A DNA stretch of 64,000 bases from Sulfolobus sp. E5-1-F (GTDB lineage: Archaea; Thermoproteota; Thermoprotei_A; Sulfolobales; Sulfolobaceae), in the NCBI RefSeq assembly GCF_009601705.1, contig NZ_CP045687.1:1-64000 (forward strand). Reading direction: 5' to 3'. The notes beneath the pieces are model-generated. The model had not been told where the DNA came from. It was given only the letters and a program-made list of their open reading frames with translations, and made no database searches. The translations under genes and the position numbers were made by a program. Of this stretch, positions 1-64,000 are shown piece by piece (positions within the stretch are counted from its first letter, which is position 1; every line of letters starts with the position of its first letter).

Positions 1-65
1 TTTTATAATGTGAGAAAATCTTGGATCATATAAAGATAAAAGGTTTGAGAGGAAAAAAAAAATGT

Positions 66-197
66 ATGTCGACAGTGTCTTCTAATAACTCTAGTATACT
101 GATAGGATTGAGCAGTAATACTATTCAGTTGATCTTGGAGATAATACTAACAATACTATTTTTCCTTGTTCCACTAATTTTCTGGTTATTTCTCTAG
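66..197 (+). CDS. small single-span membrane protein, 43 aa
   Basis: An ATG at 66 opens a 43-residue frame that ends in TAG at 195-197. The first half is Ser/Asn-rich (MSTVSSNNSS), and residues 20-43 form one long hydrophobic segment, so the product would be a small membrane protein with a short polar N-terminus. The stop codon lies directly before a GGAGG stretch (197-201) that precedes the start of the AAA ATPase pseudogene at 202, so the two look co-transcribed. I do not recognise a family. The tight coupling and clean membrane segment make it a plausible gene, but it is too short to be sure from sequence alone. Confidence 0.4.
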   Translation: MSTVSSNNSSILIGLSSNTIQLILEIILTILFFLVPLIFWLFL

Positions 198-201
198 GAG
201 G

Positions 202-1817
202 ATGATGATAGGAAATACTACTAAAAATAGAAGACCTAAAGTTTATATATTCCTAATATTAGATGGGATGAAATATATGATTTAAAAGATGTTAAAATAA
301 GATTGGAAGAATTAGCTAAAATGGTTCAAGAGGGAAGGGCATACGGAGTAATACTCTTTGGTCCACCTGGAACTGGTAAAACAACAATTGCGAAGGCTCT
401 AGCAAATAAATTAGGCTGGGCTTTCTTTGAGTTGAGACCAAGCAAAATATTAAGTAAGTGGTATGGTGAGAGTGAACTATTGTTAGATAGTTTCTTCGAT
501 CAAGTAGAAATGAACACACCAGCTGTTGTGTTTATAGACGAATTGGATAGCCTAGCTATGAGTAGGCAGAGTGATCTGCATGAAGTTACTCATAGGTTAG
601 TAAATATAATGTTAATGAGACTTCAAGATTTACACGATAAGAGCTTAAGGGTGTTAATAATCGGAGCGACAAATGTACCTCAAGAAATTGATGAAGCGTT
701 TTTAAGACCAGGGAGATTTGACGAAGTAATCTACGTGGCTTTACCAGATGAGAAAAGTAGAGAGGAAATATGGAGGGGTTACATAAAGAGGGAAGACGTA
801 AATTATTCCCTATTGGCTAAAAAGAGTGAAAGATTTTCTCCTGCAGATATTAAGAACGTTGTTGATAAGGTTATGAGTAAGAATAATAGTCCAAAAACTG
901 AAGACTTTCTAAGAGAAATTGAGAATTACAAACCATCTATTCAACTTTCAACTATAATTAAATTTGAAAATATTGCTAGAAAATATGAAAGGATAAAACT
1001 AATAATAAAGACGTATGGTGTTCCTAACATTTCTTGGAATGATTTAGGAGATTTAGAGGAGGTTAAGAGGATAATAAGGGAGTCAATAGTATTACCCATA
1101 ACCAATAAGGAGTTTGCCGAGAAATGGAATATATCCGGTTAAAGGCATACTCCTATATGGCCCACCTGGGACTGGAAAACTAGTATTGCTAAGGCCCTAG
1201 CTAATGACTTGAGGTTTAATTTCATAGAACTGTCTGGAGAGGAGGTAAGTAGTGCTGGTCCTCTAGATGCCCCAAAGATTATAGCTGAGAAATTCTATAT
1301 TGCCCTAGATAACGCACCGGCAATTATATTCATTGATGAGATAGATATGATAGCGAGGAATAGAATGGCTAATGAATGGAGAAATGCCTTAACGGAATTA
1401 TTAAGGCAAATGGATGGTTTAAGGGAAATCCATAACGTAATAGTGGTTGGTGCTACTAACAGACCTTGGGACTTAGACCCAGCAATATTGAGGCTGGCAG
1501 ATTCGATAAGATAATTTACATCCCTCCACCAAATAAGGAAGGAAGGGAAAAGTATTAGAGGTGCTTATAAGAGATCTAACTGTAAGTAGAGATGTTATTT
1601 CAAAGGTTGCTGAACTTACCGAGAATTATACTCCAGCAGATTTAAAACTAGTTGTGGAGGAAGTAAAGAGGAATTTACTAAGAGAGGCGTCAATTAACGG
1701 TAATTTAAGACTGAAGTAAAGTTAGAGGATTTCATGGATGTGTTAAAGAGAGTAAAGGCGAGCTTAGATAGACAGACATTAATGATGTATGAGAAGTTTG
1801 GATTTGAAAGAAGATAA
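202..1817 (+). pseudogene. tandem AAA+ ATPase (CDC48/VAT-like), multiply frameshifted
   Basis: Two AAA ATPase modules can be read only by changing frame several times. Module 1 has Walker A GPPGTGKT (about 361-384), Walker B VVFIDELD and sensor GATNVP followed by an arginine finger region FLRPGRFDE. Module 2 has GPPGTGK (about 1159-1179), Walker B IIFIDEID and GATNRPWDLDPAIL. Frame breaks fall near 245-251, at about 1140, after the second Walker A (GGAAAACTAG lacks one A), at about 1492 (AGGCTGGCAG lacks one C), at about 1548 (GGGAAAAG lacks one A) and at about 1710 (AAGACTG lacks one A). Repaired, the protein would be about 540 residues, without the large substrate-binding N-domain of CDC48. 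The start at 202 or 205 follows GGAGG. Loss in short base runs suggests decay, although base-calling error cannot be excluded. Confidence 0.8.
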
Positions 1818-1860
1818 GCTTGGGGAAAAAGTTTAATCCTAATGCGATTAAGATAATAGC

Positions 1861-2055
1861 GTGCAGAACTGGATCAAAGGACTTATTGGTTTCTCTCTAT
1901 TTTTACTTATACTCGAGGCTATGCTTCTGTATAGTATTAAATTGGTCTCATATCCTTTTCTTCTCTACTCGTCCCTTGTATATTTCTTCGTTTTACTATT
2001 AGCTCTGTATCTCGGTGATTTCAATGCACCTAAAAGGACTAATAAAAAGAGATGA
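1861..2055 (+). CDS. small two-span membrane protein, 64 aa
   Basis: A GTG at 1861 starts a 64-residue frame. Residues 7-27 and 30-51 are strongly hydrophobic, giving two membrane spans, and the tail is basic (APKRTNKKR). It follows the AAA ATPase pseudogene by 43 bases and overlaps the next coding region, which can start at the ATG at 2024. This arrangement suggests one transcription unit of AAA ATPase plus membrane proteins. No family was recognised. The competing frame at 1820-2002 has lower-quality composition and was not used. Confidence 0.5.
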   Translation: MQNWIKGLIGFSLFLLILEAMLLYSIKLVSYPFLLYSSLVYFFVLLLALYLGDFNAPKRTNKKR

Positions 2056-3651
2056 TATAATTTACGTATCAGTTTTTGTAATAATATTTTTAATAGCGCT
2101 GAGGAATTATATACTATCTCCTCCTTACACACTGGGAGATACTACAATACTTCCACCTACAAATCCTGGTTATATACGCCATCAGCTACGATAGAATACT
2201 ATTTATCCCTCTTGATGGGTAACAACAACCTCATAAAAACGTTGAACTTCCTCGCTTTCATAATAGGGCCAATTTCTATTTACTTTACGTTAGGAAAGAA
2301 AGGCGATTTATTTAAAAGACTAATCTTACCTTTGATCTTTACATTAAACCCTATTGCAATTTCAATATTTTATGCTGGAGATGGTGAAAGTATACTTTTA
2401 GTCTACTCGTTACAACCACTAGTGTACTATCTTACATACAAAATTCTAAACGACGCAAAGGATAGATTGAAATATTTCATTTATTTGAGTATTGTAGAGG
2501 TAATTGGCCAGATCTTCTTCTTTCAAATGTTTCTCTTCTCCTTCTTTTTTCAATTACCCTTTATCTTACTATCAATTAGAGAGAAAAAATATTCGTTTTT
2601 AATCTACCCTATTCTGGCTGATCTACTGGGATTTCTATCAGAACTATCTTGGGAAATTTACTTATACATAGGCGTTGTCCCTAGCGTATTAGTTTCCCCA
2701 TCAAATACTCTAGTAAGATTAGGATTAGCCTATTATTCTACAATAGTGTCAGCTCTTCTATTCGCTATTGTAATAATTACCGCTTTTACATATAAAAATA
2801 AATACGCTTTGGCCACAATTTCCTCACTAGGATTTCTACTTGTAATTTATTCTATTTTGCAGAACTTTCAATTCAATATTCCAATCATTTCTGCATTGCT
2901 TGCTGCTATAACAACATTCCAAACTAAGGTATACCTACTAAGTTTCGGTCTTCTGGATATAAGTTTGTTTTATCTAAAAAGAACTAAGGAGCTCATAATA
3001 CCTTTACTCTCGTTGATATTAATAGTTCTTCTTACAAATACTGGAGGTTTGCAAGCAACAACTTATTCGATCTTCTCCTTTAGCCCACAAGCAGTACCTA
3101 CTTGGTATTATCAACTTTATGATTACTTAGCTCAAAATAATCCGAGTAATGTTTACTCTTTAGCAACTCAGTATCAATACTTACAATATTTGCCGGGATT
3201 TAGTGGCTTCGTTTATGATCCTAGCTTTATCCATAATCTAACTAGCCCGTTTTATGGAATGAAATATCTTCTTTCAACATCGCAGATAAATTACACCGGA
3301 ATAAGACTGGTGAAAACATTTGGTCCAATTCTAGTATACTACAACGAGAATTATACCGGGTTAGTACATTACTTAAATGGAAGTCCAGTTAGCAATTACA
3401 GTATTTCCAGTGACGAGATCAGAATCTTTGGTGATAAGTCACCTTACGTAGTCTCATTACCGTATTCAAGATATTGGAGTAATGCTGAAAATTACAGTGG
3501 TTTTCTTGAACTTATTAGTAATATTTCCCAGAATTCTCTTATAACTTTAATACACAAATTGTTCTTTGTTAGCTTATTTTTCCTTATCTTACCTTTCATT
3601 CTGTTGATTTTTGAAAAAGGTCCCATGAAGAGTCTCATAGTCGGTCGCTGA
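2024..3651 (+). pseudogene. polytopic membrane protein, one frameshift
   Basis: An ATG at 2024 gives a 56-residue start (MHLKGLIKRDDII, one membrane span, then SPPYTLGDTTILPPTNPG) that stops at 2192. The long frame that follows begins in a different phase, and its open reading extends upstream as YTPSATIEYYLSLL into the same place, so a single indel near 2170-2175 most likely splits one gene. The rest is 479 residues with about ten hydrophobic spans, a 140-residue Asn/Tyr/Ser-rich outside loop with several N-glycosylation sequons (for example NYT, NLT, NYS, NIS), and a last span before FEKG. This layout resembles large Sulfolobales membrane proteins of unknown role and archaeal glycosyltransferase-like membrane proteins, but no catalytic motif was seen. 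The final 10 codons run into an inverted repeat. If translation instead starts at 2212, the 479-residue part alone could be expressed. Confidence 0.6.
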
Positions 3652-3680
3652 CACGACCTTCATTCTCAATCTTCATGGGA
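3621..3680. repeat. 60-base inverted repeat with inner hairpin
   Basis: TCCCATGAAGA (3621-3631) is perfectly complementary to TCTTCATGGGA (3670-3680). Inside, GGTCG (3643-3647) pairs with CGACC (3654-3658). The left arm encodes the end of the membrane protein and the stop codon lies inside the structure, so it may be a terminator-like fold, or a small inserted element that replaced the original C-terminus. Confidence 0.6.
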
Positions 3681-3979
3681 TTCTATATATAGTATGGGGT
3701 TATGCTATTTTATTTTTGTCCTAAATCTATTGTTGTAGTCCTTACAAACTATATGCAGAAAACTTCATGTGGGTGAGGTTATCAATTCATTATGTTTTTC
3801 CTTTAATGTCCTATCTTTAGGTGCCTACTCATAAATAAAACGACTGCTTACTGTACTTGGCGAGATATGGGGCTGTGAAGCAAAACTCTCTATCCTCTGA
3901 GAGTAGTTAGCTCACGTTCAATAAATCAGTTAAAATAATTCTCGCAACGCTTATTACCCATGGTTTAAAGTTTTATAGT
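3652..3979. other. intergenic stretch with a probable IS200/IS605-type end remnant
   Basis: No open frame of note is present. Bases 3862-3915 read as gatatggggctgtgaagc, then a hairpin ACTCTC (3885-3890) / GAGAGT (3899-3904) with an 8-base loop, then agtagttagctcac. A GTGAAGC block, a short hairpin and a terminal GTTAGCTCAC-like sequence are the usual look of the right end of tnpB-bearing IS200/IS605 elements, which is also the omega-RNA scaffold. No tnpB remains on either side. The match is from memory of the pattern and not from an alignment. A TATA-like TTTAAAG sits at about 3964, close to the next gene. Confidence 0.35.
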
Positions 3980-4690
3980 ATGGATTATAGGCCCTTCATA
4001 AAAATTCTTCTCACTCTAGTAATTTTTGCCCTTGTGGACTATGTAGTCAGTGTAATTTTGAAAGCACTAACGTTTTACTTTCCTCAAATATCCACGTATA
4101 CCTCTGATGCCTTTACAGCATTAACGGTTATTATAATAGCCATAGGTGGTTTTTACATTATAAGAATTTTACAAGGTGTAATTTACAATCAATTACTAAT
4201 AAAATTAGAGAAAAGTACTGCATCTAGTATAAAAGTCGCCCTCGATATCATATTTTATACAATTTTAGTTCTTGTAATACTAGCAGCATTAAAAGTAAAC
4301 TTAACTGGAGTATTAGTTGGTGGGGCCGTAGGTGGTATTATAATTGGTTTAGCAGTCCAAACTATTGCGCAAAATACTATCTGGAATATTAGTGACTTCT
4401 AGTAGAACCATAAGGCTGAACGATTCCGTTTCATTAATATCATGGATATGGGGAGGCCCAATTATCGGAGAAGTAAGTAAGTAAGATATCACTACTCTTT
4501 ACAGAAATTAAGACAATTAATGGAAACACTATCAAGATACCTAATTCAGCGTTTCTAGTAAATACTGTATTTCAAAAATTGGAATCTGAACACTCCTTAA
4601 TATATCCTTATCAATTATTGATTAATGCAGACGTTCCAGCTAACGATCTACTTAATTTAGCTAAGGCTTATATTAATGACTCTTTTCCTA

Positions 4691-5836
4691 ATAGTACTTT
4701 ATAGATTTTATCGTAGTCTGAATAGTTTCTTATAGTCAAGGAAGTATCCATAAACGTTTTTCAAGTACCTTGAGAGAGCCTTTACACCAAGGTGGGAACC
4801 GAGCTCATACTTCAAGATGTGGAGGAAGTTCACAACTAGGCCAACAAGCTTCATGTATCCGAGGATCTTGACTACGCTCTTGAACGAACTGCTCCTAAGG
4901 CCTAGGACCTTCAAATCCCTTATCACAGTTTCAACATCCCACCTATTCTCCCAAGTCGTTATTACCTCCTCAGAGGTCATGGTTAGGTCGGTCGTGAAGA
5001 AGTACCTCCTCCCGCAACCTTTATAATTATTAACTACAATTAATTTAATAGGAACGCCGAGGTACGTGACGGAGAACTCTCCCTCGGGGAACTCGGCGAC
5101 CGGCACGGATCTACCTCCCTCGGTAACCCGCGCGCTCGCCTTAAGTTCCGAAACAACACCGGGCAGAAGAGTTCTCCTGTTCACGTACCACGAATCGAAC
5201 GCTATTGAACTAACGTTAAGCCTCCTCCTCACTTTCTCTATCAGCTCAATTGCGATTTCGATCTTCGTTCTGAACTGGACTGGCTTCCCTTCTTGTTTCA
5301 AGATATTCACGACTTTTTGTGGTAGGTAGATCTCGAGGTGGATCAAGTAGACCTCGTTGGTTTCCAAGTCCCTTATTGTGGCTACAAGGATTTGGTGTGC
5401 TGGGATGTAGGTTTTATCCTTCCTGGAGTAGAAGAATTGGGTCATGTGAGCTGAGACCCACGCGGCTTCAGCGTAGTATTTCTCGTTTAGTGTGTCGTCT
5501 ATTGAGAGCTGGACCTTGTGTTCCCCTACTAATTCCTTCACTACTTCGATTAGATCGACCTTAGCGACCTCCTCTAACTTCCTCAAGGCGTATTCGTAGT
5601 CAATTCCAGCCGTGGTGCACTTGGTCCTCATTGATCCATCTTCGATCAGAGATGCGCCCAGTAACTTCACTAGGGATTTACTGCCTAGCGTCTTCTTCAC
5701 TTTCTCTAGGTACTTCCTTACCCTTGCAAATCGTCTGTTGAAGAGACTCGTTATTTTCATTGTTTAGTCTTGGTATTATCATCCTAAAAAGTTTTTAAGG
5801 TATTTCAAATTGACGTCATTTTCAGGAAACTACTAT
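4691..5836 (-). mobile_element. IS4/ISH3-like insertion sequence, copy A (1146 bp)
   Basis: The element is bounded by a perfect 4-base target duplication CCTA (4687-4690 and 5837-5840). Its ends are short imperfect inverted repeats: ATAGTACTTT at 4691 and the complement of ATAGTAGTTT at 5836. The copy at 35023-36168 matches over exactly 1146 bases in the opposite orientation, and bases just outside differ, which fixes the boundaries. One transposase gene fills it. Parts are clearly richer in G+C than the host (for example 5060-5150), a sign of separate history. A named Sulfolobus IS surely corresponds, but I could not decide which from sequence alone. Confidence 0.92.
4708..5760 (-). CDS. transposase, IS4/ISH3-like, copy A
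   Basis: The 350-residue protein is a DDE transposase. Candidate acidic residues are D88/D89 (LSIDDT), D189 (IAFDSWYVN) and E277. The C-terminal region carries the IS4 signature Y-(2)-R-(3)-E-(6)-K with Trp in place of Tyr: W270, R273, E277, K284. The gene is intact, starts at ATG 52 bases beyond the strand break nearest 5836 when the outer 24 bases of shared leader are allowed for, and leaves only 17 bases after its stop. The translation is identical to the copy at 35099-36151. It should be able to cut and paste its own element. Confidence 0.93.
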   Translation of the reverse strand: MKITSLFNRRFARVRKYLEKVKKTLGSKSLVKLLGASLIEDGSMRTKCTTAGIDYEYALRKLEEVAKVDLIEVVKELVGEHKVQLSIDDTLNEKYYAEAAWVSAHMTQFFYSRKDKTYIPAHQILVATIRDLETNEVYLIHLEIYLPQKVVNILKQEGKPVQFRTKIEIAIELIEKVRRRLNVSSIAFDSWYVNRRTLLPGVVSELKASARVTEGGRSVPVAEFPEGEFSVTYLGVPIKLIVVNNYKGCGRRYFFTTDLTMTSEEVITTWENRWDVETVIRDLKVLGLRSSSFKSVVKILGYMKLVGLVVNFLHILKYELGSHLGVKALSRYLKNVYGYFLDYKKLFRLR

Positions 5837-6107
5837 CCTAAAATGAAAATCAGATTACCAGAAATTTACTTCACGGGAAAAAATGGAGGTACAAACGCTT
5901 TTACTATTATTTTACATTTCGATGATATAAATCAACTCAATGACATATTAAGTTTAGTAAATGAGGCATTCGATAAGGTTTACTGGGAACTTAAGAAAAA
6001 GAGTTAAATTATAGATCAAGTCTAATACTAAAATAGAAATGTATTAAAAGATTATATTATATGTTATAGTTTAAACTTTATTATACACAAAGCCACACTA
6101 ATATATA

Positions 6108-6521
6108 ATGGAATGGACAAAGATAATAAAAACCAAGCACGATATCGATATAGTAGTCAAAATAATAGCTAATCCAGAATTTTTCATACCTTTAGTTTTG
6201 CCGGTTAGGAAATTTATTCTGAGTTCTGATAAATTATATAGATGTGAAGGGGATATAGGAGGATTACCCGTTATTTTCCATGGCAGAGAATATGTTGGAT
6301 CTTATACAATTACTCACGTAATTGAATTTTATAAACAACCAAACATCTCTGGAAAAATAAATATTCAAGGTATCGAGGATAAAGTAAATATTACCGTATT
6401 ACTTCAGAATTTATATATTATATATTTACCGTTAAGAGTATACATATCCAATAAATTAAATGAGCTAGAGAAAATATTTGATGAGAAAATTCGACTAGAG
6501 AGAATAAAGAGAAAACTTTGA
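6108..6521 (+). CDS. hypothetical protein, possibly SRPBCC/START-like, 137 aa
   Basis: The protein opens with MEWTKIIKTKHDIDIVVKIIANPEFFIPLVLP, a pattern of one strand, a helix with 'NPEFFIPLVLPV', and later alternating strands (CEGDIGGLPVIFHGREY, GSYTITHVIEFY, GKINIQGIEDKVNITVLLQ) before a long charged helix (SNKLNELEKIFDEKIRLERIKRKL). This strand-rich body closed by a helix resembles SRPBCC ligand-binding folds such as CoxG-like proteins, but that is inference from pattern only. It begins 22-30 bases after an AT-rich TATA-like stretch, so it may be leaderless. It converges with the winged-helix gene, with a gap of 7 bases. Confidence 0.7.
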   Translation: MEWTKIIKTKHDIDIVVKIIANPEFFIPLVLPVRKFILSSDKLYRCEGDIGGLPVIFHGREYVGSYTITHVIEFYKQPNISGKINIQGIEDKVNITVLLQNLYIIYLPLRVYISNKLNELEKIFDEKIRLERIKRKL

Positions 6522-6528
6522 CTACTTA

Positions 6529-6849
6529 TTATTGTTTATCCACGTTGGGTTTTAAAAGTTCGATGACTTTCTCCCTAGCATAATACAAATTCTCTCTTAT
6601 CTTTATAAACTCCTCAATATGTGCCCTCAACAATTTACCCTTTTCAGTTATTTCATAGAGCCTCTTTCCATTTTCAGTTTTAATGCTTAAAGCACCTGTT
6701 TTTATTAATTGATCTAAATATTTCTGAGCTACTGCATAATTTATGCCAGCGCCATATATAACCCTTGTAACACCGCATTCAGGATCGCAACTTTTCAATA
6801 TATCAAGTATTATTTCCATTTCTCCTCTTTTACGCCGTTGAAGTTGCAT
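6529..6849 (-). CDS. winged-helix DNA-binding protein, Sso10a-like
   Basis: The 106-residue protein has the layout of the Sulfolobus Sso10a group: basic start MQLQRRKRGEMEIILDILKSC, a helix-turn-helix (TRVIYGAGINYAVAQKYLDQLIKTG), a beta wing (ALSIKTENGKRLYEITEKGK) and a long C-terminal helix (residues 76-100) that forms the antiparallel coiled-coil dimer in this family. Known members are abundant DNA-bending or architectural proteins or local regulators. A TATA box (GTTATAAAT, about 6870-6879 on the complement) lies 26 bases before the ATG, so the mRNA is probably leaderless. A 108-base inverted repeat just upstream could be its own operator. A CDPEC cysteine pair is an addition of unclear meaning. 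Confidence 0.85.
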   Translation of the reverse strand: MQLQRRKRGEMEIILDILKSCDPECGVTRVIYGAGINYAVAQKYLDQLIKTGALSIKTENGKRLYEITEKGKLLRAHIEEFIKIRENLYYAREKVIELLKPNVDKQ

Positions 6850-6880
6850 ATGATAATATATAAGTAGAAGGTTATAAATA

Positions 6881-6988
6881 TTATCGGAAAATTTAATAAC
6901 AGCGAAAATATTATAGGAATAGATTGAAATTTAGAACTCAATATTAAAACCTAACAAGAAATTATCATGATAAAAATTTTTCCGATAA
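6881..6988. repeat. inverted repeat between regulator and channel genes
   Basis: TTATCGGAAAATTT (6881-6894) is matched by AAATTTTTCCGATAA (6974-6988), a 14-base complementary arm with one extra T. The arms bracket 79 AT-rich bases in the upstream region of the Sso10a-like gene, overlapping its promoter upstream side. It may be a pair of regulator sites or a small MITE-like element. Confidence 0.6.
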
Positions 6989-7027
6989 GTTAATGGTACT
7001 TCGATGTAAGTTTTTGGAGGAACTCTT

Positions 7028-8047
7028 TTAATCAGACAACTCTAGGAGTTCCCTAACCTTTTGAAAAGTCGATGGATTTCCTAGGACTATTAACTGATCT
7101 CCGGGGTTCAGTTCTGTATCCTTATTAAAATAAGGATCTATTTTGTGGTTTCTAATAATAGCTAACGGAATAACTTCATTAGGCAAATCACTAATTTTCT
7201 TCACCTTCCTAACTTCAAAGATTCCAATTATCATATCTCCAGTTCTTTCTGGAAATATTAAGCTTGCAATATTTGTTGAGAGAGCAGCACTAGCTGCTAT
7301 TCTGCCTATAATGTCTTCACTCGGTATTACCAAATCTGCTCCAGCAGTCTTAAAGAGATCAGTTAATGAGTAATCATTAATTGCAACTATTACTTTTAGG
7401 GGAGGGTTAAGTTTTTGTAGCTTAAGTGTTATTAACAGAGCTTCCATATCGTTATCCATTATAACTATAGCATTTTTTGCATAACTGATACCAGCTGAAA
7501 TTAAGTTATTATCGTCCTTAGGATCACCTAGGATTACTGCATCTCCTCTGATACCGTTAGCAATGTCTTTAGAACTGGTCAGCACAATGTAGTCTACACC
7601 AAATCTGTTTAGTCTCCTAACCGCGCTAAGTATTTCAGTACCGTTACCTATTAAAATAGGATGACCTTTCATATGTCTGCCTCTCCATCTGGCTTTTGCG
7701 TCATTCCATGTAGCTCTACTTATTAAGGTAGCTACAATATTCTGTATTATGCTAGTATATAACCCTACCGCAAGAATAATAGTTAACGTTAATGCTATCT
7801 TTTCGGTAGATGACATTTGGTAAATGTTAGGTGATTATAATCCTACTGTAGTTACTACATTCACTCCAGTGTATATAGCGGAAATCCAGTCTAAATGCTG
7901 ATAGTTTACAAAAACTATTGCGTTAATGAGTACTGCTACACCTAACAATATAATTTGAATATAGATCCTCTTAAATACTGAATATGGTGCAACTAGATTT
8001 TCTAAGATCGGTATAACTATCCTATTCCAAACTTTATCCTTATTCAC
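7028..8047 (-). pseudogene. two-helix potassium channel with RCK domains, in-frame stop in the pore
   Basis: The N-terminal part (8047-7835, 70 aa) has a transmembrane helix (IYIQIILLGVAVLINAIVF) and pore helix DWISAIYTGVNVVTTVGL. It ends in TAA at 7835-7837, just after the filter TVGL. Six codons later the same frame continues as MSSTEKIALTLTII (second transmembrane helix), then an RCK/TrkA-N Rossmann domain (GHPILIGNGTEILSAVRRL), and a TrkA-C domain (IIGIFEVRKVKKISDL to LIVLGNPSTFQKVRELL). No base is missing: TAA stands where relatives have Tyr, so one substitution kills the gene. The intact protein would be 339 residues. The 262-residue RCK part might still be made from ATG 7816. It is also possible that the stop is read through or is a sequencing error. 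Confidence 0.85.
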
Positions 8048-8130
8048 AAGTAGGATTTAATGTTATAATATTTTAAATAACCGCTTGGATTTGGGAAAAT
8101 CCTTAATAGCATTGCCTCATTATTTCAGTC

Positions 8131-8760
8131 GTGAGGCTAACAAATAGAAGGAATTTCTTAAAATTACTCCTCATTTCCTCATCATTGTCGGTCTTGGGTA
8201 GGTTATCAATTAGTGAAATGCAACATGCTCAAAATGGTTTAACACCATTTGGTTCTTGGTATGTGGCTCAATATAGTCAAATTGTACCCGATATACTACT
8301 GAGTAACTACGTTTTAACAGTAGATGGTGAAGTCGAGAACCCAGTGCAATTAACTTATCAAGATCTACTTAACATGCCTTCAATTGAGGTTAAGGATACG
8401 CTTCAATGCGTTTCAGACCCCTACTTTCTCAGAGCAAATATCGTCTGGAAAGGAGTACCATTAAGTTATATAATCGACATGGTTAAACCTCACTCTAATG
8501 TGATAAAAATAGTTGGATATAGTGCTGATGGCTACACTGCAGATTTGCCTATAGTGAAGGCAAAGGAACCAAATGTACTAGTAGCTTACATGGCTGATGG
8601 TAAACCATTGCCACAAGTGCATGGATATCCAGTTAGGCTTGCAGTACCGGGATGGTGGGGATATACTTATATTAAATGGTTAGTTAGGCTTCACTTCACA
8701 TCTAAAAACGTTTTAGGCTACTGGGAATCTCTGGGGTACCCCGATTATGCGAAAAAGTAA
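8131..8760 (+). CDS. Tat-exported molybdopterin oxidoreductase, sulfite oxidase/MsrP-like
   Basis: The 209-residue protein starts with a twin-arginine signal (NRRNFLKLLLISSSLSVLG, residues 5-23), so it is exported folded. The body is the sulfite-oxidase-type molybdopterin domain: GEVENPVQLTYQDLLNMP, the Mo-ligating Cys93 in DTLQCVSD, WKGVPL, then VHGYPVRLAVPGWWGYTYIKWL. MsrP (YedY) of bacteria has this single domain and reduces methionine sulfoxide; the true substrate here is unknown. The start is GTG at 8131. It overlaps a four-span membrane protein by 14 bases, which parallels the MsrP-MsrQ pair, so the neighbour is probably its quinone- or haem-linked electron partner. Confidence 0.85.
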   Translation: MRLTNRRNFLKLLLISSSLSVLGRLSISEMQHAQNGLTPFGSWYVAQYSQIVPDILLSNYVLTVDGEVENPVQLTYQDLLNMPSIEVKDTLQCVSDPYFLRANIVWKGVPLSYIIDMVKPHSNVIKIVGYSADGYTADLPIVKAKEPNVLVAYMADGKPLPQVHGYPVRLAVPGWWGYTYIKWLVRLHFTSKNVLGYWESLGYPDYAKK

Positions 8761-9223
8761 CATTGGAATGATTATCTCGGCAATAATTCCGACATTTACG
8801 TTAATCTATCAACCAGTTTGGATATTAGGACTAATGACAACTTCTATATCTTCTACTAAGGCCTTTGATCCAACCTTTAAGGATTCAATTTATAGCTCTA
8901 ATTTCAGAAAAGATACTTCAATAATCCTACTAGTCTTATCAATCTTAGAGGGTATTTCGGGATTCGGTGCAGGGCCTCAAACTTCGAATATAATTAGTAC
9001 ATTAACCTTTAACTTGTTAAATAGAGGAAACTCTTTAGAATTGCACCTAGTTCTAATAATTCCATTAGCGCTATTCTTCATCTTACATACTGTTTCTGGA
9101 TTTGGGTCATTATTGCTTTCAAGAGGTATCAAAAATCCTATATTATTCAAATACATTATCCCTATAACTTGGATAATAATGTATCTCGCAGTAGTTTATT
9201 TAGATCTATACTACTTCTTATGA
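8747..9223 (+). CDS. four-span membrane protein, probable b-haem partner of the molybdenum enzyme
   Basis: The 158-residue protein has spans at about 7-30, 57-72, 99-121 and 134-157. The third contains His100 and His114 (LELHLVLIIPLALFFILHTVSG), a His-x13-His spacing that is the same as in cytochrome b of bc complexes and in the soxN product of this window. This fits a b-type haem held within one helix or between two subunits. The ATG lies inside the upstream oxidoreductase gene (14-base overlap), which argues for translational coupling and a shared complex. It is not a recognisable MsrQ by sequence. The function is inferred from position and the His pair. Confidence 0.7.
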   Translation: MRKSNIGMIISAIIPTFTLIYQPVWILGLMTTSISSTKAFDPTFKDSIYSSNFRKDTSIILLVLSILEGISGFGAGPQTSNIISTLTFNLLNRGNSLELHLVLIIPLALFFILHTVSGFGSLLLSRGIKNPILFKYIIPITWIIMYLAVVYLDLYYFL

Positions 9224-9302
9224 ACTAAATGGTCATTTTAAATAAGAAAATATCCAAAATTAGTAATAAAGATTTATATATATGCATAAAGTAATGTAGA
9301 TT

Positions 9303-9458
9303 ATGTACTCTAAAAAGAGGAAATACTATACAATACGAAGGATATCAATCTGTAATTCGAGTTATGGAATATTCAAATGTGATGATAAGGAGAGATATAC
9401 CCTAATAGCGTATACTTATGTAAGTAATCTAGCGAGCTCCTTATTTTTTAACTTTTGA
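9303..9458 (+). CDS. possible small protein, 51 aa
   Basis: An ATG at 9303 starts MYSKKRKYYTIRRISICNSS and the frame ends at 9458. It is basic at the start and hydrophobic at the end. It sits in the 280-base gap before the formate dehydrogenase gene, about 30 bases after TATA-like TTTATATATATG. No relative is known to me, and the frame could be chance. Confidence 0.2.
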   Translation: MYSKKRKYYTIRRISICNSSYGIFKCDDKERYTLIAYTYVSNLASSLFFNF

Positions 9459-9474
9459 AAATTTTAGTAACAAA

Positions 9475-9483
9475 CTTTTTAAG
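9475..9483 (+). promoter_or_regulatory. TATA box of the formate dehydrogenase operon
   Basis: CTTTTTAAG preceded by purine-rich ACAAA (BRE-like) is centred 28 bases before the GTG at 9507. That spacing puts transcription start at or next to the start codon, which is normal for leaderless Sulfolobus genes. Confidence 0.6.
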
Positions 9484-9506
9484 AGCTCCACGAGAGATGA
9501 TTTTTC

Positions 9507-12437
9507 GTGCCAGTAAAACTATCTATAGATAATAAAGAGAATATAGCTAATGAAGGAGAGACAATTTTATCAGTGCTAAAGAGGAATGGTATTTACATTC
9601 CACACATATGTTACAACCAAGGACTAGTTCCTATAGAAAGCTGTGATTCTTGTTTAGTTGAGGTTAACGGGAAGCTAGCTAGAGCTTGTTCAACAATAGT
9701 CGAAGATGGAATGAGAATTTCAGTCAACTCTAAAAGAGCTATGGAAGCAAGAAAAACCGCAATCTCCAGAATACTAAGGTATCATAAGCTTTACTGTAGT
9801 ATTTGTGAAAACAATAATGGTGATTGTGTTCTTCACGAAGCAGTAATAAAATTGAATATTAACTCTCAAAAGTATATAGAAAAGCCTTATCAAGTTGACG
9901 ATAGTGGCCCCTTCTATGTATATGATCCATCTCAATGTATACTATGCGGAAGATGTGTTGAGGCTTGTCAAGACTTTGCGGTAAACGAGGTAATATGGAT
10001 TAATTGGGATCTCAATCCCCCTAGGGTTGTTTGGGATAATGGCAATCCAATAGGTAACTCCTCTTGTGTAAATTGTGGTACATGCGTTACAGTTTGTCCA
10101 GTTAATGCGTTGATGGAGAAGTCAATGTTGGGAGAGGCTGGATATCTCACCTGGATTAATAAGGATTTAAAGAAAAAGGCAATAGAAGCCATAGGGAAGG
10201 CTGAGGACAACTTCAGTTTATTAATGACTTTCAGCGAGATTGAGGCTAGGGCTAGAGACTCACAAATAAAGAAGACTAAAACTGTGTGTATATATTGTGG
10301 TGTTGGATGTTCGTTTGAGATTTGGACTAAGGGTAGAAAGATAGTAAAAGTTGAGCCGAAACCGGAATCACCAGCTAATGGTATTCTAACTTGCGTGAAA
10401 GGTAAGTTTGGATGGGACTTCGTAAATAGTCCAGAGAGGATCACTAAACCATTAATAAGAGAAGGGGACAAGTTCAGGGAAGCTAGTTGGGATGAGGCTA
10501 TTTCATACATAGCTAAGAGGTTAAAGGAAATTAAGGAAAGATATGGTCCAGATTCCATTGGTTTCATAGCCTCAGATAAGATGAGCAATGAAGAGGCTTA
10601 TCTATTGCAGAAATTGGCAAGGGCTATAATAGGCACCAATAATGTAGATAACTCAGCAAGATACTGTCAAGCTCCGGCAACAGTTGGCTTGTGGAGAACA
10701 GTGGGAATAGGTGCTGATTCTGGTACAATTAAGGATATTGAAAAAGCAGACCTAATTATAATTGTTGGACACAATACCACTGAGAGCCATCCCGTGATAG
10801 GAAGTAAGGTAAAAAGGGCTAAGAAGGTTAAGGGTTCAAGGATTGTGGTAATCGATGTTAGGAAACATGAGATTGCTGAAAGGGCTGACTTATTTATCAA
10901 ACCTAAACCTGGAACTGATGCAGCAGTTTTGGCTGGTGTTGCAAAATACCTTATTGATCAGGGATGGATTGATAAGGAATTTATAAATAAGAGGGTTAAT
11001 GGCTTTGAGGAGTTCAAGGAATCCATAAAGGGATTCACGCTAGATTATGTGGAAAGTGTAACTAATGTTCCTAAAGAGCAAATAATTAAACTTGCTGAAA
11101 TGATCCACAATGCTAATAGTGTAGCGGTATTATGGGGAATGGGGGTAACTCAACATTTGGGTGGGGCTGATACTTCAACGATAATTTCAGACCTATTACT
11201 CATAACTGGGAATTATGGGAAACCTGGTAGTGGAGCTTTTCCAATGAGAGGTCATAATAACGTTCAAGGAGTTAGCGATTTCGGTTGTTTACCTAATTAT
11301 TTACCCGGATATCAAAAGCTAGAGGATGAAAATGTAATAAGAAAATTCGAGGAAGCTTGGGGTGTAAAGCTAAACAGAATGCCTGGATTACAGATACCTC
11401 AAATGATAGAGGGCGTGTTGGAAGGGAAAATTCACGCGTTATATATAGTTGGTGAGGATACTGTTATGGTTGATTGTGGAACTCCTTTAACTAAACAAGC
11501 TTTAGAAAAAGTAGACTTCCTAGTGGTACAAGATATGTTCATGACTGAGACTGCAAAGTTAGCCGATGTAATATTGCCAGCATCTGCTAGCCTAGAGAAA
11601 GATGGCACTTTTGTCAACACCGAAAGAAGAATACAAAGGTTTTACAAGGCTATGGAACCGCTAGGTGATTCTAAACCCGACTGGGAAATAATTCAGATGG
11701 TTGCTAATGAGTTAGGAGCTAATTGGAACTATAAACATCCGGCAGAGATAATGGATGAGATAGCTAAATTATGCCCTATATTTGCCGGAGTTAGTTATTC
11801 AAGATTGGAGGGATTTAATAGCCTGCTGTGGCCAGTTAATGAGGATGGAAGCGATACCCCACTACTTTACACAAACGCCTTTACTACTAAAGATGGTAAG
11901 GCTATACTTTATCCATTAACTTGGAAGCCACCAGAACTTAAGGATGAAGTTCATAAGGTGACTGTAAATACTGGAAGGGTATTAGAGCATTTCCATGTAG
12001 GCAATATGACCAGAAGAGTTGAAGGTTTAAGGAGAAAAGTTCCCGAGACTTTTGTAGAGGTCTCTAAAGAGTTAGCCTCTAAGTACTCAATCAAAAACGG
12101 TGATCTTGTACTTGTCAAGTCCAAATTCGGTGGAGAAATTAAAGCAAGGGCTATAGTTAGTGATAGGGTAGAGGGCGAAGAAATCTTTATACCTCTTTAC
12201 GCATCGGATCCTTCCAAGGGTGTAAATAACTTAACTGGATTAGTGATAGATAAAGCCAGTGGAACTCCAGGTTATAAGGATACACCGGTCGTTATCGAGA
12301 AAATAGAGGAGGGCAAAGGTGAAAGTCCCTTACCTTTAGACAATTGGAGATTTCATGTTAATGAAAGGAGAAGACAAATTGGTATAGAGGTGGAGAAGAA
12401 ATGGAAGAGGGAGGAGTTCAGGCCATTGACAGATTAA
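9507..12437 (+). CDS. fdhF: formate dehydrogenase, catalytic subunit (Mo/W-bisPGD, Cys type)
   Basis: The 976-residue protein oxidises formate to CO2 or a close reaction. An N-terminal plant-type 2Fe-2S domain (Cys35, 46, 49, 61) is followed by a His-Cys 4Fe-4S site (His93, Cys97, 100, 107), two ferredoxin 4Fe-4S clusters (Cys144/147/150/154 and Cys187/190/193/197) and the catalytic domain with its own cluster (Cys261, 264, 268, 296). Cys387 in SARYCQAPA sits where Sec or Cys ligates the metal in this family. A molybdopterin-dinucleotide domain closes the protein. No Tat signal is present, so it acts in the cytoplasm. The long N-terminal Fe-S arm matches NAD- or ferredoxin-linked formate dehydrogenases, but no diaphorase subunit is nearby. 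The gene overlaps the DUF1641 gene by 37 bases, and fdhD follows. Confidence 0.92.
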   Translation: MPVKLSIDNKENIANEGETILSVLKRNGIYIPHICYNQGLVPIESCDSCLVEVNGKLARACSTIVEDGMRISVNSKRAMEARKTAISRILRYHKLYCSICENNNGDCVLHEAVIKLNINSQKYIEKPYQVDDSGPFYVYDPSQCILCGRCVEACQDFAVNEVIWINWDLNPPRVVWDNGNPIGNSSCVNCGTCVTVCPVNALMEKSMLGEAGYLTWINKDLKKKAIEAIGKAEDNFSLLMTFSEIEARARDSQIKKTKTVCIYCGVGCSFEIWTKGRKIVKVEPKPESPANGILTCVKGKFGWDFVNSPERITKPLIREGDKFREASWDEAISYIAKRLKEIKERYGPDSIGFIASDKMSNEEAYLLQKLARAIIGTNNVDNSARYCQAPATVGLWRTVGIGADSGTIKDIEKADLIIIVGHNTTESHPVIGSKVKRAKKVKGSRIVVIDVRKHEIAERADLFIKPKPGTDAAVLAGVAKYLIDQGWIDKEFINKRVNGFEEFKESIKGFTLDYVESVTNVPKEQIIKLAEMIHNANSVAVLWGMGVTQHLGGADTSTIISDLLLITGNYGKPGSGAFPMRGHNNVQGVSDFGCLPNYLPGYQKLEDENVIRKFEEAWGVKLNRMPGLQIPQMIEGVLEGKIHALYIVGEDTVMVDCGTPLTKQALEKVDFLVVQDMFMTETAKLADVILPASASLEKDGTFVNTERRIQRFYKAMEPLGDSKPDWEIIQMVANELGANWNYKHPAEIMDEIAKLCPIFAGVSYSRLEGFNSLLWPVNEDGSDTPLLYTNAFTTKDGKAILYPLTWKPPELKDEVHKVTVNTGRVLEHFHVGNMTRRVEGLRRKVPETFVEVSKELASKYSIKNGDLVLVKSKFGGEIKARAIVSDRVEGEEIFIPLYASDPSKGVNNLTGLVIDKASGTPGYKDTPVVIEKIEEGKGESPLPLDNWRFHVNERRRQIGIEVEKKWKREEFRPLTD

Positions 12438-12757
12438 TTGAACAATTCATTGACAGTAGGGAGGCTATAGAGAACTTTTTGAAACTAATTAACGCTCTAC
12501 AAAAGACTGGCATCTTGCCTTTGCTAGTAGGAATTGTGAATAATCTTGACTATAATTTGACCTTCTTAGCTGAGCAGAATGCAATGTTGATAAGAAATGT
12601 TAATGTAATATATGGTGTATTAAGTGGGAAAGAGGAAGCTAGGGATGTTAGTTTAACTGAGTTAATTAAACAGCTGAATGACCCGGACGTAAAAAGAGGA
12701 TTATATTTACTACTAAAGATACTTAAGGCGATTGGAAATGCAAGTAAAGAGGTTTAG
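12401..12757 (+). CDS. DUF1641 protein, formate dehydrogenase associated
   Basis: The 118-residue, mostly helical protein contains the DUF1641 pattern (ALQKTGILPLLVGIVNNLD and a C-terminal DPDVKRGLYLLLKILKAIG). Genes of this family lie next to formate dehydrogenase genes in many bacteria and archaea; a role in quinone or chaperone interaction has been proposed elsewhere but is not proven. Its start lies inside fdhF (37-base overlap) and its end overlaps fdhD by 26 bases, so the three genes are one translationally coupled operon. The start could also be a few codons later. Confidence 0.85.
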   Translation: MEEGGVQAIDRLIEQFIDSREAIENFLKLINALQKTGILPLLVGIVNNLDYNLTFLAEQNAMLIRNVNVIYGVLSGKEEARDVSLTELIKQLNDPDVKRGLYLLLKILKAIGNASKEV

Positions 12758-13505
12758 CTTAGTAAGGGTTAAGGAGAATGATAAATACGCAGATAGTGAT
12801 TTCGTTGCAGTGGAGGAACCATTAAATATAAAAATTTGCTTTGAAAAGTGTGAAGACTTTGCTATAATAATGAGAACGCCAGGAAATGATAAGGAGCTTT
12901 CCTTGGGTTTTCTATACTCCGAAGGTGTAATAAACTCTATTAATGACGTTAAGAGTATTGAGCAGGTGGAGGATAACGTTATCGAGATTAGATTGAATAA
13001 CCCAGTTAAAGTAAAAATAAGGGACTTAATTGTAAATTCAAGTTGTGGAGTTTGTGGTAGAGCCTTTTTATACACGTTAAATATACTCAAGTCGGATCTG
13101 AAAGTCAAAAAAGAGCTTATTTTCTCGTTTCCGGAAAAATTGAGAGAAAAACAAAGTGTGTTTAACATTAGCGGGGGTCTTCACGCTACAGCGCTATTTG
13201 ATCCTCAAGGGGAATTATTACTTATATATGAGGATGTAGGAAGACATAACGCTGTAGACAAGGTTGTTGGTAAACTTCTATTAGAGAATAAGGTTCCAGC
13301 AAGTAATTACATTATGCAAGTTAGTGGAAGGTTAGGATATGAAATCGTTAGTAAAGGGATAAAAGCTGGAATACCGATAATATGTGGAATTTCAGCTCCT
13401 ACTAGCCTAGCTATTGAAATTGCTGAAGAAGCTGGACTGACCCTCATAGGTTTTCTAAGGGGAAAAAGTTTCAACATTTACACTCATGATGAAAGAATAT
13501 ACTAG
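12732..13505 (+). CDS. fdhD: formate dehydrogenase sulfurtransferase FdhD
   Basis: FdhD passes sulfur to the bis-MGD cofactor of formate dehydrogenase and is needed for its activity. The family marks are present in 257 residues: Cys105 and Cys108 in NSSCGVCGR, the GGLHATALF segment, EDVGRHNAVDKVVG and MQVSGRLGYEIVSKG, ending with ISAPTSLAIEIAEEAGLTLIGFLRG. The annotated start is TTG at 12732; the ATG at 12738 is an equal candidate. It closes the fdhF operon. A TATA-like TTTTTAA follows the stop at 13511. Confidence 0.93.
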   Translation: MEMQVKRFSLVRVKENDKYADSDFVAVEEPLNIKICFEKCEDFAIIMRTPGNDKELSLGFLYSEGVINSINDVKSIEQVEDNVIEIRLNNPVKVKIRDLIVNSSCGVCGRAFLYTLNILKSDLKVKKELIFSFPEKLREKQSVFNISGGLHATALFDPQGELLLIYEDVGRHNAVDKVVGKLLLENKVPASNYIMQVSGRLGYEIVSKGIKAGIPIICGISAPTSLAIEIAEEAGLTLIGFLRGKSFNIYTHDERIY

Positions 13506-13535
13506 ATGATAACTTTTTAACATTATTAATAGGTA

Positions 13536-13545
13536 GTATTTTAAA
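13536..13545 (+). promoter_or_regulatory. TATA box of the PEP-synthase-like gene
   Basis: GTATTTTAAA is centred 27 bases before the ATG at 13568, which predicts a leaderless or near-leaderless message. It makes this gene a separate unit from the fdh operon. Confidence 0.55.
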
Positions 13546-13567
13546 CCTATCTAACTAGATGTAATTT

Positions 13568-14506
13568 ATGAATTATACATACCTCCTAGAGGAAGTTAGT
13601 TTATCAATGGTTTCTATTGTAGGTAGAAAAAGCGCTTACTTAGGTGAATTATATAAGATGGGATTTAATATCCCTAGAGGATTTATAGTATCAGCCAGAG
13701 GAGTAAATGAGGCAATTAAGGATCTAGATGACGAAATACGAGAAATACTGTCTTCTGTCAATTTAAACGATACAACAGATCTTGAAAAGAAAAGTGAAAT
13801 GGTCAAAAACATGATCATTATGTCAAAATTGCCTGAGGAAATGGAAAAAGAAATATATGAAAGATTCTCCCAACTAGGCTCAAAATACGTTGCGGTAAGG
13901 GCTACAGCTACATCTTCCTTAAGTGGTGCAAGTTTCGCTGGTGAGTATGAAACTGACCTATTCGTTACTAAGGAGAATCTCATTCCGAGTATTAAGAGAG
14001 TTATTGCGTCGTATTTTAATCCAAGAGCAATAGCTTATAGGATTCTGACTCGTAATGAGGCCGGGATGGCAATTCTTGTTCAAACAATGATAAACCCATC
14101 TAGTGCAGGGACTGCATTTTCAATACATCCCTTAACTGAAGAACCAGATTACGTATTTATAGAGTCATCTTTTGGTCTTGGTGAAAGTGTAACTAAAGGT
14201 ATGGTTACTCCAGATCAATACATAGTAAGTAAAGCTTCCAGATCGCTGGTAAGTAAGAGGATTTCTGAGAAAGTTATGAAATTAACTTATGATTTTAACG
14301 AAAGAAAAATAAAAACCGTTGAACTAAGCAAAGAGGAAGCTTTAGCTGAAAGCTTAAATGATATTGATGCAATAAGGATTGCAAACATGGTTATAGCTGT
14401 AGAAAATATATTTAAGAGAAGTATCAATATTGAATGGGCAATGGAAGATAAAAAAATCTACTTGTTAGAAGTTAGGGGAATTAGACGCTTGTACCCTGAA
14501 TTTTAA
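13568..14506 (+). CDS. stand-alone PEP synthase / PPDK N-terminal ATP-binding domain
   Basis: The 312-residue protein is only the ATP-grasp part of phosphoenolpyruvate synthase or pyruvate phosphate dikinase. It shows GRKSAYLGELYKMGFNIPRGFIV at the start, VRATATSSLSGASFAGEY (about 113-130), AGMAILVQTMINPSSAGTAFS, ESSFGLGESVTKGMVTPDQYIV and a final EWAMEDKKIYLLEVRG. It stops there, with no phospho-histidine domain and no PEP/pyruvate barrel, which together make up the remaining 450-500 residues of the full enzyme. It may phosphorylate the histidine of a partner encoded elsewhere, or act on another substrate, as rifampin phosphotransferase relatives do. It converges with fixX, overlapping it by 4 bases. 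Confidence 0.82.
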   Translation: MNYTYLLEEVSLSMVSIVGRKSAYLGELYKMGFNIPRGFIVSARGVNEAIKDLDDEIREILSSVNLNDTTDLEKKSEMVKNMIIMSKLPEEMEKEIYERFSQLGSKYVAVRATATSSLSGASFAGEYETDLFVTKENLIPSIKRVIASYFNPRAIAYRILTRNEAGMAILVQTMINPSSAGTAFSIHPLTEEPDYVFIESSFGLGESVTKGMVTPDQYIVSKASRSLVSKRISEKVMKLTYDFNERKIKTVELSKEEALAESLNDIDAIRIANMVIAVENIFKRSINIEWAMEDKKIYLLEVRGIRRLYPEF

Positions 14507-14790
14507 CCATATCTTAATGCTATACCTAGTCCATATCTTGGATACTTCCAAGAGATGTTAGAATAGGGACAAGCGATTCTACAAGCGCCACATTCCACAC
14601 AATTCTCATAAGATATTACAATTCTTTGATTTATCCACGAATAGACATTTGCAGGGCAGACCGAAATACAAGGTTGAGGAACTCCGTTAACTTCTTCACA
14701 TTTAAGACATTTGTTAGGATCGATTATGGCCAAATGAGGTTGTTCGTCCTTCTTATACCTTAAAGTGTAAAGTTTTTCCTCTACTCTCAT
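14503..14790 (-). CDS. fixX: FixX-type ferredoxin-like protein
   Basis: The 95-residue protein has the FixX cysteine pattern: CLKCEEVNGVPQPCISVCP (about 28-46) and CVECGACRIACPYSNI (about 62-77). The second set supports one 4Fe-4S cluster. FixX works with FixC and the FixAB flavoprotein; in related systems the FixABCX complex oxidises NADH and by flavin bifurcation reduces ferredoxin and quinone. Its start overlaps the fixC stop by 4 bases, so the two are coupled. A second fixX lies at 45666. Confidence 0.92.
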   Translation of the reverse strand: MRVEEKLYTLRYKKDEQPHLAIIDPNKCLKCEEVNGVPQPCISVCPANVYSWINQRIVISYENCVECGACRIACPYSNISWKYPRYGLGIALRYG

Positions 14791-15974
14791 GATTTAAACA
14801 CCCCTATACCTAATAATAAGTGTTTAAGTAGTTTAGACGTGTCTAATTTAACTTTAGAAAAGTCGCTATAAACCCAACCGTGTAGAAGATCATTTATAGT
14901 TTTCACATAATATTTGAAGTTCTCCTCCTCTACCAATTCCTTCACTAGTGGTCTACCATTTACAACTCTTCTAACTTCCCTATTTTTCATTAATTCACTC
15001 TCGTATTTACTGCACTCATAAGATTCTAGTGATGCCTTCCCTGCAACTACTCCAGAAGCCACTGCGGGACCTATACCATTAAATGTTAATGGATCCACCA
15101 GACCTATTGCATCTCCAGCCAAATAAACCTTACCAGAACAAGCTTTCCAAGATGGAAATCCATATTCTGGTATGACCTTTGCAGAATACTCTCTCAATGA
15201 CGCTCCTTTGACTAAATCATTTAAGCCCAATCTCTCCTTAACCTCGTCTAAGACTGTATAAGGTGTTATTTTTCTCTTTATAAGTATTTTCATTGGAATT
15301 CCAGCACCTATTGCTATGGCATCCTTATATACATAAAGAAAGCCCGCATATGGAACTGGGTCTGTTCCTAATATTCTCCAACTCACACCCTCATCATCAG
15401 CTTTGAATCCAAATCGTTTATTAACTTCATCCTTGTTTAAACTATAAACCTCCTTAACTGTTTGTACTGCATTATCTGGAGTTAGGTCTGGTCTTATGTT
15501 AGCTTTCATTGAAACTAGTGCGTTCACGCCCTCAGCTAGTACTACCCTATCTGCCCTTACTTCTCCTCTATCAGTTTCTACTTTATACTCATTTCCTTCT
15601 CTTTCAACTCCTAATACAGTAGTTTTTGTTATTAGTATTGCTCCAGCTTTCTCTGCTTGTTGAGCCATCCACTTATCTAATTTTAACCTTGCAGCAGTTG
15701 CCAAATTTGATTCAACATTTACGCTGATTCTTGTTCTATTTGAGTCACTAAGTAAGATCAAATCCACATTCTTTACTTTTCTCTCTATTGGTATAGAAGA
15801 TACATCATAAACTGAAGAGAAATCATCTAGCCTTATCATTGCTCCAGAGACGTTTTTAGAACCTGGTTCTGGACCTCTTTCTAGTAATAAGACTTTGGCT
15901 CCTCCTTTAGCTGCTGTTATTGCAGCTGATGAACCAGCTGGTCCAGCTCCAACTACAACTATATCGAATTTCAT
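14787..15974 (-). CDS. fixC: FixC-like electron-transfer flavoprotein dehydrogenase
   Basis: The 395-residue FAD protein belongs to the geranylgeranyl-reductase/ETF-quinone-oxidoreductase group. It starts with the nucleotide-binding fold FDIVVVGAGPAGSSAAITAA (residues 3-22) and GAKVLLLERG, followed by GSKNVSGAMI, ARLKLDKWMAQQAEKAGA, VVLAEGVNALVS and VYLAGDAIGLVDPLTFNGIGPAV (about 283-305), which is the second FAD site. FixC takes electrons from the Etf protein and passes them to quinone, with FixX. The gene follows the fused Etf gene by 2 bases and overlaps fixX by 4. No membrane span is seen; binding to the membrane would be peripheral. Confidence 0.92.
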   Translation of the reverse strand: MKFDIVVVGAGPAGSSAAITAAKGGAKVLLLERGPEPGSKNVSGAMIRLDDFSSVYDVSSIPIERKVKNVDLILLSDSNRTRISVNVESNLATAARLKLDKWMAQQAEKAGAILITKTTVLGVEREGNEYKVETDRGEVRADRVVLAEGVNALVSMKANIRPDLTPDNAVQTVKEVYSLNKDEVNKRFGFKADDEGVSWRILGTDPVPYAGFLYVYKDAIAIGAGIPMKILIKRKITPYTVLDEVKERLGLNDLVKGASLREYSAKVIPEYGFPSWKACSGKVYLAGDAIGLVDPLTFNGIGPAVASGVVAGKASLESYECSKYESELMKNREVRRVVNGRPLVKELVEEENFKYYVKTINDLLHGWVYSDFSKVKLDTSKLLKHLLLGIGVFKS

Positions 15975-15976
15975 TC

Positions 15977-17809
15977 TTAGCTCACCTCTTTTTTCTTAAG
16001 CAATTCGATCATTTTAGGTACTATCTCGAAGATATCACCTACTACTCCAAAATCACAATTCTCGAAAATTGGGGAACTTGGATCTAAGTTTATCGCCCCT
16101 ATTCTTCTAGAAGATAATATACCAACTAAGTGTTGTACTGCACCAGAAATTCCTAACGCTATATAAACTTTAGGTCTAATTGTTGTACCAGTTTGACCAA
16201 CTTGTCTATCCTTGGGATACCAACCCATATCTGCCAATGGCTTAGAAACTCCTACTACACCACCTAATAACGAGGCTAATTCCTCAGCCATCTTTATATT
16301 TTCTGGACTTCTAATACCCCTACCTACACCAACCACTATATCTGCTTCCGCTAATACATTCCTCTTCTCTATAACTCTATAATCTAATACCTTAAGTCTG
16401 GTGAATAGATCATCAATTTCCTCTCTCACTAATTCTCCTTTTCTACCCGGAACTCTTGGTAATGGCATAAATACACCAGCTCTAACGGTAACCATTACTG
16501 GTCTATGTCTAGGACATATTATAGTAGACATCTCTTTACCTCCGAAGTCTGGTCTTGTTGAAAGTAAAACTCCTTTGTCATCTACATCGAAGCTAGTACA
16601 ATCAGCAATTAATCCAGTATCTACTTCAATTGCAGTAGTTGACGCGAGTTCCCTAGCGTTTCTAGTTCCTGGGAAAAATACTGCCTCTGGCTTATACTTC
16701 TTTATAAGCTTGGCTAATGCCCTAGTATACACTTCGTTATCATATCTATCGAATCCCTTAGTTTCGACAAAATATACCTTGTCTGCACCATATTCAAAAG
16801 TCTCCTCTATTAAGGATTTAGTAGCCTCACCACCTACTATTACCGCAGAAAGACTAGTATCCATTAGATCGGAAATTCTTCTTGCCTCTCCCATAATCTC
16901 AAAAGACGCCCTATTTGGTTTCTCTCCAATATGATCAATATATACCCAAATTTCACCATTCACCTTAACCTTAGGTTTAGGCTTTACATACTCCTTTAAT
17001 GTACTTTCATCCTCTTTTAACGATTCGAAAATCTTATCTAAAAACCATTTCGCTGCTTTTTCGACATCTTTCTTACCATCTATTATCTCAGCCTTTCTAG
17101 TCTTGGGTGGAGGTTGAACTTTTATTACCTTAGTCGGAGAACCAGCTAAACCGATTTTGTTTGGTTCAGCCTTTATATCATCCTTGTTCCACACTGTAAC
17201 TTTGGCCGTTTTAGCTTTAATTAAGCTTAATATATCAGGTTGCCTCGGTTTGTTTGCGATTTCCAATATGGTCAGTACTGCGGGGATGGGAGCTTCAATA
17301 ACTTCTTCGTCAAATTCAGTGGTCCTAGTTACTACTATTTTATCCTTTTCTAACTTCTTTATTTCGCTTACATAACCTATAACTGGGACCCCAAGCCATT
17401 TCCCTGTCTGAGGTCCTACTTGTTCAGTCTCTCCATCAACTGCTCTTCTACCGAAGAGTATTAGATCTGCTCCACCCAACTTTTGAATCGCCTTAGATAT
17501 AGTATAGGAGGTTGCCCAAGTATCAGCTCCAGCCATTGCCCTATCACTTATCAAATAAGCTTCATCAATTCCCATTGCTAGGGCTTCTCTAAGTGCAGAA
17601 TCAGCTTGTGGAGGACCCATAGTTATGACAATAGTTTTTGCTCCATATCTTTCCTTTAATCTAACAGCCTCTTCTATTGCATGTAAATCTGGAGGATTAA
17701 TAACAGCTGGTACTCCTTCCCTTACCAAATTATTAGTTACAGGGTCAATCCTTAGCTCATCCACATCTGGAACTTGCTTTATTGAAACAACAACTTTGAG
17801 TTCCGGCAA
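15977..17809 (-). CDS. etfBA: fused electron-transfer flavoprotein, EtfB-EtfA
   Basis: One 610-residue chain joins both Etf subunits. Residues 1-260 are EtfB/FixA (MPELKVVVSIKQVPDVDELRIDP, ALAMGIDEAYLISD, DGETEQVGPQTGKWLG). Residues 290-610 are EtfA/FixB, ending in the FAD-binding segment GVGRGIRSPENIKMAEELA, SKPLADMGWYPKDRQVGQTG, PKVYIALGISGAVQHLVGI and INLDPSSPIFENCDFGVVGD. Fusion in the B-A order is known in Sulfolobales. The protein carries electrons between dehydrogenases and FixCX. It leads a three-gene unit (etfBA-fixC-fixX). A separate two-gene Etf set lies at 58866-60459. Confidence 0.93.
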   Translation of the reverse strand: MPELKVVVSIKQVPDVDELRIDPVTNNLVREGVPAVINPPDLHAIEEAVRLKERYGAKTIVITMGPPQADSALREALAMGIDEAYLISDRAMAGADTWATSYTISKAIQKLGGADLILFGRRAVDGETEQVGPQTGKWLGVPVIGYVSEIKKLEKDKIVVTRTTEFDEEVIEAPIPAVLTILEIANKPRQPDILSLIKAKTAKVTVWNKDDIKAEPNKIGLAGSPTKVIKVQPPPKTRKAEIIDGKKDVEKAAKWFLDKIFESLKEDESTLKEYVKPKPKVKVNGEIWVYIDHIGEKPNRASFEIMGEARRISDLMDTSLSAVIVGGEATKSLIEETFEYGADKVYFVETKGFDRYDNEVYTRALAKLIKKYKPEAVFFPGTRNARELASTTAIEVDTGLIADCTSFDVDDKGVLLSTRPDFGGKEMSTIICPRHRPVMVTVRAGVFMPLPRVPGRKGELVREEIDDLFTRLKVLDYRVIEKRNVLAEADIVVGVGRGIRSPENIKMAEELASLLGGVVGVSKPLADMGWYPKDRQVGQTGTTIRPKVYIALGISGAVQHLVGILSSRRIGAINLDPSSPIFENCDFGVVGDIFEIVPKMIELLKKKEVS

Positions 17810-17977
17810 TTTTACCTCTATAATGAGTACTCTTGATAGTTTTTAAGATTTCACAAAAAAGGATGTAATCTAAGGTTCTCGGGTAGGTGTATGAACCTAG
17901 TCCCCTTATTTCAAGGATTTCATTGAATCAAAATAAAAATTGTAAAAGAGATAAAAAGAAAAAAGAAATATTATATC

Positions 17978-20780
<2,803 letters not shown>

Positions 20781-21161
20781 GAGTTATCAGTATATAATTA
20801 TAGATATAATGGTAAATAAGAGTATCCCTACTAAAAATATGAACTTACTTCCTAATGTTTAAAAACATTGGTAAGGTGGTTTATTATATTATGTAAATCT
20901 AATAATAACTTAAGAATTCACAAACTAGATTTTTCCCTAAGTACAAACTTTTCAAGCATTACACGAGAGTACCTAAGGGAGGTTTAAATTAGATACATAG
21001 ATTATGCTACTATATAATATCGGTAATTATAATTTTTGTGAAAGTTTTCACTTATTTAAAAGTTTCTAGTAATTATAAAGCAACACAAAATTTAACTAAC
21101 TAAGAGATTAGTGTAATTCTTTGCACTATCTTTATTAAGGTATTACTACACAATTATTTTA
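20781..21161. other. intergenic region between divergent operons
   Basis: It holds promoters for the oxidoreductase operon (minus) and for the small gene at 21162 (plus). For the latter, CTTTATTAAG at 21130-21139 lies about 27 bases before the ATG. The rest is AT-rich with short frames only. No RNA gene or repeat was found. Confidence 0.5.
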
Positions 21162-21425
21162 ATGAGTAGAGAGGTAACTGTGAAATTTGAAGATGATAAT
21201 GAAACTTTCTACTTAATAAGTGATGATGGGTTAATAGCTAAGCAAAATACTACCCCAAAGAAAATCGATATTCTAATAGTTAAAGCGGCTGATCGAAACA
21301 AAATCCTTGAAGCAATTAAAATGAATTATAAACTGTTTGAGTGTAAAGATAAAAATAAAGAAGAATGTTTAACTAAAGTATTAAACAGCGTATTTCCATA
21401 CTGCAAAATATGTCGATTCATGTAG
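21162..21425 (+). CDS. hypothetical protein, 87 aa
   Basis: The small acidic protein has an N-terminal beta-like region (EVTVKFEDDNETFYLISDDG) and a C-terminal cysteine cluster: Cys55, Cys62 and then CKICRFM near the end, plus Cys at 'PYCKIC'. Four cysteines in the last third could bind a metal. A good TATA box 27 bases before the start argues that it is expressed. It stands alone before pat, in the same direction, with a 123-base gap that holds pat's own promoter. No family recognised. Confidence 0.65.
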   Translation: MSREVTVKFEDDNETFYLISDDGLIAKQNTTPKKIDILIVKAADRNKILEAIKMNYKLFECKDKNKEECLTKVLNSVFPYCKICRFM

Positions 21426-21516
21426 AGGATAAAAAGTATTCATTTTAGGTATTATTATTAATAAAATACTTCGTAGGTATAAGCTTTAGTTTCTACGTTT
21501 AAACATTACAGTAACA

Positions 21517-21526
21517 TATTTAAACC
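21517..21526 (+). promoter_or_regulatory. TATA box of pat
   Basis: ATATTTAAAC is centred 27 bases before the ATG at 21549, predicting a leaderless message for the acetyltransferase gene. Confidence 0.6.
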
Positions 21527-21536
21527 TAGATTTTAA

Positions 21537-22031
<495 letters not shown>

Positions 22032-22125
22032 GGAATCTGGATTTCATCGCAGTTTAACAATTTTTGAGACAAATCTTTGAAATTTGGTATTTTCTATAAA
22101 GTTTAGTAGGCTTATTACCTACCCT

Positions 22126-22329
22126 ATGATAACACTTGATATGCCTTTCGGACGTTAGGAGACCAACATCTCTTCATTAGTATTAGAGGACTTAACGAAG
22201 AGAGTACTAGAAGAAATGGTAAGACGTATTAAGGATGAAAGCTATGTTGAATGGCATTATTCGGTATCGTTTTCTGGTGATTGTGAGTTTAATACCTTAT
22301 TATTATCAAAATTATTATTAATTACATAG
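22126..22329 (+). pseudogene. small unknown frame with internal TAG
   Basis: An ATG at 22126 reads MITLDMPFGR, meets TAG at 22156-22158, and continues in the same frame as ETNISSLVLEDLTKRVLEEMVRRIKDE to a stop at 22327-22329. The second part is helix-like and charged, which looks like true coding sequence. This may be a remnant of a larger gene or one broken by a nonsense change. The rest of the 373-base gap between pat and the surface protein shows nothing else. Confidence 0.35.
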
Positions 22330-22404
22330 CATAGCAGAAACTACTTGCTACACTGGAACTAGTATAAAAAATAGCTTTATTATACTCAGCATCGACTAGA
22401 TAGC

Positions 22405-23199
22405 ATGAAGTTATATTTAGTTTTGGTCATTGTAATCGTTGCTGTCATATTAATTGCATCTGGTGTTGTTATCCTACTTCACAACGTTTCACAGCAGACC
22501 AATTTGACAAAAGTTGTATTTCCTACTCAAACCAAAATTTCTTCAATCTTAGGGAATGGGTGGAACATAACTGGTTTATTTGAAGAGAATTACAGCAGTG
22601 CAGTTAACCAGCAATATCCCGGAGGTACAGCTTTATATCAAGAATATATCCAAAATGGAAATCAAACAATTACGCTCAGTGTAATTCAATTGAACTCTTC
22701 AACAACTACATTAAAAGGGGTTAAGATTGGAAAGTATTTGGTTTCGGCAAACATATCTGGTAATTCGAGTAAGTTTGACTTAAGTGGTATAGAGAACCTA
22801 GAAATAGAGACCTTGAAGAGCGGAAATGGTTTAACACCAGAACTTAACCCACTATTATTTCCCGCCAATGAGACAATTTCGCTCTTGGAATTTGGCAACG
22901 CTATAACGAAAAACTATACCCTTTATTTTGAGACCATAATGTACAACAACTCATTTATATCGATAGATATAGCAAACTCATCAAACATATCATCATTATT
23001 TACCTATTTATTGAAAAGTACTGGACAGAACATCACAGTATCGACTATTAACGGTATGCATTACTTTAATTTGAGCTTCGTCAGTCAGTATGGTAGTGTT
23101 TACTACTTTGTAGGAATTAAAGATAATTATCTGATATTCATGCAATCTCAAACTCCACAAGCTTTTCAATTCTTTGTAGGGATATCGAAAAAAGTTTAG
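22405..23199 (+). CDS. membrane-anchored extracellular protein, 264 aa
   Basis: Residues 3-27 form one hydrophobic anchor (LYLVLVIVIVAVILIASGVVILL), and the remaining 235 residues are Asn/Ser/Thr-rich with many N-glycosylation sequons (NLT, NIT, NYS, NQT, NSS, NIS, NYT). The protein is therefore outside the cell, tethered by its N-terminus. The repeated strand-like segments (LGNGWNITGLF, TINGMHYFNLSF, YFVGIKDNYLIFMQSQ) suggest a beta fold. No family recognised. It converges on the permease gene with a 21-base gap. Confidence 0.75.
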   Translation: MKLYLVLVIVIVAVILIASGVVILLHNVSQQTNLTKVVFPTQTKISSILGNGWNITGLFEENYSSAVNQQYPGGTALYQEYIQNGNQTITLSVIQLNSSTTTLKGVKIGKYLVSANISGNSSKFDLSGIENLEIETLKSGNGLTPELNPLLFPANETISLLEFGNAITKNYTLYFETIMYNNSFISIDIANSSNISSLFTYLLKSTGQNITVSTINGMHYFNLSFVSQYGSVYYFVGIKDNYLIFMQSQTPQAFQFFVGISKKV

Positions 23200-23220
23200 A
23201 TTTTAAACTTTTAGATTTCT

Positions 23221-24558
23221 TTATTTTCTTAGTACTTTATAAATGACGCCTGCTATCATCCATACTATAAATGACGCTACTCCTATTAATACATACGCAT
23301 TAACTGATGTAGTTACAATATTAGCGAATACCACAAATAATAATATTACATTTATTGCTGCGGTAAGAAGAACATTCCATAAGCCTAGACTATTATTTTT
23401 CCTTAAGATAAATAGTAAACTTAGATTAGCAGTAAATAGCGCTATTAGGAATCCAAATGTAGTCGTTATTCCTACCGATAAGAAAACATTTTCTGGACCA
23501 ATTAACAGTGAAAAGATAATAGTATACGCTAAGGAAAATATAAGCGAGAACAGTATAGCCTTATGCGGAGTCTTATTAGTTTGATGAACGTCATATAGTC
23601 TCTTATCTAATACACCATCCCTTGCCATAGCATATACTACTCTAGATACCGTATTAAAGAAAGTTACGGAATCCGTTAATCCACTATTTATGAGAAGAAT
23701 TGTCAATACTATACCTAAAGCTACACCCCCATATTTTACTCCTAGGATTATCCCAGGGACAAGTTCCGTAAAGAAAGAAGACATGTTATTCACGCCCCAT
23801 CCTACTACAAACGCTTCACTTGCGATTATATATGTTATACCAACTAGTAGCGCTGCAACAAATACTCCCTTAGATATTGTATTCTTAGGATCCTTAGCCT
23901 CTTCTCCCAAAACTGATGTCGTCTCATATCCCGCAAAAGCCAGAAATACAAACGCCATTCCTACACCAACATTAAATGGAGAGGAATACTTAAACGTAAA
24001 CGTACTTGGATCTGGAGAAACTTTGGTAAATATTAGAAGAGAAGTAGCTACTATAAAAACTATTTCAAGGATACTCATCGTTAAAGTGAACTTTAAAGAA
24101 GGTCTTACTCCCAAATAAGATAAGACACCTCCAAATAAGGCTACTACTATGACCAATGGAATCCACAACCACGATGGAGTAGAAACACCTAAGACTTGTA
24201 GTGCACCAGGTAGAAAGACTCCGATTGACAAGTAGATGAACACTAATGCAGTTAAAGCGTATAGTACGTAAGCCCATCCTATAAGATAACCTATAGCTCT
24301 TCCTAATCCAGCAGAAATAAAGGCATATATCCCACCAGCGCTCTGAACATATCTACTTGTAATGGATAATCTAGTCGCATCTAATAGAACTCCTAAAGTT
24401 GCAATTAGAACTGCTAAAGGAAGTGAGGCATAAGCATAAGCAGCAGCTCCAGTTAATGTTACTAGACTAGCCATCGCAGGAGCTGCACCACCAATACCTT
24501 GAGCTATAACTTCTCTCAATGAAACGATTCCCCTAGCTAACTCCTTGTTTTCCTTCAT
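23221..24558 (-). CDS. amino-acid/polyamine permease, APC superfamily
   Basis: The 445-residue protein has 12 predicted membrane spans. The first carries the APC pattern: LREVIAQGIGGAAPAMASLVTLTGAAA, with the unwound glycine motif. Further conserved pieces are SAGGIYAFISAGLGRAIGYLIGWAYVL and FLAFAGYETTSVLGEEAKDPKNTI (about 205-230). It brings in amino acids or related amines by cation symport. The next genes on the same strand are a formamidase/acetamidase pseudogene and an acyl-CoA ligase, so the group may once have taken up and used nitrogen compounds. Substrate cannot be told from sequence. Confidence 0.88.
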   Translation of the reverse strand: MKENKELARGIVSLREVIAQGIGGAAPAMASLVTLTGAAAYAYASLPLAVLIATLGVLLDATRLSITSRYVQSAGGIYAFISAGLGRAIGYLIGWAYVLYALTALVFIYLSIGVFLPGALQVLGVSTPSWLWIPLVIVVALFGGVLSYLGVRPSLKFTLTMSILEIVFIVATSLLIFTKVSPDPSTFTFKYSSPFNVGVGMAFVFLAFAGYETTSVLGEEAKDPKNTISKGVFVAALLVGITYIIASEAFVVGWGVNNMSSFFTELVPGIILGVKYGGVALGIVLTILLINSGLTDSVTFFNTVSRVVYAMARDGVLDKRLYDVHQTNKTPHKAILFSLIFSLAYTIIFSLLIGPENVFLSVGITTTFGFLIALFTANLSLLFILRKNNSLGLWNVLLTAAINVILLFVVFANIVTTSVNAYVLIGVASFIVWMIAGVIYKVLRK

Positions 24559-24646
24559 AATTCTAACATCAAACGATTATCTTAAATATTTTTCTTAGAA
24601 ATGCATAAATATAAGATTTAAAAATATTTAAAATATTTAAACTTGA

Positions 24647-25603
24647 TCAGAACACTTCCACACTTTTATCGAAAATGTTCCTTGGCAAATACGCCGTAAC
24701 TATCCAGTTGGGAACATCAACAACCTCACTAACCCTAAGGTTTACTGCAACACTAGCCAATATGTAAGCCTCTACCGGAGTCATGTATTTGGATAAGATA
24801 GATATTATTCCCTTAATGGCCTTTTTTGCTGCAATCCACAAGTTAGGATCTATACCAGGCTACGCTATATATTCGTCGTATTCCATCTCCTTTACTTTCT
24901 TAGCCACGAAAAGTGGTTGAGTTAAACCAACATTTTTAATTAACCTAACTTTCATTGTAACCTCCATGGGTGCCTCTATTGCAGTTCCACATACCTCGCC
25001 ATCCCCTTGGGCTAAATGAGTATCGCCTATGGAAAGTAGCGCTCCATTTACAAATACCGGGAGATATAACTTTGTGCCTATAGTTAAGTGTTTTATATCC
25101 ATATTCCCTCCGTTTTCCCTTGGAGGTATTGTACTCAGCTTTCCCCTATATGGTAATCCAGTACCTATTACTCCAGGGAAAGGATATATGGGGACTTTAA
25201 CGTTTAAATCGCCAAATTTCGCATAAGCGTATTTCTCATCAACTTTCCAAATCTTGAGAGCGGGACCTTGAAGATCTATAGGTGCGGTATATTGCTCATC
25301 AGCCAGAAATCCAAATCCAGGAAGTACTCCAGTCCATCCCCATCCCTTATGCCTAAATTCTAAGAACTCAACCTCTAATGCGTCTCCAGGCTCAGCACCC
25401 TTTACCTCTATGGGACCGGTTAATGGGTGGATTTTTGAGAAGTCTAGTTTTATGAGATCTTTTTCTGTTGATGAAGGCGTGACTTGGCCATCAGAAGCTT
25501 CTTTGGTTTCTACTGTTATTATATCCCCATCACTTATCGTCATAATTGGAGGTATAGAGTTATCCCATTTGTTGTGGGTTATTGCATGAATAGTATATTG
25601 CAT
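24647..25603 (-). pseudogene. acetamidase/formamidase, in-frame TAG
   Basis: The first 247 residues (25603-24860) are a FmdA/AmdA-type amidohydrolase, which releases ammonia from formamide or acetamide: MQYTIHAITHNKWDN, GPIEVKGAEPGDALEVEFLE, GGNMDIKHLTIGTKLYLPVFV, GDTHLAQGDGEVCGTAIE. The frame meets TAG at 24860-24862, after YDEYIA, then goes on without shift as PGIDPNLWIAAKKAIKG and further conserved C-terminal sequence (AYILASVAVNLRVSEVVDVPNWIVTAYLP) to 24647. In relatives this join reads through as ATTGID-like sequence. So one base change made a stop. Repaired length is 318 residues, normal for the family. The 247-residue product might fold poorly. Readthrough is an alternative. Confidence 0.85.
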
Positions 25604-25642
25604 AATATTAATTCCCTTTCTTTACTTATAAGCGTTGAAAGT

Positions 25643-27166
25643 TCATTTGTTACTTTCTTCTAGCAATGATCTCAACTGATCTCTTACCAATTTTTTGTCA
25701 AGTTTACCTGTACTAGTTTTAGGTATTGAATCCACGAATATTATCTTATCTGGTAACCACCATTTTGGAAACTTATTTAGTGACTTCAAATACTCTATAA
25801 TTTCACTTTCGCTAACTTCTCTCCCCGGTTTCTTCACGACTAGAGCAATTGGTCTCTCTCCCCATTTCTCATCTTTAACACCAACAACGACTGCTTCTAA
25901 CACCTTCTCATATGACATGATGGCGTTCTCCAGATCAACACTACTTATCCACTCTCCACCACTTTTAATTAAATCCTTTAGCCTGTCTACAACTTTCACA
26001 CTTCCGTCAAGGTTTATCTTTGCTACATCACCAGTCCTAAACCACCTAATTTGAGTATCGGATTTATCATTAAGGTATTTTTTGGTTACAAACGCCCCTC
26101 TTGCCACTAATTCACCTATAGATTTGCCATCCCAAGGTAACTCCTTTCCTTCTGGATCCATCAATGCGATCTCAAACGCTGGAATTGGATAGCCTTGTTC
26201 TGACATCCTCTCTATATTATCGCTCTTATTTATCGTAGCTATTGCCTCAGTCTCAGTCATTCCCCAAGCGTGATAAGTTTTAACTCCAAGCTCCTTCAGT
26301 TTCTTAATCAATCCTAACGGTGGCTCAGCTCCACCAGTAACTACAACTTTTAATGGTAAATCTAGATTCTCCCTTTCTACATAATTTACAACATCAATCC
26401 ATACAGTGGGAGCTCCAACTCCCACCGTGACCTTAAATTCTTTTATCATTTTTACTATATCCTCTGCCTTAGGCCTAGGACCAGGTAAAACTAATTTTGC
26501 CCCAGTCATTAATGATGCAAATGGTAAGTCCCATGCTGATATGTGAAACATGGGAACTATGGGCATTACTGTATCAGAAGAGGAAATACCTAGTACATCA
26601 GCTGTCAATAATGATAGTGAATGAATAAATATGCTCCTATGGCTGTATACAACTCCCTTTGGCTTCCCAGTTGTACCTGAAGTAAAACAAGCTATTGCAC
26701 CTTGCTTTTCATCTACGTCAGGAAAATCTCTAATAGGTTCTTGCGAATTTATCTCTTCATCATATTTCTCATCAAAGATGAAAGTAGGCAAAGTGGAATT
26801 CCTATAAGTTATATCCTTGTCCATGAATATAGCTTTGTCCTCCATTGCCCTAATTACATAATCCATTTCAGATTCGTGAAACCTTACATTAACCGTATGC
26901 AAGACTCCACCTAGTAAAGGAACTGCGAAGTACAACTCTAAATGTCTCTGAGTATTCCATGCTATTGACGCAACTGTTTTCTCTGATATGCCGTTAGTCT
27001 TCAAGAAGGTGGCTAGTTTTCTGACCCTTAATGCAAAATCTGAATATGTGTAACGGACTATTCCTTCATGAGTTCTAGATATAATCTCTCTGTCCCTATA
27101 CAACTTTTCTATTCTCCAGAAAATGGATTTAATATTGAGATTGTAGTCCATTATTGTTGAATCCAT
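25643..27166 (-). CDS. AMP-forming acyl-CoA synthetase
   Basis: The 507-residue enzyme makes acyl-CoA from a fatty or other carboxylic acid, ATP and CoA via an acyl-adenylate. The ATP loop is TSGTTGKPKG (about 162-171); further motifs are HAWGMTETEA (about 299), RWFRTGDVAKI, and the hinge KDLIKSGGEWIS, with the catalytic lysine in PKTSTGKLDKK near the C-terminus. It is closest in look to medium-chain fatty-acid CoA ligases of Sulfolobales. An acyl-CoA dehydrogenase and Etf genes elsewhere in the window could use its product. Same strand as the formamidase gene, 39 bases upstream of it. Confidence 0.9.
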   Translation of the reverse strand: MDSTIMDYNLNIKSIFWRIEKLYRDREIISRTHEGIVRYTYSDFALRVRKLATFLKTNGISEKTVASIAWNTQRHLELYFAVPLLGGVLHTVNVRFHESEMDYVIRAMEDKAIFMDKDITYRNSTLPTFIFDEKYDEEINSQEPIRDFPDVDEKQGAIACFTSGTTGKPKGVVYSHRSIFIHSLSLLTADVLGISSSDTVMPIVPMFHISAWDLPFASLMTGAKLVLPGPRPKAEDIVKMIKEFKVTVGVGAPTVWIDVVNYVERENLDLPLKVVVTGGAEPPLGLIKKLKELGVKTYHAWGMTETEAIATINKSDNIERMSEQGYPIPAFEIALMDPEGKELPWDGKSIGELVARGAFVTKKYLNDKSDTQIRWFRTGDVAKINLDGSVKVVDRLKDLIKSGGEWISSVDLENAIMSYEKVLEAVVVGVKDEKWGERPIALVVKKPGREVSESEIIEYLKSLNKFPKWWLPDKIIFVDSIPKTSTGKLDKKLVRDQLRSLLEESNK

Positions 27167-27320
27167 AAGTATTTATCGCATTTTATTCTAATAAGTTTTT
27201 TAATTTATTGATCTCGCGTCACCATTAGCGATTAGTAGCTGACATTATTCATATTGAGATTATTATCATTAAACCTAGTTTGTCTAATTATCTTTGATAT
27301 AAACCGATGCACCTAGTATA

Positions 27321-27348
27321 AGACATTTTAATCTATCATAAAATGTCT
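27321..27348. promoter_or_regulatory. perfect inverted repeat upstream of the CPIC protein gene
   Basis: AGACATTTTA (27321-27330) and TAAAATGTCT (27339-27348) pair perfectly over 10 bases around an 8-base loop. It lies 40-67 bases upstream of the ATG at 27388, a place suited to an operator. No T-run follows, so it does not look like a terminator. Confidence 0.5.
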
Positions 27349-27361
27349 CCTTAACTTATTT

Positions 27362-27378
27362 AGTGGACTTATTCCACT
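27362..27378. promoter_or_regulatory. second small inverted repeat at the start of the same gene
   Basis: AGTGGA (27362-27367) and TCCACT (27373-27378) pair around a 5-base loop, directly before the TTTTTATTATATG that leads into the start codon. It would overlap the transcription start region. Confidence 0.4.
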
Positions 27379-27387
27379 TTTTATTAT

Positions 27388-27813
27388 ATGATAACTGACT
27401 TTAAATGCCCAATATGCCATAGAAGGAATACTGCCTTAGTGATTAAGACTCGACCAATTCTATATCTTTACCCAGAAGAGCATTTATCTTTTCATATATG
27501 CGAAAAGATGAGATTAGATATATGCGATGAATTCATTAAAGTTGCCAGCAGATATGGAACATATTCTAAAGAGGGAATAAATAAACTTAGGGAAGTTGTT
27601 AATACAATAAAAGGATTAATAGCATTAAAGAATGTGGCATTAGGTAATTTAATACATGAGGGGGAGGAAATCATGAGAAGAGCTGAAAATTTGTGTAGTG
27701 ATGAAAAAGAACACTATTATAAATGTCTGGAAGAAAAAGGAATTGAGAAAGGTAGGCAAAAAATTGTAGAAGCGATGATAAGTTTCTACTCCCAAATTGG
27801 CTTATACTCATGA
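27388..27813 (+). CDS. hypothetical protein with CPIC zinc site, 141 aa
   Basis: The N-terminus reads MITDFKCPICHRRNT, a CxxC that with Cys38 (FHICEKM) and Cys46 (LDICDEF) could hold zinc. The rest is helical and charged (GINKLREVVNTIKGLIALKNVALG, HEGEEIMRRAENLC, then CLEEKGIEKGRQKIVEAMISFYSQ). Six or seven cysteines in 141 residues is high for this organism. It converges with the HMA protein gene and overlaps it by 28 bases. No family recognised; a metal-related or regulatory role is only a guess from the neighbour. Confidence 0.65.
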   Translation: MITDFKCPICHRRNTALVIKTRPILYLYPEEHLSFHICEKMRLDICDEFIKVASRYGTYSKEGINKLREVVNTIKGLIALKNVALGNLIHEGEEIMRRAENLCSDEKEHYYKCLEEKGIEKGRQKIVEAMISFYSQIGLYS

Positions 27814-28064
27814 TAAGGAGTCTCATCTGAAGCTTCTGAGAGTACTTCCTCGATGTCCTTTTTACTTACTTCTCCCTTAAATTTCAGTATTACAAGAGCC
27901 CTAAGTTCCTTAAAATCTGGTTTAATTTCGACATTCTCTACACCGCTTATGGTCTTTAAAGCTCTATGAATTCTGCTAACGCAATTATTACAATATACGC
28001 CGCTAACCCAAAACCTTAACTCCCCCGTGCTAAGATTTTTCAATATTTTGTCTATTTCTGCCAT
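27786..28064 (-). CDS. heavy-metal-associated (HMA) domain protein
   Basis: The 92-residue protein has one HMA ferredoxin-like fold: strand FWVSGVYCNNCVSRIHRALKTISGVENVEI with the metal-binding pair Cys25-x-x-Cys28, then ALVILKFKGEVSKKDIEEVLSEA. Such proteins bind Cu(I) or similar metals as chaperones; CNNC differs from the common CxxC of CopZ (CSHC) but keeps both thiols. It is longer at both ends than a minimal 68-residue chaperone. No copper ATPase is in the window. Its promoter is in the 115-base gap before 28180. Confidence 0.82.
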   Translation of the reverse strand: MAEIDKILKNLSTGELRFWVSGVYCNNCVSRIHRALKTISGVENVEIKPDFKELRALVILKFKGEVSKKDIEEVLSEASDETPYHEYKPIWE

Positions 28065-28179
28065 ATGTTAATATGTGTTATTTATATTAATAAACTTTTT
28101 ATAAGGACTCTCTATGCTTAAACAGTTATATTAAATAAAGCTTCTTTTAACATAGAATGTAAGAACAAAAATTCTTCTA

Positions 28180-28482
28180 TTATTCGTTTACTTCTTGTAG
28201 TATTCTGTGTATTGGTCTACTCTCAATAATACTCTTACCGTAATTTATAGTACTCCTATATGCATTGCTGGAAATGAATTTCTTGAATGACTCTAAATCC
28301 TTCCAAACACTATAAATCAAATACTCTGAAGGATCATCAACATTCTTGTAAAGTTTAGCGTCAATGAAACCATCAGCATTAGCTTTTAAATAACTCAAAA
28401 CCTCCCTAAACTTATTTTCAAAATCCTTCTCGAAACCCCTTTTCACTTCATAATAAAAACCAACATTAATCATAATTAACAC
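28180..28482 (-). CDS. odsN: antibiotic-biosynthesis-monooxygenase (ABM) fold protein, downstream of soxN
   Basis: The 100-residue protein has the dimeric ferredoxin-like ABM fold: INVGFYYEVKRGFEKDFENKFREVLSYLKANADGFIDAKLYKNVDDPSEYLIYSVWKDLESFKKF. Members include haem-degrading and quinol monooxygenases, but also proteins of unknown role. It starts 1 base after the soxN stop, at GTG 28482 or ATG 28473. In S. acidocaldarius the gene after cbsA-cbsB-soxL2-soxN was named odsN; I use that symbol by position only. Being last in a quinol-oxidising complex operon, a role in quinone or haem handling is possible. Confidence 0.7.
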   Translation of the reverse strand: MLIMINVGFYYEVKRGFEKDFENKFREVLSYLKANADGFIDAKLYKNVDDPSEYLIYSVWKDLESFKKFISSNAYRSTINYGKSIIESRPIHRILQEVNE

Positions 28483-28483
28483 C

Positions 28484-30094
28484 TTATTTTCTATATATCA
28501 CATAATGATATAGGGAGATACCCTCACCTAGCATTAGAAAGATCAGCCCTAAATCTATACCAAATAAATTAGAGAAATATCCAGTAGCTGGTATCGTCCA
28601 TATTTGTGCTGCCAATATTATAGCGTAAATGAAGAGTAGAGCTACTATGCCTTCAGCTAGTTTCTTCTTCCACTCTGGCACTTTTTCTTCACTTATTGTA
28701 GCATTCTCGCTTCTTTGTTCCGCCTTTAATGCTATAGGTGCAATCTTTTTGGTAGTTAGTATAAATACTCCAGCAAGAGGGATAAATACTCCAACCGTTA
28801 AAATTGTAGGATTAGCCAGTAATTCGATCCCAGCTATTACAAACAGAGATGAAGCTAGGACAAATATCAATACTGTTATAGGACTTATTGTCCCTTTTAT
28901 ATTTCCTTTGTTATCTGTTCTTGGTCTGATCGCAGTAAGTCCTAAAGCTACTATTATGGCTGGTGGTAAATATACTAAAACTTGCTGACTAACTGGAATT
29001 TGTACGCCAGGAGTTAGGTCACCCCATATGGTTGTTTGTATTAAGTACGTTATCATTAGAATGCCTATCCCTATAAACACTTTCCTCTTTAACGGGTGGA
29101 GGTATTCTGTCCTATCGAGGAAAGGCACTAAGATAAGGTATATTAATGGAATAATTACGCCAATAAATAAGAATGCTAATACGTCACTAGTGAAGTCGGC
29201 TATTTTATACAAGAACAAGAAGAACCATGGTGGATAAGTTGTTATATGAGCTGCAGCAGGGCTGTTTGGTGGAGGGGCCGGTTTCGGATTTAAAAATGGA
29301 TTTAGTTGTTGTGGGAGTCCATTAAGGTATGCTAGGGCATTTGGTATTATGAGAATAAATCCCCAAGTTAAGAATACTAAAGACATCATATAAACGAAAT
29401 TTCTAGGCCACCACGGATTGAATTTCTGCCATTCTTCTTTAGTGTATACCGCTGGTATTTTATCCTTAACTTTCCTTGAAGGCATCATTCCGTAATGTTC
29501 AGCTAAAAAGAAGTGGAAAATGAATAGTAAGCCTATCAATGCGGTAAATATAATATGCCATGCTAGTACTCTACCGTAATCTCCAGCATCATAATTTCCA
29601 AATAGAAATGGAATGAAGATGGAAAGGCCTGGTATACTACTTATTATACCCTCCCCAACATCTACAGCACTAGTTGCCAACGCATCCCCTATCAAACTAT
29701 AACCCAAGAATGCAGTACCTAAAGTTAGGACTAACATTATTACACCAATTATCCACAATAATTCTCTAGGTTTCTTATATGCCCCAGCAAAGTAATTCCT
29801 GAACATGTGAACATAGGCTAAAATTATCATAGCATACGCTCCATATAAGTGACTGTAAAGCACAACTGAACCATATGGCACACTATTTATCACGAACTCC
29901 GTCGAATTGTATCCAGCTTGGGCATTATAATATAGCAAAAGGATAAGTCCGGTTATTACGGTGTAAATGAACGCAGAAGCCACTAACGCACCTAACCAAT
30001 AGTCTACTTTGTACATGTAATCTGGAGTTCTAAAGAAGGGTAAGTCATCTAATCCAAGTCTTTCTTTAAACCAATCCGATAATTTAGAGCTCAT
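28484..30094 (-). CDS. soxN: cytochrome b of the SoxL2/SoxN bc1-like complex
   Basis: The 536-residue membrane protein is the cytochrome b subunit. Two haem-binding pairs are visible with the standard spacing: His82/His96 in helix B and His180/His194 in helix D (both His-x13-His). The Qo loop is present as ITTYPPWFFLFLYK (about 300), where bc complexes have PEWY/PDWY. The C-terminal extension adds further spans, for about 12 in total. With SoxL2 it oxidises caldariella quinol and passes electrons to the Rieske cluster and, probably, to CbsA. It is the fourth gene of the operon. Confidence 0.92.
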   Translation of the reverse strand: MSSKLSDWFKERLGLDDLPFFRTPDYMYKVDYWLGALVASAFIYTVITGLILLLYYNAQAGYNSTEFVINSVPYGSVVLYSHLYGAYAMIILAYVHMFRNYFAGAYKKPRELLWIIGVIMLVLTLGTAFLGYSLIGDALATSAVDVGEGIISSIPGLSIFIPFLFGNYDAGDYGRVLAWHIIFTALIGLLFIFHFFLAEHYGMMPSRKVKDKIPAVYTKEEWQKFNPWWPRNFVYMMSLVFLTWGFILIIPNALAYLNGLPQQLNPFLNPKPAPPPNSPAAAHITTYPPWFFLFLYKIADFTSDVLAFLFIGVIIPLIYLILVPFLDRTEYLHPLKRKVFIGIGILMITYLIQTTIWGDLTPGVQIPVSQQVLVYLPPAIIVALGLTAIRPRTDNKGNIKGTISPITVLIFVLASSLFVIAGIELLANPTILTVGVFIPLAGVFILTTKKIAPIALKAEQRSENATISEEKVPEWKKKLAEGIVALLFIYAIILAAQIWTIPATGYFSNLFGIDLGLIFLMLGEGISLYHYVIYRK

Positions 30095-30131
30095 AAGAGT
30101 AAATTTAGGAAAAAAGGTAAAAAGTATTAAA

Positions 30132-30143
30132 CGTTGGACTTAT
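30132..30143 (-). promoter_or_regulatory. ATAAGTCCAACG motif, copy 3 (before soxN)
   Basis: Read on the minus strand, ATAAGTCCAACG touches the soxL2 stop codon and lies 38-49 bases before the soxN start. Exact copies lie before cbsA and at the end of cbsB. Confidence 0.55.
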
Positions 30144-31114
30144 TACGAGAAAGGATTCTCAGATTCTTGCACCGTTGTCTTATCACCAACAAGGCTACCA
30201 TAACTGGAGCTTAAATCTTCAGTAGGGTCATTTGCAGGTACACCATTATTTCCATTAGGATAAGTCGCAACTCCAACAGCACCTATAGCGTATAAGTAAT
30301 CACTAGATGAGTCCCATTCTAAAACTACTGATGGCAATGGTCTAACCGTTGGTCCCGTAAGTACTGCGCCTCCGTGATATGGGTCATAAGTTGAACCATG
30401 ACAATCACAATGTATTAATGCTGGAATCTTAGCTTGCTTTGCTGCTAGTAATGCAGCAGCCGTTAATTGGTCTGGTTCGGATGCAGTCAATTGAGCCGAA
30501 CTTACATATTGCGGAGGGAAAAAGTGAATGTAGGGTGGAGTACATCCTAAGTGTTGGCATATTGCAGAATAAGCTACTATTGACTTATTAGGTCCAACAC
30601 CTCCCGGGAATGTATAGGTTTTCCCAGTCTGAGGAACTACTACAGTTGTTGAAGGTATTTCTACCGGTTTTCCAGATGAGTCCCCTAGATTTATTAGAAA
30701 GTTTGGTTCACCCGTCATCGGATATTCAAATATAACTATAAATGGGCTATTAACTGGAATTTGCGATGCCTTAATCGGATTTCCGGACGAGTCCACTAAT
30801 AATGACTTAGGAAAACCACTGGTAACAGTAACTGTTGATGGTACAAATACTTTAAGTCCGGGTATAATACCAACTACTGCAGCAGCTGCTATCCCAAAGA
30901 TTAAGGATTTGAGGAACCTTCTTCTCTTTTCATCTACACTTCCAACGTTCTTATTTGTATAGTTAAATAAGTAATCTTCACCTTTATTTACAAATTCTTT
31001 TGGATCAAATTTTGTCTTAGGGTCTCTCATTTTACTAGTTAATTTCCTAATAAACATTAAATCTGAGTAGTCTAAGATAGGTCTATCATTTTTACCTGTC
31101 TTAAACCTTATCAT
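30143..31114 (-). CDS. soxL2: Rieske iron-sulfur protein SoxL2
   Basis: The 323-residue protein has a soluble N-terminal arm (1-60), a twin-arginine-type anchor (RRRFLKSLIFGIAAAAVVGIIPG, 64-86) and an outside Rieske domain. Cluster ligands are Cys186 and His188 (CQHLGC) and Cys236 and His239 (CDCHGS); Cys191 and Cys238 would form the stabilising disulfide. About 45 residues separate the two boxes, longer than in mitochondrial proteins but usual for Sulfolobus Rieske proteins. It carries electrons from quinol, bound by SoxN, to the exterior haem protein CbsA. Confidence 0.94.
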   Translation of the reverse strand: MIRFKTGKNDRPILDYSDLMFIRKLTSKMRDPKTKFDPKEFVNKGEDYLFNYTNKNVGSVDEKRRRFLKSLIFGIAAAAVVGIIPGLKVFVPSTVTVTSGFPKSLLVDSSGNPIKASQIPVNSPFIVIFEYPMTGEPNFLINLGDSSGKPVEIPSTTVVVPQTGKTYTFPGGVGPNKSIVAYSAICQHLGCTPPYIHFFPPQYVSSAQLTASEPDQLTAAALLAAKQAKIPALIHCDCHGSTYDPYHGGAVLTGPTVRPLPSVVLEWDSSSDYLYAIGAVGVATYPNGNNGVPANDPTEDLSSSYGSLVGDKTTVQESENPFS

Positions 31115-31150
31115 TTCGAGTCACAAAATATGAATAGTAAGACATACCTT

Positions 31151-32095
31151 TTATCCATTTCTCGTTGGACTTATGATATCAATTATACGTTTTTTACTTT
31201 CAATTTCACCGGATGTAATTACTAAAAAACCTATTATCGGAGTTAGCATGTATATTAATAACGAGAAACCATCAATTCCAAGAAATACAGTAGAAATAAT
31301 TAGAAAGTATCCAACCCCTGCACTAATATTACCCTTTATTAGAGCTATGAGAATTCCCCCTATACTTAAACCTAATACGATTACTAAGAGGGTAATATGA
31401 TAAGGATTGTACAAGTTTATCCCTAACATCGATGGTAATATCATATTCATTAAAATTTCTAGGTACCTATTCTGACTTATAATATTTTCAAAAAGTATAA
31501 ACGGTATAATGGAAAGGAGTCCAACTGATATTGCTACATAATTTCTTAGGGATTTAATTTTGCCCCATAATATTACATATGCCAAATATCCAGCAATCGA
31601 GATAAAGTATAATGTGAGGTAGCTTATAAATAACGCGTGATGAAAAATGTTAAGAAGTATTGATGCATATACTCCGAGATTTACTAAGATTAATGTAGGA
31701 ATTAAAAGAATGGATAATGGTGAGGATTTAATTAGGCCTTCAATAGTGCTTGCTAATCCTAAAACAAGAATTGCAATTTCAAGAGAATATAACCAAAAAG
31801 AGTTCTCATAGTTAGGTATTAACGTAATAAATGGTGAGAGAAAGAGAATGACTGTAAGGGGTATTAACGATTTGTAACTAAAGGATAAGATTATACTGAC
31901 TATCAATATAAATATGAAGAAGAAGTAGAACGATATATTCCCTATTAGAAGTAGTAAATTTGTATTAGAGATATTAAGAGGGAGTATTGAGGGAAACATG
32001 AATGCTTGTTTAAATGAAAACTGTAAAAAGCTGAAAATGCCAAGTAGAATTAAAAAAAGGTTTAAATTTCCTTTTAATTCATCTATCATTTTCAT
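31151..32095 (-). CDS. cbsB: CbsB, membrane subunit of cytochrome b558/566
   Basis: The 314-residue protein is almost entirely hydrophobic, with about 9-10 spans, and lies directly after cbsA with a 4-base overlap. In Sulfolobus this position and profile belong to CbsB, the partner of the haem glycoprotein CbsA. No cofactor motif stands out. Its 3' end contains a copy of the ATAAGTCCAACG motif as coding sequence (IISPTRNG). Identification is by operon order and hydrophobic profile. Confidence 0.85.
31163..31174 (-). promoter_or_regulatory. ATAAGTCCAACG motif, copy 2 (end of cbsB, before soxL2)
   Basis: The minus strand has TCATAAGTCCAACGA here, sharing 15 bases with the copy before cbsA. It lies within the last codons of cbsB, 49-60 bases before the soxL2 start. 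Confidence 0.55.
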
Positions 32096-33549
32096 CTTCT
32101 AAACACCACATAAAGTATTATTAGTGCTACTATAGCTATTACAATACCGACTACTGTCACATATATTGTTGCAGAAGATATACTTGTAATTGTAGTAACA
32201 GTGGTCGTGCTAGAAACTGATGTAACTGATGTTGTGCTAGTAGTTGTGCTAGTAGGTGGAGTAGTAACTAACTCTAATGTAAGGAAGTTAGGCGTGATAG
32301 ACTTATCAAATAATGTCTCACCAAGCCTTCCTTGCCATACTGCAAACGCTACGTAATAGGTTTTGCCAACTGTTATATTAGGCATCCAATTAGCATAAGC
32401 TGAAGGAACTGCAAGGGGTCTAGCGAACTCTACTGTCCAATAACCATCTTGATACGTTGCTCCAGTCCATATAAAGAATAGAGATCCGTTTAACCCACTT
32501 GTTGCTACTGGTGCATACCATATTCCAGCAGTATCTACTTCGTACATATTAGTATTATTAGTATATAATGGAACTGCAAATCCATGATTGCCAGGGTCTA
32601 CATAAGGTAATCCGGTTAATGATGTATTCTGCCATAGGTTCACTTTAAATGCTGGGTCATAAGTTATATTATTCCACGTAGCTCCAGATACCCACATCCA
32701 TATATTAGCAGCTCCACCGGGTTGTGCTAAAGAACCTCCAGCATCTTTAAAAGTTACACCATCAAATGTTTGATTAGGATACTCACCACCCATATTCATA
32801 TCATCTTTAGTTGGCGGTACTACGTTACCCATATACCACATTATAGCAGCTCTATCTGGATAATACCAAGTTGAATTAACATAATAACCGTAGAACATAC
32901 CATCAGTGTACAAGAGATCCTCCATTGGATCTGGAGAGTGCCATAATATTATTGTACCATTAGACGTTATAGTGATTTGCGTATTGTTTGGAGTTGGTAA
33001 CAAGATTCCAGAGTAGTTTAGTACTAATCTCCCTTGTATTGTTTCTCCATTAACTATAGCGAAACAATTAGTATAGTTCTTTTCTATCGTATAAGTAGTA
33101 CCAGGTGTAAGCATTATTAGTCTAAATAAACTTGGACCAGATGCCAGAGGATAAAGTCCTGCAGCAGCCGCTGACCAAGCACCGAAAGCGGGTTCTGGGG
33201 CGTACCATCTTTCTAATATTATTATCCAAGAGCCGTTCCACACTGCCTTAACTAAGAGATAATGAGTAAGTCCAGAAGTGGGTGCCATTGGTATATTAGC
33301 AGTCAATGATATGTTAATCCATGGTATTTGGCTCCAATAACTTGCAGAACCAGGATTCGACAAATCTGCACTACCAGCAACCTTATAAACGGGAATTTGG
33401 GGGGAAGTTTGAGCCATTGGAATATTCGCTAATCCCATTATAATACCTAAAAATAAAGCGAGCAAAAGAACGCTTAATGTATATTTTGACCTTCTCTTAA
33501 TGCTCATCCTCTCACAAAAATCGCTTATGTAGTTGTTGCTATTAAACAT
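32092..33549 (-). CDS. cbsA: cytochrome b558/566 subunit A
   Basis: The 485-residue protein is a membrane-anchored, exterior haem protein, heavily glycosylated in Sulfolobus. It has an N-terminal signal span ([21 protein letters not shown], about 23-43), a large domain with many Asn-sequons (NIS, NYT, NYS, NNT, NTS), a Thr/Ser-rich stalk near 430-460, and a C-terminal span ([24 protein letters not shown]). Two b haems are bound with unusual ligation in the known protein. The ATG at 33549 gives 14 extra residues; the ATG at 33507 ([10 protein letters not shown]) is an equally good start. A motif repeated within the operon lies 4 bases before 33549. Confidence 0.92.
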
Positions 33550-33553
33550 AAAT

Positions 33554-33565
33554 CGTTGGACTTAT
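33554..33565 (-). promoter_or_regulatory. ATAAGTCCAACG motif, copy 1 (before cbsA)
   Basis: On the minus strand ATAAGTCCAACG ends 4 bases before the cbsA ATG at 33549. The flanks extend the match with copy 2 to 15 bases (33553-33567). It sits where the leader or the transcription start of the operon should be. Confidence 0.55.
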
Positions 33566-33668
33566 GAGTAATCTAACGTGATGTGTTTAAGATAATTTTT
33601 CTCCTAACTTTGCTTATTATCTTTACCAATCTAAAGTTAACTTATTAGCCTTTAAGCTTAAATTAAAG

Positions 33669-34652
33669 GTGATGAAAGCTCTCGCATTCGATAAAAACGG
33701 AATAGAAAACCTAAAGTTTACAGATTACAAAGACCCAGAAATAGGCAATCATGAAGTATTAATAAGAGTAAAACTAGCTGGTGTAAATCCAGTTGATTAT
33801 TATACTGTGGAGAGGCTAAAAGTGAATCCATTACCACATATACCGGGAGTTGAATTTAGCGGAGAAGTAGCTAAGGTTGGAGATCATGTTAAAAGTGTAA
33901 GTGTTGGAGATAGAGTTACGATTTATGGTAGAATATTTGACGGAACTTGTGACATGTGTATGGCTGGATATGAAACAGTTTGCAGAAATGGTGGAAGAAT
34001 TGGAGTTGACGCTAATGGTGGATGGGCTGAATATATCGCAGTTGAAGAAAAATACGTGTTTAAGTTACCGAATGAGTATACGTGGGAAATGGGATCAAGT
34101 TTGACTGTAGCTGCTTTGACAGCTTACCACGCGTTAAAAGAAGCACAATTGAGGCCATCACAAACACTAGTTATATTTGGGGCATCTGGAAATACTGGGA
34201 TGTTTCTGGTGCAATTAGGTAAGAGGTTTGGGGCAAAAGTAATAGCTGTATCAAGAAAAAGTTGGTTAAGGGAATATGGAGCTGATTTCGTAGTTGATTA
34301 TAATGAAGTAGAGGAAAAGGTGAAGGAAATTACAAATGGTAAGATGGCTGACGTAGTTGTGAATTCCTTAGGAGAGCAACTTTGGGATAAGAGCTTCTCA
34401 GTTGTAGGTGTTAGGGGTAAGTTAGTTACCTTTGGAACGTTGCTAGGTGCAAATGTTAAAGTTGATATAGGCCAGTTATACAGTAAGCATATCAGCATTT
34501 TAGGTGTTAATAGGGGTAATAGGAAGGACTTTGTAGAGCTATTAGAAATATGTAAGGATTGTAAGGTAAAGACGTGGAAGGTAGTTAGGTTAGAGGAGGG
34601 AAAAGAGGCTTTAAAAGAGCTCTTCTCTAAAGATAGAGACGGCAGAATTTTC

Positions 34653-34664
<12 letters not shown>
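33669..34664 (+). CDS. medium-chain dehydrogenase/reductase, catalytic zinc Cys absent
   Basis: The 331-residue protein has the alcohol-dehydrogenase fold: PGVEFSGEVAKVGDHVKSVSVGDRV, and a Rossmann domain with LVIFGASGNTGMFLVQLGKRFGAKVIAVSR (about 164-193). Where zinc enzymes have Cys at the active site, this one reads GVNPVDYYT, typical of quinone-reductase-like members without catalytic zinc. A structural zinc loop is partly kept (FDGTCDMCMAGYETVC, three Cys plus an Asp at the first place). NAD(P)H-dependent reduction of quinones or enones is more likely than alcohol oxidation, but the substrate is open. Transcribed away from cbsA, with 120 bases between for both promoters. Confidence 0.85.
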
Positions 34665-34790
<126 letters not shown>

Positions 34791-35022
34791 TTAAGAAAGA
34801 GTTACTGAGAATGAATGTAGAATTCTTCTTCACTCCTAATGATAAGGAACCAAAGTCAATTCAAGTGGCTAGGTTAATGTTCACAGATGGGTTAACAAAA
34901 AACGAAGCACTGAATAACGTAACTCTAGTTAAGAACTCTGCCTTATTAGTATTACAACTTTTAAATGAAAGTTGAAAAATTCTTTAGTTTCTTATTACGT
35001 TTTAAGCCTAAATAGATTATGT

Positions 35023-36168
35023 ATAGTAGTTTCCTGAAAATGACGTCAATTTGAAATACCTTAAAAACTTTTTAGGATGATAATACCAAGACTAAACAAT
35101 GAAAATAACGAGTCTCTTCAACAGACGATTTGCAAGGGTAAGGAAGTACCTAGAGAAAGTGAAGAAGACGCTAGGCAGTAAATCCCTAGTGAAGTTACTG
35201 GGCGCATCTCTGATCGAAGATGGATCAATGAGGACCAAGTGCACCACGGCTGGAATTGACTACGAATACGCCTTGAGGAAGTTAGAGGAGGTCGCTAAGG
35301 TCGATCTAATCGAAGTAGTGAAGGAATTAGTAGGGGAACACAAGGTCCAGCTCTCAATAGACGACACACTAAACGAGAAATACTACGCTGAAGCCGCGTG
35401 GGTCTCAGCTCACATGACCCAATTCTTCTACTCCAGGAAGGATAAAACCTACATCCCAGCACACCAAATCCTTGTAGCCACAATAAGGGACTTGGAAACC
35501 AACGAGGTCTACTTGATCCACCTCGAGATCTACCTACCACAAAAAGTCGTGAATATCTTGAAACAAGAAGGGAAGCCAGTCCAGTTCAGAACGAAGATCG
35601 AAATCGCAATTGAGCTGATAGAGAAAGTGAGGAGGAGGCTTAACGTTAGTTCAATAGCGTTCGATTCGTGGTACGTGAACAGGAGAACTCTTCTGCCCGG
35701 TGTTGTTTCGGAACTTAAGGCGAGCGCGCGGGTTACCGAGGGAGGTAGATCCGTGCCGGTCGCCGAGTTCCCCGAGGGAGAGTTCTCCGTCACGTACCTC
35801 GGCGTTCCTATTAAATTAATTGTAGTTAATAATTATAAAGGTTGCGGGAGGAGGTACTTCTTCACGACCGACCTAACCATGACCTCTGAGGAGGTAATAA
35901 CGACTTGGGAGAATAGGTGGGATGTTGAAACTGTGATAAGGGATTTGAAGGTCCTAGGCCTTAGGAGCAGTTCGTTCAAGAGCGTAGTCAAGATCCTCGG
36001 ATACATGAAGCTTGTTGGCCTAGTTGTGAACTTCCTCCACATCTTGAAGTATGAGCTCGGTTCCCACCTTGGTGTAAAGGCTCTCTCAAGGTACTTGAAA
36101 AACGTTTATGGATACTTCCTTGACTATAAGAAACTATTCAGACTACGATAAAATCTATAAAGTACTAT
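35023..36168 (+). mobile_element. IS4/ISH3-like insertion sequence, copy B (1146 bp)
   Basis: This element is the same as copy A at 4691-5836 but in the opposite orientation. The target duplication is ATGT (35019-35022 and 36169-36172). Ends are ATAGTAGTTT at 35023 and the complement of ATAGTACTTT at 36168. The identical translation and exact co-extent show a recent transposition. It landed 49 bases before the phosphoesterase start, leaving that gene's TATA-like CTTAAAAT (36189-36196) outside the element. Confidence 0.92.
35099..36151 (+). CDS. transposase, IS4/ISH3-like, copy B
   Basis: It encodes the same 350 residues as copy A, with DD at 88-89, Asp189 and the W270-R273-E277-K284 signature. 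It is intact and covers 92 percent of the element. Its reading direction is toward the downstream phosphoesterase, so transcripts from the element could run into that gene. Confidence 0.93.
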   Translation: MKITSLFNRRFARVRKYLEKVKKTLGSKSLVKLLGASLIEDGSMRTKCTTAGIDYEYALRKLEEVAKVDLIEVVKELVGEHKVQLSIDDTLNEKYYAEAAWVSAHMTQFFYSRKDKTYIPAHQILVATIRDLETNEVYLIHLEIYLPQKVVNILKQEGKPVQFRTKIEIAIELIEKVRRRLNVSSIAFDSWYVNRRTLLPGVVSELKASARVTEGGRSVPVAEFPEGEFSVTYLGVPIKLIVVNNYKGCGRRYFFTTDLTMTSEEVITTWENRWDVETVIRDLKVLGLRSSSFKSVVKILGYMKLVGLVVNFLHILKYELGSHLGVKALSRYLKNVYGYFLDYKKLFRLR

Positions 36169-36217
36169 ATGTACTCTATATAGCAATGCTTAAAATCTAT
36201 ATATTACATTTTAATAT

Positions 36218-37747
36218 ATGAAAAGATTGTTAATTCTAATACTAATTTCAATTTTATTGATGAGCATTAATACCTTCCATGCAAATACTGTAACGCCAAT
36301 AAAACACGTTATTATAATAATAGAAGAGAATCATTCCTTCGATAATTTATTTGGGACATACCCGTTTGGTTATCCCCCAATAATAAACAATATTACGCTC
36401 TCTGTAATGTGGCCAGACGGATTATACAACAACTACACACAACTTGAAGGTACTAAGAATGGTGTGCTTAGCTGGATATCAGTACCCACAATTCCTTGGT
36501 TTCCATTATCGTACTCCCATCCATATTATGCTAACGCTTATGATACAACAGATCCTTCAGAAGGTTGGACCGAGTATCATGGTGACTATTGGTTTGGAAA
36601 ACCAATTGGTTTTATATTTTACTCTGGCCCTCAGTCAATGGCGTATTTCTCTTATCAACAGACTGGTATACTTTGGGACTACGCTGAGGAATACGCACTA
36701 GCAGACGCTTACTTCTCGCCAGTATTAGGATTAACTGAGCCAAATAGAGTAGCTTACTTGACTGGATTTTCACCTAACTTCTATAGCGATGAAGCGTACA
36801 ATGTATTACCCTTCAACGAAACCATAATGTATCAACTGGAGAAGTACAATATAAGCTGGGGCTATTTCGTATATAATCTTAATGGGACCCCATGGCCTCT
36901 AAACGCGTTTACGGGAATTAATATGGTACATATCTACGATTTGTCAGAGTTCTTTAAGGATTTAAAGAATAATAGCCTTCCGAGTGTTAGTTGGGTCATG
37001 TTTTTAGGGGGTAGTAGTGACGCATACGATATGCACCCGCCCTATAATATTACGGCTGGTGAAATCGAACTTGCTAAAGTAATTAATGCAATAATGGAGA
37101 GTGATTATTGGAACTCTTCGGTAATATTTATAACCTTTGACGAGGGTGGGGGATATTATGATCACATAACTCCCCCTGCAATTAACTATTATGGTTTAGG
37201 GCAGAGAATTCCTTTACTTATAATTTCGCCCTATGCTAAGGAGGGCTATGTGGATAATTACACTATTTCAGGCTATACGTTACTAGCATTTATTGATTAT
37301 AATTGGCACCTACCGTGGTTAACTAATTACGTTAAGAATAGTGACATACAAGGATTACTAAACGCGTTTAATTTCTCATCTAAACCTAGACCTCCTATTA
37401 TTCTTTCGCCAAGTAATTGGACTTATCCAATTCCATTACAATATCCTATCCACTATGGTTATATTGCAGTCGTTAATAGCGATTATAAGAGTTATGCGGA
37501 AGTATATCCGGTACCTTCACTTCAGTATCTATTGCCCTTCGAAATAATCGGAATTGCGTTAATAGTCGTAAAAAAGAAGTTATTAAGGCCAATAGGTATT
37601 CTACTGTTATTGATTGTACTGGGAATATCGATATATTATTACAATTTCTATAATTTGTACAGTTTTATTGCGGAGTATTACGTTTATTCATCACTGATAG
37701 GAGTACTCGGAGGAACAGCATTACTAGTTAAGGGGAGAAAGAGATGA
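36218..37747 (+). CDS. secreted phosphoesterase (acid phosphatase / phospholipase C family)
   Basis: The 509-residue protein has a signal peptide (residues 1-22) and the phosphoesterase domain of the AcpA/PLC family: IKHVIIIIEENHSFDNLFGTYPFGYPP with the metal and nucleophile region in EENHSFDN (about 36-43), later TEPNRVAYLTGFSPNFYS, FITFDEGGGYYDHITPP (about 305-321) and RIPLLIISPYAKEGYVDN. Two or three hydrophobic spans close it (about 435-452, 459-480 and 486-503), anchoring it to the membrane. It would cleave phosphate esters or phospholipids outside the cell, possibly for phosphate supply in acid. An insertion sequence sits directly upstream. Confidence 0.87.
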   Translation: MKRLLILILISILLMSINTFHANTVTPIKHVIIIIEENHSFDNLFGTYPFGYPPIINNITLSVMWPDGLYNNYTQLEGTKNGVLSWISVPTIPWFPLSYSHPYYANAYDTTDPSEGWTEYHGDYWFGKPIGFIFYSGPQSMAYFSYQQTGILWDYAEEYALADAYFSPVLGLTEPNRVAYLTGFSPNFYSDEAYNVLPFNETIMYQLEKYNISWGYFVYNLNGTPWPLNAFTGINMVHIYDLSEFFKDLKNNSLPSVSWVMFLGGSSDAYDMHPPYNITAGEIELAKVINAIMESDYWNSSVIFITFDEGGGYYDHITPPAINYYGLGQRIPLLIISPYAKEGYVDNYTISGYTLLAFIDYNWHLPWLTNYVKNSDIQGLLNAFNFSSKPRPPIILSPSNWTYPIPLQYPIHYGYIAVVNSDYKSYAEVYPVPSLQYLLPFEIIGIALIVVKKKLLRPIGILLLLIVLGISIYYYNFYNLYSFIAEYYVYSSLIGVLGGTALLVKGRKR

Positions 37748-38337
37748 TCCATCTAGCGTTCCTTATTACATTTTTACCTTAATGATAGTTTTTAAGAGCT
37801 TGAGATGAGTTTCTTTTCTCATTTACCATCAAGGTTTAAATACGGAATATTTGGTACGATTTTAGGATGATAAGTATGATTATTCTAACCTTCTATGCTT
37901 ATTTATCATTACGACTTTTAATCTTGTATACGGTATAATGAGTTTTGAAGTCCGTATTAGAAATAGTGCTTTTAGTTATGGGTAACTATACTCTTATTAA
38001 TCGAATACCCAAAAACCAAATTAGGTTTATTATTAATTTTTTACCGATTGCAGGTAAGCTGAGAGAGATTGGTATCTTTATTGCTAGTTAGTGGATCTCG
38101 AAAATTTCATTAGCCCAGATTCAGTGGAATAATAGGTCTTTAATTGACTCTTAAACTATCTAGAATCTTACGTGTTAAAGTCACAAAAAATTTAATGAGA
38201 GGAATAGCTACAATAATTCCGTATATTATGAGATTCGTCATATTAACTAGTAAAATATTCAAATTCCCATTTGAGATGTAATGACAAAGTAGATAACTAG
38301 AAGACTTTTTAACCCTTTGCAAATTAAACATTATGAT
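37748..38337. other. 590-base gap before tRNA-Thr
   Basis: The stretch is AT-rich with many stops. The best short frame is 37978-38091 (MGNYTLINRIPKNQIRFIIN, 37 aa), with no support. The minus frame at 38140-38331 contains one hydrophobic stretch but its start overlaps the tRNA. A promoter-like CTTTTTAA lies at 38305-38312. I see no clear gene here; the sequence looks like decayed DNA. Confidence 0.4.
38305..38312 (+). promoter_or_regulatory. TATA box of tRNA-Thr
   Basis: CTTTTTAA lies about 30 bases before the first base of the tRNA, as expected for an archaeal tRNA promoter with a short leader. Confidence 0.5.
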
Positions 38338-38414
<77 letters not shown>

Positions 38415-38541
38415 TTTTAAAGGCTAAGTTTTATTGAATTGTCATATAGTCTGTTCCATTATTATATGAAAACTATACTATATTGCACTTTCAAGAGTAT
38501 ATAGATTTAGAACTTTAAAAGAGTCATATTCCAATTTTGTA

Positions 38542-39159
38542 TTAAGAACTCTTTTGGTGTTGTTGAACTGGTTTCAAATAAATCTTATTCCCTATTATGG
38601 CGTTATTGGGTATAAGTACTTTAGTCCCATCTGATTTTATCACAGTTGTAAATAACGTACTAACATCCTCAACTATTCCGTCCTCTCCAACTAGATTAAC
38701 ATTATCATTTATCTTAAATGGTCTGGCTATTAATAGGAACATTCCGGCAACCGCTTGACCCAATACTTGTTGTGACGCAAAGCCAATTACTATACCTATG
38801 AAACCACCTAATGCAACACCAGCCGCTCCACCGGCTACTGCACCTGCTATTGCTGCAACTAATGCACCGATTCCAATAATTCTCACAACATTCCTCACTG
38901 CAGCAGCTGCTGGGTGACCGTATTTCGATAACAGTGAATAATAGAATATTAGAGAAATTCCAGAAACAATTAAGTAACCAAATGCAAGTGCCAATAATAT
39001 CTGTATGTATGATTCATAACTTATAGCGTTAATATGAACTGATGGTAATAACACCTCAATTAGGAACTTAATTACTGCACTCACAATAACATAAAGAATT
39101 ATATAAATTATTGTTCTTCCTATTGCACTTCCGACCTTTGGGGCACTAGATTTCGACAT
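38542..39159 (-). CDS. small MscS-family mechanosensitive channel
   Basis: The 205-residue protein has three spans (about 16-40, 50-72, 86-150 including the pore helix) and the Gly/Ala-packed pore segment (AIAGAVAGGAAGVALGGFIGIVIGFASQQVLGQ), then the start of the beta domain (ARPFKINDNVNLVGEDGIVEDVSTLFTTVIKSDGTKVLIPNNAIIGNKI). It stops soon after, so it lacks the C-terminal alpha-beta domain of E. coli MscS (286 aa). It releases solutes when the cell swells. One of three MscS-type genes in the window. Confidence 0.9.
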   Translation of the reverse strand: MSKSSAPKVGSAIGRTIIYIILYVIVSAVIKFLIEVLLPSVHINAISYESYIQILLALAFGYLIVSGISLIFYYSLLSKYGHPAAAAVRNVVRIIGIGALVAAIAGAVAGGAAGVALGGFIGIVIGFASQQVLGQAVAGMFLLIARPFKINDNVNLVGEDGIVEDVSTLFTTVIKSDGTKVLIPNNAIIGNKIYLKPVQQHQKSS

Positions 39160-39252
39160 GTTTATTCACCAATAACTAATCTAGGAACCTATATAAAAAC
39201 ACACACATAGAATATTAATTTGCTCTCCTATAAATAAAATATTTTGTATTTA

Positions 39253-39834
39253 TTATCTCTTCCGTAATACTCTCATTATAATATAAATTACAATTACTAT
39301 AACTACAAAGATTAGTATATAGTTCCCAAATTTCTCAGCTAGAGTTATGACAAAATTAATCTGGTTAGCTAGCTCATAACCTATAAGGGAAAGTATAATA
39401 TCCCAAATAATATGCCCCAAGAAAGTAAATCCTAAAAACTTAGGAATTTTCATTTGTCCTATCCCTGCAGGATATGATATAAGAGCCCTTAACCCTGGTA
39501 TGAACCTAAATCCAAATACCGCAATATCGCCATATCTTAAAAACCAATTATGTAGTGCTTCTATCTTACCTTCATCTATTAAGATGTATTTCCCATATCT
39601 CTTAAGGAAGGGTAATCCTAGCTTATAACCTATTACGTATGCTATTATAGAACCAACTAGACTACCTAAAGTACCTACTATTATACCTAGATATAATGAT
39701 ATACTACCCAAGTATGAATAATAACCTACTAGTGGCATTATAACCTCACTAGGCAAAGGCAGTCCTAATCCCTCACCTATCATGAGAATAAAAAGGATAA
39801 TATAACCCGATAAGCCTTTAAATACGTAAATCAT
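39253..39834 (-). CDS. DedA-family membrane protein
   Basis: The 193-residue protein shows the DedA (SNARE-associated Golgi) pattern: GEGLGLPLPSEVIMPLVGYYSYLG (about 21-44), GSLVGSIIAYVIGYKLG, RYGDIAVFGFRFIPGLRALISYPAGIGQMKIPKFLGFTFLGHIIWDIILSLIGY (about 99-150) with the conserved Arg and Gly, and a last span. DedA proteins flip or move phospholipids or undecaprenyl carriers in bacteria and are proton-dependent; the archaeal role is unknown. Same strand as the MscS gene, 93 bases upstream of it. Confidence 0.88.
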   Translation of the reverse strand: MIYVFKGLSGYIILFILMIGEGLGLPLPSEVIMPLVGYYSYLGSISLYLGIIVGTLGSLVGSIIAYVIGYKLGLPFLKRYGKYILIDEGKIEALHNWFLRYGDIAVFGFRFIPGLRALISYPAGIGQMKIPKFLGFTFLGHIIWDIILSLIGYELANQINFVITLAEKFGNYILIFVVIVIVIYIIMRVLRKR

Positions 39835-40567
39835 TTAGTCTTAGCGTGAATTCAGACTTAAATTATTTTTCACGATTACTAGAATCTACCGCCACTTCTT
39901 TGAATATCCATGTCATAACTTATTAAATCACCAACGTTTTACGATAAAAAGAAATTTATGTAGCCTCCAAAGTCTAATTGAAACTTCTCTTACTTCCACC
40001 ACCTATAGCTACTATATGAACTAAATCTGCTTTAGCACGCATCTCTGAAGAAAAAGATAACACATTCAATATTTCCTCGTCCTTTTATTCATTAACTTCC
40101 TCACTACTACAATTTAGTTATTATATAGTAATTTCAGCGGTATAGATTTCATCTATATTTTAAAACCATTCTTTTTAGCCCTTTAAAAATAACACTAAGA
40201 TGATTGGGTAAAAATATACAAAACGTTTACGTCAAAATATCTCTTGACACCAATTTTCAATCCTCTCTTTTAATGCCACGTTAAGTATTTCATGACATTC
40301 ATTCCTGCAAGAACTCTAATCAACTCTGAAATATCCTGCTTGCTTCTCTATATTCCTTTTCACCTTTTTATAATAGTTTCATTGCTTTTAGTTACAATTA
40401 ATTAAAGCGAATTAGAAATCTTTACTTTATTAATTATCTCTTTTGTAATCAATTCTTTCCTTTTTATTTACTTTAAACATATGCTCGTTTGAACCCACTT
40501 ACTTTCCCCATTACTATTTGTACTAAACTTAATACTATAGATTTTTTAAAAAAAAGAATGATAAGCA
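39835..40567. other. 733-base gene-poor stretch with coding remnants
   Basis: Two minus-strand fragments look like decayed genes. Fragment 1, 39974-40084, reads KDEEILNVLSFSSEMRAKAD then LVHIVAIGGGSKRSFN and a stop. Fragment 2, about 40232-40345, holds ISELIRVLAGMN and, after a one-base shift, ECHEILNVALKERIENWCQE to TGA at 40232. A short hairpin TATAGAT / ATCTATA lies at 40141-40157. Nothing else coding was seen. The fragments may belong to one lost gene upstream of the DedA gene. Confidence 0.4.
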
Positions 40568-41572
40568 TTAACTTCCTTGAAATAACTTCTTCGCCTCATT
40601 ATATATTCTCTCAACACTAGGTATAACAGTGTTTTCTAACGGCTCTGAGAAAGGTATTGGCACATCCGGAACTGCTAACCTACCAATTGGTACCTTAAGA
40701 TCCTTTAATGCTCTAGCCTGAATTCTAAACGCTACTTCCCCAGTCATTCCATAACTCATGTAATCCTCATCCACAATCAAAACCCTTCCAGTTTTCTTAG
40801 CGGACCTAACTATAGTCTCCTCATCTAAGGGTACTAATGTCCTTAAATCAATTACCTCAGCCGAGATTCCATCTCGTTGAAGCATTTCAGCTGCCCTCAA
40901 ACTCCTTTGAACCATTAATCCAGCTGAAATTATCGTTAAATCCGTCCCTTCTCTTCTAAGTGCCGCCTTACCAAACTCAATCTCGTAAGGCTCATCTGGA
41001 ACTTCCTCCTCAATACCCTCAAAGGGTAAGAACGGTAAACCAGTTAATAGTTTATGTCCAAACACTACGACGGGATTTGGATCCCTTAATGCTTTAGTTA
41101 CTAAACCTTTAGCATCGTATGGCGTTGATGGTACTACAACTTTAAACCCGGGTAAGTGGGCAAACAAGCCGTATAATACTTGAGAGTGCTGGGAGGAATC
41201 CCCATATCCTCCACCTATTGCAGTTATTACTGTTACTGGCATTGGAAATTGACCTCCACTCATATAGTGGTTTTTGGCCATATGGTTGTACATCTGATCG
41301 AAACCAGCTCCTAGGAAATCAACGAACATTAGAGAGACTACCGGATGTAAGCCCACAGAAGCCGCACCTACTGCCATTCCCATAAAAGTTTGTTCTGTTA
41401 TCGGCGTGTCGAAAACTCTCTTCCTACCGAATTTCTCAAATAAACCCATTGTAAATCCAAATACTGCTCCCCAATATGTTACATCTTCTCCTAACACTAC
41501 AATTTTATCATTTCTCTCCATTTCCTGCTTTATCGCTTCTGCAATTGCTTGTGCAATTCCCTTTATCTTCAT
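40568..41572 (-). CDS. 2-oxoacid dehydrogenase E1, beta subunit
   Basis: The 334-residue protein is the E1-beta transketolase-like subunit of pyruvate, branched-chain or acetoin dehydrogenase complexes: ALGEDVTYWGAVFGFTMGL region with VVLGEDVTYWG, FDTPITEQTFMGMAVGAA (about 56-73), FVDFLGAGFDQMYNHMAKNHYMSGGQF, and a transketolase C-terminal domain (IISAGLMVQRSLRAAEML, VIDLRTLVPLDEETI). It partners with E1-alpha, whose stop overlaps its start by 4 bases. Such complexes need E2 and E3 components; none is in this window, and Sulfolobales mainly use ferredoxin oxidoreductases for this reaction. Confidence 0.92.
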   Translation of the reverse strand: MKIKGIAQAIAEAIKQEMERNDKIVVLGEDVTYWGAVFGFTMGLFEKFGRKRVFDTPITEQTFMGMAVGAASVGLHPVVSLMFVDFLGAGFDQMYNHMAKNHYMSGGQFPMPVTVITAIGGGYGDSSQHSQVLYGLFAHLPGFKVVVPSTPYDAKGLVTKALRDPNPVVVFGHKLLTGLPFLPFEGIEEEVPDEPYEIEFGKAALRREGTDLTIISAGLMVQRSLRAAEMLQRDGISAEVIDLRTLVPLDEETIVRSAKKTGRVLIVDEDYMSYGMTGEVAFRIQARALKDLKVPIGRLAVPDVPIPFSEPLENTVIPSVERIYNEAKKLFQGS

Positions 41573-42606
41573 GCGAAGACACCCCTTAAAGCTTCATTAG
41601 GATCTGGATAGGGACTTTTAAGGGCAAAATCTATTGCATCTTGAACTTGCCTTCTAGCCTCTTCTCTTAATTTAGCTAGGATTTCGTTATCTGCATAATT
41701 TAAACGTAATATTCTATTCTCTAATCTCCTTATTGGATCTAACGAACTCCATAGTTCAACTTCTTCTTTAGTTCTGTATTCCTCACCATCTCCCTCAAAA
41801 TGTCCTACATATCTATACGTTAGAGCTTCTATTAGCGTAGGCCCAAACCCTTTTCTTGCCCTCTCTATTGCTTTCTTTGCTGTAGAATATACGTCTATTA
41901 CGTCCATTCCATCAACTAGATAAGATGGAACGTTATACGCTAACCCCCTTTGATAGTGAAAGGCAGTTGGCATTACTAAGGATTTAGGTGTAGAATCAGC
42001 ATACTTGTTATCTTCTATAACTATTATCAATGGTAATTGCCACGCACTTGCTACGTTTAATGTTTCAGTGAAAGTGCCGTGATTTGCTGCTCCTTCACCA
42101 GCAAACGCTATAGCTACGTTATCCTTTCCCGAATATTTAAATGCGAAAGCAGCACCAGCAGCTTGAGGAAAAGATGCTCCCACAATACCACTACAAGCGA
42201 AGTTTTTAGTTTTATCGAATAAGTGCATATGTCCTCCTTTTCCCCTACAAAGTCCAGTTACCCTACCAAGAATTTCCGCAGCTAATCCATTTACATCTAC
42301 TCCTTTCGCAATAGCATGATGATGAGGTCTGTGAGTACTCACTACGACATCTTCATCCCTAACTTCATACAACGTACCTACAGCGACTGCTTCTTGTCCT
42401 ATGGATAAATGCATTTCTCCTCTAATTATACCTGAAGCCATGTTGAAGGGATTCTTCCCTTCATGGTATATTTTCCTTATCGTTTCCTCAAAATACCTTA
42501 TCGTTAACATTCTCTTATACATATTAAGTAGATCGCTTGCTTTCAACCCTGAACTTTCTATTAGATATGATAAGTCCTTTAGAGAGGGTTCTGGTTTTAT
42601 TATCAT
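41569..42606 (-). CDS. 2-oxoacid dehydrogenase E1, alpha subunit
   Basis: The 345-residue protein decarboxylates a 2-oxoacid on thiamine pyrophosphate. Marks include the entry GEMHLSIGQEAVAVG, STHRPHHHAIAKG, GRVTGLCRGKGGHMHLFD, and the TPP motif AFAGEGAANHGTFTETLNVASAWQLPLIIVIEDNKYA (about 165-201). The pattern KGGHMHLFD is that of acetoin/pyruvate-type E1. It is the first gene of the pair; a TATA-like GGATATAAG lies about 25-30 bases upstream. An aldo/keto reductase gene is divergent, 102 bases away. Confidence 0.92.
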   Translation of the reverse strand: MIIKPEPSLKDLSYLIESSGLKASDLLNMYKRMLTIRYFEETIRKIYHEGKNPFNMASGIIRGEMHLSIGQEAVAVGTLYEVRDEDVVVSTHRPHHHAIAKGVDVNGLAAEILGRVTGLCRGKGGHMHLFDKTKNFACSGIVGASFPQAAGAAFAFKYSGKDNVAIAFAGEGAANHGTFTETLNVASAWQLPLIIVIEDNKYADSTPKSLVMPTAFHYQRGLAYNVPSYLVDGMDVIDVYSTAKKAIERARKGFGPTLIEALTYRYVGHFEGDGEEYRTKEEVELWSSLDPIRRLENRILRLNYADNEILAKLREEARRQVQDAIDFALKSPYPDPNEALRGVFA

Positions 42607-42708
42607 ATTTAATAAGTTAAATTACGTACTTATATCCTTTTCTTCCAATATTAGATATCATGTATATCATGAAGCAATTTTTAAAAGGAACAAATTTAAG
42701 GTATATTT

Positions 42709-43581
42709 ATGGAGGACGTTAAGAAATTTAAATACTTTACCGTGTCGTCACTTGCTTTTGGAACCTGGAGAATTGGAGGAGGTTATTGGTACGCTTCTCA
42801 TGACAGAGATAATGAATGGATAAGTGCGATTCGTAAGGCAATTGAGTTAGGAATAAGAGTCATCGATACTGCTGAAATGTATGGTAATGGTCACGCTGAG
42901 GAATTAGTAGGTGAGGCAATTAAGGGATTTAATAGAGATACGCTTTTTATAGTCTCCAAGGTTTGGCCTAGTCATGCAGATTATGATAATGTGATAAAGT
43001 CAGCTAAAAATAGTTCTAAAAGGCTAGGCACATATATTGACCTTTATTTACTTCACTCACCTTCAAGAGTACCCATTTGCAAAACTATTCGCGCATTTGA
43101 GAAGTTAGTTGATGATGGTGTAATAAGGTTTTTCGGGCTTAGTAATTTCGATGTAGATAAAATTGAAAGAGCTAGAGAGTGCGTTAGTAAATATGAGATT
43201 GTAGCTATCCAGAATCACTATAGTCTACTAGATAGGGACGATGAGAGGAAGGTCTTAGCTTATGCGGAGAAAAATGGATTGATGTACATGGCATATACTC
43301 CATTGGAAAATGGAATATTGGCAAGAAATGAGTTCTTAGCAAGTATAGGTAAGAAGTATAATAAGACTGCTGCCCAAGTAGCCTTAAACTGGTATATCAC
43401 TGGTAGAAATAGTTTAGTACCAATAGTCAAGGCTTCAAAAATATCGCACGTGGAGGAAAACGCTGGTGCAATGGGTTGGAGGTTATCTGAAGAAGATTGG
43501 AGGGAAATAGATGAGCACTTCAGAGAAAAGAGTTACTTTCTAGATAAGTTTGTTTCGTCTTTGAAATCGATAAGACCTTGA
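42709..43581 (+). CDS. aldo/keto reductase
   Basis: The 290-residue protein is an NAD(P)H-dependent aldo/keto reductase on a TIM barrel. The catalytic tetrad is visible: Asp in RVIDTAEMYGNGHAEELVG (about 49-67) with its Tyr, Lys in FIVSKVWPSH (about 80-86), and His in DLYLLHSPS (about 107-115). The C-terminal coenzyme loop reads PIVKASKISHVEENAGAMGW. A TATA-like TTTTTAAAAG lies about 28 bases before the ATG. Substrate is unknown. The Usp gene follows with 41 bases between. Confidence 0.88.
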   Translation: MEDVKKFKYFTVSSLAFGTWRIGGGYWYASHDRDNEWISAIRKAIELGIRVIDTAEMYGNGHAEELVGEAIKGFNRDTLFIVSKVWPSHADYDNVIKSAKNSSKRLGTYIDLYLLHSPSRVPICKTIRAFEKLVDDGVIRFFGLSNFDVDKIERARECVSKYEIVAIQNHYSLLDRDDERKVLAYAEKNGLMYMAYTPLENGILARNEFLASIGKKYNKTAAQVALNWYITGRNSLVPIVKASKISHVEENAGAMGWRLSEEDWREIDEHFREKSYFLDKFVSSLKSIRP

Positions 43582-43622
43582 TCTTAGTTAATTTTAAAAC
43601 CATATTAGTGGAATTGATATCT

Positions 43623-44042
43623 ATGAAGAGAATTCTAGTAGGTTACGATGGGTCGGAAAATGCCGAGAGAGCATTAGATTTTGCCATAGAATTAGCCAGT
43701 AAATTTTCAGCTAAACTATTTATAGTGGAAGTTATTGACCTTACACTATTTTACAATTCGGGGGTATTACCTCCATTAGAAGCCACTAAAAGCTTAGAGG
43801 AAAAAGCTAAGAAAGATGTTAAGAAGGCAATAGAAAAGGCTAGGAGCAAAAGTATTGATGCTGAGGGTATTACTTTAGAGGGAGATCCAGCTAACACTAT
43901 TCTAGAGTTTGCTAAGGATAATCAGATCGATGTAATAGTAATTGGGAGCAGAGGTTTATCAAAGGTTCAACGTATATTCCTAGGGAGTGTATCGAATAAA
44001 ATTGTCCAAGAGTCTAAGATTCCCGTAATTGTAGTTAAGTAA
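43623..44042 (+). CDS. universal stress protein (UspA family, ATP-binding type)
   Basis: With the ATG at 43623 the protein is 139 residues and starts MKRILVGYDGSENAERALDFA, which is the normal Usp start; the upstream in-frame TTG at 43578 would add 15 residues without family support. The nucleotide-binding motif G-2x-G-9x-G-S is present near the end (VIGSRGLSKVQRIFLGSVSNKIV). Usp proteins bind ATP and act in stress response. It is likely part of the same transcript as the helical protein that follows 27 bases later. Confidence 0.9.
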   Translation: MKRILVGYDGSENAERALDFAIELASKFSAKLFIVEVIDLTLFYNSGVLPPLEATKSLEEKAKKDVKKAIEKARSKSIDAEGITLEGDPANTILEFAKDNQIDVIVIGSRGLSKVQRIFLGSVSNKIVQESKIPVIVVK

Positions 44043-44069
44043 ATAAGGAGCGAATTCAAGATATTTTTT

Positions 44070-44426
44070 ATGTTTGGAAAGCTAGTAGCGGTTATTGATA
44101 AGCTTAATGAAGGTAATGTGATTGAAGCTGGTAATGAGTTACTATCAATAGCAAAGGATTATGAAGATCAAGATAAGATAATGGACTTGCTAGCCGAAAT
44201 AGAGAAGGAGATAAAGGAATTCAGAAGTAGCAGTGATTTTTTGCATAGAGATGACTCCCCTTTTATAGAAATGGTAAAGAAAAGTATGGAAGAGATGAAA
44301 GTATGTAGAGAGAACAAATTGAAAGCGTTAATACTCCATACGCTCTACATAATTAGTAATGGAAATGAGATATTATTAAATATGATAAAAAAAGCAGACA
44401 TAGGAAAACCAAATACATATATATGA
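44070..44426 (+). CDS. hypothetical helical protein, 118 aa
   Basis: The protein is acidic and almost wholly helical: MFGKLVAVIDKLNEGNVIEAGNELLSIAKDY, then DQDKIMDLLAEIEKEIKEF, a Ser/Asp linker with HRDDSPF, and FIEMVKKSMEEMKVCRENKLKALILHTLYIISNGNEILLNMIKKA. No family recognised. Such small bundles often mediate protein contacts. It follows the Usp gene and precedes a fixC pseudogene by 20 bases. Confidence 0.7.
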   Translation: MFGKLVAVIDKLNEGNVIEAGNELLSIAKDYEDQDKIMDLLAEIEKEIKEFRSSSDFLHRDDSPFIEMVKKSMEEMKVCRENKLKALILHTLYIISNGNEILLNMIKKADIGKPNTYI

Positions 44427-44446
44427 CCTTTTAAAAATATAATAGT

Positions 44447-45669
44447 GTGAGTTTTGACGCCGATGTTATAGTTGTAGGGGAGGATTAGCTGGGCTCTCTG
44501 CTGCAATTACAGCTACCAGAGAAGGATTATCAACAATTATATTAGAGAGGGGAGAATATTCAGGAAGTAAGAACGTTTCTGGAGGAAGAATGTATGTCCA
44601 CGCATTATTAAAATTATTTCCAGACGCGTTAGAAAGAGCACCCTTAGAGAGACCTGTAACTAAAGAAACATATGAGATCTATTGTGAGGAAGGAAAGAAG
44701 ATCACTTTTTCATTCCAACATAAAACTAAAAATAGTTATACTGTCTTAAGGGCTAAATTCGATCAATGGTTAGCTAAAGAGGCTGAAAATGAGGGAGTAT
44801 TGATCTCCTATTCTACACTTGTGACAAACGCCAGACGAGAAAAAGACTACGTGATAATAGAGACAAACAGAGGTGAGCTTAAGGCACCATTGGTTATAGA
44901 CGCTGGTGGAATAACCGCACCAGTTTCAAGATTTCTGGGAATTAAAAAATTAGAAGCCAAAACGTTAATGCTTGGAGTTAAAGAGGTATTAGATATTAAA
45001 TCAGATATGCCAGAGGATGAGGGTGAAGCTAAAACTATAATGGGATTAATAGGAAATTTGAAAGGAGGGGGTTTCGTTTACACAAATAAGGATACACTAT
45101 CTGTAGGTGTTACGATAAAAGTTGAATCGTTATATAACTCTAGTTTACCATCAAATGAAATTGTGGAAAGATTTAGGGAATCTCTAGGGTTAAAAGGGAA
45201 TATCCTAGAATACTCCGCCCACTTAATTCCATATTACGGTTACGATAAGATAGGTAAAATTTATGATAAAAATCTAATCTTAGTGGGCGATGCTGCAGGA
45301 TTTTTAATAAATGATGGATTCAACATTAGAGGAATGGATTTAGCAATAGGTTCTGGAATTATTGCTGGAAAGGCTGCCAAGAAGATCAAGGAGCTTAACG
45401 ATTATAGTAGGACTGATATCTATTACGAGATGCTCAAGGAATCATTTGTACTAAAGGATATGAAAACTGCTTTAAGATCTTTTAGTGTATTAAATGAGGA
45501 GGATGTTTTCATTAAGTATCCTAAGGTTATTTGCAATGTTCTAGGCAAGTTATTTACAGTAACTGGGGATGGAAAGGAGAGACCAATAAACGTTTTAATT
45601 GAAGAAAGTAAAAACGAAAACGTAAATACTACGAAGATGTTAACTGATCTCATGAGGTTGTTTATATGA
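44447..45669 (+). pseudogene. second FixC-like flavoprotein, frameshifted in the FAD motif
   Basis: A GTG at 44447 reads VSFDADVIVVG and then meets TAG, because the run GTAGGGGAGGATTAG has one G too few: with GGGGG it would continue as GGGLAGLSAAITATREGLS, the dinucleotide-binding loop. From 44477 on, the other frame is open and encodes a normal FixC: IILERGEYSGSKNVSGGRMY, ARREKDYVIIETNRGELKAPLVIDAGGITAPVS, NLILVGDAAGFLINDGFNIRGMDLAIGSGIIAGKAA. Repaired length is about 407 residues. Starting at ATG 44590 would give 359 residues without the FAD site, so it should be inactive. An intact fixC is at 14787. Confidence 0.85.
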
Positions 45670-45935
45670 TGGACCTCCTAAAGAGATTATCATTAAATAA
45701 GTATAATGTGGATAAGACCTCCCATATAGAGGTAAATACTGATATCTGTCTAACTTGTAAAGATAAACCTTGCACTAAAGTTTGTCCTGCTGGAACTTAT
45801 GAACCATCACCAGATGGGAGAATTACAGTGCATTATGAGAGATGTTTAGAATGCGGAGCAGCATTAGTAGCATGCCCCTATGGTGCCATAAAGTTCCACT
45901 TCCCTGAAGGAGGTATAAGCTATAAATATGGATAG
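45666..45935 (+). CDS. fixX: FixX-type ferredoxin-like protein, second copy
   Basis: The 89-residue protein has ICLTCKDKPCTKVCPAGTYEP (about 28-47) and CLECGAALVACPYGAIKFHFPEGGISYKYG. Only three cysteines, rather than four, remain in the second set (CLECGAALVACP: the third Cys of CxxCxxC is Ala), whereas the copy at 14503 has CVECGACRIACP. The 4Fe-4S cluster may use a Cys from the first set, as FixX proteins can, so function is not excluded. It overlaps the fixC pseudogene by 4 bases. Confidence 0.85.
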   Translation: MMDLLKRLSLNKYNVDKTSHIEVNTDICLTCKDKPCTKVCPAGTYEPSPDGRITVHYERCLECGAALVACPYGAIKFHFPEGGISYKYG

Positions 45936-45952
45936 GTTTTTCATTTCCAATT

Positions 45953-47002
45953 GTGGATTTGTTAATAATTAATCATAGGGACTTAAGACACAATAAGGCT
46001 GGAGGAGCTGAACAAGTAATTTACGAGGTATCTAGAAGACTAGTAAAGAAAGGAGTTAACATAACGTGGCTTTCTGAAGAAGTAAAAGGTTTACCTAGTG
46101 AAGAAGAGATTGAAGACATTAGGATAATAAGGAGGGGAAATCCACTTACCTTGCACCTATATGCACCAGTAGAAGCAAGGAAACATGAGATTGTTATTGA
46201 CAGTGTAGCCCACGCCGTACCATTCTACTCCTATCTAGTAAATAAAAACGCAATTGCATTAGTACATCACGTTCATCAGGAGGTAGTGAAATACGAACTA
46301 AACCCAATAATGGCTAGGATTGTAGCCTTTTCTGAGAGAAGTGTAAGTAACTATAAGAACATTATTGCAGTTTCTAATACTACCAAAAGGGATTTAGTGG
46401 AGAGATTGAAAGCTAGGGAGGATAGGATAGAGGTTATTCGTAATGGAATTGACCATAATTTTTACAAACCTGGCAAGAAGGCAAGCGAACCAGTAATTCT
46501 TTGGATAGGAAGATTAAAAAAATACAAGAATCCATTGGATGCTATAGAGGTTGCTAAGAGAATTAAGGCTAAATTAATTATGGCAGGTGGAGGAGATCTG
46601 GAAAAGGAGGTAATGGAGAAAATAAAGAGTGTAAATGGAGAATATCTTGGTAGAGTTAGTGAGGAAGAAAAGATAAGACTATACCAGTCTGCTTGGATTG
46701 TAATAGTAACTTCCTTTATAGAGGGTTGGAGTATGGTTACAGTTGAGGCTAACGCATGCGGAACCCCAGTAATCGCATATAATAAGGGGTCTTTGCCAGA
46801 AATCATAAAGAACGGTGTAAATGGATATATAGTAGAGTATAAGGATATCGAGAGTATAAGCAAGATAATAAACAGCTTAATAGAGGATGAGAAGAGAATT
46901 AAGGAATTATGGAGAAGCAGTTATCAAGAGTCTTTAAACTATGATTGGGATAAGAGTTCTGAAAAATATTACAACTACTTGATTCGTAAAGCATTAGATT
47001 AA
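45953..47002 (+). CDS. family 4 glycosyltransferase
   Basis: The 349-residue GT-B enzyme starts at GTG 45953 with the usual MDLLIINHRDLRHNKAGGAEQVIYEVSRRLVKKG, where the AGGAEQ loop binds the donor. Later marks are VIRNGIDHNFYKPG, ILWIGRLKKYKNPLDAIEVA, and the EX7E region TSFIEGWSMVTVEANACGTPVIAYNKGSLPEII (about 257-289). It transfers a sugar from a nucleotide donor to a glycan or lipid; the product is unknown. It lies 17 bases after fixX and 25 before the TPP enzyme. Confidence 0.88.
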   Translation: MDLLIINHRDLRHNKAGGAEQVIYEVSRRLVKKGVNITWLSEEVKGLPSEEEIEDIRIIRRGNPLTLHLYAPVEARKHEIVIDSVAHAVPFYSYLVNKNAIALVHHVHQEVVKYELNPIMARIVAFSERSVSNYKNIIAVSNTTKRDLVERLKAREDRIEVIRNGIDHNFYKPGKKASEPVILWIGRLKKYKNPLDAIEVAKRIKAKLIMAGGGDLEKEVMEKIKSVNGEYLGRVSEEEKIRLYQSAWIVIVTSFIEGWSMVTVEANACGTPVIAYNKGSLPEIIKNGVNGYIVEYKDIESISKIINSLIEDEKRIKELWRSSYQESLNYDWDKSSEKYYNYLIRKALD

Positions 47003-47027
47003 TTTATGAGGACGATAATAGTAATTT

Positions 47028-48626
47028 GTGGGCAAAACAACATCTGAGCTTATAATTGATACAATTTCTTCCCAAGTGACTGATTTATTTGGAATACCAG
47101 GGACCCATGGTTTATCACTATATGAGGAACTCAGAAAGAGAGTAAGTAAGGGAGAGTTAAGATATTACATGCCTAGATTAGAGTACGGAGGAGCTATAAT
47201 GGCAGATTATTACGCTAGACTAAAGGGAAATGTTGGAGTTTTCATGTCGGTAAATGGTCCGGGTTTTACTAATTCCTTAACTGGTCTAGTTGAGGCCTAT
47301 TCTGAAGGATCACCACTTGTACTAATCTCTCTCAATAAAGAATTTAAATATAGGCATAGAAAGCAACTCCACGATTCTGGATATTATGACTTACAATTTG
47401 AAATGGCAAGACAGGCTACTAAAGCTTCTTTTAGAATCTATTCTCCAGAAGACGTTATAACTGTAATGGAAAGAGCGTTTAGAATTGCTCTTGAGGACAA
47501 GATGGGGCCAGTCTATGTTGAAGTTCCGGTTGACGTTCTAGAAGAGAAGAGTAATATTGAAGATTATGAAAAAACTAATAATAAGAAGATCAATAGGACA
47601 TTAGTTTACCCTACAAAAGAGGAAATAAGGGAAGCATTAAATTTCCTAAGTGAGTGCTCGAAACCAATTCTACTTTTAGGTTACGGTGCATCCAGATCAA
47701 ACATAATAAGCTACATTGAAAAATTGGGAATTCCAGTATTGACTACCATTAGAGGAAAAGGGAGTATTCCAGAGAATCATCCTTTATATGCTGGAACGAT
47801 ATTCAACCTTCGTGAAATCCCTGGAGATTGCCTCATAGCCATAGGGACGTCATTTAACGATCTCGAAACTGGTAGATGGAGTATTAGAATGCCGAGAAGA
47901 ATACTCCATGTGGATCCGGACGTCAATGTATTTAATACTTCCTTTAATGCAGAAGTTACCATAAAAGCTAGTGCTGAAGCGTTTCTAGAAGAGATAGTTG
48001 AGAAGGTTAATTTGCCTAAATGGGCTTACAAAGTGGATGAAAAAACCAATATAGGAAATAGTAACGAAATAACTCATGACTATTTAGCCAAGGTTTTAGA
48101 TGAAACGTTAAGTGAGGACAGAGTTATAATTGCGGACGCAGGCACAAATCAGGTTATGGCAATGGATATAAAAGTATATAGGCCAAATTCTTACTTTAAT
48201 TCACTTATCTTTAACGCAATGGGATCAGCAATTCCAGCTGGAATAGGAGCTAAAATTGCGTCTCCAGAGAGGCAAATAGTAAGTATTATAGGAGATCTAG
48301 GATTTCAAGGGTGTTTAAATGAATTAATTACTGCAGTTGAATATAAGATAAATTTCTTAATGGTATTAGTAGAGGATGGTGTACAGCACTTCCTAAGATT
48401 AAATCAGAAAATGAGATATGGGAATACTTTCGCAACTGATGTATTTCAGATTGATTACACTAAGGTTATGGAGGGAATTGGGGTTAACGTAATTGAGGTA
48501 AAGAGTAAGGAGGATCTTAGGAAAAGTGTAGAAGAAGCAGTTGGGTTATCTCTTAAGAATCCAACGGTTTTGAGAGTTCATGTTAGTCCTAATAGTATAC
48601 CTTCTAGATTGTTAATGAAAAGATAG
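47028..48626 (+). CDS. thiamine-pyrophosphate enzyme, acetolactate synthase-like
   Basis: The 532-residue protein has the three TPP-enzyme domains. The N-terminal PYR domain has the conserved Glu (PRLEYGGAIMADYYAR, about 46-61) and NGPGFTNSLTGLVEAYSEGSPLVLIS; the middle domain has LLLGYGASRSNIISYIEKL and TIRGKGSIPENHPLYAG; the C-terminal PP domain has DAGTNQVMAMD, then GDLGFQGCLNELITAVEYKINFLMVLVEDG. The second metal motif reads GDL rather than GDG. The flavin and substrate residues of true acetolactate synthase cannot be confirmed; benzoylformate- or oxalyl-CoA-decarboxylase-like activity is also possible. Start is GTG. Confidence 0.85.
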   Translation: MGKTTSELIIDTISSQVTDLFGIPGTHGLSLYEELRKRVSKGELRYYMPRLEYGGAIMADYYARLKGNVGVFMSVNGPGFTNSLTGLVEAYSEGSPLVLISLNKEFKYRHRKQLHDSGYYDLQFEMARQATKASFRIYSPEDVITVMERAFRIALEDKMGPVYVEVPVDVLEEKSNIEDYEKTNNKKINRTLVYPTKEEIREALNFLSECSKPILLLGYGASRSNIISYIEKLGIPVLTTIRGKGSIPENHPLYAGTIFNLREIPGDCLIAIGTSFNDLETGRWSIRMPRRILHVDPDVNVFNTSFNAEVTIKASAEAFLEEIVEKVNLPKWAYKVDEKTNIGNSNEITHDYLAKVLDETLSEDRVIIADAGTNQVMAMDIKVYRPNSYFNSLIFNAMGSAIPAGIGAKIASPERQIVSIIGDLGFQGCLNELITAVEYKINFLMVLVEDGVQHFLRLNQKMRYGNTFATDVFQIDYTKVMEGIGVNVIEVKSKEDLRKSVEEAVGLSLKNPTVLRVHVSPNSIPSRLLMKR

Positions 48627-48656
48627 TTATTTATATTAAAATAAGGTATTTTACTT

Positions 48657-49571
48657 ATGGTTAAGATACTGCTATTCTCTCCAACTCCTAATGATTTTAA
48701 GAGAGTTGGCGTTTATGATAACGGTAAGGTTATTGACCTTGTAAAGGCTTATGAACTATTGTATGGTGCTAAACCCCCGAATTGGTTTTACGATACTAAG
48801 GATTTAATTGAGGGGGGAGAGGGTTCAATACTACTGATAAAGACTGTTTTAGAAGGTTTGAGGGGTAATGAGGACAAAGTATCTTATGATCCAGAGAAGA
48901 TTTTCTATTACCCACCAATTACTAATCCAGAGAAGATTTTTCTCTTAGCTGTTAATTACAAGGCTCATGGTAAAGAGACTAACAACGAGCCACCCAAAGA
49001 GCCTTACATATTTACTAAGTTTTCAAATGCGTTAATTGGTCATAATCAACCAATACTGTATCCAAAGGCGTCAAATAAGGTTGACTACGAGGTGGAGCTC
49101 GCAGTTATAATTGGGAAAAAGGGCAAGTATATAAGAAAAGAAAAAGCTTTTGACTACGTATTTGGTTATACAGTGTTCAATGATATTAGTTATAGAGATA
49201 AACAACTTCCTTCAGAGATGCCTTATGGTATGAGGTGGGTTCACGGGAAAGGTATGGATACTGGAGCCCCAATGGGTCCATGGATAGTTACCAAGGATGA
49301 GATCCCAAACCCTTACGAATTGAAATTGACTTTAAAAGTTAACGGTGAGGTTAGACAAGATGCCTACGCTGAGGACATGATATTCAAGATCGATCAGATA
49401 ATTGAGTACTTATCAAACGGTATAACATTAAAGCCTGGAGATGTAATATCGACAGGGACTCCCCCTGGAGTTGGATTAGCTACGGGCAAATTTTTGAAGC
49501 CTGGAGATGTAATTGAAGCTGAGATAAGTAAGATAGGTATCTTAAGGAATTATTTAGTAAAAGAGGAATAA
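48657..49571 (+). CDS. fumarylacetoacetate hydrolase (FAH) family enzyme
   Basis: The 304-residue protein has the FAH catalytic domain from about residue 92: [20 protein letters not shown], the metal ligands in [15 protein letters not shown] (Glu-x-Glu, about 142-156) and [13 protein letters not shown] (Asp), then [18 protein letters not shown] and a final [30 protein letters not shown]. Members hydrolyse or dehydrate 2-oxo acids, including dehydratases of sugar-acid routes in Sulfolobus. It follows the TPP enzyme by 30 bases, so both may handle one 2-oxo acid. Confidence 0.88.
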
Positions 49572-49573
49572 AA

Positions 49574-50200
49574 TTAAATCTTTATTATAACGTAATTTAT
49601 TCCCAAATATACTAAGAAGAACAATGGTAATATAAGGTCTGGTGTATCTAAAATAACTTCTCCAATCCATAAGGTACCTAGGCTAAAGAGTAATGCTGAA
49701 AGAACAAATTTTAAATGAGGCAATCTAATTTTAGCCACTTGAGATTTTAGTATTGCTGTTAGAATCACTACTATTAATGAAGCTAATATGGCACCCATTA
49801 ACGCTGACGAAAAGCTTTGAGGTATAAGGGCCAGTATTACTAGTGCAGCTTCAAATCCTTCAATTGCTGAAACTGTAAACACTACTGATAATCCTTCTTC
49901 TTTTTCTTCTCCTCCTTTCTTTTTAATCCCTTTGAACGATCTCCTAGCACTCCTTATTAATCTGTAACCGAAGTAGAATAGAATTACTGCTGATGCCAAA
50001 AGTATATAATTTAACGGAACCAAGTAAATTAACCTACCTACGGTAAAGGTTGGTATGAGGACTACTGCAACACCTAATATCGCGTATATAAAGGGTAAAT
50101 TGTTTTTGTAAATATTATGATATATTGCAGCTATTGCTCCAGCTTCAGTTAGTTCAAGAAGGGAAATTCCTAGTGCAGCCAAAAATACACTAACATCCAT
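49574..50200 (-). CDS. membrane protein with duplicated acidic motif, COG4280-like
   Basis: The 208-residue protein has six or seven spans. Two similar acidic motifs in helices, ISLLELTEAGAIAAIY (about 13-28) and VSAIEGFEAALVILAL (about 110-125), suggest an internal repeat with Glu residues facing each other, as in cation transporters of the FTR1 or UPF0016 type. A highly charged loop (KGIKKKGGEEKEEG) separates the halves. Metal or cation transport is inferred, not shown. It converges with the FAH gene with a 2-base gap. Confidence 0.7.
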   Translation of the reverse strand: MDVSVFLAALGISLLELTEAGAIAAIYHNIYKNNLPFIYAILGVAVVLIPTFTVGRLIYLVPLNYILLASAVILFYFGYRLIRSARRSFKGIKKKGGEEKEEGLSVVFTVSAIEGFEAALVILALIPQSFSSALMGAILASLIVVILTAILKSQVAKIRLPHLKFVLSALLFSLGTLWIGEVILDTPDLILPLFFLVYLGINYVIIKI

Positions 50201-50238
50201 AAATTGGGTTCATGAAAATAAGTTAATAAAATTATAAT

Positions 50239-51471
50239 TCATCCTTTGACCCTTTCCCATTTACCTTTAAACAAAACGAACTTACCCTCCTTAGCTACCA
50301 ACTTTCCTTTCCTTATAACAAATTTTGGAGGCGACATGAAACGAATCAAATCTATAACGTCATCAGCATCAGTTACTAGCAAATTCGCCTCATTTCCAAT
50401 TTCAATCCCATAATTTTTAATTCTCCATGCCTTAGCTCCATTAAAAGTTATTAAATTAATTGATGAAATCAATTCTTCAAAGCCAGTCATTTGATCCAAA
50501 TGGATAGCCATAAAGAGAACTTGCAACATATTACCTATTCCTAAAGGATACCATGGATCCATAATACAATCATGACCCAAGGCTACATTAACATTAGCTT
50601 TTAACATCTCCTTAATAGGAGCCATTCCTCTCCTTTTAGGATACCCATCAAACCTACCTTGAAGAACGACATTTATTAAAGGATTTGGTATAACAGTTAT
50701 CCCAGCTTTAGCTACGTATGGCAAAATTCTAAACCTATATGCTGAATCCCAACTGTGCATTGCAGTAACATGGCCAGCAGTAACTCTCCATTCCCATTTA
50801 TTCTCGATAGTCTCCTTTACCAAAACTTCCAAATACCTCGAATTTGGGTCATCAGTTTCATCGATATGCCCATCAACATCCTTGTTATACTCTCTAGCTA
50901 ATTCAAACGCAAACTTAATAGACCTAAACCCATCCTCTCTGGTAATCTCGTTATGAGGAATTAACCCAACATTATCTGCACCATTATCTAAAGCTCTCCT
51001 AAGAAGTTCGTCATTCCCCTTCTCGGTAAATATCCCATCTTGAGGAAATGCGGTAATCTGAATATCTGCTATTTCACTACTTTCCTCCCTAACCCTTTTA
51101 ATTGCATTTAATAATTTGAATGATCTTTCAGTAATATCAACGTGTGTTCTTATCCAAAGTGTACCATATGCTACAAATAGCTTTACTGCAGTTAGCGCAT
51201 TTCGAATTATTTCTTCTTCACCTATTTTATTCCTTATATCTTGCCAAATCCTTATTCCTTCCCACAATGTACCACTTTTGTTCACAGCCCTGGTAAAAGC
51301 ACTGTCCAAATGGAAGTGCATGTTAAAGTACGGTGGTATTACTAGTTTCTTTTCAGCGTCTATTACTTCATCATTACCTTTACATTCTCCTATACAATTA
51401 ATCTTCTCACCATCTATCCCAATATCTACGATCCTTCCGTCTAACAGTTTTGCATTCCTTATCGTAATCAT
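50239..51471 (-). CDS. amidohydrolase, cytosine-deaminase-like
   Basis: The 410-residue metal-dependent hydrolase has the amidohydrolase marks: PPYFNMHFHLDSAF (first His pair, about 47-60), WIRTHVDI, DGHIDETDDPNSRYLE (about 200-215), TAGHVTAMHSW (about 232-242), ALGHDCIMDPWYPLGIG (about 297-313) with the metal Asp, and a C-terminal strand LVTDADDVIDLIRF. The pattern HIDE and GHDCI with PWYPLG is that of CodA-type cytosine deaminase and relatives. It would deaminate cytosine or a similar ring or amide. It starts at ATG 51471; MscS is 26 bases further upstream on the same strand. Confidence 0.85.
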   Translation of the reverse strand: MITIRNAKLLDGRIVDIGIDGEKINCIGECKGNDEVIDAEKKLVIPPYFNMHFHLDSAFTRAVNKSGTLWEGIRIWQDIRNKIGEEEIIRNALTAVKLFVAYGTLWIRTHVDITERSFKLLNAIKRVREESSEIADIQITAFPQDGIFTEKGNDELLRRALDNGADNVGLIPHNEITREDGFRSIKFAFELAREYNKDVDGHIDETDDPNSRYLEVLVKETIENKWEWRVTAGHVTAMHSWDSAYRFRILPYVAKAGITVIPNPLINVVLQGRFDGYPKRRGMAPIKEMLKANVNVALGHDCIMDPWYPLGIGNMLQVLFMAIHLDQMTGFEELISSINLITFNGAKAWRIKNYGIEIGNEANLLVTDADDVIDLIRFMSPPKFVIRKGKLVAKEGKFVLFKGKWERVKG

Positions 51472-51497
51472 TTGGTAAAATCTTAAATCGTGAGTTT

Positions 51498-52424
51498 TTA
51501 TCTATTATTACCGCTAGTAGTCGCAGCCTTAGCCTGAAGCTCTCTTACTGTTCTCATAGTAATTTTTAATATTTCACTTCTTGGAGGTTCTTCATGTATA
51601 GTTTTGCAGATTGTATCGATTCCTAGTATGTAGGTATTTAACGTAGTTTCCAGAATTTTAATTGAAGGTTCCTCAATTACGAAATCCAGTTTCTTTATCT
51701 TTTCCTTAAGAACGCTTATTAAGACATCAGGATCTATGTCCTTGGAAACCTCATACTTAGTTCTAACCTTTCTTCTTTCTTCTCTGTCATGAATAAAGAT
51801 TGCAGCTTGAATTATTATACTATTTGGTATCTTCACTGGAACTTGATCATCAGTGAATATTGTAGTATACAACAAGGATATGTCTGTTACTGTACCGGTA
51901 TACCCTGGAATCAAGAAATCGTTAGAGAAGAACTTCGGAGGATAAGTCGGAGCTATTAGACCGTATTGCCACGTCGATATCGTTACTCTATCTCCTACCT
52001 TATAAGGTCTAGAGATTACTACCATTATCCCTCCGAATATATTACCAAGTACAGTTTGCGCAGCTAAACCTACCACTAATCCGGCGAAACCACCTGCTGC
52101 TAATGCAGCACCTAAACTTACTCTCACTAGTACAAAGAATCCTACGAAAGCTATGACATACCCAATCAGTCTAATTAAAAATGAAACACTACCAGCGTTA
52201 TCGTACCCTATCACATTTCCTAATCTATTCCTTATAAGAGACCCTATGAAGTATGAAACAATAATTGCAACTATAAACCAAATTGCAGCGTAAATATAGA
52301 GCAGATAATCACCAGAGATTATCTTAAATACGCTTGATAATATGAAAAATCCTCCACCAATTGCTACACCAGTTAATATCGCAGTTAAGATGAGTGCTAT
52401 TATTCTTCTTTCGTTTAAAGCCAT
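51498..52424 (-). CDS. MscS-family mechanosensitive channel, full length
   Basis: The 308-residue protein has three or four spans, the pore helix (ASLGAALAAGGFAGLVVGLAAQTVLGNIFGG, about 103-134 region), the start of the beta domain (VISRPYKVGDRVTIS), a Tyr/Pro-rich insertion (APTYPPKFFSNDFLIPGY) and the family's TVTDISLLYTTIF, VPVKIPNSIIIQA, then an alpha-beta C-terminal domain. It opens under membrane tension to protect the cell from osmotic shock. The insertion (about 157-172) is unusual for MscS but is also implied in the decayed copy at 3980 (WIWGGPIIGE). Confidence 0.92.
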   Translation of the reverse strand: MALNERRIIALILTAILTGVAIGGGFFILSSVFKIISGDYLLYIYAAIWFIVAIIVSYFIGSLIRNRLGNVIGYDNAGSVSFLIRLIGYVIAFVGFFVLVRVSLGAALAAGGFAGLVVGLAAQTVLGNIFGGIMVVISRPYKVGDRVTISTWQYGLIAPTYPPKFFSNDFLIPGYTGTVTDISLLYTTIFTDDQVPVKIPNSIIIQAAIFIHDREERRKVRTKYEVSKDIDPDVLISVLKEKIKKLDFVIEEPSIKILETTLNTYILGIDTICKTIHEEPPRSEILKITMRTVRELQAKAATTSGNNR

Positions 52425-52648
52425 ATTATTACCTATTGAGAAAACGTTTATATTATTTATGGCTAGTTTAGGAAAAATTAGTATTACATACTATACTAAC
52501 TAATCCTTTTGGGAGTGTTCTCATGCAGTCATCTTATTCGATATTTAATTGTAAAATTATATCAGATTAGAAATTTTTATAATTAGTCACCTTAATCTAG
52601 AGGTAACGACGAAACTAGAATGTACAAAATAGCTTGATAAGCTTTATG

Positions 52649-52706
52649 TGCGAGAACTGCGAGTTTTTTTGAGCGGGCGAATAGCATGCAGCTCGCAGCT
52701 CTCGCA
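52649..52706 (+). promoter_or_regulatory. long hairpin at the transposase start codon
   Basis: TGCGAGAACTGCGAG (52649-52663) pairs with CTCGCAGCTCTCGCA (52692-52706), 14 of 15 positions as Watson-Crick and one as G-U. The ATG at 52686 lies in the loop, 3 bases before the right arm. Such a fold could block translation from read-through transcripts. Confidence 0.6.
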
Positions 52707-53610
52707 CAACTAATACTTTTGATTTTAAGAAATTTAAATCTTAAAAGAAAGTACAAGCTAAAGGAGATTGCACTAGCGTTAGCAGCATACTCCTTGGGAG
52801 TTCAGATCACGAAAATAGGAATCCCACCATCAACACTACTTGAGGAAAGTGGGAATAAGGAGGAGAAGGGAGAAAAGGTCAACATGTCCATCATGTAACT
52901 CGAATAGGGTAGTCAAGAACGGCTCATCCAGAGGGAAAGAAAAATACAAGTGTAAAGTGTGTGGAAGAACGTTTTACAACACGCTGAAGCACAGAATGGA
53001 TAGAAAACAAAGGGAGAGAATCTTAAAGGAGTACTTGAACAGGATGAGCATGAGGGCAATATCAAGAGTTGAGGGAAAGCCATTAACTACAGCCTAGTGA
53101 AGAGGATCGGAGCTAAGGCCTTCACGAGCTTAATAATATTGAAGAGTCAACTCAAGAGTTTCGTGGCCAAGTCTACAGTGTTTGACGAGTTCTGGACTTA
53201 TCTTCGTGTTAGGCATGGGAAGGTTAGAGCGGATCTCTGGATTTGGACTGCTCTTTCTGATGGGGTACCTTTTTACGAGTCTGGGGACAGAAGTTATGGA
53301 ACTTTCCGTCTCCTCTTGAGCTGGCTACCTAGGAGTGGGGTAAACTATACTGATCACTACTGTGTTTATCAAGTTCTTGATAAACGCGTGGCGAGCAAGA
53401 GGTACACTTACATTGTGGAGAGTCATAATTCTTGGTGTAGGTCTTGCTAGGTTAGCTAGGGATACTAAGGTTAATAGGAGTCAGAGGATGGTGGAATATA
53501 GCTTGGCCTTGTTGAACGTTATGTATCTTCACGTGTTCTCAAGGGAGATAACGCCCTTAAACGAGACTTACTTGAGGACAGTACAGTATATTAGAGACTG
53601 TCTGATATAA
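52686..53610 (+). pseudogene. IS1-family transposase, three frameshifts
   Basis: The reading passes through four open segments. Segment 1 (52686-52898) is a helical lead. Segment 2 (from about 52880) has the zinc finger CPSCNSNRVVKNGSSRGKEK, CKVCGRTF and the helix-turn-helix RERILKEYLNRMSMRAISR. Segment 3 (53097-53450) has the DDE part with ADLWIWTALSDGVPFYESG. Segment 4 (to 53610) ends the protein (RSQRMVEYSLALLNVMYL). The first break is an extra A in GTCAACATG. The second, at CCATTAACTACAGCCTAG, is explained by losing one copy of a TACAGCC repeat. The third is at about 53440-53452. Repaired, it would be about 310 residues. Confidence 0.85.
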
Positions 53611-53688
53611 TTTTACTAATAGTTCTCGAATAAGATGACTGCATGAGAACACTCTCATCCTTATTATCCTTAAATGCTATTTTATTAC

Positions 53689-53841
53689 ATGGGTTATAGA
53701 TCTCGTCTTTACCATATTAGGTTACCGAGAGTTTACAGGGGTTATTACTTTTATCTAAAAAGTAGAAAGTATTTATTGTCTAGAAAATACGCCCTAAATT
53801 ATGCAAAGAAGAGAAGAAAGCTAATATTCTGGTATATCTAG
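53689..53841 (+). CDS. small highly basic protein, 50 aa
   Basis: An ATG at 53689 gives MGYRSRLYHIRLPRVYRGYY followed by FYLKSRKYLLSRKYALNYAK and KRRKLIFWYI, stop at 53839. It is rich in Arg, Lys and Tyr with almost no acidic residues, like small nucleic-acid-binding or ribosome-associated proteins. It lies 9 bases before the next gene's start, so the two could be co-transcribed. No family recognised. Confidence 0.45.
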   Translation: MGYRSRLYHIRLPRVYRGYYFYLKSRKYLLSRKYALNYAKKRRKLIFWYI

Positions 53842-53850
53842 TAGACTTTA

Positions 53851-54447
53851 ATGATATTTAGATATTCTAATGGTACTATAAGCTCAGAAGGTTTAACGTT
53901 GTGTAGCGTAAAGGTTGAAAGAAATCAAATCATTGTTGAGGGTAGCTATAATTTGTTGCTAAAACGAAAAGGGTTTAATAGTTATGATGTTTACCAATAT
54001 AATTCTAAAATTGGTGAAATTAAAAATTTCAATCTACAATATAGTATGTTTAACTTCATTGTGAGTAGACCGCAGTTAGTTGCATTCATGAGAGGATATG
54101 AGAATAGCGTAAAAATCTTCACTAGCGCGAATACCGAAGTCGGAGAAATAAAGAGAATTCAAGATGGTTTAGAGGGATATCTAAATGACGCATATGATCC
54201 ATATATCATCATAATCTACTTATTACTACTTTCGAATTTCTCTAACGCAATGCCATATCCTAGATACAGAAGTTCGAGGATTTCGAAATATAGGGGACTA
54301 ATTTATTTTATTCCACTATTGTTAATAGTGGTTTATCTTATTCCCCTACCTTACTATATAGATCTTGCCATCTACATAACGTTGTTGATAATATTTTATT
54401 ACTTCTTTGTAATGAGACGCGTCTATCAGCCACCACGTCAAGTGTAG
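53851..54447 (+). CDS. membrane-associated hypothetical protein, 198 aa
   Basis: The first 120 residues are strand-rich (IIVEGSYNLLLKRKGFNSYDVYQYNSKIGEI, FIVSRPQLVAFMRG, VGEIKRIQDGLEGYLNDAYDP), recalling the LURP-one/scramblase-like beta barrel that ends in a hydrophobic helix. Residues about 117-130 and 151-190 hold two or three hydrophobic spans with a basic Arg-rich link (YPRYRSSRISKYRG). A role at the membrane is likely; function unknown. It converges with the coiled-coil gene, overlapping it by 10 bases. Confidence 0.6.
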   Translation: MIFRYSNGTISSEGLTLCSVKVERNQIIVEGSYNLLLKRKGFNSYDVYQYNSKIGEIKNFNLQYSMFNFIVSRPQLVAFMRGYENSVKIFTSANTEVGEIKRIQDGLEGYLNDAYDPYIIIIYLLLLSNFSNAMPYPRYRSSRISKYRGLIYFIPLLLIVVYLIPLPYYIDLAIYITLLIIFYYFFVMRRVYQPPRQV

Positions 54448-55796
54448 AGCTCCTCTAATGAATCAATACTCTTCCATCCTTCATCCTTGATTTCCTTAAA
54501 TGCGCTGTTTATTTGCATAGAATGTATCTTAACATTATCAGTAATATCAATAGTTTTTAGATACTCACTAAATATTTGAAGATCAATCAATGGCTCAGAT
54601 AGATCTGACTTCTTGAAAACCTTCCCTAGAATACCCTTAGCCCTTCCCTTATAAACTTGAGGCTGCACTACTAGAGTGTTTCCAGTAGTTGTTTTAGCTA
54701 TTAGGAATGGTACGACTAAAGTGATATCCTCAACTAAATCAAGACTAGTATTATAAAATGATTCCAAATACTTAATGAAGTTCTCAATATCTTCCTTGAC
54801 CTTACTAGCCCTATTCTTAAAATCATTGGTTATATTATCAAGATCCTTAATTGCTTTGTTTATGTTCTCTATCTCAGAATTTTTACTTGAATATAAAGAA
54901 TCTAGTTCCTTTCTTAAATTTCTAATCCGCTCCACGTGTTTTCCGATAATTGAATCCTTTACTTGTCTTAATTCATTTAACAGATTTTCAAATTCATTCT
55001 TAGAGTTTTCAAATTCATCTCTTCCTACAATTCCCCCTTCATACTTCAAACTTGCAATAATGTGTCTAGTTGTTGTATCGGTGAGTCTGGAGACTTTGGA
55101 ATTAATCTCATTATTTGTTTCATTATATATCTCGTTATAGACTTTCTGAATCTCGTTATCGATCTCTTTTTTCTTGTTTTCAATTAACTCATTATATTTT
55201 TTATTAATCTCATCTAGTTTCCCAGCGTATTCCCTTTTTATCCTCAATCTAGCATCATCGACCTCTTTTAATAGGTTTTCTAACGATGTTATTGTAGATG
55301 AAGCTTCAGCCTTTAGGTTAATCAAAGTATCATTAATTACCTTTACATCATGGTCACTAAGTTTGGAATCTAGCATGGATAATTGATAATTTATGTTTGA
55401 AGTAGTCTTTGCAACTCTAAGTAACTTACCAATCTCAACATTTAGTAAACCAACTAGCGTTATCTCACTTGAGCTTACACGCTCTAAATTTATCTTCTTC
55501 AAACTAGAAACGAACGTTGCATAATCATTTATTGAAGAAAATTGTGAAGCTATATCATTGAATTTTGGGTAGATATACTTTAGTATTCTTGAGGAAGTTC
55601 TTAAAGTGCAATCTAAAACTAAAAACCCTTGTTCAGTCTTTTTTATTAGCAATGGCCATCCTATTATTGATGCTCTTGCAACTTTCTCTTTCTTCTCGAG
55701 GTCTAAATTCAACAAAGAGATTGCGATTTGTTTATGAAAATTTAACTCATTATAATTCTGATCTACAGCTAAAGGAACAAAATACGTTTGCATCAA
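54438..55796 (-). CDS. coiled-coil protein, 452 aa
   Basis: The N-terminal 130 residues form a globular part (YFVPLAVDQNYNELNFHKQIA, ASIIGWPLLIKKTEQGFLVLDCTLRTSS). Residues 150-345 are a long charged coiled coil (KKEIDNEIQKVYNEIYNETN, KNEFENLLNELRQVKDSIIG, SEIENINKAIKDLDNITNDF). The C-terminal 100 residues form a second globular part (LVVPFLIAKTTTGNTLVVQPQVYKG) that repeats the sense of the N-terminal one. No Walker motif is present, so it is not an SMC ATPase. Sulfolobales-type protein of unknown role; structural or trafficking roles are possible. Confidence 0.75.
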   Translation of the reverse strand: MMQTYFVPLAVDQNYNELNFHKQIAISLLNLDLEKKEKVARASIIGWPLLIKKTEQGFLVLDCTLRTSSRILKYIYPKFNDIASQFSSINDYATFVSSLKKINLERVSSSEITLVGLLNVEIGKLLRVAKTTSNINYQLSMLDSKLSDHDVKVINDTLINLKAEASSTITSLENLLKEVDDARLRIKREYAGKLDEINKKYNELIENKKKEIDNEIQKVYNEIYNETNNEINSKVSRLTDTTTRHIIASLKYEGGIVGRDEFENSKNEFENLLNELRQVKDSIIGKHVERIRNLRKELDSLYSSKNSEIENINKAIKDLDNITNDFKNRASKVKEDIENFIKYLESFYNTSLDLVEDITLVVPFLIAKTTTGNTLVVQPQVYKGRAKGILGKVFKKSDLSEPLIDLQIFSEYLKTIDITDNVKIHSMQINSAFKEIKDEGWKSIDSLEELYT

Positions 55797-55823
55797 TAAT
55801 ATTTAAAAGATAAAGATAAAAAG

Positions 55824-56801
55824 TTAGAGCCTAAAGCTAACCTTCTTCTTTTCAGCTTTCCAATCAACGTTAACTGGTGGGAGACCTTTCTTACTTCTAA
55901 TGTAATTATAGGCTGACAACGCAGCCTTAACTCCCTCAGCTGCAGCTACAACTGCTTGCTTATATGGAGTTTGAGTAACATCTCCCGCTGCAAATATTCC
56001 CTCTCTACTTGTTCTTCCTAACTCATCGATAACTATCTCGCCTTTTTCATTTAACTCAATAAACCCTTTTAGAAACTCAGTTTTCAAGACATAACCCATC
56101 TCAATTATTACACCATCAACTCTCAACGGTATTATCTCATCCCCCTTCTTTAACACAATCTCCTCGACCTTATTGTTGCCTCTTATTTCTAAAACTTTTG
56201 AAGATGTAAATATTTTAACGTTAGGCTTATTTAATATATTCTTTACTATCTCTTCCTCACCAGCCAGATAAGAAGATGAGGTAATATAATATGCTGGGTT
56301 TGCGTAATTTGACAATAATTCTATAGCTTCTATTCCAGGCTCGCCTTCACCTACCACTGCTGCTGGTCTACCTTTAAAGAACGCAGCATCACATATTGCA
56401 CAGTATGATACTCCCTTTCCTTTAAACTCCTGCTCTCCAGGAACATTAATTTCTCTTGGAGTTTTACCAAAAGCTAAAATTACAGTCCTTCCAGCATATT
56501 CACCTTTAATTCCCTTTATTATGAATAAATCAGACTCTTGTATAATCTCCTTAACTTCTTCTCCATAAATGAATTCTGCTCCAAACTTCTTAGCTTGCTT
56601 CTCAATTTTTTGTGCTAAGCTCAATCCTCCAGTTGATTCCACTCCGGGATAGTTTTCTATTAAATCTGTTAATGTTAATTGGCCTCCAAGATCTTTTGAA
56701 AGTACTAGCGTTGATAGTTTTTGTCTAGAAGAGTATAATGCTGCACTTAACCCAGCAATTCCTGCTCCAACTATTATTGTATCATATATCTTTAACGGCA
56801 T
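55824..56801 (-). CDS. thioredoxin-reductase-like flavoprotein, no NADPH motif
   Basis: The 325-residue protein is a low-molecular-weight thioredoxin-reductase homologue. FAD fold: [18 protein letters not shown] (about 10-26); redox pair Cys134/Cys137 in YCAICDAAF; second FAD site [23 protein letters not shown]. In the NADPH domain the glycine loop reads [11 protein letters not shown] instead of GGGxSA, and the HRRxxxR motif that holds the phosphate is replaced by YYITSSSYL. So NADPH is unlikely to be the donor; ferredoxin, F420-like or NADH use is possible. It lies 83 bases downstream of the membrane Fe-S protein gene, on the same strand. Confidence 0.88.
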
Positions 56802-56884
56802 ACTATATCTCTTTTATACTTTATATAATAAAAAGTTATCTTTTGATAGTCTGTAAATAAGTTAAGTATGAATAAAAAATGTTC

Positions 56885-58768
56885 TTAGTGTTTAAATCTC
56901 TCCTTTATCCACTGCCTTACATCGTAAAAATAAATGTTGTCGTATGGGCATGCGTTAACACATTCACCTATTCCAACGCACTTAAATGACTTAAACTCAC
57001 CTTTCTTTATAAACCATCCTCTCATATCTGTAATTCCAACTGGACAAGCAAATGCACAGTCGACTGTCTTGCAGTTGACGCAGATCATCGGATCCTTAAC
57101 TTTTAGCCTAAATAAACCTACACTACTAACGGCCTGATTAAAAACACCCCAATAACAATATCCAGTAGTAACACATGCGAATGTACCTAGGAATGGTATA
57201 GAAATAAATAAGAGATACCAAATTACATCGAACCATACGAAATAAATTAGAAACGTAATATCAGTACTAAATATTGTAAAACTAATTATACCTAAGGAAT
57301 TAAGGTAGGATATAATTGCAGCTATTAATACTACTATCGAAACACTGAGTGTTATCACTTTAACCCAATCTGGTCTTCTTGACGTCATTAGCTTCCTCCC
57401 TACCTTCGAGGTTCTATTATAAACCTTGAGTGAATCATAAAAAGTACCTTGATACATTAGGGGGGCAGTGCAGGTTATGGCACATAAATTTCTAGACCCA
57501 AATAAGAAAGAGAGAACTGCGTAAATCACATAAGTTCCTATAAGCCCTAAGAGTACGGAATTTGAAACTCCTCCCAAAGTTCCTATACCCATTGACCACA
57601 TATATGGTATGTAGGGTAAATGGTCTGAAAGGGGGCTGAACATCGGAATGTAGATAGTATATAACGCATAAGCTAGGATCATTAAACCCATTCTAACCTT
57701 TACTTCCTTAACTCTCATTTCTAACATTTTCTTAAACGCTAAGAATCCCATCTCTATTCCCATCATTATCAAAAACCAAATTGAACCTAGAACCGATCCA
57801 ACTATATCTATGAAATCCCATAATACATTTATTGGATTTGTAAAAGGTTGCCACGGTAGTGTCAGACTACTTAAAAACCCAGAAACCCTAGGAGAAAAAA
57901 CTCCTTCAACGAAATCCAGTACCCCTCCCATGAAGAATTCCATAATGAATGTGAGGAAAATTATTGTAAACGCCAATAGAGGATTTCTAGCGTAATTCCC
58001 TTTTCTTGGGTTTGGTCCAGCCAATGCTCTGTAAACGAACCACATCATTCCTATTATCATAGATATATCGAAAACTAGTAAGGTATTATAGAGAAAGAAG
58101 ACAAACTCCCCTATCATCATCAGTGTGAAAATAGAGGTTAATTCAATTGCTGTAAAGGTTTCTTGGGAAGCTCTTAGTCTCTGTGTGTATAGAGAATCAT
58201 AAATTAGTATTGTATCCCCAATCATTATGATGGCGGAGAGCCATATTGGTAAATTTACTGAAGGAAATACTTGGGGAAACCAAGGCATTAGGAGTAATAA
58301 ACCAATTAAATAGTTCCTCAACGTTTTATCCAGATTTCTGAAAGAGAGAATTAGTGTAAACGCCATTTCTATTATCATTACGCTCACGAAGTATAAGTTG
58401 CCAACAGACGTATCTATATTAGCCGGAATTGAGATTTGTAAAGTGTAAATAAGTGCCCCCATTGCCATTTCAGAAATTACCATAATTAGCGTAAAAACAC
58501 CGAATACTACTTGTCTCCTTTTAACTTCCTTCACGTTAAGTAGTGCATATAATCCGAAAATCATGTATGCAGAGTTAGTTATTAGAAAGTAGAACGGATT
58601 ATTATTGATTAGATATAAATATGCACCTATGTTCATTGTTAGCATCATTCCTTCAACGTACAGTGCTAATAGCACTCTCCTTGTTGATCTCCACTTTTCT
58701 ACTTCGTAAATTACGTAAAACATCACTAGAAGCATAGTGACAGTGATTATTATTGGAAGCAAGAACAT
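56885..58768 (-). CDS. large membrane protein with C-terminal 4Fe-4S domain
   Basis: The 627-residue protein has about 14 spans over residues 1-530. Near 430-440 it has LCAITCTAPLMYQGTF, and near 527-540 FACVTTGYCYWGVFNQ, Cys-rich membrane motifs that recall the NapH/CcoG group. The tail is a two-cluster ferredoxin: CVNCKTVDCAFACP (about 564-577) and CVGIGECVNACPYDNI (about 599-614). Thus electrons can pass between cytoplasmic Fe-S clusters and a membrane site, probably quinone or haem. The gene is divergent from etfB, 97 bases away, sharing a promoter region with the Etf-acyl-CoA-dehydrogenase operon. This suggests a membrane outlet for Etf electrons, in place of or beside FixCX. I cannot assign a family name. 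Confidence 0.8.
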   Translation of the reverse strand: MFLLPIIITVTMLLVMFYVIYEVEKWRSTRRVLLALYVEGMMLTMNIGAYLYLINNNPFYFLITNSAYMIFGLYALLNVKEVKRRQVVFGVFTLIMVISEMAMGALIYTLQISIPANIDTSVGNLYFVSVMIIEMAFTLILSFRNLDKTLRNYLIGLLLLMPWFPQVFPSVNLPIWLSAIIMIGDTILIYDSLYTQRLRASQETFTAIELTSIFTLMMIGEFVFFLYNTLLVFDISMIIGMMWFVYRALAGPNPRKGNYARNPLLAFTIIFLTFIMEFFMGGVLDFVEGVFSPRVSGFLSSLTLPWQPFTNPINVLWDFIDIVGSVLGSIWFLIMMGIEMGFLAFKKMLEMRVKEVKVRMGLMILAYALYTIYIPMFSPLSDHLPYIPYMWSMGIGTLGGVSNSVLLGLIGTYVIYAVLSFLFGSRNLCAITCTAPLMYQGTFYDSLKVYNRTSKVGRKLMTSRRPDWVKVITLSVSIVVLIAAIISYLNSLGIISFTIFSTDITFLIYFVWFDVIWYLLFISIPFLGTFACVTTGYCYWGVFNQAVSSVGLFRLKVKDPMICVNCKTVDCAFACPVGITDMRGWFIKKGEFKSFKCVGIGECVNACPYDNIYFYDVRQWIKERFKH

Positions 58769-58834
58769 GATATCACATAATCTTTCTTTTTAACGCTAAA
58801 AAGTTTTGCTTAAAATATTAGAAATTGTGACTAG

Positions 58835-58844
58835 TTTTATAAAT
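58835..58844 (+). promoter_or_regulatory. TATA box of the etfB-etfA operon
   Basis: TTTTATAAAT is centred 26 bases before the ATG at 58866, predicting a leaderless operon message. The complementary strand of the same 97-base gap also has a TTTTTAGC/TTAAAAAG-like box for the divergent Fe-S gene. Confidence 0.6.
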
Positions 58845-58865
58845 AGTCAATCTGAAGAATAAAAT

Positions 58866-59594
58866 ATGAATATTGTTGTTGGCTTTAAGATAGTTCCCGA
58901 CGATCAAATGATTAAGGTTGTGGGGGATAAACTAAACATCGATGCTCCATTGAAGGTAAGCACGTATGACAAGAACGCGATTGAAGAGGCCGTAAGGTTA
59001 AAAGAGAAATTTGGGGGTAAGGTTATGGGGATCACAGTAGGTAATAACGATAGAAAAAGTATTAGGGAAGCTTTAGCTATGGGAGTGGATGAGGTAATAA
59101 CTATCTTAGTTAAAGACCCAGACGTCTACGTTACTGCTATGGCTATAGCTGAAAATGTGAAAAACCTAAATCCTGATATAGTATTATTTTCAGAAATGAC
59201 GACTGATAGTGGAACTTCCGCCTTACCAGCTTACGTTTCAGAGCTTCTTGGTTTGCCTTACATTTCTAACGTAAAATCACTAAAAATTGAAGGAAATAAG
59301 GTCACAGCGGATAGGGGAATGGTAAGTTACATTGAGACTGTTGAAGCAAGCCTACCTTTAGTTGTAAGTGTTGGTGGTGAAATAAATACTCCTAGAATTC
59401 CAAGCGTTAAACAAATCATGGAATCCTCTAAGAAGCCAGTTAAGGAAGTTAAATTTGATGCACAGTCTAAGGTTAGAATAAAGGAAATTAAGCCAATGAT
59501 TGTAAATAGAAAGAGAATAGTTATTGAGGAAAGCGACATAAATAAAGCGGTTGATAAATTAATTGAATATTTAAAGTCTGACGGGGTGATCTAA
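58866..59594 (+). CDS. etfB: electron-transfer flavoprotein, beta subunit
   Basis: The 242-residue EtfB/FixA protein starts MNIVVGFKIVPDDQMIKV and has AIEEAVRLKEKFGGKVMGITVG, REALAMGVDEVITI, and the AMP/FAD-binding region LFSEMTTDSGTSALPAYVSELLGLPYISNV (about 99-128). In bifurcating Etf proteins this segment holds the second FAD; whether that is so here needs modelling. With EtfA it accepts electrons from acyl-CoA dehydrogenase. The etfA start is 1 base after its stop. Confidence 0.92.
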   Translation: MNIVVGFKIVPDDQMIKVVGDKLNIDAPLKVSTYDKNAIEEAVRLKEKFGGKVMGITVGNNDRKSIREALAMGVDEVITILVKDPDVYVTAMAIAENVKNLNPDIVLFSEMTTDSGTSALPAYVSELLGLPYISNVKSLKIEGNKVTADRGMVSYIETVEASLPLVVSVGGEINTPRIPSVKQIMESSKKPVKEVKFDAQSKVRIKEIKPMIVNRKRIVIEESDINKAVDKLIEYLKSDGVI

Positions 59595-59595
59595 T

Positions 59596-60459
59596 ATGAA
59601 AGCTGTAGTGTTCTCGGAAAGTCCAGTATTCTTTAAAATGGCTTCAGCTGTTGCTCAAAGTTTCGGAGGAGAAGTAATAGGAATATCTAATAACGAGAAC
59701 GTTAAGTTTGTAAATAAACTATATGTCGTTGATAAAATTGATGAAGATGGTATTGTAGATTTGATATCTTCACTTTCTCCGGACGTAATACTAACTGGAA
59801 ATGTTAGAAGGGATAGAGCAATAGCTGGAAGAGTAGCGGGAAGGTTAAAGTTACCTATAGTTACTGACGTAGTCTCACTAAAGGTTGAAGAGAATAAGAT
59901 TACGTTAAATAGGGTAGCGTATAGTGGAATGGGGCTAGTTACTCTAGAGAGTGAACTTCCAATTGTTATAACTGTTGCAAATACACAATTACAACCTAAG
60001 GAACTTCAGCCTAGCGTAGAGAAGGTTCAATTGAAAGAGGGTAGAGTTAAAATTATCGGTAGGAAATCCACTTCCTCCGGAGTTAATTTAGCTACCGCAG
60101 ATATTGTAGTTGGTGTTGGAAGAGGAATTGGATCTAAAGAAAATGTAAAATACGCTGAGGAATTAGCGAACGCATTAGGTGGTGCAGTAGGTGGGAGCAG
60201 GCCGGTAGCTGCTGAGCTTAACTGGGTTCCAGAGGATAGGCAAATAGGTTTATCTGGTTTAAGAATCAGACCCAAATTATATATAGCCTTGGGAATATCT
60301 GGTCAGCCTCAGCATATAGCTGGTATAAGGGATTCGAAAATTATAGTTGCCGTTAATACTGATAAGAATGCACCGATACTTGAAAACGCAGACTACTTGG
60401 TTGTAGGGAATGCAGTTGAGTTCTGTAAAGCTATGGTGAGTAAGCTAGGGAAAAAATAA
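59596..60459 (+). CDS. etfA: electron-transfer flavoprotein, alpha subunit
   Basis: The 287-residue EtfA/FixB protein carries the FAD-binding C-terminus: ADIVVGVGRGIGSKENVKYAEELANALGG (about 172-200), SRPVAAELNWVPEDRQIGLSGLRIRPKLYIALGISGQPQHIAGI, VNTDKNAPILENADYLVVGNAVEF. Its N-terminal half is shorter than that of most EtfA (about 310 residues). It forms the dimer with EtfB. The acyl-CoA dehydrogenase gene follows 25 bases later, the natural electron source. Confidence 0.92.
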   Translation: MKAVVFSESPVFFKMASAVAQSFGGEVIGISNNENVKFVNKLYVVDKIDEDGIVDLISSLSPDVILTGNVRRDRAIAGRVAGRLKLPIVTDVVSLKVEENKITLNRVAYSGMGLVTLESELPIVITVANTQLQPKELQPSVEKVQLKEGRVKIIGRKSTSSGVNLATADIVVGVGRGIGSKENVKYAEELANALGGAVGGSRPVAAELNWVPEDRQIGLSGLRIRPKLYIALGISGQPQHIAGIRDSKIIVAVNTDKNAPILENADYLVVGNAVEFCKAMVSKLGKK

Positions 60460-60484
60460 TAATGATAAAACCTATTTTATTTTT

Positions 60485-61681
60485 ATGGTATTTCCTTTTA
60501 AGTCGCTAGAGGATTTTAAAGTAGAAATAACCCAAGATCATGAGTTGTTAAGAAGTGCAGTTAGAGATTTTGCTGAAAATGTACTGGCAAAGTATGTTGA
60601 GAAAGGTGAAAAAGAATTAGATATCCCTTTAGAGGCTAAGCGAAAGGCTAAGGAAATAGGTCTATATGGCTTATTTGCAAGCCAGGATTTAGGAGGACAA
60701 GGAGCAGATTATTTATCGTTACTTACGGCAACAGAGGAATTAGCTAGAATTTGGCCTTCATTTAGCACATTTTTGTTAATAAATTGGATGTTCATTTATG
60801 CATTATCTAGATTTGGAAGCGAAGAATTAAAGAAAAAATATGTTACACCAGTAGCTAATGGTGATAAAGTAGCTGCATTTGCTGTTACTGAACCAGTTGC
60901 TGGTTCAGACGTGGCTGGTATAAAGTCAACGGCAAAGAAACTAGATGGGGAATACGTAATAAATGGAAGAAAGATTTTCATAACTAATGGCGACATCGCT
61001 GATTATTACTTAATTGCAGTTAGGACATCACCTCCAGATTCCAAGGCTAGATGGAAAGGTATATCAATGTTTGTTGTAGAGAAAGACGCTGTAAAACCAG
61101 TAAGCAGAATAGAGACTACTGGGTTAAAGTCCTCTCATACTGCTGAAATCGTGCTTGAAGACGTGAAAGTACCCTCTGAAAATCTACTGGGAGAAGAAGG
61201 TAGTGGATTTAAATATGCAGTAAGTTCTTTTGATTTCGCTAGGACAATAGTAGCTTCACAAGCCTTAGGAATTGGGCAAGCTGCATTGGAGAAAATGATA
61301 AATTATTCACTTCAAAGAACTGCATTCGAAAAGAAACTAGCTGAATTTCAATTGGTTCAAACCAAAGTTTCTGAATCGTTAGCGGATTTAGAAGTAGCTA
61401 GATTAATAACGTATTGGGCAGGGACGCTGTTTAAGAATGGTAAAGAAAACGAATATGTAATAGCCGCGTCATTAGCGAAATTCATATCTACCGAATCTGC
61501 TGAAAGAATCATATTAAGGGCCATGAGCGTATATGGTGGTTATGGTGTTACCACCTCGACTGGACTGGAGAGAATGTTAAGGGATTTACAAATTATGAAA
61601 ACATATGAGGGGACAAACGATATTCAGAGGATAAGTGCAGCGAGATTCCTCTACAACAAATTCATTGGTTATAAGGTGTGA
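60485..61681 (+). CDS. acyl-CoA dehydrogenase
   Basis: The 398-residue FAD enzyme forms a 2,3-double bond in acyl-CoA and gives electrons to Etf. Family marks: AFAVTEPVAGSDVAGIKSTAKK (about 122-143), GEYVINGRKIFITNGDIADYYL, FEKKLAEFQLVQTKVSESLADLEVARL, and the C-terminal YEGTNDIQRISAARFLY (about 377-393). The usual catalytic Glu is normally within the 'YEGT' segment, and a Glu is present there. It lies between etfA and the molybdenum hydroxylase gene and overlaps the latter by 4 bases. Confidence 0.93.
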   Translation: MVFPFKSLEDFKVEITQDHELLRSAVRDFAENVLAKYVEKGEKELDIPLEAKRKAKEIGLYGLFASQDLGGQGADYLSLLTATEELARIWPSFSTFLLINWMFIYALSRFGSEELKKKYVTPVANGDKVAAFAVTEPVAGSDVAGIKSTAKKLDGEYVINGRKIFITNGDIADYYLIAVRTSPPDSKARWKGISMFVVEKDAVKPVSRIETTGLKSSHTAEIVLEDVKVPSENLLGEEGSGFKYAVSSFDFARTIVASQALGIGQAALEKMINYSLQRTAFEKKLAEFQLVQTKVSESLADLEVARLITYWAGTLFKNGKENEYVIAASLAKFISTESAERIILRAMSVYGGYGVTTSTGLERMLRDLQIMKTYEGTNDIQRISAARFLYNKFIGYKV

Positions 61682-63966
61682 CCTTGTATATTGGTAGTCC
61701 AGTTAAGAGAGTCGAAGATCTACGATTTTTAACTGGAAGAGGTAGATATATTGACGACATCTACTTACCTAATATGTTATACATGGCAGTATTAAGGTCG
61801 AATTATTCCTGGGCAAAATTCAAGATTGATCCTAAGAGAGCTGAGGAAAGAGGTTTCAACGTAATAACATTTGAAGATACAAAGGAATTTTCGTCATTAC
61901 CTAATTTTTTCGTGCCTGATCCTAAAAAAGTACCCAAGGAATATATTTTAGCTAAAGAGGAGGCAAAGTATTTTGGAGAACCAATAGCATTAGTATTAGG
62001 TAAGGATAGATATGAGGTTTATGATGCGTTAGAACTAATCGATGTAGATTATGAGCCTAGAGAGCCGATAACTGATCCATTTAAGGCAATGGATCCTAAC
62101 TCACCTACTTTACATAAAGAACTTGAGTCTAACATCGTATATAGTGATATTTTCGAATATGGAGAAGAACCAAAGGACTATAGCTACGTGAAGAAGACGT
62201 TTAGATATAATAGAGTTTTACCGGCGCCTCTTGAAACCAATGGAGTAGTTGCCGATTATGATAAGATAAGCGGAAACTTAACAATATATGCAAACACGCA
62301 AGTTCCACAAGTCTTTAAGACGGCCTTGAGTATTATCTTCAATATTCCTAGATCTAAGGTCAGAATAATTGTCCCAGACTCTGGAGGAGGATTTGGCGGA
62401 AAAATCTTCCTAAAACCTTTAGCTATGACCGCATTAGCTTCTATAATAACTGGAAGGCCGGTAAAATATATAGAGACCCGGTATGAACATATAACCTCTG
62501 CAATCCACGGACCGGATAGACATTACACTGCTAAGATATTATATAGAGGAGATGAGTTGATAGGAATGGTAGTTGACCTAGTAGAGGATTTTGGAGCATA
62601 TTTACATACTTATCAACCCTTACCAATTCTCAGACAAATATATCAATTAGTTGGACCATATAAGATGAAATATCTTAAGTTTAAAGTATCTGGAGTGGTT
62701 ACGAATAAACCTCCAACCGGAGCGTATAGGGGACTGGGAATTCCACCAGCAGTACTAGTATTAGAGAATCTCGTGAAAAGTGTTTCTAAAATAAGTGGAA
62801 TTGATGAGATAGAGTTAAGAATGAAAAATCTCATTGACAAACTTCCTTATGAACACATAACAGGGGCAATATATGATAGTGGAAATTACAGAGAGGCATT
62901 AAAGAAACTTGTTAGCCAACTGGAGGTAAAGGACAAGGATAAGTACACAGGGGTCGGTATAGCTTTCGCATTAGAACCTGGATCTTCATTAGCTTTCCAA
63001 ACATTAGTTGTCAACAAGCCTAGGACACCATACTATGAAGGAGTGTATATGAGGATAGATAGCGGAGGTGACATTACAGTATTTCTCTCAACTAATACTA
63101 TGGGTACAGGGCATGAAACTAGTATATCCCAAGTAGTTGCTGATACTTTGGGTACTTCTATTGATGACGTAAAAGTCATCTTAGGTGATACTGCAGGTCC
63201 TCCAGGGACTGGATTTTATGGTAGTAGATTCTCAGTAGTTGGTATTTCAGCTGTTTACGCTGCTGCCCTCAAATTAAAGGAAAAAATGAGAGAGTACTTA
63301 GCTAAAATGTTTAACGTAGAAAAGGATGAGGTTAAAATAGATAATGGAATAGTGAAAGTAGGCAGCAAATCGTTCACTTTTAAGGAAGCCGTTAATATGG
63401 TGTATAATAGATCGTACTTAATAGGGGACGAAATAGGATTAGACGCTTCGGTTACTATCAACTCATATAATGTGAACGTTGCTGATGATAAGAGAAGAGT
63501 CAATTTCTCTACAACCTATGGTGTTAACGCACATGGTGTGGTAATTAAGGTCGATAAGGATACTGGATTTATAAAAATACTTAAGTACGTGGTATTGAGC
63601 GATTGTGGAAATATGATAAACCCTATGATAGTAGATGGACAACTAATGGGAGGTACTACAATGGGGATAGGAGCATCACTCTTAGAGAAAGTTGAATATG
63701 ATGAAAATGGAATTCCAAAGCAAACTTCTTTTGCTGATTATTGGATTCCCTCAGCAGAAGAGGTGCCTAAATTCGAGATCCAACATATGATAACTCCTTC
63801 ACCTTTTACTCCGCTAGGCACTAAAGGTGTAGCGGAGGGAGGAGCTACGGTACCCCCAGCTGCTATCCTTAATGCCTTAGAGGATATATTAAAGAAGCCA
63901 ATTGATAGAGTTGAAATTCCAATAACTCCAGAGTATGTCTTACAATTAATTAACGACATGAGCTAG
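61678..63966 (+). CDS. molybdenum hydroxylase large subunit (xanthine/CO/aldehyde dehydrogenase type)
   Basis: The 762-residue protein is the Mo-cofactor subunit of the xanthine oxidase family. It begins YIGSPVKRVEDLRFLTGRGRYIDDIYLPNMLYMAVLRSNY and has ANTQVPQVFKTALSIIFNIP, VPDSGGGFGGKIFLKPLAM (Mo-site loop, about 233-251), PPTGAYRGLGIPPAVLVLE (about 345-363), STNTMGTGHETSISQVVADTLGTS, and the C-terminal FTPLGTKGVAEGGATVPPAAI with the Glu base. CO dehydrogenases have a VAYRCSFR loop with Cys; here the loop reads GAYRGLG, so it is not a CO dehydrogenase. Start is GTG 61678, overlapping the acyl-CoA dehydrogenase stop. FAD and 2Fe-2S subunits are not seen; they could lie past 64000. Confidence 0.9.
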   Translation: MTLYIGSPVKRVEDLRFLTGRGRYIDDIYLPNMLYMAVLRSNYSWAKFKIDPKRAEERGFNVITFEDTKEFSSLPNFFVPDPKKVPKEYILAKEEAKYFGEPIALVLGKDRYEVYDALELIDVDYEPREPITDPFKAMDPNSPTLHKELESNIVYSDIFEYGEEPKDYSYVKKTFRYNRVLPAPLETNGVVADYDKISGNLTIYANTQVPQVFKTALSIIFNIPRSKVRIIVPDSGGGFGGKIFLKPLAMTALASIITGRPVKYIETRYEHITSAIHGPDRHYTAKILYRGDELIGMVVDLVEDFGAYLHTYQPLPILRQIYQLVGPYKMKYLKFKVSGVVTNKPPTGAYRGLGIPPAVLVLENLVKSVSKISGIDEIELRMKNLIDKLPYEHITGAIYDSGNYREALKKLVSQLEVKDKDKYTGVGIAFALEPGSSLAFQTLVVNKPRTPYYEGVYMRIDSGGDITVFLSTNTMGTGHETSISQVVADTLGTSIDDVKVILGDTAGPPGTGFYGSRFSVVGISAVYAAALKLKEKMREYLAKMFNVEKDEVKIDNGIVKVGSKSFTFKEAVNMVYNRSYLIGDEIGLDASVTINSYNVNVADDKRRVNFSTTYGVNAHGVVIKVDKDTGFIKILKYVVLSDCGNMINPMIVDGQLMGGTTMGIGASLLEKVEYDENGIPKQTSFADYWIPSAEEVPKFEIQHMITPSPFTPLGTKGVAEGGATVPPAAILNALEDILKKPIDRVEIPITPEYVLQLINDMS

Positions 63967-64000
63967 TTATTGCATTCAATATTTCCTCTTCTTTTCCCTT

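Follow-up and report, generated by a model that had tools for sequence, protein, structure and literature searches.

The bc1-analogue (cbs-sox) cluster of Sulfolobus sp. E5-1-F carries the same 12-mer, ATAAGTCCAACG, in front of three of its genes, and this sequence very probably (at about 0.88, on the sequence evidence) represents a conserved promoter-proximal regulator box repeated at three predicted promoters. The box would front the promoters of cbsA(-cbsB), soxL2 and soxN(-odsN), with its core AGTCCAACG at about -47 to -38 from the predicted transcription start, directly upstream of the BRE/TATA element. The copies, non-palindromic and all oriented alike, would each be bound by a sequence-specific transcription regulator. 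This regulator is most likely an activator rather than a repressor, because the box lies upstream of the BRE. Through the shared box the subunits would be made together, each promoter keeping its own strength. Positions given below are those of the window, that is, the whole 64,000-nucleotide stretch of DNA that was analysed.

The repeat in the window and in the genome

Gene identities in the cluster are backed in part by Pfam, which covers a CbsA-like haem protein, SoxL2, SoxN and an ABM-domain protein in the OdsN place; CbsB had no match in Pfam. Genes and boxes follow one another in the direction of transcription:

33554-33565, minus strand: box 1, ATAAGTCCAACG, upstream of cbsA; core AGTCCAACG at 33554-33562
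32092-33507, minus strand: cbsA (Pfam EB_dh), likely start ATGAGC at 33507
31151-32095, minus strand: cbsB, overlapping the end of cbsA; no box upstream
31163-31174, minus strand: box 2, ATAAGTCCAACG, upstream of soxL2 and over the end of cbsB; core at 31163-31171
30143-31114, minus strand: soxL2, Rieske protein (Pfam)
30132-30143, minus strand: box 3, ATAAGTCCAACG, upstream of soxN and over the soxL2 stop codon; core at 30132-30140
28484-30094, minus strand: soxN, cytochrome b (Pfam), its ATG 46 nt after the core start; predicted leaderless
28180-28482, minus strand: gene in the odsN position, ABM domain (Pfam); no box upstream

The original prediction had placed three exact copies at these coordinates, all on the coding strand, with 15 bases common to two of them; both statements hold, the two being the cbsA and soxL2 copies, which share TCATAAGTCCAACGA. 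It had also put the first copy 4 bases before cbsA, which is true for the first ATG of the frame (33549). This start is doubtful: cbsA most likely begins with ATGAGC at 33507, because its relatives align from there, and the box then ends 46 bases upstream. The odsN-position gene is probably read from the soxN promoter. Upstream of the cluster, a 350-aa frame at 35099-36151 is transposase-like by eye.

This is the sole 12-mer of the window to occur three times on one strand inside 3.5 kb. As had been supposed, the repeat is beyond chance: base composition predicts 0.008 exact copies in the window and 0.33 in the genome, against three found. Scattered copies across the genome had been named as an outcome that would speak against a functional element; a search of the 2.54-Mb genome recovered these three exact copies only, all within the cbs-sox cluster. 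Of the twelve one-mismatch copies elsewhere, 10 fall within coding sequence; the remaining two lie outside any 60-aa open reading frame (ORF) or overlap an ORF end.

Conservation and promoter geometry across the Sulfolobaceae

The comparison covered 30 other Sulfolobaceae genomes (31 with this one), including further named loci from Metallosphaera, Aramenus and Acd1; cbsA orthologues are present in 28 of the 31, and the region upstream of each gene was inspected in the clusters retrieved. The family-wide core is AGTCCAACG, usually ATnAGTCCAACG, and is commonly preceded by ATn. With at most one mismatch, it lies upstream of cbsA in 25 of 30 regions, of soxL2 in 22 of 24 and of soxN in 19 of 24, and is absent upstream of cbsB (0/30) and odsN (0/16). 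At the same threshold, 300 permuted cores matched 0.43 regions on average (maximum 11). The exact core is found 47 times in the 78 regions upstream of cbsA, soxL2 and soxN (permuted cores, mean 0.007), and exact cores in the operon loci number 47 on the coding strand versus one on the other. Among 70 collected copies, themselves chosen at two mismatches or fewer, five of the nine positions of the core never vary.

The box is kept in most of the 28 genomes that have cbsA: in S. acidocaldarius and S. tokodaii, the two species proposed for a conservation check, as well as in Metallosphaera, Acidianus-like and other genera. G042, G083 and G065 are taken here to be S. acidocaldarius, S. tokodaii and M. 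sedula, respectively; the S. acidocaldarius boxes read AGTCCAATG, AGTCCAAGA and AGTCCAACG. Some Metallosphaera cbsA boxes are degenerate (AGTCCAAYT). In G062 the sole exact box near cbsA (G062:C38:77143-77154, L045) is reversed and stands about 90 bp upstream, with no TATA-like element at the usual place. At outgroup SoxN loci from Thermoplasmata and Marsarchaeota, no box was found.

The box also persists where genes have moved. It is retained in the Acd1 genome (L121), where soxL2 lies apart from cbsAB, and both boxes are retained in G069, where soxL2-soxN is displaced by about 10 kb from cbsAB (L148, G069:C1:216000-224000). The genome with displaced soxL2-soxN has a second cbsAB copy elsewhere, each copy with a box (L148, L054, L066). 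One copy had been described as lying inside coding sequence. In this genome the soxL2 box does run into the end of cbsB; the overlap is incidental, because the box lies within a spacer in the Sulfurisphaera-like genomes G080-G083.

Downstream of each core, the following elements were predicted in the window:

33539-33546, minus strand: TATA-like box TTTAATAG, predicted cbsA promoter, 16 nt after the core start
33512-33515, minus strand: GTGA, where the cbsA message is predicted to start or to have its Shine-Dalgarno, at core start +47 nt as in relatives
31148-31155, minus strand: weak TATA-like box GATAAAAG, predicted soxL2 promoter, 16 nt after the core start
31121-31124, minus strand: GTGA, where the soxL2 message is predicted to start or to have its Shine-Dalgarno, at core start +47 nt
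30117-30124, minus strand: T-rich TATA-like box CTTTTTAC, predicted soxN promoter, 16 nt after the core start

The distance from the core start to the predicted start region in this window is thus 47 nt for cbsA, 47 nt for soxL2 and 46 nt for soxN. Across the Sulfolobaceae compared, a TATA-like hexamer begins at core+16 in most copies for all three genes, and GTGA ahead of the start codon, which would suit a message with a short leader, stands at core+46/47 in most cbsA and soxL2 copies. In many genomes the soxN box is positioned at -45 or -46 relative to the ATG, a distance that would fit a leaderless mRNA. This constant arrangement at three unrelated promoters, with start sites predicted, looks like that of a promoter-proximal regulator site. 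Promoter activity at the three boxes is itself predicted, and the weak TATA-like match at soxL2 together with the T-rich one at soxN in this genome counts against it.

A candidate binder and further box targets

A member of a family of small proteins, referred to here as Cys4, is the candidate binder of the box, with a likelihood somewhat short of even. The family is proposed because of its linkage to the cluster, its co-absence with the box in one genome and the occurrence of the box in the promoters of some of its own members. Cys4 proteins have about 165-200 residues and contain an SKSYxYF stretch, which looks helix-turn-helix-like by eye, and a Cys2 plus CxxCx5C arrangement; in a 20-sequence alignment C110, C113 and C119 are invariant and C2 is nearly so. 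The family had no convincing match in Pfam or NCBIfam, and a search for viral and plasmid relatives found none. Cys4 is essentially Sulfolobaceae-specific, with only weak relatives in one other family of the order. On a possible winged-helix fold, an AlphaFold model of one member, built from a two-sequence alignment, is of low confidence, with a mean pLDDT of 47.

Cys4 genes are present in 30 of the 31 Sulfolobaceae genomes. The exception is G032, in which cbsA is missing too and the box pattern has no match. In 15 genomes a member lies no more than about 3 kb from cbsA or soxL2, and in about 20 of 28 one is found at about 10 kb or less from the cluster; the cbs-linked type is encoded elsewhere in several genomes, this one included. 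A promoter-like extra box is found upstream of a small gene in four related genomes; this gene belongs to Cys4, which a neighbourhood comparison had independently picked out beside the cbs cluster in 8 of 14 genomes. Overall, 15 of 65 members, from several separate clades, have a box (two mismatches or fewer) that begins between -55 and -45 relative to the start of the member itself; permuted cores gave a mean of 0.52 and a maximum of 10 in 500. The box-bearing member of this genome is G000:1303497-1303991, with ATAAGACCAACA. Only one member exists in S. acidocaldarius, where its gene follows directly after odsN (G042:1638614-1639093), and only one in G074; therefore, if the family binds the box, that member must be the binder there.

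At about even odds, another regulator binds the box and Cys4 is linked to the cluster for a different reason, such as regulation of nearby haem or quinone genes. Consistent with this, G071 and G073 have retained the family and lack cbsA, and most members, the cbs-linked type included, have no box in their own promoters, some having a GTTAAC-like palindrome instead. However, cluster linkage, co-absence in G032 and boxes in members' promoters would be an unlikely combination for an unrelated gene. A palindrome-like sequence, GTTAACnnnGTTAA, recurs about 60-75 nt upstream of cbs-linked Cys4 members (for example, L300, L301, L305, L313-L316 and L321); it may be a second regulator box and is possibly related to the published HHC box.

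The metal chemistry of such a regulator can be considered from its cysteines. CxxCx5C is the spacing of three cluster ligands in FNR-type or MutY/EndoIII-type [4Fe-4S] proteins, a likeness accompanied by a weak profile match of the Cys region to MutY in the PDB (E 1.7). Unlike these proteins, to which it has no significant homology, Cys4 has its fourth cysteine at residue 2, and zinc is equally possible as its metal.

Other genes were considered as box targets. Terminal-oxidase promoters are ruled out, since none of 30 COX1 loci, drawn from 10 genomes, has a correctly placed box. A U32-peptidase-type gene adjoins or lies near the cbs cluster in several genera (loci L257, L259 and L260; G077:C1:1900067-1900951 and G079:C1:1947534-1948418), and in three genomes it has a AGTCCAAC box at -45 to -47. 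Only 3 of 26 such loci have the box in the right place when one mismatch is allowed, which rules the gene out as a family-wide target and makes it a lineage-specific one at most. That it may act in quinone hydroxylation like UbiU/UbiV is a guess by analogy. M. yellowstonensis has a promoter-like extra box upstream of an SRPBCC-type gene. In several genomes the surroundings of the cbs cluster include genes that resemble, by eye, those of radical-SAM/SPASM haem-maturation enzymes (for example, L188:512-1657).

Tentatively, then, Cys4 regulators almost confined to the Sulfolobaceae might read AGTCCAACG to tune cbsAB-soxL2-soxN to the redox, oxygen or iron state, several of them controlling themselves through the box, and the U32-type gene, maybe concerned with quinone maturation, might have joined the regulon in some lineages.

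Alternative readings, physiology and known systems

An extended BRE read by a TFB paralogue, setting promoter strength rather than regulation, would share several features of the box, namely its place right upstream of the BRE/TATA, its fixed orientation and spacing and its asymmetric sequence. This reading is improbable: with three exact copies genome-wide the box is very rare, and its pattern combined with a downstream TTWA matches the cbsA promoter only. A basal element would be widespread, whereas the box is absent from the terminal-oxidase loci tested. Its genome-wide rarity rules out a general promoter element.

The original prediction had offered an RNA processing or protein-binding site that sets subunit ratios, or an internal start signal. 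Protein binding and internal initiation are both supported and merge into one regulator box serving three promoters. A processing or RNA-protein site is highly unlikely. In its favour, the soxL2 and soxN copies, lying between cistrons, would be part of a read-through mRNA. Against it are the constant 16-nt spacing to a TATA-like element and the presence of copies ahead of cbsA, the first gene, and ahead of relocated soxL2, which put the box upstream of predicted starts. Each box precedes the predicted TATA box and start of its own gene, and thus would lie outside that gene's transcript.

The Lrs14-family nucleoid protein AbfR1 has a strong ChIP-seq peak by cbsA in Metallosphaera sedula, among the top 20 and located between cbsA and a neighbouring ATPase gene, but binds without sequence specificity (PMC12529230). 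It has only a very slight chance of being the main binder, since a sequence-strict box with fixed spacing would be left unexplained. A chance repeat or recent sequence duplication, favoured by the small copy number and nothing else, is scarcely credible given the 0.33 exact copies expected and a box conserved over genera while its flanks differ; rarity plus conservation rules out chance.

The preferred reading, a regulator box at three promoters, bears on how respiration is controlled. Sulfolobales have branched respiratory chains and change from one to another. In S. acidocaldarius, cbsAB-soxLN-odsN transcripts drop on nutrient depletion (PMC6335949) and in carbon overfeeding (PMC11486757), and in biofilm cells they drop with 1-butanol (PMC8208165). 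In transcriptomes the bc1-analogue genes go up and down in concert, which favours the preferred reading, and no control element or regulator for them is named in the papers searched. A search of the literature for the box sequence returned nothing relevant, and no archaeal regulator was reported to bind it in the papers searched. For species open to genetics (S. acidocaldarius, S. islandicus), the box offers an exact site to mutate, and Cys4, being linked to the cluster, offers a candidate regulator for the bc1-analogue genes.

As a kind, the regulator box is known; no prior description of this box, its regulon or the Cys4 family was found in the literature searched, which leaves most subscription journals outside. 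The UV-inducible promoter hexanucleotide of Sulfolobus, as excerpted from PMC5817253, is likewise a conserved short motif in co-regulated promoters of the same archaeal family; its gene set is the DNA-damage response, and it is set apart here by description, not by sequence. The HHC box with HhcR (Leyn et al. 2015, as cited in PMC12529230) is similar in being a Sulfolobales box from comparative genomics with a small winged helix-turn-helix protein proposed as regulator. By that secondary description, on which the comparison relies, it differs in having been proposed for genes of the 3HP/4HB cycle, and its proposed regulator, AbfR1, was later found to be non-specific.

What is particular here is the design: a single respiratory cluster, instead of relying on one operon promoter, has its control box repeated ahead of three of its genes. 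Archaeal upstream activator sites can lie next to the BRE/TATA, for example the upstream activating sites of the Ptr2/LrpA type. Such sites resemble the box in being short, gene-specific and right upstream of the BRE, where they are expected to help recruit TBP/TFB; in contrast to them, the box described here is asymmetric, strictly oriented and repeated at three promoters of one cluster.
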